Part shown: in pieces, positions 1 through 64,000 of the stretch
Layout of the letters: every line of letters begins with the position of its first letter
Position numbering within the stretch: the first letter of the stretch is position 1
NCBI GenBank assembly: GCA_026874595.1
Contig: CM049322.1
Location: 36,761,840 to 36,825,839, forward strand
Source of the DNA: Sipunculus nudus
Taxonomy: Eukaryota; Annelida; Sipuncula; Golfingiida; Sipunculidae
Length of the DNA stretch: 64,000 nt
Direction: 5' to 3'
The notes under the pieces: generated by a model
Told to the model about the DNA's origin: nothing
Databases searched by the model: none
The model's input: the letters and a program-made list of their open reading frames with translations, nothing else
Made by a program: the position numbers and the translations under genes

Positions 1-1224
1 TACCACTAGTGGGACATCTTAACATGAGATCTCTATGAAATTCCAAAACATGAGAATTACGAAAGATGATAACATGATAACAGTTACGAGGAAACATGTT
101 CATTAAGAAAATATAACAGTTAACCTGAGACCAGGACAATACCATCAATAGCTAGCAACATGGTACACTAAAGTATGTCAAATGATATATACCGGTATAT
201 ATACATATGTAGTATATACCAGTAGAATAGTGTAACCCATTCCCCCAGAATGATTGTATTTCAATTTAAGCCAAGAAAATTACAATGTAGAAAGCTGTTA
301 TATTTAACATGACTCAATATCTCTTATACGTCAAAACAACAAACAAACACAGAAAAACAATTATGAAAGATGAGTTGATTAAAATTCAGACAATACTAAC
401 ATCCTGATTAAATAAGAGAAAACTGTATCTCATACAACTAAAAAAATCCTTATTAAAAGTAGGCATACATGCGAGTAAATTTATCCTTCACAATGTGGAA
501 AATTAATCCAGACACATGCAATCATGGTTGCACTGACTTGCGAAGGGATCATTCCTGAAACAATTCACACTTGACTTCTAACCGAGGCTTTTCTATCTTT
601 TTTCCCTGAAAACTTTAATGAAAGGCGACCAGTTGGTGGGTAAGGACAATGCCTCGAGAAACCAATTAGACATGTTAAAAGCCATCTCTTTTCAGAGAAG
701 GGATCCGTCAGTAAATGGATTATTGAGTGGCCCATTTACTGGCCACCTTTTCACCTCCCTACTGTCTCTTCAGAAATACAAGAATTGATTTTGTAAAAAC
801 AAACTAAAATCCCAAGTACTTCTAAAGAAAGAAGGACAGATGCCAGCAGCTTAAGCATGGGTTCTCTTCCAAATGGTAACCCAAGTAATTCTACTGAAGA
901 AAATTAAGATTTGACTGACAAAGTGTTGGCAGATTAAGCATAAATTAATTAATTCTTTAAAAAAAACTAAGTGCAAGTGATTTTCTTTTAAATATTGTCT
1001 CATTTTCTGAGAAGGTACTGGGGATAAAGCATCAATTCTTTCAACATTTTCAACCAAGGTAATTCTGCAGGGGGAAAATATACTGATAACCAGCTCAGTG
1101 TTGAACATCAGTTATTTAAAAAATTAGTTTTTCAGGAAAAAGAGAATTTGCATGAAATAGTTTGGGAATTCATAAGCTTAACTCAACAATAAACTGCGTT
1201 ATATCTTTCTCTAACAGCTGATCA
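1..1224. other. Anonymous AT-rich DNA
   Basis: I see no gene, RNA or clear repeat here. Open frames are short, uninterrupted only by chance, and show no recognisable domain. A slightly GC-richer patch at about 590-770 ends in a pyrimidine run plus CAG, which looks like a splice acceptor, but no open coding sequence with recognisable content follows it. Confidence 0.6.
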
Positions 1225-1700
1225 AAAGTGGTATATATGGTGCATTAGAAGCTGTTTAGATACTACTCATAAAAGGAGAAAATTAAAGTAGTCTTCCAAA
1301 GATTTAACAAGAAAATTAGAGCAGAACTCAAATTATGTGAAAAGAAAATTAAAACAGCAACAAAGGGCATTATGAAAAAAATTGGGCATAACTCAAATGA
1401 CATCACAAGAAACTCAGAGTACTAACTAAGCAGCTCTCAAATTATATAAAAAAAATTGGAGCACAACTCAACTTTTATCACAAATAATAAGAACAGCAAA
1501 TAAAAAATTGTCTCATAAGAAAATTCAAGTAGCATTTCAAATCATATTTAAAATGAGAATATATGAGAAAAACATTCAAATGATCTTCCAGAAACAAGAA
1601 TATTGGAAAATCAAAGCAGCATTCAAATGATATAACCAGAAAACTGGTACCCTCTGCCAAATACAAATGATTGAAATATAAAAAGAAATATTAAAGGGCA
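1225..1700. repeat. Degenerate A-rich tandem repeat
   Basis: Short blocks of the form A-rich tract plus 'actcaaat' or 'ttcaaat' recur near 1328, 1391, 1434, 1466, 1535, 1575 and 1621. Spacing is roughly 30-60 bases, as expected of an old minisatellite blurred by mutation. There is no coding potential. The exact period cannot be fixed by eye. Confidence 0.45.
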
Positions 1701-2299
1701 CTCTCTTTGTTTGCAATGACATTCAAACAGTCATGTGAATGGCAATGCTTATAGGGATGAGTTTATTTCTATACTCACATTTGTCTAAAAAAATTTGTGG
1801 GTGAACCTATTTCTGTCCTCCTCAAAGTGCAAACTGAACCATCAATTTCAAAATTGTGGGGTTTTTTTCATGTTCCTTCCTGCACAAATTTTGTTTTTGA
1901 GCCAGTTCTCCAATATCTCTGATTTTCAAAAGCCATTTATATTTTTTCTCAATATTAATCCAATCACAGATTTGCAGATGATATTTATTTTTGACCTTCA
2001 CCTTATTTCAAAGTTCTTACACTTTATAGCCGGTCCCCCTTTATCACTGGGTTTCAGGCCTCTGTAGAAGGTTTCCCTGTGATCGCTTGGAGATAACATA
2101 CATCTAGTTTATCTTGGTATGTTACACAAGTGTATACATGTAATGCTCCTTTCAAACAATAACATTTTATAATGGTACTAATGGTTGTTCTTACAATGAT
2201 TCCACAAGGCGTCTGGGTAAAAATTTCAGACTGAAATTCTCCCCAGGACTCACCTGTCATTAATTAACATGATTTCCTACACTGGATTTTCACTTCTAA

Positions 2300-2640
2300 A
2301 TTGTCAGTAAATCAATGGATTTCAGTTGTATGCCAGCTCAACAGACCCTGCGCTTGCTGGGCCTACATCTGGCTCTATTCAACGGCCATTTAATCTCCTT
2401 GAAGAGGCCATAAACTATCAATTTGTTTAAACTGGATCAATAGCCCCACAGACCCACAAGCAACTGGTGGGCCCAGCAAGGTAATGAGGCTGGAATCACG
2501 TCTCGTGAAATTACTCGGTGCCAAGATGGGTCTCCACACCTGTTGTATTCAGCTCCTCCAGTATTGGTAATCCCAAACGATTATGGATTATCACCGGTTA
2601 CTCCCACTAAATGTAGACTGGGATTATGCTACTTAGTCTG
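2300..2640. other. GC-richer unique block, possible conserved noncoding element
   Basis: About 340 bases are distinctly richer in G and C than their surroundings, with no repeat structure and no long frame. Such islands in AT-rich intergenic DNA can be conserved regulatory sequence or an unrecognised exon. I cannot tell which, and I recognise no protein in six frames. Cross-species alignment would decide. Confidence 0.25.
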
Positions 2641-4826
2641 GTATCACTAAAAGATGAAATGATATTACCATTTAATTAACTTGTAATGTCAAACTCAATG
2701 TGAGCCAGAGTGCACTCGATAGAGCATACACCTCCTCCAAGCTCATATTCCAGTCATTACATTATCATCAACTGAAATGACTGTTAATTCTCAAAATATA
2801 ACTGAAAAGGTGAGATATTCACATCCATGTAGCAGCTTCAAAGAAGATTTGCCACCCCAATATTAATATTTTCCTTTACATCAACTGGGTTGATGCCATG
2901 CCATGCAATGCAAGATGGCAAGTACATTTCACTGCTAGTTAATATTGGTTATATCAACCTGGCACATGCCTGTATCTGCCTGCCTGAGTGTGCTGGGGTC
3001 AAGCTCACCATATTCTGGGATGAAATTGACAAGTAATGGAAACGTTTCTTTAATTTCAGTCCAAATCTTCATGGGAAAATTATCACAGTAACATCATCAA
3101 TATATTACATAAAGATCAGTGGTTGTATCAGGCATGACAAAAGCAAAAAAAAAAAAAAAAATTTCATAATATTGGAGGATATTTCTTCAGTTCAGCAACT
3201 GGTCTATCATTGGTTTAAGCAATTGGATAACATAAAAACTCATTTGACAGAGTGGATCATACATTTGATTCTTTTACAATAAAAGTGTTGTTATTCATTG
3301 ATATTACAATAGTTGCATCAGCATATCAGCATATGACTGTTCTGCATATTTGTTAAGAAACCAGTCCATTCATTTAACTTTCTATATTAAAATGAAAATT
3401 ATAAATGCTAAATTTGTACAAATTATTCAATCCACTTGAAGAAAAAGAGAAAATAACAGCCTTAAATGCCTACAAATTATCTGAATTATATACCTTAGCT
3501 AGTGACAGGCTGTTCTAAAAGTGATACACCAAGAGTATAAGTTAAACACATCTTGTGAACAATCCCCATGTGGATACTTGGGATGTCTAGACTTATTTAA
3601 TTATTAGTGGACCAGAGAAACCTTGTCCCTCTAGTATGAGGTAACATGTTTACAAATACACCCAAAAACAGTTTAACCAATTCTACGAAGACGGCATGAG
3701 GATAATGGGGCGCCCTAGTGCCAAAAAAGCCATCTGAACTAAAACCAAGTAAACAGAATTTAAAATATGCATACCTGGCGGGAAATGACCTTACAGACCT
3801 GAAAGGGCAGTGATATTTTCCTTCTAGAAATGTGTGTACCGGTAGTCATGTGACTTTGTGGACACCCATGACAGCTAGGCTCCTGATAACCACACTTTCC
3901 TGTGTTGTGCACAATGCCACACTTCAGAAACAACTTGTTTCACAAATTTATACTTGCCCTAGTACCTATGAATAGGGTGGTCTCCCCACTGACAAAGAAA
4001 TCACCCTGTGTGACAAAGGTGTATATAATCCTTAGAATTAACATATATATCATGGTGCTCAAGAATACCTACAAATTTAATGGAATTTTCCTTGGGTGTC
4101 ACCCTACCCCTTCACAAAATGTCACTAAAACCTTAACAGTACATTTTGCGCATAAAGTTGCTGACAGACACGGAACTGAATCAACTATTGGAAAAAACAT
4201 GATACCTTCCTGGATAAGGTATAATAACTGAGGTCCATACATGTAGCCTGGAATTTAGTGTTAATTCTCTTCTCAAATACTGTGGAGTTTCCAAGTATTT
4301 GGAAACCGATCACTGTCTGTGATGTAATCAATACATATCGCCATGACAATTGCATTTGGCTGTTTCCCCGAGAAACGTATCAGTTAGCTGGCACTGTATC
4401 GTTTCCCTGTCAGGCTTTAATAAAATTGAGCAAGCCTCCTTACATTTTTTTTCCAGTGGAACGCCCATGTGGGCACTGAGCTTAAATGGAGCTTCCCTCA
4501 CAAATGACCTTTCTGACATTGCCTTAATATACACCAAATGATCTATTTCCCATGATGCTTTGTAACATAACCTGTTACCATGATAACCAAGTCCTAATAT
4601 GCCCCTAAAATTGCTCCAAGGCCTTTACTCTAGCGATATTGGTAAACAGGCATTAACTCATGGCTGCAATACCTATAATGACCTTTCACCTTCAGTGGCT
4701 GACTACAAATCATAATCTGTGTAATATTCTATGTATATAAGGCAAAATATATATCCTATGAAAAAGCATTAAAGGGGAATATTCAGATAACTGACATCTA
4801 TTAGCTGAAGAGAGCTATAGTCCTTT
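2641..4826. other. Anonymous AT-rich DNA with an A-tract
   Basis: I see nothing gene-like. A run of 17 A lies at 3145-3161 and could be a retroposon tail, but no tRNA-like head is visible upstream. The short frames between 3902 and 4541 overlap on both strands and have no recognisable content. Confidence 0.5.
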
Positions 4827-5225
4827 TGTAGGATTTTCCCACTGATAATATAAAACAATTAACATAGGAATTAAAGTTTAACATCACCGATTTGCTGAAA
4901 GGTCTGTCCAAATTTAGAATGATTATTAATTATATGCCAAAACAGTATACTGCCAGTCAATGCATGGGGTGTACACTTTACTAAAGATATGGAGGGTTTC
5001 GGGGTAACTCAAATTTGCCGTTGCATAAGCATCTCTATCTAGTTATAAGCAGAGACACTAGCTACTGCTTAGGTATAAGACATCGAGCCATAAGGTGAGG
5101 TCTATATCCACGGCCCCCTAGCTCATAAGTAATGATTCTCCCTCTGCTGACCACCATTCGGCTAATTGGTGATGTTAAACTTGAATCCCTGTGTTGTTTT
5201 ACATTATCTGTAGGAAAATCCTACA
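4827..5225. mobile_element. 399-bp inverted-repeat element (MITE-like)
   Basis: The left end (4827-4892), starting TGTAGGATTTTCC, is the imperfect reverse complement of the right end (about 5163-5225), ending GGAAAATCCTACA. The arms share the blocks 'gataat..aaaacaa' and 'agtttaacatcacc' over about 60 bases. The 270-base centre has no open frame, so the element is non-autonomous. Flanks read CCTT on both sides, offset by one base, so the target duplication is uncertain. A solo copy of the right arm lies at 23757-23810. The superfamily is not recognised. Confidence 0.65.
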
Positions 5226-7795
5226 CCTTGACCTTTTCATGAAAATAGTAAAGAGAAACATGGATCCTACAGTACACAGTTGGTTGTATATTTTGTTTAT
5301 ATATATCCACATGTTTATAAGACCTATAAATTCAGTCTATCATTCAACTCCGTGAAAGTGAATCACTCGCTTAAATTTTTATATTTCTGTACCTTCCTGT
5401 TCTAATATTTATTATGACCTTTGACCTTAGTGGATATATATAAAAATCATGCCATCTAGCATCTTGTACATCAAAATTTCCATCTATGACACTTATATGT
5501 ACAAGAAAGGGTTATATTTAAATTGTATACCAACTCTGATACAGGTCTACTATTAATCACCAGCAACATATGTCAGATATTCCAATATCTGACTTAACTT
5601 ATGATTTTAATCATTTGACTACAAATTACACAAAAATTTGTACTGAAGACAATTTTATGAGCTAGATAAATCCACAGCAATTATGCCCAAAAATTTCAAT
5701 AAATGCATTGACATTTTGCCTTTAGTGATAATGTACGAATTCATGCCATGAGGATATAGTACCAGTATATATAGTTATAATGTCTAGTTTGTACAGTTCG
5801 TACAGAAAAAAATAAGTATTTTTCTCAGTGTGTTAGTTATTACAGGAAAAATATGATAAAATAGTATACTGCAAGAAGGAAGATCAGCTGACATTCAGAA
5901 TTGGCAGGTGGACATTAATAGAAGAGCAAATTAAGAATTTCTTGTACTTTCCATTATTGCTGGTTCATTTTACATGTCTAATCACTGTTCAAGTCCTACT
6001 ATATCACAACATGACTCTTCATTAATGCATGTTAATATAACATGACTGTTGCTGACTGAACCACATTTATTTTTATATAATTTAAATTCTTAAGAAAGCA
6101 CGAAGCTAGAATACTTGAGTCACATATGATGAATTAAGGGCCATGTGAAAGCTGCATTCCATCTTCAGTTTGTTAATATCTGTGAATCAAGGGCATTCAT
6201 TTTTTATAGTCGAGAGATATCATTATTAAACATTCTGTGAAAAGAAGGCCTTAAATGACATTTTTAATACATGTACTAGTAGGATTGATTCAGCCTGTCA
6301 CATTTAGTTCTCTAGATGAGTGGTTCATCTGGTAGAATTCCCGTTTTGCGTATTCACAGGTGTGAGTCCAAAATGGAATAAGCATCATCTACTGATGCTG
6401 TGTGATCCATCAGAACTTATGGAAATAGTAGTGCTGAGACTGAAATGTTGCAGTGCTGCCATGCATGCTGGACTTTAATATTAAGGAAAAAAACACCAAA
6501 ATCTTGTAAGAAAAATTAACTGAATTGTCTGAAAAAGTATAAATCACTGCTAAAGTGGTATTTCTAGTTATTCAGAATTTATATCACATGAATCCTCAGT
6601 ATTTCACATTTTTGATCATTTTGTTGAAATCAAATTGTCACTATTATAAAACACTGACAGAGCATATCATGGTATACAGTATATAAGTTCTAAAATATAG
6701 AAGTACAGAGTATAAAATGATAATCCTGAAAATTAAGGTTTGGGAAAAAAATATTTAACAAGGGACCTATGGGTCACGACGCTCAGCTGTTATATATGAT
6801 AAAAAAATATTATTTAGAAATGAGGCACATGCTGGTTTTGTGTGGTAATAAATATAAGCTGTATTATGATTTGTTGTTGTTTAGCTTATGTATGATTTTG
6901 ATAGTACCTTTGGAGACAGGGAAGAGAATTGATTTCATTTATTTTATTAACAAATGGAGTACTATTGTCACACAGATTTTGACTTGGCCATATAACTTAT
7001 AAGCAGAACATATAATATAAGAGTTTAACTATTTATTAAAAAAATTACAAATATTGTCCCAAATATAATTTTTATTAAAAATAATAAGAGAATCATATGA
7101 TTTTTTAAAATGAAATATAACTGATATGATTATTAAGTTAATATTAAAGAATATATTCATGAATGCATTCATGAATACATTTTGAAAGTATTTGCACGAG
7201 TATTCATATATTTTCATTTTTACCTGAATTCCCATTCTTTATGCAAGAAATTTTATAATGGAGTACAAAATCATATTCGTATTTAAATACAATTACAAAG
7301 TATTTGCACCATGTCTGGAATTTATTCAGTTTTCACCAAACAATGATGTTGAGAATCCAGAATATACAAAATTCACACATTTAAATAATGATCATAAGTA
7401 CCTGGTTTTATGGCTTTTATTTATATTAAAAAATAACTGTAAAAAATTCATTTTGAACTAATTTCACATCAATGTACACACTAGACACAGCAGGAATCTA
7501 GATTAATATTATCAACTGCATCTTTGTCTAATTTCCTTCATATGATCCCTAATGATTAGTAATGAATAATATGATTTACTTCTTTATCATTAAAATTGAA
7601 CTGAAAAATGCCATAGGTGACTGCATGGTGTTATTTGGAATATGTGACATTCTACCCATCGATACAAGATTCTTATATCATCAGTAACTGCAAGTTAATT
7701 TCCTGTTATTAACAAATTCCTTTTCTATTTTTCTTTAATTTGTTATTAAAAACCAATAAAAATTTATTAATTTATTGTTTTTTGTTATGTTCTTG
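5226..7795. other. Anonymous AT-rich DNA
   Basis: This is strongly AT-rich sequence with no identifiable gene or well-defined repeat. The frames near 6769-7461 are translations of A/T-rich DNA dominated by K, N, I, Y and F and lack any domain signature. Confidence 0.55.
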
Positions 7796-7989
7796 GTTAA
7801 AACTACTAGATGAGTTGGGTTGGACACCTGGATCAACTGTGGCTTGCCATAAGCTGCCTGGATTCCATGTATGCCTCGCCTCAAGCGTGCATAATTTGAT
7901 GAAAGGTCAACAAGGTCAACATACAGGTGACTCAAGAGGGGCTGGAGAGAGCCAAAGTCTGACAGGGTCTCATAAAAAACATTAATAAA

Positions 7990-9245
7990 AGCTACAATTT
8001 TTGGCCAATTTCTTTCAGCTTTCTAAACTAAAAAGCTGAAATGCTTATGTGTACATGATATGAAAATTATATCAACAGTGCTCACGGGAAACAAACGTGC
8101 CATGGTCACAGTTGGGCAAAATTTAAGGTACTAATTTTATATTTATACTAAATAAAATTTGAAAAATTCAGAACTAATTTTGGGTATTCAATTGAATCTT
8201 GATTAAATAATGTTACATCCCTGACAAAAAAATCTCTAGCTTCAGCAATGCTCTTGTTAAGGGAGTAAATATATTTCTTGATTTTTTACAAAGTGCATTA
8301 TGTTTGGGCCCATAACTTAAAACAATTACACAATACTGACATCATTCTGGCATGTGCATAGAGAATGAAAAATATGTATATTATTTATGATTAAAGTCAG
8401 ATCAGTGGTTTTGATATTAGGCAGTCTTGAAGTGTAACAATGGGTTTTTAATGGAAAAATGAAGTTTTTCATTAATATCTCGAATGTCCTAGTGACCAAA
8501 TTCTTGGCATGGTAGGGCATTTTGGAGACATCTAACTGTATGCCGAATTTAAGGAACTTAGAGCTGAAGCTGGGGAGCTGAGCTCTTGCAAACTGCATAA
8601 CACTAGCTTGATGTAAACAATATGTTACATGGTGCTTGAAAACTTGATTAAAATCTACAGTTTTTGATCAACTGGTTTCAAATTTTTAATGCTAACAGTT
8701 GAAATGCTAACAAAAACATGCTGTGAAAATTAAATCCACAGTACTTACAGGAAAAAAAACATGCCATGGTCAAAGTTGGGCAAAATTTAAGGTACCAATT
8801 TTTTATTTTTATTAATATTTTAAAAAATTTAAAAGATTTTCATCTAATTTTGGGTATACAATTTAATTTTGATTAATTAAAGTTATATTACTGGAAAAAA
8901 GGTCCATAGCATTAACATTTTTTGTGTTAAGTGATCAAATATCTTTTCTGATTTTTTACAAAATTGCATTATGTTTGGGCCCATAACTTTTTTAAATTAA
9001 ATAATACAGATATAATTTCTGGCATGTACATAGGAACTATATAGAGGAATATTTATGGTAAATATGAGGTAAAACAGATGAGTGGTTTTGATATTAGGCA
9101 GTCCTGAAGTGTGAAAATAGGTTTTTAATAAAAAATTGAGGTTTTTCCTTAATTTCTCAAAGGAACGAAGTTGCAAACACCCAGTTTTCGGCTTGGTAGG
9201 AGATCTTGGGGACATCTAACATTATGCCCAATTTTGGATTCCTAG
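7990..9245. repeat. Two tandem copies of a ~670-bp repeat
   Basis: Blocks recur at a constant offset. 'ggcaaaatttaaggtac' occurs near 8115 and 8779, 'gcattatgtttgggcccataactt' near 8295 and 8967, and 'gtggttttgatattaggcagtc' near 8405 and 9080. The offset is 664-675 bases, so these are two diverged direct copies. Neither codes for protein. The second copy runs straight into a GGAC microsatellite tail, suggesting that the unit is the 3' part of a dispersed element that duplicated locally. Confidence 0.8.
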
Positions 9246-9400
9246 GTCTTACGGTTTCAAAACGTGCCACATCTACGGACGGACGGACGGACGGACGGAC
9301 AGACGGACGGACGACGGACAATGGACCACGACTATAGCTCAGATGACTTATAGTCAGCTGAGCTAAAAAGTATAAATAGCTTAATAAAGTGTGGAAAAAG
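9246..9400. repeat. GGAC tetranucleotide tract and hairpin tail
   Basis: After the duplicated unit, a perfect to near-perfect run of 'ggac' and 'agac' units spans about 9275-9315. It is followed by 'tagctcagatgacttatag' and 'tcagctgagctaaaaag', which can fold back. A similar tail with 'cagacggacagac' closes the repeats at 10095-10125 and 38125-38140, so this looks like a shared 3' terminus of retroposon-like sequence. Confidence 0.6.
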
Positions 9401-11035
9401 TACAAATACTAGCAAATCATTTCTGAAAGAAAAGTATAATATTTCTAAAAAAAATACACAGTGGCAGCATTTACAGTCATAAGCTGAACATGGGGGAAAA
9501 TACCCAAATCTCTAATTATAGAGGAGCTACTGAAAGTTTACTCCTTGAATCTACAATTTTTCAAGCAGATAAGTACTTGACATTGATGGATCACCTTTTC
9601 CTGGGACAAGTGAAGGAGCAGAAAAATGTTACATACTGGTAATTAACTTCCCCTGAAGGCCTGACTCTTAATTAAGCTTTAATAAGCCATTTATTTTCTT
9701 GGAGAAATGAAATTACATTGACTGAATATACCTCTTTTATTATAACTTACAAACATACCTCTATGTCTACAAATACTTAAGATTAAAAAATATAATAAGC
9801 AAATTCATGGACATTATGTCCCCCACTTCTGCCTCTTATTGTCCCATACTTGCCATATCAATATGTTTTAGTTTTTATTGTCCCCTGTAGTCTTAACATG
9901 TCATAATTTTTGGTTGTGAATTGGGAACCAAAGGAGAATTTTTTTGTTTTGTTTTTGAGCTGCTTATCATAAATTTTCAGACAGATATTCCTTAACCAAT
10001 TAAAACCAAGGTATGTATAAGAGCAAACACTTACCCAAATCTGAATGAATTTTGATAATATTTAGGAAAGTTATTACATGGAAATGATAATCTGACAGAT
10101 GGACTGACAGACAGAATGACAGAAAAATCCAAAACAATGTCCCCCATTCCTAGGAAGCCGGGGACAATTAACAAAAAACATTTGAACATGTTTATTATCG
10201 GACATGCAGTAAAATTTGCACAAAGGGATGTTGAAAACACTTTATGGCTTAAATCGCTGATTTTTTCAAGGGCAAGAAAAATGTAGGGAAAGTAAATGCT
10301 ATAGTAGTTTACTTTCCTAATTCTGGCAAGTTTATATAAAACTCTGAAGATTAATGTGTAGTTATAATTAAATTTGATTGAAGTGCCAACACATGGCAAT
10401 GCATCAAGTGCAAAAGGGGTCAAGGTTATGTTATTTATCCAGAACCGAGGTCAAAGGTCAACATGACAGTACATGGTCCATAAAAAATAAATAAAATAAC
10501 AGAATTGATCTTCTGTAAATAATGAATATTTAGATCATATTTTATGGGAGTAGTAAATTTTCTTAATCTCAATGAACTCTCTGGCTGTTTCCAAGTGATT
10601 TCCAATGGAGGCATCCGTCATCACTCTCTCTCAATTAATTCATCAATATTACCCCTAATTATCTTACATATTTTATTAATGAACCAACTGCATGCAACAT
10701 ATAGATCTATTTTTCTTTTATCTTCCAGTAAGAAGCCAGTGATACTTTCATAAATTTCCACATATTCTGGAAATATGTAATCAATGGCAGCCTGATTTAA
10801 CCCCAACTCATTCAATTGGATTATATAGTACTGAAGAATAGCTGGAGATAGTGTTAGGAATCAGTTATGATTTAAATTCATGATAAAAAATCTGCTGACC
10901 TCTACTAATTGCTTTCTGGAATTAGTTGGTTGCTTAGGAGTAAAAAATTTCTGACACTATACAGACCTGTAAATCATCTCAAATTATGTACACGCCTACA
11001 TGCTTGCTAATATATCTAAAATTTATATAGCATAG
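9401..11035. other. Anonymous AT-rich DNA with a decayed repeat tail
   Basis: No gene is visible. A gacagatgg/gacagacag tail at about 10095-10125 resembles the ends of neighbouring repeats. A perfect direct repeat of AGGTCA with one-base spacing (DR1) sits at about 10447-10462. The 130-codon minus-strand frame at 10031-10423 has no recognisable domain and begins inside repeat-like sequence. Confidence 0.45.
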
Positions 11036-14000
11036 CTAACCATCTAATGTTTTTTAGATAACCTAGATATAACCATCTGATTTTTTTTTTATAACCTAGA
11101 TATAACCATCTGATGTTTTTGAGATAACCTAGATATAACCATCTGATGTTTTTTTAGATAACCTAGATATAACCATCTGATTTTTTTTTTATAACCTAGA
11201 TATAACCATCTAATGTTTTTGAGATAAACTAGATATAACCATCTGATGTTTTTAGATAACCTAGATATAACCATCTAATGTTTTTGAGATAAACTAGATA
11301 TAACCATCTGATGTTTTTTTAGATAACCTAGATATAACCATCTGATGTTTTTGAGATAACCTAGAAATAACCATCTGATGTTTTTTTTTCAGATAACCTA
11401 GATATAACCATCTGATGTTTTTTTAGATAACCTAGATATAACCATCTAATGTTTTTGAGATAAACTAGATATAACCATCTGATGTTTTTAGATAACCTAG
11501 ATATAACCATCTAATGTTTTTGAGATAAACTAGATATAACCATCTGATGTTTTTTTAGATAACCTAGATATAACCATCTGATGTTTTTGAGATAACCTAG
11601 AAATAACCATCTGATGTTTTTTTTTCAGATAACCTAGATATAACCATCTAATGTTTTTGAGATAACCTAGAAATAACCATCTGATGTTTTTTTAGATAAC
11701 CTAGATATAACCATCTAATGTTTTTGAGATAACCTAGAAATAACCATCTGATGTTTTTTTTTCAGATAACCTAGATATAACCATCTAATGTTTTTGAGAT
11801 AACCTAGATATAACCATCTGATGTTTTTTTAGATAACCTAGATATAACCATCTAATGTTTTTGAGATAAACTAGATATAACCATCTGATGTTTTTAGATA
11901 ACCTTGATATAACCATCTGATGTTTTTAGATAACCTAGATATAACCATCTAATGTTTTTGAGATAAACTAGATATAACCATCTGATGTTTTTAGATAACC
12001 TTGATATAACCATCTAATGTTTTTGAGATAACCTAGAAATAACCATCTGATGTTTTTTTTTCAGATAACCTAGATATAACCATCTAATGTTTTTGAGATA
12101 ACCTAGATATAACCATCTGATGTTTTTTTAGATAACCTAGATATAACCATCTAATGTTTTTGAGATAAACTAGATATAACCATCTGATGTTTTTAGATAA
12201 CCTTGATATAACCATCTGATGTTTTTAGATAACCTAGATATAACCATCTAATGTTTTTGAGATAAACTAGATATAACCATCTGATGTTTTTAGATAACCT
12301 TGATATAACCATCTAATGTTTTTGAGATAACCTAGATATAACCATCTGATGTTTTTTTTTCAGATAACCTAGATATAACCATCTGATGTTTTTTTAGATA
12401 ACCTAGATATAACCATCTAATGTTTTTGAGATAAACTAGATATAACCATCTGATGTTTTTAGATAACCTAGATATAACCATCTAATGTTTTTGAGATAAA
12501 CTAGATATAACCATCTGATGTTTTTTTAGATAACCTAGATATAACCATCTGATGTTTTTGAGATAACCTAGAAATAACCATCTGATGTTTTTTTTTCAGA
12601 TAACCTAGATACAACCATCTGATGTTTTTGAGATAACCTAGATATAACCATCTAATGTTTTTTAGATAACCTAGATATAACCATCTGATGTTTTTTTTTT
12701 CAGATAACCTAGATATAACCATCTGATGTTTTTGAGATAACCTAGATATAACCATCTAATGTTTTTGAGATAAACTAGATATAACCATCTAATGTTTTTG
12801 AGATAAACTAGATATAACCATCTGATGTTTTTAGATAACCTAGATATAACCATCTAATGTTTTTCAGATAACCTAGATATAACCATCTGATGTTTTTTTA
12901 GATAACCTAGATACAACCATCTGATGTTTTTTTTTTCAGATAACCTAGATATAACCATCTGATGTTTTTGAGATAACCTAGATATAACCATCTAATGTTT
13001 TTGAGATAAACTAGATATAACCATCTAATGTTTTTGAGATAACCTAGATATAACCATCTGATGTTTTTGAGATAACCTAGATATAACCATCTGATGTTTT
13101 TAGATAACCTAGATATAACCATCTAATGTTTTTTAGATAACCTAGATATAACCATCTGATGTTTTTTTTTCAGATAACCTAGATATAACCATCTAATGTT
13201 TTTGAGATAACCTAGATATAACCATCTAATGTTTTTGAGATAACCTAGATATAACCATCTAATGTTTTTGAGATAAACTAGATATAACCATCTGATGTTT
13301 TTAGATAACCTAGATATAACCATCTAATGTTTTTGAGATAAACTAGATATAACCATCTGATGTTTTTAGATAACCTTGATATAACCATCTAATGTTTTTG
13401 AGATAACCTAGATATAACCATCTAATGTTTTTGAGATAAACTAGATATAACCATCTGATGTTTTTAGATAACCTAGATATAACCATCTAATGTTTTTGAG
13501 ATAAACTAGATATAACCATCTGATGTTTTTAGATAACCTTGATATAACCATCTAATGTTTTTGAGATAACCTAGATATAACCATCTAATGTTTTTGAGAT
13601 AAACTAGATATAACCATCTGATGTTTTTAGATAACCTAGATATAACCATCTAATGTTTTTGAGATAAACTAGATATAACCATCTAATGTTTTTGAGATAA
13701 CCTAGATATAACCATCTAATGTTTTTGAGATAAACTAGATATAACCATCTGATGTTTTTAGATAACCTAGATATAACCATCTAATGTTTTTGAGATAACC
13801 TAGATATAACCATCTGATGTTTTTGAGATAACCTAGATATAACCATCTGATGTTTTTAGATAACCTAGATATAACCATCTAATGTTTTTGAGATAAACTA
13901 GATATAACCATCTGATGTTTTTAGATAACCTTGATATAACCATCTAATGTTTTTGAGATAACCTAGATATAACCATCTAATGTTTTTGAGATAACCTAGA

Positions 14001-14092
14001 TATATCCATCTGGTGTTTTTTAGATAACCTAGATATAACCATCTGATGTTTTTGAGATAATCTAGCTGACCATCTGGTGTTTTGGAGATAAC
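11036..14092. repeat. 3-kb minisatellite array, 32-37-bp monomers
   Basis: About 90 head-to-tail monomers of the form 'ctagatataaccatct' plus 'ratgttttt' plus 'agataac' fill the interval. They vary at three places: ctgatg or ctaatg, the length of the T run (5-11), and the joint (none, g or c) before 'agata'. Monomers are arranged in higher-order blocks. 11763-12061 and 12062-12360 are two 299-bp, nine-monomer blocks that differ at one visible base, and a 163-bp five-monomer block repeats near 13368 and 13531. Outer monomers (11036-11100, 13990-14092) are the most diverged, as expected of an array homogenised from the centre. The 33-bp monomers leave antisense frames open, giving runs of 'IRWLYLGYLK'; these are by-products. 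Confidence 0.97.
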
Positions 14093-14625
14093 TAAGCATC
14101 TCATATTTGGCTTAACATGTCACATGGAAACAATTTTTGTGGCTGCATTGAGTAAAATGCTAACATTTCATTTCATCCAGCATGTATCTAAAATTTGTAT
14201 TGATTTGAGTATTCAAATAATTAAAATACATGTTTTTCCATATTCTCCAGTATTTGATCATTGTTTTCTTTAACTAACTTCATGGCAATTAATCAGTATA
14301 AAAAATAGGTTTCCCTAAATTCTGGTGTTTCTAGCTCTTATGCACTACTTTCCTTCTACAAATACAATGTTAAGGTGTTCAAGTTGCCCTTAACCTTATT
14401 TTTTTCAAAACCTTGACCCTTGGTGATATGGATGTTGACCTCTAGTAATCCCACTGGATTTTTAATATCTGGTTTACTGCAATATACATGATTCTCTTTG
14501 GCCTGCCTTCTCCTTGGGGTTGAAGGTAAACAAAAGTCAATGGTTGATACATTATTTATGAAGTCTCCTTACCTAAACATTAAGACTAAACCACCATGAG
14601 CCTTCCATATCCTTAAATGCTAGCT

Positions 14626-14728
14626 CCTACACATTTTGTAATATTTTTTAACAATACCAATCTAAGTCTCATCTTCCCTACACATTTTGTAATATTGTGT
14701 AACAATACCAATCTCAGTCTCATCTTCC
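14626..14728. repeat. 51-bp tandem duplication
   Basis: The block beginning 'cctacacattttgtaat' occurs at 14626 and again at 14677 with only a few substitutions. The duplication is in phase with three, so it leaves short frames open on both strands, but no coding gene is recognisable. Confidence 0.9.
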
Positions 14729-15837
14729 TGGCTGGCATTTTATTCGTTAAGCGGGAGTTTTTAACACCTACAATGTTCCTTTGCAGCACAAGTGTATTTC
14801 TAAAATCACCGAAATGCAGGTGTTTCTCTCGAGGGCCAGGTGGAAGCTGACCTTGACTTGCTTTAAAAGTATGCAGAGACGGGATTCGCAGGTGTATGAA
14901 ACAAACCTCATTTTCATACATATCCTGTCACTTTGACCCAAACCTAACTCAGACTGATAGTTGCAAAACCAGAAGTCGATGAACTTTCCTTATATTGAAA
15001 CATAATTTGCCTTTAATGCCAATACAGTATATGGGTATTAATTTTCTCTAACACAGAAAATAAACACTCATTATCTTACCTGGATTTAATAAGTGAATAG
15101 GCTAATGAAAAGAATGGATGAACAAGATGAGAATGCAACATAAAAGAATAAAGCAAGAAAGGTGTAAAATTTCACCATTAATTTGGCTTGTGTCCCAACA
15201 AAAAAGTTTGTTTGAGATTTTTTAAAGAAATTTTGTGAATGTAATGTCCTTTAATGCAAGTTGCAAGGTGAAAAACATTGAAAAAGTAACTGATCTTCAA
15301 ATCTTAATAATGTTTGATTAAAGATTACAATTTCATCCATTGTCTTTGGTTTTAAAATATATTTTAATGAGTAAGGTTCACTGAATTAATATTCTGGATA
15401 TAATATCCCATTAAGGCTGCTTAATTTTCCTAAGAATCTTGAATTTTCATTCAATATAAGAACAGTTGCGGAATGGATTCAATTTCACAAGCTGTTTTCA
15501 ACAGGGATCAAACTGTCTGTGGGAAAGAATAATCTGTTTAAAAAACACCTTAATACTTTTGTCATTAGACTCCATGCCTAACATTTTATGATCTTGACAG
15601 TGGTTTAACATTTTCAATGAAACCAGTGTACTATGGCACAAAGTGATTGGCAGCTGAACCAGCATTTAATGAAGGAATATCAAAGAACAGTTGCAGACCC
15701 CAGAAAAGGATGTACCCTGGTGATAAAGGTCAGAGGTCAAAGTTCAATTTCAACCAGTGCCTTAAAGCACAGTGGAGAAAAAAAATATTTCTTAACTATT
15801 GGCCTTGGATTATTGTCTCCACCATGTGGGTATGGGC
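14729..15837. other. Anonymous AT-rich DNA
   Basis: No gene or clear repeat is visible. A DR1-like AGGTCAgAGGTCA lies near 15729-15741, in the fringe of the dispersed repeat that follows. Confidence 0.45.
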
Positions 15838-16335
15838 TGATTCACATTTTTGTGTGTGTTTGTGTGTTTACATGTTCACAACATAACTCACGCAATCTTG
15901 TACTGATTTAATCACATGAAACCTACAGGGCACCTAGGGAATGGGCCATAGCAGAAGCGGATCCAGGGGGGAGGGGGTCCAGACCCCCCCTTTTTCACCC
16001 GAAGCAACCTTTTTGAAAGGGTTTTAGAAGAAATTTTGCGGCCTGGACCCCCCTTTTCCGGACCTGATGACCTTTGTTTTTAGGATTTTCATTAGTCCTC
16101 CTGGGTTGGACCCCCCCCCCCCCCTTTTCCTAAATCCTGGATCCGCCCCTGCATTGAAGAAACGGTTAGAGTTTGGTGTGGGTTAGACTCATGATCCAGA
16201 TCATGGAAGCTAGGACTTCCAGGAATATTCACAAATATGCCGCCACATATGCTCGATTCATCATAAGAATATGGGCTGAATAAGTGAATACAAACACCTA
16301 TTGGCGAACACATGCACCCATGAACCTGGGATTAT
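15838..16335 (+). repeat. Dispersed repeat family P, copy 1 (interrupted by a MITE)
   Basis: This segment aligns in order with 32615-32880 and, in reverse complement, with about 62815-63010. Shared blocks are 'acaacataactc.c.caatc', 'cagggca', the region around 'gaatattcacaaat', and 'gaatat.....aataagtgaa'. Only this copy carries the extra 200 bases at 15952-16151, so the MITE was inserted into an existing copy. It is non-coding. A second weaker sub-repeat ('gggattatgggccaattaggg') follows near 16327-16350. Confidence 0.75.
15952..16151. mobile_element. GGATCC-type MITE (200 bp)
   Basis: The left end, CAGAAGCGGATCCAGG, is the inverse of the right end, CCTGGATCCGCCCCTG. The interior is rich in C and T runs ('gacccccc' blocks) and non-coding. 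The same sequence is absent from two homologous flanking contexts (near 32730-32740 and, on the minus strand, near 62950), which supports a real insertion. The target duplication is not clear by eye. A decayed relative is at 48603-48740. The transposase superfamily is unassigned. Confidence 0.75.
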
Positions 16336-18330
16336 GGGCCAATTAGGGAATGAAAACATGAGTCGTGGAGCAACCCACATTAAGGACTGCCCACATGGAG
16401 GAAGCCTGCATTTGCAAGAATGCATATATTTCTTGTGATTTCTTTTTTTTCCTTGTCCAGTGCACAGACAAAAAATATAATCCACAAGACTGTAATAAAA
16501 CATATCATATCATCATTTAGTAACCTTATTCCTCATTTAATGTAGAGTGCCACCTTAGGAAATATGGACCTATCCTTACAAAGTTGCAGAATTAGACAAC
16601 TCATGAGTCAAGTACTCTGCATTTATAGCTCTGTCAACAATAGTTTTTTGTACAGATCAAGGATGATCATTTCCCCTTTGCACCAAATTCACCCGTCTTA
16701 ATAACACTAAATTATTCCCCCTGATGTCAGATAAAGCATGCAAAGAGTAGAAAATAGTTGCCTTATACCGGTACATCGATCACTTCCATACTTTGAATTT
16801 TGTTCCACTTACATGTACCTTATATGGATTATATATAGGCGTATTCAACTGGTCGATTTTGTGTAGCATAATCTCCCCATTCTACACATTTTGTAATCGG
16901 CTGGTAGCAAGAACTCCCCAAGCGTGTAGCACAAACTCCTCAGATATAATCCATGTGCAGAAAGCAGTAAGAGGAATAAATCACGTGATCAGTATTTTGT
17001 GTCACAAGCAGCCATTTTTCCAGAATTTACTAATCAGAGTTCATTTTACTGGTCTCTTAATTTCTGAGTACTACTTTTTGGCTACAGCTAAGATGAGCAT
17101 AAAAAGTACCCATGAAATACGCCCTTTGGCTCTTTATATGTCTGTGCTTTTACCAGTATTTTTCACAATTTAAGGGTACATTTTATTTTGTTTAGGTAAG
17201 TTTGATGAACTCTAATATAAAGCAGCTAGTGCATTCTGTTTGTACCTAGTTCAGGAAACTCTTCCTTTGATGTTAAACAATATTCTTATTTTAGAATTAA
17301 TAAATAAATGGATGTTTTATCTAGATTAAAGTCTACGAAAATCTGCAAAACATGTTTTTCAGCAATCATAGCACTGGATGTTCAGCCTTCTGTTTTTATC
17401 TGTGATAATAAAGATAATGTTTTAGCCAAATGCATTCATGAATTATGTAACTGGTAAAGTATAATAAACTTGAGCTATAAATGTACCTTACCTGAAAGTG
17501 CATCAGAGTTAGAAGATGACTATTAAAAATGTGCCTCTAAGTGGCATCAAGAGAATAAACCTCAATCTGCATTTAAAACCAATAAATAAATGTTTAAAAT
17601 TCATATAGACCTTATTAAATGTCCATATCATTTTAAACCTGACATATACTGTTTCTTATGGTACACATATTAATGACATTTTCAATAACTTCTTATAACA
17701 TTTTAATATTATTGAAATATTAAAACTGTAAAAAAGTACATTATTTTAAGCACAAGGTAAATAAAATGAAGTGACTTTTGTTGTTGTTAGATAATAAAAC
17801 TTAAAAACAATGTCCTAAAATTAACTTATTCTATAATATATTTTTTTCATGTTTAAAAATAAAAATTTCAAAGTTTTATTTAGGCAAAAATTTAAAAATT
17901 AAATTTCATTAAAACATATTCCATTAGAAAGAAAGATGCATTGGTTTATAGGGATTTGATCAGCGATGCTACTTTAAAATTGCCAGGGAGAGTTATCGGA
18001 ATATAAACAGCCTGGTGGAGCTGTGACATCATCAGACTACTGCAACTGAAGGTCACAGAGATGAAACTGATTAAGTATACATTGTTTTGTATAGTAAATT
18101 CTATGATGTAATATCACCATTATATGGCTTACACTGAGGTGGATCCGCTAAAGCTTATATGTTACAGTTTATGGTACCAACAAAAGATCTACATAAATTA
18201 TCCATTCAATGTACATCTTACTTATTATCGATCCATTTATGGATAATAAAAGATTAAAAAACCAAAGTCTCGGGGAGTGCGCATTATCTATAAATAAGTT
18301 TATTTTGGTCTGTCTTTGATGCAGATTTGA
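16336..18330. other. Anonymous AT-rich DNA
   Basis: I see no supported feature. The 126-codon plus-strand frame at 16793-17173 is one of the longest in the window, but it lacks a recognisable domain or splice context and I do not support it as a gene. Confidence 0.45.
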
Positions 18331-18545
18331 TGTAAGGTTTCTTCTGCGTTTGTTGCCCATCAAACCCAACTATCCCAGCCATACATGAGGATCGTTCACA
18401 ATATCTTCGCTTTTTCTGGCTGAAAAGAAGAAACATCACCTCACTCTTGCGTCTGAGCTATGCGAACTTCTTGCACCATAAATCTCATGTAGAGTGCACA
18501 GGGATTTGATAGATGTTACCCATGCTGCGCTGTTTGGGTCTGGCT
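18331..18545. other. GC-richer unique block
   Basis: About 215 bases with a more balanced composition and several CpG dinucleotides stand out from AT-rich flanks. No protein family is recognisable in six frames and no repeat partner was noticed in the window. It could be conserved noncoding sequence or an old element fragment. Confidence 0.2.
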
Positions 18546-18579
18546 GAGTAAATTGTGTCTGTGACTTTATCACACATCT

Positions 18580-18800
18580 ATTCTAACACTGAAGAAAATA
18601 GTTCCTGTATATTTTAACACTGGCCATAACAATCACTCTATATACTTACTGTATCACTATATAAAAAAAGTCCCTGAGTATTTTATCACCATGACTAATT
18701 ACTGTGTGTAGTTTCACTGAAGAAAATATTCCCTCGATCAGCAGCTATGAGAAGTATTGAAGAAAATAGTCCCTCATTTGAAATGCTGCTGAAATATTTT
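18580..18800. repeat. Degenerate tandem repeat with 'tgaagaaaatagtccct'
   Basis: The block 'actgaagaaaata' followed by 'gttcct', 'ttccct' or 'gtccct' recurs near 18587, 18717 and 18758, with 'aaaaaaagtccctgag' near 18664. This suggests a three- or four-copy decayed tandem repeat. It is non-coding. Confidence 0.5.
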
Positions 18801-19099
18801 AATATTGTGTACTGAAAAAAAATACAATGAATGCATTTAAACATCAGAGTTATGTATACATCACATGAGCTATATATTTTCAGGATATCTTTAAAGGAAT
18901 CATCTTTGACTTATGCAGCAGTCAATTAAAGCTACATTCGTTCTGTATTAACTATTTCAATGTAAACACTTCTTTCAATTGCAGGGTTTGCTTGGTATCC
19001 AAACCAGGAATTGCACAATCTCATTTGTCATGTGACACAGTTTTAAAGAAATCTAAAATTTGTTCTGTTGTATCAGTTTATCCTGCTTGTATTTTTCTT

Positions 19100-19195
19100 A
19101 ACGGATATCCCTTTTATCAGAACCAACAATAATTATAACAGTTCTTGTCAGAACCATAAGCAATATCCCATAATTCCTTGTCAGAGCCACTAATA
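19100..19195. repeat. Short tandem repeat, 'cttgtcagaacca' type
   Basis: Related blocks 'ttatcagaaccaacaataat', 'cttgtcagaaccataagcaa' and 'cttgtcagagccactaataa' follow one another at 37-50 base intervals. This is a three-copy decayed minisatellite. Confidence 0.6.
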
Positions 19196-19439
19196 ATCAT
19201 ATCAGCCCAGGACATGTTGATAATATTGCAAAAACACAAAAAGCACTCTTACATACTTTGCATTTCATACTATGCCAAGAACAGTATATTTAAAACCAGC
19301 TATTCACCCATCTTATTTGAAGAACTAGAATACGTAGTTGACAAACAACTACATGTATCCGCCAAAATCAGAGTGGGACAGGTAAGGTGAGGCATGGATT
19401 AAATGGCAAGGGGAAATAGACTGAGATTTGTTGCATAAC

Positions 19440-19800
19440 AGCATGGATGTCTGCCAAGTAAAGATGATTGTAGGTGGCGCCACCTGTTATTTGAAAGAGA
19501 AAGCTATCTAAGATGTATAAACATGCAAAATTTTAGGCGAATACGTCAAACTACTGCTGAGATATGAGTGATTTTATCAGAAGGCAGACAAACAGACGCT
19601 GTGCAAAAAAATGGTTGCAGGTTGCGCTACCAGTTTTTTGTATGATAAAAAAGCTATCCAAGAGCTTCACTCATGCATTTTTTCAGCCCAATTGGTCAAA
19701 CTGTGTGAAGATATGTGGGTTAATGTGTGAAAACAGGTGCACAGATGGACGCACTGCAGAGAGCAAAGGTCAGAGGTCAACACATAATGGTTAGGCACCA
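19440..19800 (+). repeat. Dispersed repeat family Q (GGTGGCGCCACC type), isolated copy
   Basis: Two consecutive sub-repeats of about 140 bases begin near 19465 and 19605. Each reads 'gatgattgtaggtggcgcca' or its variant, then 'gataaaaaagctatc' or 'gagaaagctatc', then '...tcaaactactgctgagat'. The first carries the perfect 12-bp palindrome GGTGGCGCCACC at 19473-19484. The unit closes with a DR1-like 'aggtcagaggtca' at about 19769-19781. The same family fills much of 38.9-46.6 kb. It is non-coding. Confidence 0.7.
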
Positions 19801-20194
19801 GATCACATGTGACCCAATAAAGAGGTAAAGTTTTGGAAAAAAATCGGTCCAGTGGCCTACCTCAGAGGAGTCCTCCAAAAACAAAAACAGTGGCGGAAAC
19901 CAGTCAAAAACATAGTATCCGCAGAACTTTGTTTTGGCAGATACAATTCATGTGATTTCTGGCTTAAATTGCTTTGTGTGTATATAAAATAATCTGTAAG
20001 TTGGTACTGTTAAGACACTGGTTCTTATAAAGCTTTGTGAAGGAGGTATGAGCTTTTTTGCTGTTAGTAAAGAAGGCACAGAAGGAGCATACATAACTAT
20101 GTTGGTTGAATGTTAGCTGTTATTAAAGATGGCACAGAAAGAGCATACTTAACTGATTTTAGTTAATTGTACAAGTTAGGAAGCTGAAAGGTCA

Positions 20195-20480
20195 AATTAA
20201 GCAATATATGAAGCAGCACAACCATTTGTCATTTGTAAATTTTGTGTTCGTCTGAATCTTTTGCTGCCAGATGTCCTTGTTGGACATGTTTGGATTTTGA
20301 CTGACAGCTATATCAGCAGGCCCCCCACATGTTATAAACAAGTGAATATAAACAAAAATATACAGCCTGTGCAACAGGGCATTGGCACTTTTGGTTTATT
20401 TTAAAAAAAGACCAAGGTATAACCTTCATTCAACAGATATGTCAGATATTTTGGAATAGGCCTCTTTCAGCCACATATCT
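20195..20480 (+). repeat. Dispersed repeat family R, copy 1
   Basis: This aligns with 50640-50885. Shared blocks are 'gctgaaaggtca', 'gccagatgtccttgttg', 'tttggattttgac', 'ccccacatg..ataaacaa', 'atataaacaaaa..aacagcctgtg' and 'atattttggaataggcc'. There is no coding frame across the alignment, so it is a dispersed noncoding repeat of unknown class. Confidence 0.75.
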
Positions 20481-21134
20481 GTTTCACCACATGTTTAATT
20501 CTAATTTGTAACCATCAGACAACATATAACACTGTACTCCCATCTGACCTTGTTATAATTAGTCAAGTATTCTAGCAGAACACAGTAAATATGACTCTAG
20601 CATAGTAACTACCTTTTTCTAGAACTGCTCTTTTTACAAGCTAAAAGGATCAGAGGACCAATTTTTTATCTTTAAAACAGACAACTAATACATTGTGTCC
20701 AATAACTAGTTTTCAGCAAAACGCTGTCTACACCATCACTGATGCCCTTTGAGGACAACCAGTTGAAAGTCAGAGGTTAATATCTTGGCTTCTCATGGCT
20801 GCGACAAGCTCATAAATAAAGGACCTATAATTCCGTAGGGGGAAAAGAGATGTTTACCGTTTCATCATTTTCACCTGCCTGAAATGAAAACTCTCGGCCA
20901 ACACTGGAAACCTGTTTGAGCTCGAATGTAAATTACGTATTCGCAGAAGAGATATTACTGAACAGTATGTCACTCCTTGCATGTCCTGTATAAATAAATT
21001 TGAAATATATTATATTATACATGGTTAAAAAAAACTCATTTGCTAAATATTGGGGCAAAGAACGTACTTTGGGAATTAAATATAGATTTTTAACTGAATA
21101 GTTTATACATTCAGAGTTAAGAACTAGCAAGTAC

Positions 21135-21140
<6 letters not shown>

Positions 21141-21213
<73 letters not shown>
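21141..21213. repeat. Compound microsatellite (TA)n(GA)n
   Basis: A TA run of about 14 units passes directly into a GA run of about 22 units. It is an ordinary compound microsatellite and probably length-polymorphic. Confidence 0.95.
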
Positions 21214-21216
<3 letters not shown>

Positions 21217-21884
21217 GAATGCTTAATACCTATGACTTGTCTTATTCCAAGTATAAACAACATGTATGTGTTGGAAATTTAAATCCAGGGGGTTAATTAT
21301 AAATAACACATAATTTGCTTTATATTACTTGCAGTCAGCAATGTCCCATTTGCTTATCAATCCATGATCCATAAATGTCTGTTTATGAAATATTTATAAA
21401 TGTCAGATGACATGAAAAGAAAATATCTATTCTCACATCCTGCATATTTTATATGCCTTTATGTAAGAGCACGATTTGACAATCAGACTGTTAAAACTGG
21501 CCTTGTTTCTTTGTTTTCATTCAAGAAACACGGGTTGGAAAGTAGAGCAATGGACCTATCTTTTGAAAAAAATATAAATAAAACAGACACAGATTCACAC
21601 CACAAAGAGTGCTGCTTTTACTTTGGTTGAGACAAATAGTTCCTGTCCAAATTCGTACCGTCTAATTGGCTTTGTTAAAGATCCTAGATTGTATGCAACC
21701 AATCTGATTGTTCCTGAATTTCAGCCATTTTTGTTCAATTACATAGCCAAGAAAGGAAATTAAAGGACAATGAACTTGTTTCTTGATAAGTGAATTTAGT
21801 CGTCTGTGCACACAGACAGTAGAAAGCTTTAATTGTACGCTGCTCTGGCATAGTCCTTGGACAACTACACAGTTAAGAGTAGAA

Positions 21885-22205
21885 TCTAAACATGTCTGGT
21901 CCCGCAGCAAATGACCCCTCCTCTTTTGACTGGACCAGCTGCTTCTTGTACTCCAATGATGTCATAAAAACTGTAAAAAAGTCCACACATGAGCTAGCAC
22001 AGTATGATGTTACAACCGCGTTCTACTGCCAACGTAAACAGACCAATCAGAGGCTCTGTAGTTTGCATTTAATAGAGAGTTTAGTACCTTGCCCTTGTGG
22101 TACACTGCATGTCAGCACGCTAACACCTCATCATCAATGGCTGAATTATTCAAAGAACCAGTTTTGTAAGCTTAGGAAATATCGCGAGGGTGGTAACATG
22201 GTCTA
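21885..22205 (+). promoter_or_regulatory. Candidate regulatory block with CCAAT and CRE-like motifs
   Basis: This GC-richer block holds a consensus NF-Y motif (ACCAATCAG, near 22040), a TGATGTCATAA motif resembling an ATF/CREB site (near 21957) and an octamer-like TTTGCAT close to the CCAAT box. The plus frame of 104 codons from 21892 has no recognisable domain. A regulatory element is plausible, but the motifs are short and can occur by chance. Confidence 0.25.
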
Positions 22206-22854
22206 ATACCAACATAGCTACCTGAAAACGTTTACATCTTGGCCTACATTCATGACATACGTCGATGGCAGGGGAGCTTCTTCCTTATGATCAATTATTT
22301 ATACCCTTTGGTAGGCTTAATTTCTGTACTAATAATGAAATACAAAGGCTTACCAATTCAAAAACACTTTATAAAATTAAGATAAATGCTATTAGAAATA
22401 TTCCAATTCAACAATTAACCCAAGACAACAATTAACACATTTTTAAAAAGGTGAAACTGATTTTATGGAATCCTTTTATCTACATCTGGATGTCATATGG
22501 GAGGTTTCTGGACCAGATGGAGAGCGATGGAACTACAGAGCGCATACCTCCATGACACAAATGTATTTGCCAGGTCAGGTTATGTTAAATGAGAGCCTCA
22601 TAGGGTAACATGATATAGTAAGGTAAACTTAGTTAATAATATTTAATAAAGTTGCGTTTATTTTTATCATAAGTTGTGTTGATCAGTAGTTTTAAAATCT
22701 TATACATCATAAGATGGAACCCAATTAGACGACGATTTGTTATGATTAGCTGACAGAGTTTCTGGAGGTCTAGATGCTTCTTAGCCAGGGAGGCTTAGCT
22801 GTTGATTTCCATCTAAATAGTTTGAGAACACTCATAAGGAGAACTTTCCATTGT

Positions 22855-23240
22855 GGTCCTAATATAAAAGCCAGCTCCAAAGCTGCTGGGGAGTTTGGTT
22901 AAAGTAGAATTGTTCTGCAGAGGATGTGTTGCGAGACGTAGATTTGCGCTGGGAGGACAGTTGGTCGAGTTCTGCGTTAGGACATTTATTGGTCCTGGAG
23001 ATAGTGTTTATTAGCTGAGGAGGGATTAGAATTTTCATGGACTTTGTATTTTGTGAAGTTAGAGCCAGTTAGGGGCAGGCTAAAGTCAAATAACTATTAA
23101 AGAATTGTATTGTCAAATTTGGAGCCAGTCTACAAAAGTGAAGGCCAAATCTTGGACGTGATAAGATTAAACCTGCAGCTATCAGTATTTGGACAGCAAT
23201 ATACCAAATTGTGGGAGGGGGAACAGAACAAGATATTACA
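22855..23240 (+). mobile_element. LTR-like fragment (promoter and R/U5-like region)
   Basis: A TATA-like 'aatataaaagcc' at about 22859 is followed by a G-rich, CpG-containing tract and then AT-rich sequence. That composition resembles the U3/R boundary of an LTR. The phrase 'cagctatcagtat.tggaca' near 23175 recurs near 23470, at the start of the LTR-like sequence below. No matching pair of direct terminal repeats or coding region is seen, so this is a fragment or a misreading. Confidence 0.3.
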
Positions 23241-23349
23241 GTTATATAAAATAAATACTGCCAGCTCTGTCAGGTCCAAGTACAATTAATTACAAGCTCA
23301 AGGTTTTTTCCTGGAATCTCTGTCACCAGGTTTTTCTACCTTGAGGCTG

Positions 23350-23366
23350 TTTTTTTTTTTTTTTTT
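23350..23366. repeat. T-17 homopolymer
   Basis: This is a run of 17 T. It could be the tail of a minus-strand retroposon, but no tRNA-like head is recognised to its right, so no element is called. Confidence 0.8.
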
Positions 23367-23431
23367 GCCTGTATACGGTCAAGATGTCTTCTTTATTAAA
23401 CACACGAAAAATGTGGGGTTTTTTTTAATAT

Positions 23432-23700
23432 AAGGGGGGAGAGTGTAAGACATCAGGCCTACTATGCCTCAGCTATCAGTATGTGGACAAACCCATTAAA
23501 AGGCCACCCCTATTGTAAAGAAGGCTGGCCTACAGCCTGAAATGTTCAGGCCATCCCTCTCTTCTGCTTGCCCTTGAATGATGTAGAGCTGGTCAAAGTC
23601 TGGTCAGCACCAGGTTTAGTTATTTAGAAGTGTTAAGGGAGTAAAGGATAACAGACATAAGGCAAAGTTCAGTAGCCTGCCCGACCCTTCCAGCTCCCTG
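23432..23700 (+). mobile_element. Possible polypurine tract and 3' LTR start
   Basis: An all-purine tract, AAGGGGGGAGAG, at about 23432-23443 is followed immediately by TGTAAGACATC. A polypurine tract abutting TG is the normal junction of an LTR-retrotransposon 3' LTR. The following 250 bases are GC-richer with a hairpin around 23525-23550. No second LTR copy was found, and the downstream end is not defined. Confidence 0.35.
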
Positions 23701-23756
23701 TTTATTACTTTTAACTCTAAGACTAGCAGTATATATTGAGGACAGATCTTTGGGTA

Positions 23757-23810
23757 ATTTAAACCTTAAATTCTGTGTTGTTTTCTATCATCTGTGGGAA
23801 AAATCCTACA
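23757..23810. repeat. Solo arm of the 4827-5225 element family
   Basis: The block 'ttctgtgttgttttctatca' followed by 'gtgggaaaaatcctaca' matches the right terminal arm of the 4.8-5.2 kb inverted-repeat element. No left arm is present nearby, so this is a truncated copy or a solo end. Confidence 0.6.
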
Positions 23811-23814
23811 GTGT

Positions 23815-26120
23815 GTGTCAGTGTATCCACATAAAAATTTGATTGATGTTCTGCCCCTCAACACAATTTGTGGAAATCCTGCAGTTCTGACAGTAGTTCT
23901 AACATAATCCTGCTAACAAATAAATGAACCAACTAACTAACAAAGGTGAAAACATGACCTCCTTGGTGTAAGCAATGACAGAGTAATAATTGAAAATGAC
24001 CAGTACATATAGCTCTCATATGTTTTTACCTATCCTCTGCTGACTGCCAGATTCAAACCAAACACGTAAAATCAATTTGATCTGACAGAACAGAGCTGAC
24101 TGTGCAATAATTGAATTAATGTATCAAATTTTTCAAATGATGGATTACTTAACAAAATAAACTAAATCAACATAGTTACACAAGTGCCAGTGTTTTGCCA
24201 AACATATAAACCATCTTATTTCATTTTTTTTATAGAAAATGTATTTTTCTGATTTTTCTGATTCTTGCCTGATACATAAGGAATACCATGTTAGTGGGCC
24301 ATAAAGCTTTGCCACCATTAATGGTCATAGCCCACTTGTGTAAAAAACACCTGCATGGTACCTAGGAATTTTAACGAACTGTTAATAACTAAATAACACT
24401 CAGTGAGTCCAAGGTTACTGTCAGCTAAAAGATTACCCGTATCATGGACTTGACACAAACAGCCTTCTTCCAAGAAAACACTATCTATCCTTGGTAATGG
24501 TACAATGAACATCTCTTAATAGGAACTACCAACAATCAGTTTTCCTGTCAAGAGCACTCAGAAGTCAAGATCTGGATCTGTTTTCTAGGTGGGTACTGTC
24601 TTCTGGTGAAATATAGGGATAATGAGTGAATATTATTTGTATGTGACCTTGCAATATCCTTGATTTTAAGACTTTTCCTAGGTTATCTGTTAGTTGGTGA
24701 CAAATTTCTGTGATTTTAAGACATTATTTATGAGTGACTAATTTCCATGATTTTTAGATAATATTTATGATTTATCTTGTTTGTCAGTGATTGCAGGCAC
24801 TTAAACTGAGAGTGGGTTGTTATTACTAAACTAGACTACTAGATTCCTAAATGGAGAAAACCTGTAAATTGCAACAAAGGTGATTATTTTAACCAAGCTC
24901 AAAGATGAACTTATACATTTAATTTGCTCCACCCATGATACATATATGTTTTATTTGACATGGCTTCATTAAAAAATTTTGTTACTCTGTAATTATGCTT
25001 GAATTCCAATATTCAAATATATAGAAAACTTTTTTTACAGAAAAATGCAGCATATATTAAGAGAATGTAAAATTTTGCTGTTTTAATCATCCAAACTTAA
25101 AGGGCAGTTGTACAGCTTCCACTCAACGAGGATTGACCATTAGTAAAACATTTCTTAACTATTTATATAATAAACACTCAAGTGGCTCTCAAACAGTTAT
25201 CAATATAATATTTGTGAAGTGGTTCAAAAGAAATATGCTTTTATGAATATTGAGTGTTTTGAATGGGAAATCAAAATCTGATTTGAGGAGTTTCATAGGG
25301 AAATATTTCACCACATTCAATTGAGAGACCAGCTTGGTTGTGGACAAGTTACGATAATTCTAGCTGACCCAGGTTTAGTTTGGTACAGTCCAGAATATAA
25401 ATTTCAGAACATGACATGATGGTAAGCTTGTTTTACAATATTATAACTACATGCAATTTGAACTAAACCTATTCTGAAAGGCCCATGCAGCTCAGATTAC
25501 AATAAAATAATTTGAGTTTATAGTCAGGAATCTCAGATAAGCTTGCTCTCAACTGACATTACATATTTTCTTTCTTGCTTTTCTGTTCAAGCCTGGTCAT
25601 TCTCATAGCTTTTATCAGCTTCCTTGGGAGCAAATGACGCAAGATTGGAAAAAAAGCTAGAGGCCTAGGGTTATATATGTCTAAGCCACCTTCCATCTGA
25701 CAAATTTTTCAGCTAAATCTTTGCCAGTCAAAAAAAAACATGAAATTGGTAAATTAGAGGGTCTAATAGCCTGAATTTTGTTATAATTTGGCTAGAAAAT
25801 TTGGCTGCAAATAGTTTTACAATGTCAAGAATTTTTTAGCCAAAATCTATCTGGCTGAAAATAAATTAGCAGATATGAAGATGGAACAAAATAAAATCGG
25901 CAAATAGTGTCCCTTCTTTGAAATCTTCATTTATGATGACAACAGCAACTGAAGGGACAAACCAAAAGTGACAAAACTGGCAAGAAAAATCTGGTAAAAT
26001 GCACATTAACTCTGTAAGTGTTCAGTTATGTGCCATGAGACAATTAAGATTTCAATGTTAATAGCACATTATTTTGTAGCTGATAAAACAAATTAAATCA
26101 GTTGGCAGAAAATCAGTAGA
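23815..26120. other. Anonymous AT-rich DNA
   Basis: There is no gene. Two weak local periodicities are visible: 'tgacaaatttc.tgattttaagac' near 24700-24760, and 'ggct.aaaat.tggct' near 25780-25860. Both look like decayed short tandem duplications. Confidence 0.45.
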
Positions 26121-26123
26121 TTT

Positions 26124-26335
26124 GGGGCCTTGACAGGCCAATGGTAAAACCCCACTGGTGACCTAGGTTCAATCCCGGGTATGGCTATGAGAGCGAGTTG
26201 CAGTGGCCCATCCAAGATCAGTGGTTTCCTCAACCTCTACCTACTACCCAATGCCAGCACCTGAACCATTGAGACTGACTTATATTAATTATTATAACTA
26301 GTTGTACAATCCATGTAAAAGAAATAAAGTTTATA
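26124..26335 (+). mobile_element. tRNA-derived SINE, family S1
   Basis: The head resembles a tRNA. A D-arm-like 'ggccaatggtaaaac' is followed by a B box 'GGTTCAATCCC' at about 26166-26176. After the head comes the family body 'tggctatgagag', 'ttgcagtggcccatccaa' and 'gtggtttcctc', ending in an AT-rich tail near 26335. The minus-strand copy at 38700-38861 shares head and body. It has no coding capacity, so mobilisation would need a LINE partner. The parent tRNA cannot be named by eye. Confidence 0.8.
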
Positions 26336-26591
26336 TTCAGATGGGGGTCCAGCTCAATTCTGACTCCTGCCTGAGATAATGCAGTATCCAGAAACTCAGT
26401 AATGAAGGGAAAAGTTCCAAAGGTATTAGAACTTCAAGGTCATTCAGGGGTCATAGCACAGAGAACTTTCCAAACTGGCAAAACACAGACAACCTAGAGG
26501 TTTCAAGTACAGTGCCCCATGTGAGTGACCTTTGTGGTTATACATCTTAATTCATTAGAATGTACATGAATGACCTTACAAAGCTTAATGG

Positions 26592-26712
26592 GTGCATTAT
26601 GGGATATTTGAACAAATTTGCACCATGGGATATCAGAAGATTTGCATCATGGGATTTCAGCCACTAGTATTGCACCATGGGACTTTAAGCCCAGTTGTAT
26701 TGTGGGATACCA
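26592..26712. repeat. Five-copy 'gca.catgggat' minisatellite
   Basis: The core 'tgca(t/c)(t/c)atgggat' or a close variant occurs five times (near 26593, 26619, 26644, 26671 and 26697), spaced about 25-27 bases. The spacers are diverged while the core stays recognisable. Confidence 0.8.
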
Positions 26713-26719
26713 TTGATTC

Positions 26720-28190
26720 CACAGCACTTCAAGATGCTCCCAATAGAAAAATCTAATTCCAAATCATAATGTTATTCTGTCATATTCCATCATTAACTTA
26801 AGTAACAAATATACCATAAACTGAATGCTATCTAACATTCTCGTCCCCTGGAGAGTTCGTAACAGGAGTGTCTTCCGGCACATTTTCCATTATCTACTCT
26901 CCGTTATCTTTCATATTACTGTCTCGGGAATTAGAAAAGCTTGCTCGATTTCTTGACCTGTCAGAGACAATCTTGGCTTTATGAAAGGAAATGTTAGTCA
27001 TTTTGCTCGAAACAGAACTTCAGGGGTCATTTATCAATTTATCATGTTTCTTATTTTATAATTGTTCACTGCCCTCACCATGTTTTCCCTGATAAGTTAT
27101 TCATGTGCTTCTCTACAATCTCCAGACAGAATTGCTTATATAATACCACTGTCTTTTGTTCAAAATTGGATACATATCAAATTGGTAAAATGCTCAGAAA
27201 AGGTTGTGTACCCTATAAAATATTCCAAACTATCTAGCTAGTCTAATAATGTCTGTACAATAGATTTTAAACATATGTGTTTATTGTTTTGTTTGCTCTG
27301 CCAACCCTATTCTCAATAGCTTAAGAATTGATTGTTTTGAAAATATATGATAATAGTTATGTATGCCTCTGCCACAAATGATATAATCAATATTTTATGA
27401 GCAAATTTGGCTTTATTATAGAAAAAGTAAAGTTCTTTCGAGAAAACATAAGAGTCTGAAGAACTAGGGAGCATTTATATGTAAATCTTTTCATCCCATA
27501 AACATCCTTGTCACAATGAAGGATTATAAACCCACAACCTTGGAAATGAATTACCTGTCACAATCAGGTCACAGTGACCTAATTTTACTAAATTCTGTAG
27601 ATGTAAGGCATGTACAGGCCTATATACTTGACAGAAAGTTAGATTAATTATAAAGTAGTGAAAGAACATACCCAATTTTACTTTTTAAACAAAATATGTA
27701 AAATTATCTGTAAAATTAATCTTTATAAATATAATTCATAACCATCCCATCTCCACTAATCAGGTAACACTGACCTTACTGGATGAAATGCTTTAATTTT
27801 CTATATAGCACTTAAACATTCACAAACCATGCAATCATAATACCTGTATAAAAATTTATTACTGAAAATGATAGATATTCTATGATCTTTAAAACTGATC
27901 TTTGCCTCTTTATCATTTTCAGTGCAACTTGTTCCACTTTTGTGATTTACTATCAATTGTATAATGTAATAACATTTTCACTATGAGCCTTCTAGACCAC
28001 TATTTCATAAATTATATTTAATTTAGATATTCAAATAAAAGAAAACGCAAGTCCTACTAAAATAGGAAAACTTATTTGAACAATCAGGAGTAAACTATAG
28101 GGTTTTTGCAGAAACAAAGCTCCTATTTAAGCAGTGCACTTGTGCTCAGAGGCTGATTAATAGGGGATGAAAGGAATATAGCAAAAATAC
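26720..28190. other. Anonymous AT-rich DNA
   Basis: No gene is visible. The only structure noted is an inverted pair, ACTGAAAATGATA near 27863 and TATCATTTTCAGT near 27912. It could form a 13-bp stem with a loop of roughly 35 bases. Confidence 0.45.
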
Positions 28191-28194
28191 AGGT

Positions 28195-28400
28195 GAGTTA
28201 ATATAGGGGGTGATGGGGTATATATCCCCCCCCCCTTTTGGCAAGGGGGGGATGGTCAATGTAATCATGACCCCTACCCCTACTATTTAGAGAATAATAT
28301 CTATTTTTTTGCAAATGAAATGTATTAATAATCTGATTAATATACTTTGGCTTAATCTATGATCCAGTTTACCATGAAATATTAACTTTCCCAGCATACC
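28195..28400 (+). repeat. Dispersed repeat family T, copy 1
   Basis: This aligns with 33895-34060. Shared blocks are 'atataggg.g.gatgggg.a', a C run, 'aaggggg', 'gatggtcaatgtaatcat', 'agagaataat', 'gcaaatgaaat' and 'actttgg'. It is non-coding. Its C- and G-runs can form a small hairpin. Confidence 0.75.
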
Positions 28401-28954
28401 TGAGTACCCCCCTTTGCTAAGATTCTGTATATCCTCCCCCCTCTTCCCATCCCCCCTGGATGCCTCCTGACATGTTAAAAAGCATCCATGCATACTTAGG
28501 TAAAGTTAACATTCCAGAAATGAAGGCAACTATCTCTACAAGAAAAAAATGAACTAAAAAAAACTGCCAGCTTGATCCATTTGTTTTAGTCCCAGAGTCC
28601 ATAGAACAATCTATTTTCTTTACTGAGACCTCTAAAGAAGTTTGTAATAACTCTTTACCAGGATATATATATTACAATCACCCAGTTACCAAATAAGGAA
28701 AAATGGAAATAATGTACTTTATGACCCCATGTCATGACACCACAGATAAATCCCGGTTAGTCTTCAAGGGATGAAACAGGAGACATTTGAAAATATTGAC
28801 TTAGCAGAGATGATGCCCTCGCAAACTGTCTGTTTCTCAAACTCGCACATTCCCCATGGGTTCAAACAACACTATATATATTGATTTGTTTAAGGCATAA
28901 TGCTGGCTCTAGCAACAGGCAGGTTGTCAAGGTCAAATGGCAATGGTTGGTCAC

Positions 28955-29340
28955 ATACAGATAACTCAATCCCTCCGTACTGCTCACTCAACACATACAA
29001 ATTACCAGAATCGTCAAATTATTTTGAGCTTTGGATCATGACCTATAGATGGCGCACTTTCATTCAATCAGGAAATAGACTCTATCAGTCATCTACAGAG
29101 CACTCAATCCCTCTGTATTGCTCACTGAACACACACAAATTACCAGTATTGGCAATTAAGTTTGTTTAAGCTTTTGATCAGAAACTATAGATGGCGCACT
29201 TTCCGACAAACAAGAAAAACACTGTATCAGTTATTGTATAAAGCCCACTTGTGTATCCTTATATGTAAACTCCACACACAAATAATGGTCAATTTTTTTA
29301 AGCTTTGTACCATGGGCTTTTTATGGCACTCTGGAGGTTA
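28955..29340. repeat. Three-copy ~130-bp tandem repeat
   Basis: 'ctcaatccctc.gta.tgctc', 'ac.ca.acaaattaccag', 'agctttggatcatgacctat' and 'agatggcgcactttc' recur at about 28966-29060 and 29102-29200. A third, weaker copy lies at about 29260-29340. They are direct copies with no maintained reading frame. Confidence 0.75.
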
Positions 29341-29404
29341 AATGATAATTTTAAGGGACAATGACTCATGAATATACAAAAAAGGTCAATGACAATGTGT
29401 TACG

Positions 29405-29660
29405 GGGGGCAACAGGACAACTACCCCCCAGACAGTTAACCCCCGACAATTACCCCCTGAACAATTACCCCCCCCAGACAATTATTCCCCAGGACAATTA
29501 CCCCCCTTGGACAACTACCTCCCAGACAACTATCCCCCAGGCAATTACCCCCCGGTACAACTACCCCCCAGACAACTACCCCACGGACAATTACCCCCTG
29601 GTATAATTACCCCCCCCCCTCAGACAACTACCCCCTGGACAATTACCCCCATGGTATAAA
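29405..29660. repeat. C-rich minisatellite, left arm of an inverted pair
   Basis: About 14 units of 16-19 bases of the form 'gacaattacccccc' or 'gacaactacccccc' make up this tract. The reverse-complement array lies at 30155-30365. The sequence just inside it, 'ccatggtataaatta' then 'tttaaagtacac' (29650-29680), is mirrored at 30129-30165, so the inverted repeat extends beyond the minisatellite itself. Confidence 0.9.
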
Positions 29661-30128
29661 TTACACATTTAAAGTACACGTTATACATTTAAATATATTC
29701 TGTGTTGCTAATGAGTAGCACAGAATGCCAAAGAAATAAATAAAAATAATTGCAAACAAAAAATAAAAAGAAAATTGCTTTAGATAATAATATCATGCTA
29801 TTACTAATTATGATATTACTTTTAGAGACATGTAAGATGGTTATATGGACCATATGTTTACAAAGCTTTTGTTTTACAACTTGCCAATGTAAAGCATATT
29901 TCATATAATGGACTTTTTACTATATATTTACAATTTTTACAATACACAATACAATCATCTGAGAGGCATTGCCTAGAACTAGTAAACAGCTACTGAAAAC
30001 TTGATGTAATGGATTTTTTTTCTATTTTTACAATACACATGATGTATGTACCTATGCTTGGTTTGAAATATATTATCACCGGTATTTGTTTTACTTACAA
30101 TTGGAAACTTTTACTTTTTGTTTGTCCT

Positions 30129-30365
30129 ATGTGTACTTTAAAAGTGGTGTTATACCATGGGAGTAGTTGTCCAGGGGGTAGTTGTCCAGGGGGTAATTGT
30201 ACCAGAGGGTAATTGTCTGGGGGTAGTTGTCTTGGGGGTAGTTGTCCTAGGGGGTAATTGTCCTGGGGGGTAATTGTCCAGGGGGGGGGGGGTAATTGTC
30301 TGGGGGGTAATTGTCGAGGGGTAATTCTCCTGGGGGTAATTGTCTGGGGGGTAGTTGTCCTAGAG
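30129..30365. repeat. G-rich minisatellite, right arm of an inverted pair
   Basis: About 13 units of 'ggggggtaattgtcc' or 'gggggtagttgtcc' form the reverse complement of the 29405-29660 array. The plus strand carries many runs of 4-12 G separated by 10-14 bases, suitable for G-quadruplex formation. The arms enclose about 450 AT-rich bases, so the whole forms a large imperfect palindrome. Confidence 0.9.
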
Positions 30366-30410
30366 CCGTTAGGGGTGACATAAAAGTGGACTGAACTGTC
30401 TCACTAGTGA

Positions 30411-30450
30411 AGCTTGTGCGCCACCAACATGGGTTCGAAACCGGGATCGG
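30411..30450 (+). promoter_or_regulatory. tRNA-like B box inside the LTR-like end
   Basis: 'GGTTCGAAACC' at about 30433-30443 fits the Pol III B box. This copy has lost the A-box-like half by the 36-base deletion. The right-hand copy (minus strand, 31530-31595) keeps an A-box-like 'TAGTGAAGCGGTTGG' about 45 bases before its B box. Confidence 0.5.
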
Positions 30451-30488
30451 CCCAATGTTTTCCCCTGAACAATTTGTCTTTGTAAAAT

Positions 30489-30506
30489 TGTGGGCTCGTC
30501 TGGGAG
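30489..30506 (+). promoter_or_regulatory. tRNA-Pro-type primer-binding site
   Basis: These 18 bases match the tRNA-Pro-type retroviral primer-binding site (TGGGGGCTCGTCTGGGAT) at 16 positions, with mismatches at the third and last. It lies 3 bases after the LTR-like end, where reverse transcription would be primed, which supports an LTR-element origin. A relative with 13 matching bases is at 57483-57495. Confidence 0.65.
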
Positions 30507-30655
30507 GCTTAATAGTTTTGAAAATTTATTAGGCCTTGACCTGGACACATAGTTTTATCATACATTAATTGTTTACAAGATTACATACTGTTTACAATAC
30601 ATCATCTAAAGGATTTATCTCAGTGGTTTTTTTTTTATTGTTTTAACATCTTAAC

Positions 30656-31198
30656 TTGGCAGATTTCAAACCTGAGACATTTGTTGACGATCCCGACCCT
30701 GATCAACATGAACAGTTGACAAAGGAACAGTTGTTGCGTTTGGGACAACGCTTAGGGCTAGGTGTGAAAAAAGCTTTGAGAAAGCCTGATATCATTGCTA
30801 AAATCATGCAAGATCTAGTTAGCAAAGGTTTAATTGAAGAGAGTGAAGTTGAAACATTAAAAAATGACAGCCTTGCTATGCAATAAGAATTAAAAAAGTA
30901 AGAAAAGCAACATGAGCTAGCATTAAAACAGTTAGAATTGGAAAAACAAAGAGAAGAGAGGGAATTAGAAAAACAAACAAGAGAGAGGAGAGAAGATTCC
31001 AGTGGACAAAGGTGTGTTTATGTCAGTTTGTGGGACCTGTCTGATTATCCAGTAATTTCAGGGATTCTGCTATTTCTAACTCTATACAATTTAATGCTGC
31101 CTGCCTCAAGTTTACTTTCTGGATTGTTACAAGAGCTTTACATTGGACTGTTATTCTCCGAGAGTATACATTTAAAGAATTTGTCGCTGTGGCAGTGA
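30656..31198 (+). pseudogene. Gag-like N-terminal fragment, broken
   Basis: One frame runs through this interval. It begins with a TTG where an ATG would be expected, before 'ADFKPETFVDDPDPDQHEQL'. The first 76 residues are acidic then basic, with 'LTKEQLLRLGQRLGLGVKKA', resembling the short helical SAP-like start of invertebrate LTR-element gag proteins. Two in-frame stops follow (30884 and 30899 codons), then a Glu/Lys/Arg-rich coiled coil ('LALKQLELEKQREERELEKQ', about residues 85-115). The tail to 31198 is hydrophobic and unlike gag, so an internal deletion probably joined unrelated sequence. Capsid, nucleocapsid and pol are absent. It is non-functional, and family assignment is by resemblance only. 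Confidence 0.6.
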
Positions 31199-31989
31199 TG
31201 GTATCCAGGTACTTTGTTTATTAGGCTGTGTGATTATATTGATTTGATGTTATACTGATATTGTACAGTGTAATTTTATTGATTTAGTGTACTGTAATGT
31301 TAGGGTTGTTTTAAGAATAAATTATGGTAATTTATTAACAAAAAACCACTGACTTCTTTATTCATTCCCTTAGACATTTCACGCTGCCTAGTGTTACAGA
31401 ATCTGATTTTTTTTCTCTATTGCCAAATTTGTGTTTGTCACGCATACGTTATCCATTTATATTAGGTTCCGTAGCATAAAACTGTTTGTTACCAAGACAA
31501 ATTGTTCAGGGGAAAACATTGGGCCGATCCTGGTTTTGAACCCATGTTGGTGGCGCACAAGTCCGGCGTACCAACCGCTTCACTAGCAAAGCAAGCTTCA
31601 CTAGCGAGACAGTTCGGTCCGCTTTTATGTCACCCCTAAACATAATGTCTCATGAATATTCAAAAAAGGTCAAATAATTAAAGCCCTGAAGACATTAGGC
31701 AAGGCAGTCAAAGATTTGGCAAGAAGGTTCTGGTAGGTTGTTCTAGAGCCATATAAAGTACCATTTGGCAAAATGAGCTCCATTTAATTTTGATTTTATG
31801 TTACCATTTATCTCAGATAATAAGGACACAGTTGCTCGTCTTTTAGCTAACCTAATTTCTCTAATTGGCTTTAAATAACAACCATGCTTCTATTATTACT
31901 ATTATTTAGTGGACTGGATTTGAAACACATTTTAACCCAAAACGATGTGGTAAAAAGACCAACACTGAAACATTTTTTTTTGTGCATGC

Positions 31990-32180
31990 AAAAGGCAAAG
32001 TTTGACCCTAGGATAATAAGGGAGGTATATATGTAGTTTCTAAATCGTTTCTAGTTAGAAAAATTGTCACTTGTACACTGAAACATTTTTCTAGGTAAGC
32101 ACTCCACAAAGTTTGACCATAGGATAATGGCAGAGGTAAATATATAGTTTCTTACAACTTTCTAGTTGGAAAAAATTGTC
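31990..32180. repeat. Two-copy ~111-bp tandem duplication
   Basis: 'caaagtttgacc.taggataat' then 'g.agaggta.atat.tagttt' then 'ctagtt.gaaaaa.ttgtcact' occur at about 31997-32075 and 32108-32182. They are direct non-coding copies. Confidence 0.85.
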
Positions 32181-32614
32181 ACTTGTGTCTTTTTTCATAG
32201 AACTCCAAAGGCTGAACAGCAGTGTTTACCATTATATAACATCATTTGAAAAATTTGGGCTGGTGTCATTTACAGAGCAGATCTGTGAATACGTGGGTGG
32301 ACAACTCTTTCACGTAGACTTTCAGTTGGCCTGTTGTCACCTGGACCAAGCTCGTTAGCACATCTTTGTTTCCCGAAAGAAAAAGAGGTCAGTGGAGAAG
32401 AAATGAAACTCACTATACTGAAAGTAATTAGTTTGTGTTTTTAACGAAGAGTCACTCGAGACTGGTGGTTATTTGGCAACAGAGGTTCCTAAGCTTGAGT
32501 TTTCAGGCAGATGGCTGTCACCCCTAATGTCTGCCAAACATCACCGCACAATACCTGTGGTCTGGCACAGTCCTAGCTAGAGTATGAATCTATCACTACA
32601 TTGCCTCTGCCAGG

Positions 32615-32880
32615 ATTGTGTGCGTTCATACTCATTTGTGTATGTGTATGTGTGTTTTTTTTACAACATAACTCGCACAATCATGAATGTGAGCTTATGA
32701 AATTTTCAGGGCATTTCAGGGATGGGTCAATGCAGAATTGATCAGATTTTGGTGTGGATCCAACACATGATCAGGAATCAGGAAAGCCATCCATGAATAT
32801 TCACAAATGTAAAGTCACTAATGTACAGAACAACCTTGGAATATAAGCCAAATAAGTGAAAAGTGTAGGCTTTCATTCAT
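32615..32880 (+). repeat. Dispersed repeat family P, copy 2 (MITE-free)
   Basis: This is the homologue of 15838-16335 without the 200-base insertion. The site corresponding to the MITE reads 'ggtcaatgcagaattgatca' near 32726-32745. It gives an empty-site reference for the insertion. Confidence 0.75.
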
Positions 32881-33055
32881 TAGAATGCAAATTTCTAGTT
32901 TTTCACTGATTTAGTAAAAAATAACACCAGGACCATGTGGCGACCAAATGTGTTAAGTCAGGCCCAGGGAGCATATTGTGTCTGATATAAGTTGTAAGAT
33001 GAATTTGACAAACTAATGTTGTGTATTGAACATGTTGATTCGCTTGTTATGTGGA

Positions 33056-33237
33056 CTGGTGGATTTAGAATACTGGACATTTTTTACTAATTCAAAATTT
33101 TGAGATATCATCTTGGTCAGTATTACTTGAGATCTATAGATAATTCTTTATGAAATCTCAAAATATTACTGACCAAAATTTATCTTGGGATCTCAAAATA
33201 AAAGAATAATTTCAGTTGTCCCAAATCTGCCACCACT
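33056..33237. mobile_element. 182-bp foldback element
   Basis: The sequence folds on itself. Left blocks 'actggtgg.attt', 'aattcaaaattttgagat' and 'ttggtcagtatta' are the reverse complements of right blocks near 33145-33237 ('taatattactgaccaa', 'tctcaaaata', 'aaatctgccaccactg'). The right terminus read inward (CAGTGGTGGCAGATTTGG) resembles hAT-type MITE ends, but a clean 8-bp target duplication is not evident. There is no coding capacity. Confidence 0.6.
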
Positions 33238-33301
33238 GCTTGGGTATGTAATTTTTCTTGTAACATATTTTAAAAAAAGACAGCTTTTTTTTAAAGAATT
33301 T

Positions 33302-33650
33302 TTGCTGAAGGTAACTGCCTCCATTTTTTTTATGCTTGCTTAACTATGTACTATATACATCTGCAAAGTTCCAGGTTTGGACAACCTGACAGGGGCTTTC
33401 ACCTGATTATCCTGGAGTTAAACAGGCTCGGGGTACCTCTCCAGCTGGTCCTGGGTGTGTGTCATCCCCGAAAGGTGCACTTGTTTGTGAGTGAAACATG
33501 ACTGTTGAGCACAGTCTCCCTATTTAGTCTGCAGAGCGCTCACCCTGGCTGGGGCAGACCATAAAAAATCGCACGGGCTTAACTGAGATTCAAACTCACA
33601 AACTCCTTGCTTTGAGTCCTGTGGTTAACCCCTGAGCCACAGAAATTTGT
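33302..33650 (-). mobile_element. tRNA-derived SINE, family S2, copy 1
   Basis: On the minus strand, a tRNA-like head near 33650 carries an A-box-like 'tggctcaggggttaacca' and a B box 'GTTTGAATCTC' (33588-33598). The body shares 'gtttcactcacaaacaagtg', 'agcgctctgc' and 'aggt..tccaggataa' with the 59443-59832 copy. It ends at about 33305 in a hairpin, 'ggaggcagttacctt'. Copies 26 kb apart sharing both head and 3' end show a complete mobile unit of about 350-390 bases. Confidence 0.8.
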
Positions 33651-33894
33651 CACCGAATAATATTTAATTTGTTATGATAAAAAAATTTTAAATACTATAG
33701 AACAATTATGAAATCCCCTGTAAGAGGATTAGGTTAATTTGTGTTACTTAAGAATAAGCTTATCTGTTGCAACCAATATTTACCTAATCAATTCATTAAC
33801 AGATTAACAAATGAATTACAAGTCTATAAGATTGGCTAACGGAAAAAAAATACTCAATATATGTTAAATATATTCAATTATAGGCCCCAGGTAC

Positions 33895-34060
33895 ATCAAT
33901 ATAGGGAGGGATGGGGGTACATATTGCCCCACTTTTTTACATGGGGGGGGGGGTGTGATGGTCAATGTAATCATCCCCACTTTTCAGAGAATAATAATTA
34001 TATATTGCATATGAAATATATAAATAAATAGAATTATAGACTTTGGTTCCATTTATGAGT
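33895..34060 (+). repeat. Dispersed repeat family T, copy 2
   Basis: This is the homologue of 28195-28400. It keeps the 'gatggtcaatgtaatcat' and 'agagaataat' blocks with a different length of the central C/G runs. Confidence 0.75.
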
Positions 34061-34204
34061 TTAATATTATATCTAAACCTGGTTTAGAATTAACTTTTAC
34101 TGGAAACAAAATAACATATTTTCTAAAACCTAAAACTTATTTGTAATATATCTGGAATGTGGTTAAGTATATATATATTTAAAATGTGTCATATAGACTC
34201 TAAA

Positions 34205-34208
<4 letters not shown>

Positions 34209-34258
<50 letters not shown>
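34209..34258. repeat. (TA)25 microsatellite at the left edge of a foldback element
   Basis: A perfect TA run of about 25 units directly abuts the TCACAG terminus of the 34259-36148 element. A matching TA tract lies at the other edge (36149-36199). Either the element targets TA repeats or the tracts expanded after insertion. Confidence 0.95.
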
Positions 34259-34262
<4 letters not shown>

Positions 34263-36148
34263 AGGCGAAATTAGAATCCAGGCGGATTTAAAATCCGCCT
34301 TGGTGAGATTGAAATTTTGATTTCGCCTAGGCTGATTTTAAATCTGCCTAGGCGAGATTGAAATTCTGATTTTATATGATTATATGTAGGATTTCAATCT
34401 CGCCTAGGCTGATTTTAAATCTGCCTAGGCGAGATTGAAATTCTGATTTTGCCTAGGCCAGATTAAAATCCTAGCTTTTAATCTGCGTCATTCAATTCTT
34501 TGGTTTAATCATGCTGATTGTTTCATAATAATTGCAGTTTATTCTCACATTTGGCGTGGAGAGATTTATCTGTTGATAATTGTCTATCTGAACATCTTAA
34601 TGAATAGGACCATTGTAGGAATTTAAGATCTGCCCTGGCCAACAAGATGGAAATTTTGATTTTGCTTTGTTTCAAGTGTAAGTTTTACAGAAACTCTGGA
34701 TTTTGAAAGATCAGTTTATTAAGAACACTATATCTTAATGAACATAAAAAATAAATGGATTTTTATAATCACTGATGCTAAAGAATGCTTTACAGAAGTG
34801 ATGAAGTTTTTTCTGACAGGTGGGTGAAATTTAAAAAAAAAACACAGGTATATTTTCAGTCTGATTTTTTCAGGTTTCAGCATTTATTTTTTGCCTTGGC
34901 AAATAACATTAAATTTTGGCTTTTTATTAGCTGAAAGGGGCAAGGAAGATACAGGTATTTGAATATTTTAGTTATTTATATTGTTTATTATAAATGGTGC
35001 ATACTGCATATTTTAGACTGATTACCATGTAGTTATGGAATTGCTAAATATTAAATATAATAAAAGAGTATCTTTTTATACATGTGTTCTTGGTAGTTAC
35101 TCTCAGAATATACACTTCTAGTCTGTTTAATTCCCTTATTTATTTATACAATAATATCTGTAATTTTTTTGCAGCTACTCAATGTTCTGAGGTTCAATGT
35201 TCTTGTGTCCACTTAAAAGAAAAAGGGAAAAAATATATCTTAACAATAAGGTTGAGATATTCTTAAGTAGACTGGTGTATTTCAGGATATTTTAAAATAA
35301 ACTGTTTCTCTTGGTAACATCTAAACTAAAATATTCTCATGTAAACCAGTGTATTTCAGTTTATCCCTAAATGAACTGGTTGACTTCTGGATATCCCAAT
35401 GTGAACAAGTGTACATTGGAATATTCCAATCTCAGTAGTGACTATCCCCATCTCAACCGTTAAGATGGGGATTCATATCTCAAATAGTTGAGTTTCGAAC
35501 TCAACTGGATTCCCATCTACACTGTGACATATATATATATTTTTATCAACATTTTGTGTGAAAATGTGCTGTAGAACACGGTGGAAAAAAATAAAATATT
35601 AGGTAGACTACCAGTTTTGCAGATGTGTACATTAACATATTTCGTGTTGTTTTGTCAGTCTGCTAAAATTAAATTGCTATTAAATATGTTAAAAATAAAA
35701 GGACAACCCCAGTAAAATCATGTGTAATAAATCCGAATTTATTTTAAGCTCAAGTAACTTGCTTTAGTCACTAATTTTATAATGTTATCATTAAATATTA
35801 AGATTATACTTTTGAAGATATACATTATAATGAAATAATCAGCATGATTCAACCAAATAATTGAATCAAGCAGATTAATAGCTAGGATTTTAATATAGCC
35901 TAGGCGAAATCAAAATTTCAGTCTCGCCTAGGCAGATTTTAAATCCGCCTAGGCGAGATTGAAATCCTACATATGATCATAACAGGATTTTATTCTCGCC
36001 TAGGCGGATTCAAAATTTCAATCTCGCCTAGGCAGATTTTAAATCCGCCTAGGCGAGATAGAAATTTTAATCTCGCCTAGGCGAAATCAAAATTTCAATC
36101 TCGCCTAGGCGGATTTTAAATCCACCTGGATTCTAATTTCGCCTGTGA
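34259..36148. mobile_element. 1.9-kb foldback element A with modular hairpin arms
   Basis: The left arm (34259 to about 34540) and right arm (about 35823-36148) are reverse complements over some 280-325 bases, bounded by TCACAG and CTGTGA. Each arm is built from short modules such as 'gcctaggcgagattgaaatt' and 'ggcggatttaaaatccgcc', the second being itself a palindrome, so arms fold locally as well as with each other. The arms differ in module number, consistent with slippage or conversion. The ~1.3-kb interior has no transposase-like frame and includes a further related terminus at 35527. It is non-autonomous and of no class I recognise. Confidence 0.85.
35270..35527. mobile_element. Foldback terminus C (half element) within element A
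   Basis: Read inward from 35527 on the minus strand, the sequence begins TCACAG and has AATCCAG at positions 17-23. A palindrome then spans positions 23-41 (TTGAGTT/AACTCAA) and a partner for positions 10-16 lies at 59-65. It abuts a short TA tract (35528-35541). This is the architecture of elements A and B with different stem sequences. The opposite terminus was not found. Sequence further left (35270-35430) holds more short inverted words such as 'accagtgtatttca' and 'gtgtacattggaatattcca'. Confidence 0.65.
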
Positions 36149-36154
36149 CATATA

Positions 36155-36199
<45 letters not shown>
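36149..36199. repeat. TA microsatellite at the right edge of element A
   Basis: 'catatatctata' followed by about 18 TA units immediately follows the CTGTGA terminus, mirroring 34209-34258. Confidence 0.95.
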
Positions 36200-36201
<2 letters not shown>

Positions 36202-36764
36202 TGTGTGTCATCCCCCCCACCTGTGAAGATAATTAAATTGACGCCACAGAAATACAACTGTAAACTCTAAGGTATTTCGCAAATGTCTTCATAACACATA
36301 TGACACATCACAAGTGTTAATAAAAAAAGCTTTATTTTTCCTTTATGTCTAGAGATCTTAGCGTTTTCTGTATTCATGAAGTACACACTCGCTAATAACA
36401 AACAAGTAAATGATATTTAAGGCCCTAATCATCAAAACTATTCTCAAGATTTAATTAATCTGAGTTATATATCTGTGGACCCTTACATTATTAAATGATA
36501 AAAATAAACAGTGTTAAACCACTGAATTACAGAGTCAATATAGACAAAATACCTGAAATCAAAGAGTCTTTTATGCTCAAAACATCCACCCACATGTAAG
36601 TTTTCAATGAAAGCATGATGACTTTAAGCAATTAATATAATTGTAGATAATGGAACTCGAGTATATTTAATTCAACAAACACATGTGAAAATCTAATTTT
36701 TTCTATATAAATCATTAATTACATAAGAAAGTTTAGAAATAAATAATTAAATTCCCAGAATATT

Positions 36765-36905
36765 ATTTCTATTGTAATACATGGTTGCCTTCCCAGATGG
36801 ATAAGATACAGTTTAACGCATTAAACACTCAGTACTGGTTCTATTGTAATACATTATTGCTATTCCAATCGGATATGAAATACTTTAACTCATTAAACCC
36901 TAAAA
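36765..36905. repeat. Two-copy ~70-bp tandem duplication
   Basis: 'tctattgtaatacat' followed by 'cca.atggata' or 'ccaatcggatatg' and then 'ac.cattaaac.ct' recurs with a 70-base offset (36768 and 36838). It is non-coding. Confidence 0.7.
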
Positions 36906-37395
36906 ACGCATTAGCATAATAGCTTGATAACATTTAACATTGACGTAGGAGGTAAAATAGGTGTAATTTAATATGTTCAAATCTGAATAAAATGTTTTTT
37001 CCCCATATCCATTATCTTTGTCATAGAGGCACCATTACAATATTACTTCTATCCAGATATAAAAAAAATTCTTAATTGTAATATGACATTTAGTGAATCA
37101 CTCAAGACTATAATATATGCATTAAAGCTTCTGAACAATTATGATAGGGTATGTAGTAAAATGGTGGATACTTAGCTAATATATGTGTATATTTAATTTT
37201 TTCTTAATCCATTGATTGTATTCACAGGGTTTGCAATCAGATAAGATAATAATTTAGCAAAGAAGTTCACTACTTTAATATGATAATTCTCCAAGCTGAT
37301 TCTAAAAATTATATTTACTGATTTAATGTACAAAAGTCATAAGTAATCAAAGAATACATTCATGACAGTATCACCAATAGAGTAAATATGTGCAT
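36906..37395. other. Anonymous AT-rich DNA
   Basis: Nothing is recognisable beyond possible remnants of the preceding duplication. Confidence 0.5.
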
Positions 37396-38170
37396 TTCAC
37401 AAGAACCTAAACAAGAGGACTGCAAATGGTGCATAATATGCCCATTGCATACTTTGTGACCTCTGACCTCATTAAATATGTGTGAATTTGCTGAGAGTGT
37501 AATTCAAGTGAGGTTGATGCCACCAAACTGTGTTGACCTCTGACCTCATTTAATATGCATGGATTTTGCTGGAAATAGAACATAGGTGAGATATTATATA
37601 TTGATTAATATTTCTATTGAGCTTTATCATAATCCATTATATTCTTTGTAATTTGTCACGGCAACACCATGAACTGACCAGTACAAAGCAGCATAAAGAC
37701 CTCTGACCTCAATAAATACATGTGAATTTTGCTGGGAATTTAATTGAGGTGAGAAACTCTGATGGTAAATATGAATAATGAGTTTCATGAAAATCCACAG
37801 GATTTTTTGTAAGTCACCAAGATGCCTCCAAAGTGCAATCACCTCTGACCTCATTAAATATGTGTGGATTTTGCTGGTAATAAAGCTTGGGTGAGATATT
37901 TTATTTATTAACATTTCTGTTGAGTTTTTTTAAATCCATCATATTCCTTATAAGTTATTGTTGCAACACCACAAAGATGCCTAGTGACCTCTGACCTCAT
38001 TAAACATGTGGATTTTGCCCATAATCAATCACAAAAAGTTGTTATGGTGAGTTTTGTGAAAATCCATCAAAGCCCCAGTAAGTTAATCGCAGAGACACTA
38101 AAAGTTTACGAACTGACAGCAAGACGGACAGACAGTGGGTATATACCATAATACATACGTCCTGTCATAG
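37396..38170 (+). repeat. Dispersed repeat family U with recurrent DR1 motifs
   Basis: Internal sub-repeats of about 145-165 bases each contain a 'gacctctgacctcattaaat' block followed by 'tgtg.attttgctg'. The motif stands at 37457, 37534, 37697, 37839 and 37985. Each block is a direct repeat of TGACCT with one-base spacing. The unit starts 'caaatggtgcataatatgcc', a phrase shared with 38225 and 45412, and ends in a 'gacggacagacag' tail near 38125. It has no coding capacity. Confidence 0.8.
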
Positions 38171-38214
38171 CTAGACGGGTGTATAAACAGTAATCTAATA
38201 TTGTAAAACAATTG

Positions 38215-38400
38215 GGAAGAAGAGCACTCCAAATGGTGCATTAAATATGCACTAATTTTGCTGAGAATGTTATACAACTAGGTGAGAAACTGTATTGGTA
38301 AATATTCATATGAAAATCCATCAGTTTTAATTTTTGATAATAACTGGTAAACCCCTCTGCATGTTTGTTGAATTTCTGACCCCATGAACACAGGCATGGC
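38215..38400 (+). repeat. Family U, partial copy
   Basis: 'agagcactccaaatggtgca' (38221) and 'atatgcactaattttgctga' repeat the start of the 37396 unit, with 'tttctgaccccatgaacaca' near 38370 as a decayed version of the DR1 block. Confidence 0.6.
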
Positions 38401-38699
38401 TCGCACAGTTACTAGTTTAAGTCAACGGGTGTTACCATAGAGACAGGGTTTCAGTTTGGGTTATAAGCTCACATGTATTCTCTTGTATAAATTCATCATT
38501 CATAGCATAATGCTAAGATTATGGCTGTTTATCACAATACGAATGCAACATGATGGAAGACCACTGCAATGCGTTCCTTGATATTGCTTGTATCACGACT
38601 CAAGTATGCTTACCAGCTCTTTTATCATTATTTATTTTTTTACTGAACATGGATTGTACAAATAGTTATTAAATCTAATAAAGACACTCTCGATGGCTT

Positions 38700-38861
38700 G
38701 GATGATGGTGTTCAGTAGTCTTTAGAGGTGGAGGAAACTGGAGAACCCGGAGAAAACCACCAGCATTGGACGGGCAACTACAATCCACTCTCATAGCCAC
38801 ACTGGGGATCGAACCCCAGTCAGAGAGAGCAAAGTGTTTTACCCCTGACTGCCCAGGTCCC
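38700..38861 (-). mobile_element. tRNA-derived SINE, family S1, second copy
   Basis: On the minus strand the 5' end is near 38861. A tRNA-like head contains 'ggcagtcaggggtaaaacac' and the B box 'GGTTCGATCCC' (38805-38815), both better preserved than in the 26124 copy. The body continues 'tggctatgagagtggattgt' and 'tggttttctccgggttctcc'. The 3' end near 38700 has no long poly-A. Confidence 0.8.
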
Positions 38862-38924
38862 TGAATTGGGTTGCCTACTGAATTGGGTTGTCAAGGCTAA
38901 TCACAGACGGGTGTATATATTAAA

Positions 38925-39480
38925 AAGGTACCTGGTACCTTATGCAGGATATTAACAAGGCCTACAGGCCTAATGCGAACCTGTGCATTGGGAAATACAC
39001 CAGGTATAAAGCTTCAATGCTGGACCATTACTTTTCATGTATATGAACTATGCAAGTACTAAACATTTCGAATAAGAGACAATTACACAAACATCACTGC
39101 TGAAATTTTGGCATGGATGCACACAACACAAAATGATTGAAGCCGGCACCACCAGTCTTATATACAACAAAGCTATCAGAGATATAAACATCTGATATAT
39201 CAAACCCCTCCTGAGAAATAAGCAGGGAAACACTATGCAAAAATGATTGTAGGTGGCACCACCAGTCTTGTATACGACAAAGCCATTCGATATGTATAAA
39301 TATGCCAGTTTCAGGCTGATATATCAAATTCCTCTGTAGAAATAAGCAGGCCCATACGCTGAGCACAAGTCACTGTAGGTGGCGACACCTGTCTTGTGAA
39401 TGAGAAAGCCAGGAAAGACACATAAACAGGTCAAAATATCAGGCCAATACATCAAACTTACCTTGAGTTTGATGCACGGG
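38925..39480 (+). repeat. Dispersed repeat family Q, 5' part, copy 1
   Basis: This aligns from 'ggcctacaggcctaatgc' with 42869-43460. It consists of sub-repeats of about 120-140 bases, each with 'gattgtaggtggcaccacca' or a variant, 'cttgtatacgacaaagccat' and 'ggctgatatatcaaa', seen near 39120, 39238 and 39370. The palindromic GGTGGCGCCACC core is variably decayed. It is non-coding. Confidence 0.75.
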
Positions 39481-39539
39481 GCTGACCAGGCTTAGGTGAG
39501 AAAGGCAGTTGCCCCGAGTGAACTGTGACAAATTGCTGC

Positions 39540-40135
39540 CTCTGGCTACTGCACTGAGTGAACTCTTTGACCTGCACCTGGCCAGACTGAGTGAACTTTT
39601 GACCTGTACCTGGCTGCACTGAGTGAACTCTTGACCTGTTGCATAATCTGACACAGTTGGCAGTCTGCCAAAGCTGTAAACAAAATGCAGCTACTGCACT
39701 GAGTGAACTCCTGACCTATACCTGGGTGCACTGAGTGGACTCTTGACCTGTTGCCCAATCTGATGCAGTTGGCAGTCTGCCAAAGCTATAAATATATCCA
39801 GACTGACCTTTGGCCTGTTGCAAAATCTGAAATAGTAACCACATCATTGCATAAACTCACAGATTGGCTCCACATGCAGCCCTGAGGGGCATGACACCCA
39901 TGAGGTTATCACATGATACTCATGAGGTGATCACATGCTACCCATGAGGTGATCACATGCTGCCCATGAGGTGTTCACATGACACCCATGCAGTGATCAC
40001 ATGCCTTGTGCTTGGCTGCACTGATTGAACTCTTGACCAATATCTGGCTGCACTGAATGAACTCTTGATATGTTGCAAAATCTGAAACAGTTGGCAGTAT
40101 TTCAACCTATTTAATGATACAGACACAATCTTTGC
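39540..40135. repeat. Tandem repeat 'gcactgagtgaactcttgac'
   Basis: The phrase 'ctgcactgagtgaactcttg' and variants recurs at least six times (near 39548, 39582, 39615, 39694, 39727 and 40017), interleaved with 'acagttggcagtctgccaaa'. Units are irregular, about 33 and 115 bases. A shorter stretch of the same repeat lies at 43495-43650, following the second family Q copy, so it belongs to that larger unit. Confidence 0.8.
39895..40005. repeat. 22-bp minisatellite 'ccatgaggtgatcacatgct'
   Basis: Five copies of a 22-base unit run in tandem with few mismatches. The core TGATCACATG is near-palindromic. Confidence 0.9.
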
Positions 40136-40169
40136 CTGTTTGTAAATCTGTTTACACATACTGAAAGAC

Positions 40170-42360
40170 TTTGGCTAAAATGTTTTTTTTCAAGCTGACA
40201 TATTCATAAACTTTTTACCAAAAATATCTATAATAATAAAAGATGCAGTCCTTTCATTGTTAAAGGTCCAATAATTCTGCCAAAAATCATTCAAGTAAAC
40301 TTGAACAAAGGCCACCTATGAATAATTTTTGTGCAATGTTACAGAAGTTATTATTGATACAACAATTTTGTAGAAGAACACTATTGCAGTCCTCAGTTTG
40401 AAATAGGCATAATAATGGCCATAAGACCAACTTAAGCTTTTCTCGACTCAACCAAAAATCAACAAACTCAATCTATTCTTATATAGTTGAAAGAATCATG
40501 TCCTAGGATAATTCTTTTGAAAAATTGAACGATTCAACTTGACAGTTTCATCATAAACATTATAAGCTGAAAGAGGCTAAAATTATGAGCTTTTGCCCAT
40601 AAAAAACAGGTCAATGTAGGTGGCACCACAAAATCTGCAACTTCAAATATGAGCCATGTGATCAACATTTGCACAATACTTATATTCTGTCATAGGTTCT
40701 GTCATTTCTGAGATAACTAGGTCAGTATGCTTACTTGGCCAAATGACTAAGTTCAAATTTGTGTAACTCCGCTAAAATTCATCAAATGCAAACTATTTGA
40801 GGAAACTTCAGAGGGCTTGCCTCTGGGATCTTTTCTGTAAAATATTGAATGATTTGGCTGGACTGTTTACAACAAAAAGACTTTTAAAAATTTTTCTGCC
40901 TTTCTCTATAAAATTTAAGTAAATGCAGATAACAAAAAAATAAGCTGAATTTTAATGTGACAGATTATTGCATAAAATCTGGGGATGGTAGCTCCTGCTA
41001 TTCCTGAGAAATTATGGGTTATTGTACAGATGACCAATGACCCCCGTACAAAAAAGGTCAATGCAGGTGGCACCACTCAACCTGAATTTCATATATGACT
41101 CGTGACCAACACTGGCATAAAATTTGGTGATGATAGTTCTGGCCGTTTCTGAGATTGTCATTTTAGTATGCTTTTTTGGACAGATGACTAAGTTCAACTT
41201 CCTGTAACTCAGCCAAAATTCACCAAACTTAAACCATTTGAACAAACTTGAGAGAGATTGTATAAAAGATTATTTCTGTGAAATAGTGAACAATTGGCTT
41301 GCATTTCGGAGAAGAAGATTTTTAAAGGTTTTTTAGCTTTTTTCTCTATAAAATCTAAGAAAATGCAGAGTTTTTCAGATGGCTAATTTTTTGCATCAAA
41401 TTTCATGATGCTAGCTCCAGTCGTTGTAAAATATTAAACAAATTAGCCTCAGTGGTGTCAGTTAGAAATGTTTTGCTGGTTTATAACTCATATAGGAAAA
41501 TACAGAAAAATGGCTAAGTTAAGCTTCCCATACCTCAGCCAGAAATCACTGAACCAATACCATTTGAACAAACTTGAATTATCAACATCAAAGGATAATT
41601 AATGTGTGAGATTTAAGAATTTGGTGCTGTGGTTTTTGAGAAGAAGATCTTTGTAGCCACTGAGCTAAAATGGGCTTCATGGCATATGACCAAATTCAGC
41701 TTCCCGTAACTCAGCCAAAAGTCACTGAACTGAGACTATTTGAACAAATTTCAGAAAGCACTACCCAAGGATCATTTCTGTGCAATATTAAACAATTTGG
41801 CCATATGGTTTGAGAGAAGAAGTTATTTGTAGCCTTCAGTATGATAAGGGTACTGATGACCCCCGTACAAAAAAGGCTGATGCAAGTGGCGCCACCAATA
41901 CCTCAATTTCAGATATGACTCATGTGACCAACATTGGCATAAAATTTGGTGATGACAGCTCCAGCTGTTTCTAAGATTGTAATTTTAGTATGCTTTTTGG
42001 ACAGATGACTAAGTTCAACTAGCTGTAACTCGGCCAAAAATAACCAAACTCAAACCATTCAAACAAACTTGAGAGAGATTGTTCCAGGGATCATTTCTGT
42101 GAAATATTGGACAATTTGGCTGAACAGTTTTGGAGGAGAAGATTTTTTAAACTTTTTTTAGCTTTTCCCTATAAAATCTAAGAAAATGCAGTTAGCCAAA
42201 AAATAAGCAAAATCCGATAGAGTTTTTCAGATGACTAATTTTTGCATAAAATTTCATGATGCTAACTCTTGCCGTTTTCAAGATAGTATGGGTTAACGTA
42301 CAGACGCCGGACGCCGGACGACGCCACACCATCGCATAAGCTCACAGGTTCGCTAAAAAT
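40170..42360 (+). repeat. Dispersed repeat family Q, 3' part, in several tandem copies
   Basis: Blocks recur in order roughly every 300-450 bases: 'gtaactc.gccaaaa.tcacc', 'aaaccatttgaacaaacttg', 'gatcatttctgtgaaatatt', 'gaagatttttaaa', 'ctataaaatctaagaaaatg', 'gcataaaattt..tgatg.tagct' and 'cccgtacaaaaaaggtcaatg'. Starts lie near 40760, 41205, 41530, 41705 and 42020. The last copy ends in 'gacgccggacgccggacgac' and then 'cataagctcacaggttcgct' at 42300-42358, a 3' terminus also seen at 44380-44420 and 46540-46602. A common 3' end with variable 5' extent is typical of a target-primed retroposon, but no reverse transcriptase remains. Confidence 0.75.
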
Positions 42361-42864
42361 TGGATTACACCTTTAGTCTGATTGAATAATAAGGGTCGGG
42401 ATGCAAAGCATTTTCTGGTGATGGAATTTATCAAATATTTATATTACAACATGAGACAAAAATACTCCAGCTTGGAAACAGAATTGAATATATGAATTAT
42501 ACAGTTGATAATTTTTATATTTTAAATCAATTGTTCTTTTTAGAAAATGTATAAGATTTCACTTCATTTTAACAAGCAATGTGATGGATCATAGCTGAGC
42601 AGATTTTTATATTTTATAAGTTACGACACAGAATAATAGAAGAAGACTTTTTCTTTTTAAGACAATTGGTTTATGCATGAGGCAATTTCAAATGACAAGG
42701 CCAGATGACATTTTTTTAAATATATATAGGACTTAAATTCCAATCAAAATCTGTCACAATGTGTCCATGCCTCTATTTATTTGGTAAAAATAGACTGTTT
42801 TCTCAGGTATCAAACTCCTTTGATTAAATTCCTATTAATTCACTCTGTACAAAAAAAAAAATTT
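42361..42864. other. Anonymous AT-rich DNA
   Basis: This is an AT-rich spacer between two family Q copies with no recognised feature. Confidence 0.5.
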
Positions 42865-44425
42865 TAAACAAGGCCTACAGGCCTAATGCAAACCTGTGCA
42901 ATGGGATATACATAAGGTAAAAATGCTCCAATGCTGGAACATTAATTTTCAATTACATGTGTGACATATACAATATAAGTACTAAACATTTTGAACCCAA
43001 ATATTGGCTTGCACTAATAACACTAATGTCACTCCTGAAATACAGGCATGGATGTAAACATCACAAAATGATTGCAGCTGGCGAAATTATTTTTGTGTAT
43101 AAGAAAGCCATCAAAGATGTATGGACATACAAAATTTCATACAGATACTTCAAACCACTCTTGGGCTATGTGCACAGATGCATGAACCACCCCCCCCCCC
43201 CCCCAAAAAAAAATAGGTGCTGCCACAAGTCTTGAATACAACAAAACAATACGAGATATATGGACATGCTATATTTCAGGCTGATATGTCAAATTACTCC
43301 TGAGTAATAAGCAGGTACATGTACTTTGCAAAAATCATTTTAGGTGGCACTACCAGTCTTGTGTACGAGGAAGCCATGAAAGATGCATATACATGCATGC
43401 CAAACTTTCAGGCCAATACATCAAACTTGTACTGCGGGAGATGCACTGGGCTGACCAAGCTCAGCTGAGGTAGGCATATGCCCCAACTCAAGTGAAGCTA
43501 CTGCACTGAGTGAACTCTTGATCTGTGCCTGGCTGCACTGTGTGAACTGTTGACCTATTGCCAAACCCGATACAGTTGGCAGTCTGCCAAAGCTTTAAAC
43601 AGATACAGACTAAAACCTGGCCTACTCCCAGTTGTCAGTCTGTCAAACAATTTACAGACACAGTCTTGGCCTGTTGGTAAATCTGTTTATACATATTGAA
43701 AGACTTTGGCTAAAATGCTTTTTTTTTTCAAGCTGACATATTCATCAGATTTTTTATCAAATCTTAAGAATAATAACAGATGCCTTTTGAAAGCTCAATC
43801 AGAATACATATATATTTTAATCATGGATTTATCTTACACATAAATTGGATATGGAGACCAATTATTTATGTTGCCTATACAGCTCTGCTTTTATACCCAC
43901 ACAGATCAGTCTGTTAATACAATAAATCAACTAGCTTTGTTTACAAATAACGTATCTCACAGTCTAATAATGTGGTCTAAAGGTCCAATAATTCAGCCAA
44001 AAATCATTTAAGTAAACTTGAACAAGGCACCTAAAAGCCATTTTTGTGCAATGATACAGAATTTGAAACAAGAGTTTTGAAGAAAAGACTTTTGCTTCCC
44101 CTCAGTCTGATATAGGCTAACTTGGCCACTTCAGATCAACTTCAGCCTTCTATGACTCAACAAATCAATGAACCAGATTTATTTTTATTCAAATGACAGA
44201 CCATTACAGTGAATAACGTTTGTGAAAAATTAAACCATTCAGTTGTTAGTATCATCATAAAACATTTCTAATGTAGTGGCTGAAAAAGGCTAAAATAATT
44301 AGTTTTTGCCTGTAAAAAAAGGTAAATGTAGGTTGCGCCACAAAAACCTGAATTTCAAATATGAGTCATGTGCTGCGGATGGACAACACCACACCATCGT
44401 AAAGCTCACAAGTTTGCTAAACATT
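42865..44425 (+). repeat. Dispersed repeat family Q, second long copy
   Basis: It begins with the same 'ggcctacaggcctaatgc' phrase as 38945. It carries the palindromic sub-repeats (near 43075 and 43340), the 'gcactgagtgaactcttga' phrase (43503) and the 'attcagccaaaaatcatt' block (43991), and ends at the shared 'aaagctcacaagtttgct' terminus. A C-12 homopolymer at about 43189-43204 interrupts it. Compared with the 38925-42360 copy it has lost most of the 3' tandem copies. Confidence 0.75.
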
Positions 44426-45389
44426 AATTAGTACCTCTTTGAGGTGCAGGCTGCACTAATTTCTTTGTGGATGACTCTAGGTGTTTTACTTGATTAAATT
44501 TAATAATAGTTATGATGCCTTGAGTATAAGGCCAACAATTACAAACCTTGATTATAAAACATTATCTACCGGGATAAAATTATTCTTATACTCAACAGAC
44601 GTTAATGCACACAACCAGTAATGCACAAATATTTATAAAACTTACACTGAGATATCAAATAAAAATTTTATGAAAAAAACCCAGGACATATTTAAACCCT
44701 TTTATGTTTCGTGAAAAAAAATAAATATTCTGTTACATGGCCTATTATATTGATGATCCTGCAAATCAATGAACCAGATCTATTTTTATACAAATGAGAG
44801 ACAACTACTGTGGGATAATGTTTGCGAAAAATTAAACCATTAGGTTGACACTTGAAATCATAAAATATATCTGTTTATCATTTCTGAGATATTATTTCAA
44901 AATTTTATGAAAGAAATACCCAGGGCATAATTAAAAATTTGAACCTTTTTATGTTTTGTGAAAAAAAATCATATTCTAGCTGTTACATGGCCTTTTGTAT
45001 TGATGATCCTACTATCTGCCTTACAAAGCTTTGAGGCAACTTATGATAGGAGATTATTCTAAAGGTGGTGCCATTTGACACTCTCCATTCAGTAGGGAAA
45101 TGGTGGTGTAGAACACATGAATGGGGTTTGTGAAATACTGATTGGAGGTGAGAATAAAGGCAGCTAACCTTGCACTCTCCAATCATACTCAAGCAGTGTA
45201 GTTGTCATCTAACATAAGATAAGGTGTCATAAAGATTCTACTCTGCTTTCATGTGGACATAAAGGCGGTCCTCCCCTTCTGGGCATTCATCAAAACTAAC
45301 GAGTCCAGCACCTGCTCCTAGTCAAAGGTTTATCTGACAAAAGTAGCTGTATTTTTGTTTCACTACCCTCTGACTATTGTCTTTATAAA
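44426..45389. other. AT-rich DNA with a short duplication
   Basis: A block with 'aatcaatgaaccagat.tatt' near 44163 recurs near 44763 and shares 'aaattaaaccatt' downstream, so a degraded ~600-base duplication is likely. There is no coding region. The GC-richer stretch at 45000-45200 has short frames without recognisable content. Confidence 0.45.
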
Positions 45390-45700
45390 AATATTAACAA
45401 GAGCACCACAAATGGTGCATAATACGCCCGTTGCATATTTTGTGACCTCATAATATATCATGAGTTATATGGAAATCCATCAAATTTTTGGGTAAGTCTT
45501 GGTGGTGCTACCAAAGTGTGACCTCTGACCTCATAAAATATGTATGAATTTTGCTGAAAAACTGAGGATTATAAGGAATTAATTTTAATAAATTAATTTA
45601 AAAATGCACAAAGGTCTAAGGTCAACCAAAAATGAGGGCACAGCAGTTCACATGTGACCTGATGTTACACCTGATTCGCTAAAAATGCAAATCAAGTTTT
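45390..45700 (+). repeat. Dispersed repeat family U, second locus
   Basis: 'caagagcaccacaaatggtg' opens the unit as at 37411, and a perfect TGACCTCTGACCTC lies at 45519-45532. It runs into a 'acctgattcgctaaaaatgc' terminus near 45670, linking family U to the same class of 3' ends as family Q. Confidence 0.7.
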
Positions 45701-45754
45701 TTTAAACAGTTGAAAGATATAGTTCCAATAATCTGGGAATTCTGCATCTAGATA

Positions 45755-45809
45755 TGTGTCTAGACGTCTAAACACTGTGTCTAGACGTCTAGACACATTG
45801 TTTAGACAC
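45755..45809. repeat. Tandem perfect palindromes, TGTCTAGACGTCTAGACA type
   Basis: GTGTCTAGACGTCTA at 45756-45770 and the full palindrome GTGTCTAGACGTCTAGACAC at 45777-45796 stand side by side, with a further 'tttagacac' at 45801-45809. The 20-base copy is a perfect inverted repeat centred on ACGT. Confidence 0.9.
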
Positions 45810-46079
45810 CCGCCAGAGCCAGGTCAGTTGCCATGGTGATGTCTGGACCCCACCTGTTTGTACTTAGTGACCTCTTGACTTGGCTGCTGAAAATCAGCAT
45901 GTTTCAAACACAGAAAGCCTTTTTCAATTGGCTACAATGCTTTTTTAAAGCTGTATTTACCCAATCTATTCTTATAAAACTGGCAGAACCCTACCATAGA
46001 ATAATTCTTGTAAATTTTAAACCAATTAGCTTAACAGTTTCATCATAAATCAGTGTATATAAGAGTTTAAAATTACATT

Positions 46080-46605
46080 TTCGCTTGTAAAAATCACATC
46101 AATGTAGGTGGCGCCACCAATACCTCAATTTCAGATATGACATATGTGACAAACATTGGTATAAAATTTGGTGATTATAACTCTAGCCATTTCTGAGATT
46201 TTAATTTTAGTGTGCTTTTTTGAACAGATGACTAAGTTCAACCTCCTGTAACTCAGCCAAAGTTCTCTGAAATGGAACCATACAAACAAATTTGAGAGAG
46301 ATTGTTCCTGGGATCATTCCTGTAAAATATTGGACAATTTGCCTGGACAGTTTAAGAAAAAAAGATTTTTAAAGCTTTTTTAGCTTTTTCCCTATAAAAT
46401 CTAAGAAAATGCAGTTAGAAAAAAATAAACAAAATCTGATAGAATTTTCAGATGACTGATTATTTGCAAAAAAATTTGATGATGCTAGCTTCTACCGTTT
46501 TTGAGATAGCTATGATTAACTTACAGACGACGCACAATGCATGACAGACGATGCACGACGGCAACGCTGCACCATCCCATAAGCTCACAGGTTCGCTAAA
46601 AAAGT
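46080..46605 (+). repeat. Dispersed repeat family Q, 3' part, isolated copy
   Basis: A perfect GGTGGCGCCACC at 46107-46118 is followed by the family blocks 'gtaactcagccaaagttctc', 'gattgttcctgggatcattc' and 'ctataaaatctaagaaaatg', then 'cagacgacgcac' and the terminal 'cataagctcacaggttcgct' (46579-46598). It is the best single reference copy of this part of the family in the window. Confidence 0.8.
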
Positions 46606-46915
46606 AGTTCATAATAAGCTGCCATATGTCATGGTGGTATATATTATACATTCCTATGGTTAATTGACAGGTTTTTATGCAAAAGCATGAAATAAACAAA
46701 TCTGACAGGGTGTTTTTAAAGATAATCAGTGTTTTCTACGGTAATGCCACTTTCTTTTCAGTGCCATCTTGATTCAATGATTATAAGATAAAATGTTTAA
46801 AATATTCCTTTTTTACATGTTGAATCCTATTTTAATTCATTGTAGCAAATATATTTGGTACCACATCTGTAAATCCATCATATTTCATGAGGATACACAA
46901 AGTGATTAGCCAGTA

Positions 46916-47350
46916 CAGTACAGCCTCATTTATCTGAAAAGCTCTGGGGACAGGGTTTTTGTTCGGATAAACAACTGTTCAGACAATTGATTCCACACAA
47001 TTTACCATGATTGCTAACCTGCTGCTGAGCACCGGAGGTTACCAGAGACTGATCAACTGACTGAATTGGCAATACACACTGGCAACACTATTTTTATTAG
47101 CCAATATTAGGTTTTCCATAAATTTAATGTTTAATATTTATCATATAAAATACATTGAATATTGCTAAATGGCCCTGGAGAATCAGAATTTAATTGAATT
47201 TATATTGTTTTTATTGTTTTATATTTATTTTGTTGAATTTTTTTTTTCATTTAAATTAATTAATGGTCAAAATGTTGGTTCTCAGTTTTCATTTTTGGAT
47301 AAATAATTTTTTTTCAGATAATTGGTGTTCGAATAAAAAATACTCTATTG
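46916..47350. mobile_element. pogo/Tigger-like MITE, 435 bp
   Basis: The left end reads CAGTACAGCCTCATTTATCTG and the right end, read inward, CAATAGAGTATTTTTTATTCG. Both continue into 'gttcggataaa' or 'gttcgaataaa' and 'cagataatt' words in inverse orientation, as in pogo/Tigger-type Tc1-mariner ends. TA dinucleotides stand on both sides (46914-46915 and 47351-47352), the expected target duplication. No transposase frame is present. Assignment rests on end sequence and TA sites. Confidence 0.7.
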
Positions 47351-48425
47351 TATTAATATTTCTTCCACAGGTACTGTCTTCAGTGGTCCAGGTGTTTAGA
47401 ACACAGGACTAAAAGATAGGACACCATAAGTTTTAATAAGATTGAAAACTGTGAAATTTTCCACAGTTGGTAAACACTCTGAAGGCTTAAGGGAAGGCTC
47501 TGCCCTACACCTAATATAAGTATCACCACACAAAATTAAATGGACATTTGGATGTTCAGATCCTGGTAAATTCAAAATTTTAATTGCAAAGAAAATACTA
47601 AATTCCCTATCTAACCTAGTTGAAAACTACTTTACCTGAAGCAGAACCTTCTACCAAGGATTTTGTCTCATAAATAGATCACCGTTTTGTCCTGGGACAT
47701 ACTCTGATTAGAGTTTTTTTCTTTCAAAAACTGCAATCCTGCCAGCATACTTTAGGATCTTAGTTTGTCCTAAGAGTTTGTCCTGGTAGGACAGGGATTT
47801 GCACTAGATCAAAGACAAAATATGTCCAAACTGTATCTTATACTGTATTATGCAACATACAACATCTGTATTATAATCAATTCAGGGATTACAATACTGA
47901 ATAATGCATCAGTTAATTTTATTATATATTAATATTTAAATTATTTTCAATATAAATTCCATCTCCATTGAAATCTTTTTTCAAATACAGTGTATAGCGA
48001 CAAGGCTATACTTGGCAGATTTATTATTTAGAGGGTGAGAAAAGTTTTTTTTTACACTTGTATTCTTGACTTCCCAAGTTCAGCAACCCTGTCAAAAAGA
48101 CACAATGATCATCAAGCGGTGATATCCACAAGCTGTGACACTATCACCGAACTTGTCATATACCCACTGCATGATGGGAAGGGGTTGCAATCGCTCTGCT
48201 GTCATAGCACAAGGCCAAAGCATCAGTTTTAAGGGCAAATGTATGATCTGCTCATCTGTGCTTGAAAACCTCTCACAATCATGCATTGCAGAAGTTCTTT
48301 AATTTTTTTAAAATTTCATGGAAATAAAATTTCTCATCTTTTGATCAGCTAGAAGAGAAGAGAAGATTATCATATTTTTTAGACATATTATGTATACTTT
48401 GGCTGAAAGCATCCGTTTATACCAT

Positions 48426-48520
48426 ATACAGTATAACCCCATTATTTTGCCAACATCCGGTCCACAAAAATCATTGGTGCATGTTAGATAAGGGTAGCAG
48501 ATAATCAAAAGTATCATTTG
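48426..48520. mobile_element. Truncated pogo-like terminus
   Basis: 'tacagtataaccccattatt' followed by 'aacatccggtccacaaaaat' and 'agataatcaaaag' resembles one end of a pogo/Tigger-type element, including the leading TA and 'ccggtcca' word. No opposite end is found within the next 500 bases, so it is treated as a fragment. Confidence 0.45.
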
Positions 48521-48602
48521 TGAACAGGTTATTATGCTTTAATTTACCACTGCATGTTGGGTGCCAGTGTCGTGCCAGTGTATCAGCTCTATCAGTGATT
48601 TA

Positions 48603-48740
48603 GTGGCAGATCCACTGAGGCCATCTGAGGGTATCAGATCCACCCCTTTTCAGGCACTTGAACCTTTTTTATAAGTATAAACCAATTTTAGAGGCCTAGA
48701 CCCTCTTATTTGAAAATTTTGACTGGATCTGCTCCTGTTA
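48603..48740. mobile_element. Decayed GGATCC-type MITE
   Basis: The left end 'gtggcagatccactgaggcc' and right end 'gactggatctgctcctg' are imperfect inverse repeats resembling those of the 15952-16151 element (gcggatccagg). The interior has 'agatccaccccttttcaggc' and 'ggcctagaccctcttattt', matching its pyrimidine-rich style. It is shorter (about 138 bases) and older. Confidence 0.6.
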
Positions 48741-50639
48741 TTTGTTGGAATTCTTCATAGGATAATGAAGGATGTTGTTTACTAATTAATGTGTTATTAT
48801 TAGAGCAATCTCAGAAAATGTAAATACAAAGAATGTTCTAGTGCTGTTAGTTTTGAGGTAAATGGTCTTTCATATATTGAAAAATAAATACAGTAGGTAC
48901 ATGGAATAAACAGTAAAAGAATGATCACTCAGATGGCTTTCAGTCAGATAAGCTAGAAGTAGACATGTAGACAGAACACTGGGGCCTAAACATTAATTGG
49001 TAGTATGAGATTCTTTGGAGTAAAAAAAGTAAAAAAAAGTGAGTTTGCATGCACTTCATTTACCATTATATATAAGGCAAACATTTTACAGTATGACAGG
49101 GCAATTTTTAGATTATCAGTCCATCCATCCAATGAACTTTGCCATGGTGATGCAGCGTACAGCGACCGTTTAGGTCAATTCCATTCACAACTCACAGAAA
49201 AAGCTTCATCTCTTTTGTTTCTTGACCAATTTTGATTTATTTTGATGGTTTTATCTGACAGAGCTAGATATGGGCTATTACACTTTGACATGGAATTCTG
49301 AAATTCATTAAGTATGCAAATTTAGGTAACTTTTTCAAAATCACAAAAAAAAATACTTCTCCTCCTTTAAATCTTTACTGATTCTGGATTGAGCTGTCTT
49401 CTACCCTTTTACAAAGAATTGTGAACCTGGAGGTTGGGGTTCCTGAGATACCAACTTTCTGTGATGAAAAGCTCATTCTGTGCACCTGGTCACAGTTGTG
49501 TATTATATTATGTCACAGGGGTGCTAGATGCACAGCGCTACAACCTAGATGTTCTGGTATTATTTTCAAATGAAAGTTTGATTTTTAGAAATAGTACAAG
49601 GTTACTGTATACAATAATTATAAAATATATGTCAAGGTTTACCAATACAATGTAATAACATACTGCATCCATAATGCTTGAAAGCCTCTCATGACCTGTG
49701 TTCAGCTAATTTTGTTTTAGGCAGACAGGAACCAGAATAACAATCAGTTCTTAACAGTTTCCACAGTATCACATTGTCTGTATATATATCACCTGCGACT
49801 GACCAATCACTACGGTAACAATAGATGCTAAGATGGAGCTATCTGTGGACTTATTTATGTGCACAAAAATGGAACCCCTGCAAAACAATATAAATGTGAA
49901 TATTGTGAAGATTTAACCCAAAAACATGGAGCCAAGAACATGATTTCAGGCAATTTTTCGTAAGTGAAAAGAGATGAGTCTGTATGCTTCAAGCATCTTT
50001 AAGCCAACCGTCCATCTGAACAGACCTGCTTTGAAGCAATTTAAACAATCTATGGTCGATGCCAGCATGACTAACATTTGTTAATTCGCATTTGTAACAT
50101 GTTACCTGTTTTAAATATAGGAGTCAAAGCAGAATATTAACTGACCTACACAAATCACCAGGATTGTCATCTAATGAGTTTATGAGCTAATTCCCACGTC
50201 TAGAATAAAATGACATCAAGATAATGTTAAAATCAAAGCTACCTTTTCATCATTTGATTGCATGCCCTTTACTAAAAACAAAGACTAAGCAATGTTATAT
50301 TTAATCAATTATAACATAAATGACAGAAGATTAATCCAGTCAGATAATCCAGAAGGCATCAAAGTTATTTCAGACATCAACTTCAGTCAGATATAGAATT
50401 TCACCATGTGGCAAAGTTCTGTACTTCTTAACGGATAAATAATCAACAAGTATGATAGGGTATTGATTGAAAAAGACATCCCTGGGTATCTCATTACTAC
50501 TGTTGGCATAAAACATATTATAGTCTTAAGAGTGAATTAGTTTATATGCAATTAAGAAAAGATTCTCACCACACTTTTCTTATGATGGTTATTGTAGTTA
50601 TGTCACGGATGAAATGGAGGTCATATTCAGAATCATTTT
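48741..50639. other. Anonymous AT-rich DNA
   Basis: No supported gene or repeat is seen. Short frames near 49005-49655 are without recognisable domains. Confidence 0.45.
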
Positions 50640-50885
50640 TTTTGCATGAAAGTTGAAAGGTCACCATTGCAAAACTCTGGTTCAGCTGACTTGCCACCAG
50701 ATGTCCTTCTTGAATGTCTTTGGATTATTTTGACAGATACCCCACATGCAATAAACAATGGATATAAACAAAACCAACAGCCTGTGTGCAGTGGGATTGC
50801 CGTTTTCTCGCCTTTTTTATAAAAGGTTCAAGGGGTTATCTTTAGTTAACAGAAATTATATATTGGAATAGGCCCTAATGATCTC
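50640..50885 (+). repeat. Dispersed repeat family R, copy 2
   Basis: This is the homologue of 20195-20480, keeping 'gccaccagatgtccttctt', 'ccccacatgcaataaacaa', 'gatataaacaaaaccaacag' and 'tattggaataggccc'. It is non-coding. Confidence 0.75.
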
Positions 50886-51744
50886 TGTTTGGAAGACTTA
50901 TATACAGAAAACCTTCATTTCAAAATTGCACTATGCTCATTGAAAAAATAACTTGTTTCAGGATTTGAGTTTCTGTTTAAAACCACAGCTTAAAAAAGGA
51001 AGAAATAGGTTTTCATATGAATCCATATATATTACATATATAGTAATATATTATCATTATATTTATCAAATATGAATAAATATATAGAAATATATATATA
51101 GCTCAAAAAGTAATCAGAAAATAGTACATCAACCACTTTACACTCCATGCAAACAATGTTCTTACAAAACAGGAACAGACTGAACGATACAAGAATACTG
51201 GGACTACACCAGTTTGCCAAGAGTTCTTATTGATAACCTGTCCACCCCCTGCAAATTATGGCTTTCTTTGGAAGTTTGTGACTGTTCAGCAATAAAATAT
51301 AGGCAGTCTCGCAGAATTGGCCATAAACGGACCCTACCTTAATTTACTCACTGACATGACCTTGACCTTGTGGGCTACGATGCCATCTCAGTGGCAGTGT
51401 ACATTATATTGGGACTTTGGTGGGAAGGGCTAACATTGATAAAACCGCAAAACCCAAATATAGCTTTGTTTCTTTACTAAAACAATGATATACTGTAATC
51501 AAAATTGTATCAAGAGTTAATTTTTAAGTTTCAAAATGATGTGAAAATATATCTCTAATTCTGAATATTTCTTTTTTCTTTTCTAACACCTTCTATTATC
51601 AAAACCAGTAGAAGAATTTAGTACAAAAAAAAATTCATATATTTTTTATGATTAAAATTGGAATATAATGAAGGAAATATGGCTGATGAACTGCTACAAT
51701 AAATTGTATTGAAGTATTTACTCTAGATATCTATATGGGGAATA

Positions 51745-51935
51745 TGTAAAAAAAATAGATGGGTGACCTGCCTCTTTATATGGTCTGGTACTCAATAAGA
51801 AAAATATGACATTTAGAAAATTAGACTAGTGATCTGTCTCAGTAAATCATAGAGTATTTTGTTAAAAAAAAGATATTAAGAAAAAAATAGGCTGGTGACC
51901 TGCCTCATTAAAGTGTCTGGTATTTAGTAAAAAGC
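51745..51935. repeat. Three-copy ~66-bp tandem repeat
   Basis: 'gggtgacctgcctc' (51762), 'tagtgatctgtctc' (51826) and 'ctggtgacctgcctc' (51892) each lead into '..aa.g(t)gtctggta.t.agtaa' and an A-rich stretch. These are three diverged direct copies. Confidence 0.8.
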
Positions 51936-52139
51936 ACAGTATGGGCACCATTTTTTCCCCAGTTCATTTCATCTTTCATCAATGTTCTGCTTCTGTATGT
52001 CTAGACAGTGTTCTTTTTTGTATCAGAAAAAAATTGATAATAAAGACCCGAATGCACATCCAGAATTATCTCTCATGTACTGTAGAATATAAATATGACA
52101 TAATACACTGGAAATATTTTACCAATTGGGCTTAGTGTG

Positions 52140-52495
52140 CTTCAATCTCTCATTGTTAATTAGCCCACACCTGGCATTTTTTATAACCATTTGGCATTTT
52201 AAAGTTTTTTTTTCCATTGTTGACACTTAATATTCTATTTCTGAGACAGGTTCACCAGTAATAAGAATCTGTTATTTACCTGTGGAATATAAATAAGACT
52301 AAAATAATCTTAATAGATATTTCTTTTAAACCAAATAATTAACCAGATGTGCCTCATTCTCCCTTTGAATGTTAATTAGCTCACAGATTTTCAGAAGTCA
52401 ATTTCGTATTTAGTAAGGCCAATAGACATTTTTAATTTAATGCTTTTCTAAAATTGACACTTATGAGCCTGTTTCTGAGATTACTTTAATAGAAA
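52140..52495. repeat. Two-copy ~215-bp degenerate duplication
   Basis: 'tgcttcaatctctcattgtt' then 'aattagcccacacc' near 52139 matches 'tgcctcattctccctttgaa' then 'gttaattagctcacag' near 52350. Downstream 'attgacactta' and 'tttctgaga' occur in both. Confidence 0.65.
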
Positions 52496-52956
52496 TTATT
52501 GATGTAGTATTTTTTTCTTTAAAATTCCTGGAAGCTTTTGTGTGTATATATCCCTTTCATTTCAATAAAAAATATTGAAACAAATACTAACTACCATAAA
52601 CTATACATCATTAACTTGTCAGTGCTGAATTTCCAAAGCGGCACGTTTTGACAGTTGTTTATACTGCATCAATGAATGGATCCGATAATTCTCTATATAT
52701 GGTTATCACTTTGATACAGGAATAGCAATGTTCATTCATCTACCAAACATTTCTTTAGAAAAGCACCCTTTAAGTAATATCATCTTAAAGAAGTAAGGCT
52801 TATGGGCAAAATCAAGTTTACAAAATTGTAGCTTTATATTTCAGATAATGGGCCATTATTTATCACTTTCATTATGTGAGCTCTGAAGGAAAACAGATTG
52901 AATTACAAAGCTGTTTCCAGGCAGCAAGCATTTAGGCCTGACTGTGATAAAGAAAC

Positions 52957-53360
52957 AAAAAAGAAAAATTGCTTGATATGAACAAACTTGTTAATATCAG
53001 TAAATAAAAGGAAAATTAAAAATTTTGAAAAAGCTGTAATTAATACATGCTTCTCATATATTAAATACCTTTAGTTCATAAAGAAAAGAAAATATATTAC
53101 GACATAGGAAAAGAAAAACTGCTTGATATGTATATATACCTGATAATACAAGACAACAAAAGGAAAATTAAAAAATTGTTGACAAAGCTGTAATTTATAT
53201 ATGCCTTCCCAATATTAAGTATATATTAAAAAGTAATGCAAACATATTCAGACATAAAAAAAAGAAAAACTGCTATATGTATATAACTGTCAAGACAAGA
53301 AATTTAAAAGAAAATTAATAACTGTTGACAAAGTTATTTATACAAGCCTCTCACTTTAGC
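52957..53360. repeat. Three-copy ~140-bp tandem repeat
   Basis: Each copy has 'aagaaaaa.tgct..atatg', 'aaaaggaaaattaaaaa.tt' and 'gaca(a)agctgtaatt.at' followed by 'catgc.tctc' or 'atgccttccc'. Copies start near 52970, 53113 and 53262. They are AT-rich and non-coding. Confidence 0.8.
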
Positions 53361-53689
53361 AGACACCAGAATTGTACTTGCAAATGAAAATGATTATTGA
53401 AATGAAATGTCACTTATATACAATGTTGCAAGACAGCCCTGTACAGAAATTAGTTGGGTTTTTTGTTACCTGGATAATTTGCAATCTTTTATTTCCTTCA
53501 GCCATGGAAATTTATTTCTTCTCATTTTTAAACAGGTTTTGCATAACTCTTCAGAATTAAGTAATAATTACAAGTGAACATTTTTTTTGCTTCTTTCCAT
53601 CCCATGCATACAACTTAAGGATTCCTTAAGAACAGCTTGATTATACAGGAAACTAGCAAACCTATTTGATATAGGCATCCCATGTTTGT

Positions 53690-54025
53690 GGGCATACCAT
53701 CAATACATTAGAATACATGGATATACCATAAAAAACTAAAACATGTGATGTTCCATTCATGAATTAAAACACACTGATATACCATAAATAACTTTAAACA
53801 CATTTCTACCATGAATAATCTGTATGACTAGGATATATATAAACTTTAAATAAATAAAATCACAAAAATATATCATACTGAATAAACTAAAACATATAGA
53901 ATACAGATAGTATACTGAACTTCAATATATATCTACCACAAATACACTGAAACACCTGGATATAACATAAACAAACTAAAACACCAGGATATACCATAAA
54001 TAAACCTAAATCACATGGAATCCCT
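53690..54025. repeat. Degenerate ~30-bp minisatellite 'ggatataccataaataaact'
   Basis: 'ggatataccata', 'tgatataccata', 'ggatataacata' and 'ggatataccata' with 'aaa.taaaacac' spacers recur about ten times with heavy divergence. Confidence 0.75.
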
Positions 54026-54229
54026 TCTAGTGGGTAAATAATCTCATTGAGCTAAAAGCAAAATATCCTCAAGAGGATACCTATTGTGTTTGGCCGTCAG
54101 ATGTGACATGGGCCCCCAACATTGTCCTAAATCCTCGTTAACTGCATTAGTCCTACTCTCAAGTATAGCCTTAAAATATATCTTGACATATAAATACTCT
54201 TTTACCAGTTAAAGCCTTGCGATAAACAC

Positions 54230-54520
54230 CATTAAACAATAAGCAAGCCTTCTCTCTAACACGTTGCCCCCTAGGGGCAAGGGCTTGCATTTACTTGGTA
54301 ACAGAACATCATCTTGCGTTCTCGCCGTGTGCCAGACGGACAGATCATGTCAGCTGCTCCCAGAAGACTGCGGTCACAGTCTTTGCCAAGAAAATCAATT
54401 TGTGTTTGGACACAAGGCATTAGCGGAGTTTTCAACAAGTTATTTTGCACCACATGCACTATATCCTCTTTGCGATTACCTTCTGACCACGCTTCAATGA
54501 CAGGTTATATATGAGACAAT
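54230..54520. other. GC-richer unique block, possible exon or conserved element
   Basis: The block stands out by base composition and CpG content. Open frames of 62-78 codons exist on both strands, none with a domain I recognise, so overlapping frames are probably a composition effect. It has no repeat partner in the window. Confidence 0.25.
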
Positions 54521-54599
54521 TTCCGTCTAAATTGGATTGGCAGTCCCTATGACACCATGGCCAACTTGCTCCAAACCAAACAGTTATGAACACCAAGCT

Positions 54600-55175
54600 G
54601 TTTTCAATAGACATTTTTCGCCAGACATGGGGCCATAGCTAAGTTGAACTTGGCAGCCTGCTTTATCTATTGAAAATCAACAGAGTTGACGAATAATGTT
54701 TAAATCTGAACTGAATTACCAACTGGTTTTAACAGTAAATTTTATTTTGACTTTTATATTGCAATGTATTATTGCATTGGTTTACTAATTAATACAGCCC
54801 TATAATTAGTATGTTGTTTCATGAATTGTGATGCATTTGAAAGAAACTTAAGGACAAATAAGAATTAAATTCACTGACCAGAAGAATTTAACCATTATTT
54901 TACACTAAAAATATAAAATAATGTTACAGGGATTCGTGGACCAAAAAATTATTGATTAGTAAAATCTTGGTCAATGAATGGTCTTAGACCAAGTCTTTAT
55001 ATATTTTCAATAAACATTTTTAACAGACATTGGGCCATTTCAAAGTTGAACTTGGAAGCCAGTTTCATAGACTGGAATTCAACTGAGTAGACCATGTATG
55101 TTTGAAAAGTTATCTAAATTACCAAATTACTTTTAAAAGTCAATTTTATTTTAATTGGAACTGTAGTAAACTACC
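54600..55175. repeat. Two-copy ~405-bp degenerate tandem duplication
   Basis: 'ttttcaatagacattttt' (54600) and 'ttttcaataaacattttt' (55003) each lead through 'agacat.gggccat', 'aagttgaacttggaagcc' or 'aagttgaacttggcagcc' and 'caac.gagt' to 'aattttatttt'. A third, weaker echo ('ggagttaaactgagtagaca') lies near 55387. Confidence 0.8.
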
Positions 55176-55975
55176 ATATTAGAGTTGTGAATTGTTTGAA
55201 ATTGAAAATTTTTTATTTATTTCTGAAAAATATTAAGATATAAAAACAGATATACATGCAATATCAATCACTGACAAATTATTTAAAGGAACCTGTTTAG
55301 AATATTCAGGAATTTTAATCATTTTAATTACCAAACATATTCTTTCCTAGTTACCCTGTACCTGAGTGGGAATTTATTTATTCAAACTGGAGTTAAACTG
55401 AGTAGACAAAAAATTTTACAATTTAATTTGAATTTGATTTGGCTAGCTTGGATTGACAGTTGTTATACAGTTAATTATGTGGAAATTCTTAATCTTTAAA
55501 TGTGAAATATAGTTATTCTTATAAAATCATATCTTTTTAGGAATATCTGGCCAAGGTTTAAAAGGACAATGCTCTGATGAAATTAATAACATTAAGGGTA
55601 TTTATTGTCCTGATTTATACATTGCCTTCCAGCAGACATGATGAATATTTTTTTTTTTTAATCTGTTTCAATGGCTAATTCAAGTTTAAAAAAAAATCTA
55701 TACTTTTTCATCCAAGAGTCCCCAGAACATTTTATTTTCAAAGCAACATGATTCTGAAATTCTTCTTATCAGTGCATTTTATTCATATTTGCTTTACCAT
55801 TCTTCAAAAAGTTCACTACAATTCATAAATCAATATATAAATTACAGCTTTAACAAACAATACATTAATGAAATAATACATTGTGATATCAAATAAGAAT
55901 TCAATGATGCCCCCGGTTTTTTCATTGATAAATATAGGTTATCCAAGTGCATCTCCAGCCCAACATTCCATGATA
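55176..55975. other. Anonymous AT-rich DNA
   Basis: I see nothing identifiable apart from the weak duplication echo near 55387. Confidence 0.5.
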
Positions 55976-55981
55976 TATATG

Positions 55982-56142
55982 TCACAGACCAGATCTAAAT
56001 CCAGTCAAGTTTACAACTGGCTTAGGCCAGATCTCGATTAGGATCTGGTCTGGTCCAGTTTAGAATTGGCCTAGACCAGATCCCAATCCAGATCTGGCCT
56101 AGGCCAGTTCTAAACTGGACTGGATTTAGATCTGGCCTGTGA
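55982..56142. mobile_element. 161-bp foldback element B
   Basis: The whole element is one imperfect palindrome, from TCACAG at 55982 to CTGTGA at 56142, flanked by 'tatatatg' and 'catatatata'. Modules such as 'ggcctaggccagatct' and 'aatccag' alternate with local palindromes. Read from the right end inward, the terminus has TCACAG at 1-6, AATCCAG at 17-23, a stem pairing 23-31 with 33-41 and another pairing 8-14 with 61-67. These are the same coordinates as element A, but the stem sequences differ. It has no coding capacity. Confidence 0.85.
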
Positions 56143-57324
56143 CATATATATATATATATAGTCTCTTAAAGCACCTAAAAAGGCAGCTATAATGTGAATT
56201 GATCATCATTGGTCAGAAACCACTATGAGCTGTTCATAATGTATTATTGACAATATTCATAGCTGGTATATTGGCAACAGGCAGGCAAACAAAGTATATG
56301 ACCTATATCAGGTTTAAAAATAAATAATATGAGTGTGTTTATATTTCTGTGCACAGGGAAGAACAAACTGCAATGTGAGCAATTATTTCTCTGATCTGTA
56401 ATATGTGTTATTAACCCTTGTATTAAGATTTTTGTTGCACAATTAATATGTGTCACCAACAGATGACGCTAGTTGATGACAAATCAATCCGGCTGTTAAT
56501 CTTGATCCATGACCATTTAAGAATAAAACGGCACAAACACTTGCACCGATAAAGAAATCATTCAACAGAGAGTCTCAAGTACCCTGAAGAAGGACTCTGC
56601 AGTCAGTCTCAGCTACCCTGAAGAAGCAGCAAAGAGGTGAAAGCCAAGATCCCAATAACGTCTGCCTTTTATGCCTTTGCTGCTTATTTCTAGAAGAATC
56701 ATAAAATTCCTTCAAAATTGTTCAGACAATATTGTGCTTAAAAATGACAGGATTATATCTGGCTCATCTGGAAAATCTGGAGTCAAGCAGAACGTGTCTT
56801 CAGATCTTGTCACAAACAATAGACCTTTCCCATGAGCATGCGTGCTGCCCATGACAGTTGTCTGCGGGTTTAGGGTCCAATCAACCAGTATCTTAACCAG
56901 TGACTTAAATACAACTTAAGTAAAAACTAGAAACTCTGGAAGGAACCTAAAAAGTAAGGATATGGTATGTTTGTTTATTACTATGAATCATTTGAGATAT
57001 CACAAAATACATTCAGTTTGTCAAAATAAGAGACCTAAACATTCAATGGTGAGTGTGTGGGTGACTCTTTTAAAAAGGGGAATCCATTCAAAAAATTAAA
57101 AAGACACACACAAAATATCATGGTTTTATTGTTGCAACTACATGCTTCAATTATTTAAAATTTTTACAAGATGTGCAAACATGTTTGAATGAATGGTTAA
57201 CATAAACATTACATACCCGCAGGTTCTGATATAATGATAAGAAATACTGATTGTCTAACATATGTATCAGTCCTTAAGGTACTGTCCATGATAAGAAGCC
57301 TGATATATGGATGGAGACACATAT
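56143..57324. other. Anonymous DNA with a small duplication
   Basis: Two blocks of about 45 bases with 'taccctgaagaag' (near 56579 and 56616) form a short tandem duplication, in an otherwise featureless stretch. The frame at 57234-57443 runs into the LTR-like element and is not a gene. Confidence 0.45.
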
Positions 57325-57671
57325 TGTTACAGGGTGACATAAAAGCAGACCGAACTGTCTCACTAGTAAAGCTTGCTTTTCTAGTGAAGCAGTTGGTTCA
57401 CTGGACTTGTGCGCCACCGACCTGGGTTCGACTCCCAGATTGACCCAGGATTCCCCCTCATTTATTTGTCTTCAGAACAAAATGGGGGCTCGTCTAACGT
57501 GACAATAAACTTTGTGTGGCCCAGGGAATAAGCTCACCAAAGTGTGACTCCTGGGATAATTAGTCTTGTTATGATAGCAGAACGCTCTTAAAAGGGGGTG
57601 TGTGACATAAAAGTGGACCAAACTGTCTCGCTAGTGAAGCTTGCTTTGCTAGCGAAGCTGTCTTCGTAACA
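57325..57671 (+). mobile_element. Compact LTR-like element, 347 bp, with 4-bp flanking repeat
   Basis: The unit begins TGTTAC and ends GTAACA, the short inverted termini typical of LTRs, and is flanked by ATAT on both sides (57321-57324 and 57672-57675). The flank is weak evidence because the right side is a TA run. The first 150 bases match the LTR-like ends of the 30371-31637 element. A tRNA-Pro-type primer-binding-site core lies at 57483-57495. From about 57601 the start of the same sequence ('gtgacataaaagtggacc') returns as a direct repeat of about 70 bases. The whole therefore resembles a tiny TRIM-like element: LTR, primer site, short insert, partial LTR. There are no coding genes. Confidence 0.7.
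57381..57436 (+). promoter_or_regulatory. tRNA-like Pol III promoter module in the LTR-like unit
   Basis: An A-box-like 'TAGTGAAGCAGTTGG' (about 57382-57396) is followed 40-45 bases later by a B box 'GGTTCGACTCC' (about 57425-57435) inside a T-arm-like 'ctgggttcgactcccag'. Spacing and order match a type-2 internal Pol III promoter. The same module is present in the 31530-31595 copy. Confidence 0.6.
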
Positions 57672-58955
57672 ATATATATAATGTCATCCATAGTTACAAT
57701 CAGAGAAATGGCATCCTCAGCCTGCTCAATATGAAACCTCTCTTTCAGATAAATGATAAACCAGACACACGTCTAAACCCTAGCATTGGAGAACAAACAG
57801 GTCAGAAAAATCAGAAAAAAAATCTTTATTTACAGGGATTATTTTCTGCAAAAAGGCTTTTATAATAAGCCAACATTGAGGTGAACACAAAAGCTTAAAT
57901 GACATGTAAGGAAGAAAATATATCTGATGATAAAATATGTGGTCAATTTTAGTTTTTCATATTTTCTTACTTACTAAGAAGTATCAAATAATAACCCAAC
58001 AAAGGTTGAGACTGATATAAAGCCTGAAAAAAGGAAGGGTTCAGATTAATGGATGTGACTTTTCATAAAAATCTTAAACCTGAAGAATGCAAGATCAAAC
58101 CAATTTAGATATTGCTCCTGTAAATATACAAGATCTACCATTAACATTTGACAGTTCAGAGAATAATTTTCTAGGCTCCGTCAAATGCAATCTACAGGTA
58201 CATGAGATAAAATAATAGATTTTTTTTTTCTCTGATGAAATTTACATTTTTTATAGGCCCATAAAATTCATCTGCATTAGCCTGAATGATGTATTTTAAA
58301 AACACATGTCACCCATGGTCATGTAGGAATAAGAAAATATTTTTTTTTGCAAAGTAAGAAAAAATAATTTATGACATTAGAATGACTTTAGTCAATTATC
58401 CAAAAGATTTTATCTCCAGTATACCAAAGTTATTTATAACATAATGGCAACATATCATGTTTGAACTATAATGATATAAAACTTAAATCAAATATTCAAT
58501 GGAAACCACTCTTAATTACTTTCCCATGGCAAAAACAGATGGCGCTATATCCACCCTCTAAAACCAGACGCCCTTGTTTCAGTTTGCCTAAAAAGCTGCA
58601 TGATGCTGCTATCAGTTGGGGATTAACCATAACAATCTTCTTGATGAATTAGATTAAATAAGTAATAACTAATGCACTTCCTACCTCCTCCTTTTTAAAT
58701 TTCTATGGAAAATCATATCCCCATCTCTCCATTCTTTTATCATTACACTGCTGTCTCTATAGATTTATGAATATGTTCATGTATTTATGTATCATATATA
58801 AACTATTAACTGTAAGCAATAATAGACAGCATACCTCAAAAACATCAGATCCAGAATATTACCAGGCTGATAAAAATCTGTGTGTTATTCAAGAAATGTA
58901 AGTCAAAAATATGTTTCATGGTTGAAAAATGCAATGGTAACACCACAGGTTAGCT
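57672..58955. other. Anonymous AT-rich DNA
   Basis: No recognised feature is present between the LTR-like unit and the CpG-dense block. Confidence 0.5.
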
Positions 58956-58959
58956 CTGC

Positions 58960-59105
58960 CCAAGGGAACAAAGGTGGTTCCAATACGCGACGCCGGAGAT
59001 CCTCGATCTCCTGTGCTGGAGGCAAAATGTCACCCTGTTTACTCTCTATTGCCGGTAGGTGCGCCCCTATCGCGAGAGTTACTGGGGGCAAAAACAAAGA
59101 TGGCC
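58960..59105 (+). promoter_or_regulatory. CpG-dense promoter-like block
   Basis: In otherwise CpG-poor AT-rich DNA this block has many CpGs ('acgcgacgccgg', 'ctatcgcgagag', 'ggccgtcgatg'). It includes TATCGCGAGA (59068-59077), one base off the TCTCGCGAGA core-promoter motif, and AAAGATGGCCGT around the candidate start, matching the TISU/YY1-type initiator at about 9 of 12 positions. There is no TATA box. A housekeeping-type promoter on the plus strand is plausible. Confidence 0.35.
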
Positions 59106-59187
59106 GTCGATGTCCAAACACTACGCCTGCTGGGCAAGCCAAATAAAGTTGACTGTTTTATAACCCTAAGTCTGAACTCCCGTAGCA
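59100..59187 (+). CDS. Candidate first coding exon, unidentified protein
   Basis: The ATG at 59100 lies in a good initiation context (AAAG-ATGG) just below a CpG-dense promoter-like block. The frame reads MAVDVQTLRLLGKPNKVDCF and continues for 29 codons to 'GCA|GTGAGA' at 59187/59188, a good splice-donor match that would leave phase 1. Without splicing the frame stops at 59246 after 48 codons. I do not recognise the protein. Several overlapping frames in this CpG-rich block are open on both strands, so composition alone could explain it. If real, the gene continues downstream, probably beyond the repeats. Confidence 0.3.
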
Positions 59188-59442
59188 GTGAGAAATTCTC
59201 TCAGTTGCTGAACAGTCTTAACGCTAAAATCTGTTGCACAATGTAGTGACAATTGGTTCGCAGTAATAATACTGTCGGACATGTTTGTTTTTGCCTGCAA
59301 GTCTGCTGGTGCAGCAGCACTTACGCGCCTCCACTACAGAAGATCAGGGATCCCTGGTGTCAAGTATTCTGTCACACCTGTACATGCAAGCGGGAGAAAC
59401 CTAAATCCCATTTGGAAGAGAACACTTTTTTATATTTTTTGT

Positions 59443-59832
59443 TGGAGGTAACTGCCTCCATTTTTAATGCTGGTTTAAATGTACATCTGCAAAATTTCAT
59501 GTACCAGGTTAGGACTCCATGACAGGGCAGTATCACAGGCTTCTTCTCATTTCATATCCTGGTGTTAACCAGGCCTGGTGACTACTGCACCTGCAGACCT
59601 TGGGTGTGTAATGGACCCCATTGCTGGGTCATACCCATGAGGAACCCCTAAAAGGCGCACTTGTTTGTGAGTGAAACACAGGCCGTTGGGCACGACCTTC
59701 CCATTTAGCCGGCAGAGCTCTCACCCTGGGTGAGGGCTGACTGTGAAAAATCTAACTGCCTCAGCTAAGATTCAAACTCACAACCTCCCGGCTTTGAGTC
59801 CTGTGCTCTACCCCTAAGCCACAGAAGCCGGT
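59443..59832 (-). mobile_element. tRNA-derived SINE, family S2, copy 2
   Basis: This is the better preserved copy. On the minus strand the head at 59832 has the A box 'TGTGGCTTAGGGGTAGAGCA' (59803-59822) and a B box 'GTTTGAATCTT' (59767-59777) with tRNA spacing. A body of about 300 bases follows, and the 3' end 'ggaggcagttacctcc' (59443-59458) is a perfect 6-bp stem hairpin. It has no coding capacity. Homologous to 33302-33650. Confidence 0.85.
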
Positions 59833-60880
59833 CAAGAGCACACTTATGAAAGTTTCCCCTAATACTGGGGATTGTTGATGATCTTACCCTATGAATGGGA
59901 CAAACAAACCACCTTATCTTCTAATAGAAAATATTCCTGTTATCCAAAACATATCAAGGCAATCCGCATTACCTCCTAAGTTAATTGATTGTTCCATGTG
60001 CATTATCATTACCCTCTTCAGAATTACATGAAAACTATTCATAACATGTTTAGTCCAGTTGCTAACAAACAAATACACCAACCAACACTGCCAAAATCAT
60101 GTTATTTCTTAATTGGCATATGGGAATGGACGCCCTTCCATTGAAAAAGTAGCAGATAAGTTCAAAATAAATACAAAGGCCTTTCTCAATTGTAAAATTT
60201 CAATTTCAATGCAATGACAGAGAATGATAGTACCATAAAATATAGAGTGAATTATCATCTGTTCATTGGCCGGTCCACACAGTGTAAGAGATTGCCAGAA
60301 TAGGGGTGTAAAATAAATGGAATGTCACACAGAATGAAATCTTCATGCGAGAATGCATCAATAATCTTGCCTGCCGGAGATTGGTTAATATTGTCTTTTC
60401 TTGTGAGCTTGATAAGCCGTGGTACTCTCCGTCTGTCAGAATGACTGCATAGCTACTGTTCAGCTGAGTAACAACAGCCACAACTGCGGCGTATAAGCTC
60501 AGTTGACTCTCCTGCCAGCCGTTTGATTATAAACTGCAATTACAACATGATAATTAAACCAATTAACCTTATTGTGCATCTATTGTTAGGGCAGTGTCTA
60601 AGGGTGTGCCTGCCTGCACCCCCTTTGATCCAGTCCACAGGATTTTCATCCTTCACTTCTTCTTTCAATCATCAAACATGATTTTTAAATCGATTCCTTC
60701 CACTTATTGACACTGGTGATTCTTGTTTATTCTCTGGTTAAAACCCATTGATTTTATTAGGCGGCCAACAAATATTTATTCCAGGTGTGTTCCAGCCATT
60801 TTATAATGGTTGGTGGTGAACCCTGGGTTAGCAATTGACTTGCTGAAGATCTAATGCTGTAATTGCCTGTAATTGTGGGG
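59833..60880. other. Anonymous DNA
   Basis: No gene is recognised. Composition becomes slightly GC-richer near 60350-60620, and GT-rich sequence increases towards the minisatellite. Confidence 0.45.
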
Positions 60881-60949
60881 AATGGTGGTGTGCGGTTGTG
60901 CAATGGTTTGGGTGTGAGTGCATGGAGTATTGTAGTGGACTAGTGTTTT

Positions 60950-62340
60950 CTTTTGGTGCTGGTGGTTAATTGGCAACAGTGCTAGTGAAGACTTGTGGTA
61001 TATTGGTTACAGTGTTAGTAGAGCCTGGTTGTGTAATGTTTACAGTATTTTAGGAGCCTTTTGGTGTAAGGGTTACAGTCCTGGTGGAGCCTGGTGGTGT
61101 AATGATTAGTCTATGAGATCTGATGATGTAATGGTTACAGTATTAGTAAAGCTGGTTTACGTAATGGTAACAGTGATATTGGAGCCTGGTGTGGAATGGT
61201 TACAGTGTTGGTGGTGCTTGGTGTGGAATGGTTACAGTGTTAGTGGAGCCTGGTGTGTAATGGTAAGTGTTTTTGGAGCCTGGTGTGGAATGGTTACAGT
61301 GTTAGTGGAGCTGGGTTGTGAAATGCTTACAGTGTTATTGGAGCCTGCATTGTTGGTAAAGCTGGGTAATGTAATGGTTACAATGTTATTGGGGCCTGGT
61401 GTGTAATGGTTACATGTTATTGGAACCTGGTGTAGATGGTTACAGTGTGAGTGGAGCCAGGTGTGTAATGGTTACAGGGTTAGTGGAACCTGGTGTGCAA
61501 TGGTTAGAGTGTTAGTGGAGCCTGGTTTGGAATGGTAACAGTGTGAGTGGAGTCTGGTGTGTAATGGTAACAGTGCTAGTGGAGCCTTGTATGTAATGGT
61601 TACAGTGTTAGTTGAGCCTGGTGTGTTTTGGTTACAGTGTTGGAGGAGCCTGATGTGTAATGGTAACATTGTCAATGGAGCCTGGTGTGTAATGGTTACA
61701 GTGTTAGTTGAGCCTGGTGTGTTATGGTTACAGTGTTTGGGGAGCCTGGTGTGTAATGGTTACAGTGTTAGTTGAGCTTGGTGTGAAATGGTTACAGTTT
61801 TATTGGAGCCTGGTATGGAATGGTTACAGTGCTAATGGAGCCCTGTGTGTAATGGTTACAGTGTTAGTTAAGCTGGGTTATGTAATGGTTACAGTGTTAT
61901 TGGAGCTTGGTGTGTAATTGTCAGTGTTAGTTGAGCCTGGTGTGTAATGGTTTCAGTGTTAGTGGAGCCTCGTGTGTAATGGTAACAGTGTTAGTGGAGC
62001 TCACAGGCACTCGTTTCCAGCACTACAATGGCCTAGAAACGGTAATCATGTTGAGTATGGGCGATATACCCATTATAAGAGAACTTAAGACATTGTAGTG
62101 CTGGAAACGAGTGCCTGTGGTGGAGCTTGGTGTGTAATGGTTAGTGTTAGTTGTGCCTGGTGTGTAATGGTTACAGTGTTAGTGGAGCCTGGTGTGTAAT
62201 GATTACAGTGTTAGTGGAGCCTTGTGTGTAATGGTTACAGTGTTAGTGGAGCCTTGTGTGAAATAATTAGTGTTGGTAGAGCCTGGTGAGTAATGGTTAC
62301 AGTGTAAGTTGAGCCTGGTGTGAAATGGTGTTTTGGCTAT
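60950..62340. repeat. 32-bp minisatellite 'gtgtaatggttacagtgtta'
   Basis: About 40 tandem units of 'ggtgtgtaatggttacagtg' plus 'ttagtggagcct' make up the tract. Period is 32 bases where intact (for example 61680, 61712, 61744), with internal deletions that change it. The left third (60950-61200) is the most degenerate. A 118-bp MITE interrupts it at 62002-62119. Open plus-strand frames here are repeat translations. Confidence 0.95.
62002..62119. mobile_element. 118-bp MITE with perfect 29-bp TIRs and 8-bp target duplication
   Basis: The left TIR at 62002-62030 (CACAGGCACTCGTTTCCAGC...) is the exact reverse complement of 62091-62119. GTGGAGCT flanks both sides (61994-62001 and 62120-62127). 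The 60-base centre contains a further small stem, ATGGG/CCCAT. An 8-bp duplication fits hAT, P or Merlin-type transposases. The host is a tandem repeat with 'gtggagcc' units, so the duplication needs care, but the exact 8-base match with T at the end favours a true one. Perfect TIRs imply recent movement. Confidence 0.9.
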
Positions 62341-62814
62341 GTGCTATTGCTGCACATTGAATCAATGGTTCATTCACCTGTGGTGGACAGAGTAATGGTG
62401 AAGGTATTAGTAAAATATGATGATGTAAGCATGTTCATGGAACAGGGTAGTTTAATGGTTTTGGCACCAGTAGACAGCTGTGGTGTCATGGTAAGGGCAC
62501 TAGTGGAGAAACTGGACCATAGTGGCGTAAATTAATCATTATTAGTGCAGCATGGTGTTGTAACAATTAGTGTGCAAGTGACATGTGGTGAAATAAATGG
62601 TTTTGCTTTAACTGCAGCATACAGTGGTGGAACGGCCAGGTAGTGTTGGAAATGTGACCACACCACAAAGTTGTAGGTTCAAATTCACACTGGATATTCC
62701 TCCATGTTAACATGGCAAAGGTCTTGACCACAAGGACATGCCCTTTCCAGCCAGGAATGGACACAGGTCAAGGCTGGCAGACAAATACAGAAGAAACTAG
62801 AGGTCTGCATTCTG

Positions 62815-63010
62815 CCACATGTTGCATAAACTTATTTGACCCATATTCCTAGGTTTATTTGTGCATCAGTGACTGTACATGTGTGAATATTTCTTTATGA
62901 TGTTCCTGAACTTGGATCATATGCCAGATCAAAATCTAAATGATCCTTATTAAAGCCATTCCTAAAGTGCCCTGAAAATTTCATAAAATTCAGGAAATAA
63001 TCTTTCAAGG
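62815..63010 (-). repeat. Dispersed repeat family P, copy 3 (MITE-free)
   Basis: The reverse complement aligns with 32615-32880: 'atgaaattttcagggca', 'ggaatgg', 'gatcat', 'aatattcacacatgtacagt' and 'caaataag'. It lacks the 200-base insertion and so gives a second empty-site reference. Confidence 0.65.
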
Positions 63011-63359
63011 CCTTTCTTATGGCTGCTTGTGTTGTACAAAAGGCTACACAATGATATATAATTAGCTCTAAAGCCTGGGAGCTTGGGCAAAGACTGATAT
63101 TGCTACAATTACATTCTGACAATAAACTCAGCTTTTAACCTTTTTAGTATACAAACATTAATTATTATCTTTGACTGTGGGAAGGATTTTGTTTTGTTTT
63201 GTCTTTGCTGTGTATCAGATGAGTAGTACAAACATCATTATCTTTTTTCTGAGGGGTGGATACCCTTTCTTTTGTTTTATCTTGGCTATGTAGCAAAAGA
63301 GTGGATTTCTAGGGCGATCTGCTCTTTCAAGGCCATGTAAAGAACCAGTCTATATTTCA

Positions 63360-64000
63360 TCTCCTGTGAAGCCAGAGATGAGGCCCAGGTTATTGGGACC
63401 GCATTCCTTAGGGATGCCATGTGTCCCGATGCTTAGGTCTCAATCTCATCAACTATTGAGCGAGATGGTATTACTTATTCCCTATCTAGAGTGTAAGCCA
63501 TCAGACAAGATCGGAATCCAGTGCTTACACCCACGAATCTTATACCAACTCCTGTGGTTGCTCTTGTTCCCGAGAGTATCATACCCAAGCCCACGTCTAA
63601 TCTCGATGGGTCCATCAAATATTGGCCGGCTTGTAAACCAGCACAGGCACCGATCTGAGTTGCCATCGATAACCAAAGCTGGTGCCTATTTTCATTCAAA
63701 GGTGCAGTAACCTCTAATTGTTGAGATAGCGGGTTACAGAATGTTCCAATTAGCCCAGGCTTGTAAGAGGTCTAGTCCAGTGGGCCGGCAAATTACTGCA
63801 TTTACCAAATGGTCAGGAAGCTGTATAGATCCCAATGAAACTTGACGGGAGGTGGTTAGCGCTCCGATCCCACGGGGGCTGCTCAACTGATGAGGTGGCT
63901 CCTATGTTACTCTGGTCAACAAGGCATGGATCTCGAGGGAACTCTCAGCTCTTGGGGTTTCTTGCTTATTGATGCTGTAGTAGTTGGAGAGCTCTGCTGA
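63360..64000. other. Unexplained GC-richer segment at the window edge
   Basis: The last 640 bases are GC-richer with frequent CpG ('ctaatctcgatgg', 'agttgccatcgataacc', 'gcgctccgatcccacggggg'). Overlapping frames of 64-114 codons are open on both strands at 63366-63710, without a domain I recognise. The style does not match any repeat in the window or rRNA as far as I can judge. It may be the edge of a gene, an expressed noncoding sequence or a young dispersed element. It continues past the window. Confidence 0.3.

Follow-up and report, generated by a model that had tools for sequence, protein, structure and literature searches.

Covarying stems as a trait of subfamily founders in a dispersed Foldback-like family of Sipunculus nudus

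The locus described here raises the question of what keeps the stems paired in a set of terminal sequences whose stem bases differ from one another. The window, by which we mean the whole 64,000-nucleotide stretch of DNA that was analysed, comes from a host genome of 1.43 Gb in 153 contigs, and an earlier note had aligned three termini within it, at 34259 on the plus strand and at 56142 and 35527 on the minus strand, which belong to the elements referred to here as A, B and C, respectively. These coordinates match, and TCACAG at positions 1–6, AATCCAG at 17–23, the words GAGAT, CAGAT and GAGAT at 47–51, both stems (stem 1 pairing 8–16 with 59–67 and stem 2 pairing 23–31 with 33–41) and all five pairs that had been offered as examples were found as described. 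The three termini belong to one family with one architecture in exact register, and complementarity is held between its subfamilies. The best explanation for the observations as a whole, to which we assign a probability of about 0.58, is that A, B and C are subfamilies of a single non-coding, non-autonomous Foldback-like DNA transposon family, most likely of the cut-and-paste kind.

Two further ends of the family are present in the window, at 36148 on the minus strand and at 55982 on the plus strand, and the five ends are both of those of A, both of those of B and one of C (Table 1); a second end of C was not recognised in the window. The sequence TCACAG-N10-AATCCAG occurs exactly at five places in the window, every one of them an element end, and with up to two mismatches it gives seven matches against 1.9 expected. 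The two arms of A are identical at 253 of 278 aligned bases, the right arm having 51 extra bases relative to the left in blocks of 28 and 23, and no stop-to-stop open reading frame of 85 or more amino acids was found inside A. Among the traits of Foldback-like elements, long terminal inverted repeats are present in A, with B being foldback throughout, and internally repetitive arms are present as well. Dispersed genome copies, a further such trait, are also found: the first look at the genome gave 179 candidates with the B query and 873 with the A query, of which 40 each were scored, and the copy counts are lower bounds. Other repeats also occur in the window. Inverted arms of tandem units of about 15 bp (GGACAATTACCCCCC) at 29416–29660 and 30159–30360 resemble another foldback element, and another family of repeats, whose ends are GTGACATAAAAG and which is rich in short palindromes, is found at 30375–31640, 57334–57393 and 57602–57661.

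Table 1. Positions of elements, arms and flanking repeats in the window.
Feature	Position	Strand	Description
Element A	34259..36148		1890 bp, terminal inverted repeats of ~0.3 kb, without long open frame
Element A, left arm	34259..34532	+	TCACAG, half module, then palindromes P1 (13 bp) and P2 (20 bp) with GCCTAGGC linkers
Element A, right arm	35824..36148	-	array of the same kind as the left arm
Element B	55982..56142		161-bp foldback, mirror centre 81.0 on P1 module, 70/80 arm positions complementary
C-type end	35457..35527	-	single end nested within A
(TA)n left of A	34209..34258		
(TA)n right of A	36149..36198		
(TA)n beside C end	35528..35540		
(TA)n left of B	55973..55981		
(TA)n right of B	56143..56160		

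The arms are arrays, which run inward from TCACAG through a half module to P1, an 8-bp linker, the quasi-palindrome P2, a second linker and P1 again, and so onward with a period of 49 bp. The linker, which is GCCTAGGC or a near variant in A and B, starts at 39, 67 and 88 in both the left arm of A and in B, and in the right arm of A an extra unit is inserted after 67. One 12-base module is seen in three versions, at 9–20, at 47–58 and as the reverse complement of 55–66, so that the module includes the conserved GAGAT/CAGAT and AATC words and stem 1 pairs two of its three copies. GAGAT had been considered as an independent protein site and was dropped, because 47–58 is another version of the module at 9–20.

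Between A, B and C the module sequences differ and palindromy is retained. The terminal and inner copies of P1 within the same arm are alike at 11 and 11 of 13 bases in the left arm of A, 12 and 12 in its right arm, 12 in the right arm of B and 10 in its left arm, whereas P1 copies at the same place in different elements are alike at 6–7 of 13 (A and B), 7 of 13 (A and C) and 10 of 13 (B and C), the last value meaning that the contrast within and between elements is clear for comparisons with A alone. As B is a foldback, its P2 copies do not provide an independent test. Comparison of the blocks, two per arm of A, gives four informative sites (columns 23–63) that sort the copies by arm and two (columns 2–3) that sort them by place. 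Change is thus shared by module copies that have no need to pair with one another, which is what concerted change in the array predicts, and our best reading is that the modules are homogenised within source elements. The pair 11–64 is A-T in A and G-C in B, in C and in the A-like end of L120, and the direct copy at 49 in A is still G, so that exchange between inverted copies, or pairing, fits this change better than general homogenisation. The central base of the P1 core also differs between the two arms of A; its reading as an inversion of the spacer is weakened, since a plain T/A substitution explains it equally.

At the five window ends taken together, pairs are formed in 81 of 90 stem cells, which was reached in none of 500 shuffles, and the same is true of the covariation score (0/500); pairs with two-sided change were as numerous in 22 of the 500 shuffles, and pair types in 196 of the 500. 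With the partners slid by -1, 64% still pair. The RNAalifold energy of -29.9 was reached in none of 300 column shuffles. When A, B and C are compared with one another, both bases have changed and a standard pair is retained in 17 of the 30 pairs that differ, whereas comparison of each element's own two ends, in A and in B, gives five differing stem pairs, none of them compensated; the one-sided Fisher p for 17/30 versus 0/5 is 0.026, for pairs that are not independent of one another. The earlier note had described substitution as confined to the stems, which is not the case, as in the comparisons between A, B and C unpaired columns differ at 8, 12 and 12 of 35 and paired columns at 17, 20 and 17 of 36. 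Its statement that pairing is kept holds between subfamilies and fails within the right end of B (T.C at 24–40 and A.G at 16–59) and in C (C.A at 31–33), and also in the two ends that it had omitted, 36148 on the minus strand and 55982 on the plus strand, which bring in further uncompensated changes.

The genome copies give a different picture of the stems from that given by A, B and C. B-type rows were ungapped, with at least 18 of 24 and at least 56 of 71 matches and with ends containing indels left out; one row, L106 (967), is out of alignment beyond base 52 and contributes broken pairs. The B-type set comprises 36 distinct ends, in which 80 stem pairs depart from the majority of that type, 74 through one-sided changes (56 unpaired, 13 to G.T and 5 to Watson-Crick pairs) and 6 through two-sided changes, a single one of which retains a Watson-Crick pair. 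The A-type count, which leaves out L163 (a shifted row) and the divergent L120 and L170, comprises 14 distinct ends (19 ends) with 15 differing stem pairs, every one of them one-sided (7 unpaired, 4 to G.T and 4 to Watson-Crick pairs). Taken together, the 50 distinct ends contain 95 changed stem pairs, one of which is compensated. Paired columns vary at 86 of 1296 positions and unpaired columns at 95 of 1260 in the B-type ends, with 15 of 504 and 10 of 490, respectively, in the A-type ends. The stems are not maintained among A- and B-type copies, in which paired and unpaired columns vary alike.

Pairing is therefore not kept among copies, and stem differences without compensation, which the earlier note itself had named as evidence against its reading, are what these copies contain. 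Its suggestion that both arms of a hairpin are routinely rewritten together likewise finds no support in them. Compensation is seen among A, B and C and not among copies, and is hence a property of the differences between subfamilies. Neutral decay after insertion accounts for the copies and is silent on what kept the source elements palindromic; because copies decay once inserted, the result is compatible with recognition of a folded end, or with rare rewriting, in a few active source elements. Recent activity is indicated by six A-type ends that lie in different flanking sequence and share all 71 bases. A 200-kb sample of 20 stretches, 4 adjoining the window and 16 on other contigs, contained one further accepted end, at L131:1373, with poor stems (5/9 and 4/9 pairs).

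The ends read TG|TCACAG. Flanks were analysed in a hand list of 56 ends, 55 of them with full flanks, from which L097, L098, L104, L108 and L109, having strongly deviating first bases, are absent. The six bases before TCACAG have the majority TATATG, each at 78% or more of the 55 ends. At least six alternating pyrimidine-purine bases precede 43 of the 55 ends as compared with 6% of 4688 control TG sites, and at least ten precede 26 of the 55 as compared with 0.3% of the control sites. The family inserts into alternating pyrimidine-purine DNA, and the expectation that copies would lie next to TA repeats stands in part, in that (TA)n flanks are found and (TG)n and (CA)n flanks occur too. If TG is taken as outermost, the flanks of B, of L129 and of the A-type copy at C14:45808455-45810492 (L153 and L171) are consistent with duplication of TA, and a four-base duplication fits neither L153/L171 nor L129. 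Six end pairs were examined beside L153/L171, among which L130 and L121 have imperfect TA duplications and A and L106 are without the left TG. The target duplication is probably the two bases TA. At positions 317 and 328 of L120, A-like and B-type ends stand back to back and share CATATATATG, as if one target had been used twice.

Relatives of the family were sought more widely. Viral scans returned 8, 71, 3 and 0 stretches, and by eye no match among all 82 extends into the array; the prokaryote scan returned one stretch, unlike the array, and a single weak match, of 66 bases, linked A to a Staphylococcus phage, with no match of B in phages and plasmids. The sequence TGTGATATATATGTCACA is present in 18 of the 71 viral stretches (L026, L043, L067, L069 and others), four of which have two copies, and is perhaps a phage regulatory site unrelated to the A/B/C family. 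In the window, an Rfam scan gave no match at gathering scores and a tRNA scan was empty, ten frames had Pfam matches below the cut-off only, and one frame compared with solved structures gave nothing convincing. L129 contains a B-type element of 3856 bp, with ends at 1519 and 5374, that holds open frames. Within it, a stretch at about 1985–3590 has its own inverted ends (ACTTAAGCCACGGGCAAGC...), and since the frames at 2120–3452 lie inside these, it was treated as a nested element. No Pfam match above the cut-off was obtained for L129 (seven frames and four coding pieces, frame 3837–4187 being left out).

By analogy with Galileo (see below), the modules are most likely transposase-binding sites. 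No transposase or autonomous copy of the family was found, and for this reason we infer their role as repeated binding sites of a dimeric transposase that would be encoded elsewhere. In new source elements the module sequences would be replaced across the array by conversion, unequal exchange or hairpin template switching; such replacement would keep each module palindromic, giving covarying stems between subfamilies, and the inserted copies would then decay neutrally.

Hairpin template switching could also be the whole explanation, rewriting both arms at once at the birth of a subfamily and producing short elements like B by snapback at a module palindrome, although we consider this unlikely. 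B is mirrored about 81.0, the centre of P1 at 75–87 in the A register, and the left arm of A is mirrored about the same point over 55–80 (22/26) and not further out (16/54). This suggests that B was born by hairpin snapback of one end at the P1 palindrome, which would yield B in a single step; the reading rests on one element, the single short B-like element seen. Foldback inversions by way of single-stranded hairpins are described in yeast (PMC7467729), and template switching is described as homogenising the arms of inverted repeats and can give two-sided changes (PMC8604942, PMC8794818). The paired change at 11–64, where the direct copy is unchanged, also speaks for it. Against it stand the single compensated pair of 95 among copies, the absence of compensation (0/5) between the ends of A and of B, and the equal fit of spacer inversion and T/A substitution to the central base of P1.

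It is less probable again that a folded single-strand end, of DNA or RNA, is recognised in active elements and that stems 1 and 2 stay paired through selection acting on source elements. The 17 two-sided changes among 30 and the folding z of the five ends taken singly (-3.7 to -6.2) are in its favour, yet double-stranded palindromic binding sites predict the same subfamily pattern, the stems are no less variable than the unpaired columns among copies, stem 1 competes with an alternative pairing of 47–56 to 57–66, and the right end of B folds unlike A. The imperfect pairs, read inward, are G.T over A.C in A and B (6:0, 6:0, 5:1 and 4:0), which is also in its favour, and the opposite in C (1:3). 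A broader proposal, that the ends are self-templating, with folded single strands whose copying across the hairpin rewrites inverted modules at the birth of a source element, snapback yielding B-like elements and the module lattice setting a ladder of lengths, appears to us somewhat more doubtful still. Chance sharing of words between unrelated palindromes, for which the AT-rich window offers many candidates (193 inverted-repeat pairs), is refuted by the conserved words, the common register and the dispersed genome copies, and carries next to no weight.

The preferred reading thus remains that of subfamilies of one transposon family, dispersed and recently active, in which the covarying stems are a trait of the subfamily founders. 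Stems can covary between transposon subfamilies while showing no maintenance among copies, which calls for caution when structure is inferred from small numbers of diverged repeats. Should the snapback reading be true, it would provide a testable origin for foldback MITEs.

Searches of open-licence papers showed no description of the A/B/C family, and it may be catalogued in Repbase or Dfam. TA-duplicating MITEs of the Tc1/mariner type are short, non-coding elements with inverted repeats and a TA target, and the A/B/C family is like them in its short, non-coding members with inverted repeats and probably in its TA target, and differs in that its arms are arrays of palindromes. Target duplications in the P superfamily are longer than TA. 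Galileo, a Foldback-like member of that superfamily and the closest to the A/B/C family among the elements compared, is described as having long, internally repetitive inverted repeats (PMC3688188, PMC3573991), with between-species conservation restricted to about 40 bp at the end and THAP sites for its transposase in the arm repeats (PMC3688188). Binding of this transposase to arms of other subfamilies from the same species is reported as weaker or absent, and to arms of other species as slight for one and significant for another (PMC3688188). The A/B/C family resembles Galileo in its long repetitive inverted repeats and in conservation limited to the ends, and differs in its 49-bp palindromic unit, its probable TA duplication and the fact that no transposase was found. 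Identity with the Helentron/HINE elements of bivalves, which are described as combining two unlike modules and subterminal inverted repeats with a palindrome that is confined to the 3' end (PMC7492417), was rejected, as the ends of the A/B/C family are symmetric inverted repeats. The GC42 clusters of yeast mitochondria are likewise short mobile palindromes, and their stems are reported to vary less than their loops (PMC4478555), whereas stems and unpaired columns of the A/B/C family vary alike. Tetris/DAIBAM of Drosophila virilis is described as a non-coding foldback element with tandem repeats in its arms that change in copy number, and two of its three complete elements show signs of homogenisation within the element (PMC4079207); it resembles the A/B/C family in being a non-coding foldback with repeated arms and signs of homogenisation, and differs in its 220-bp repeats and 8–10-bp duplications (PMC4079207).
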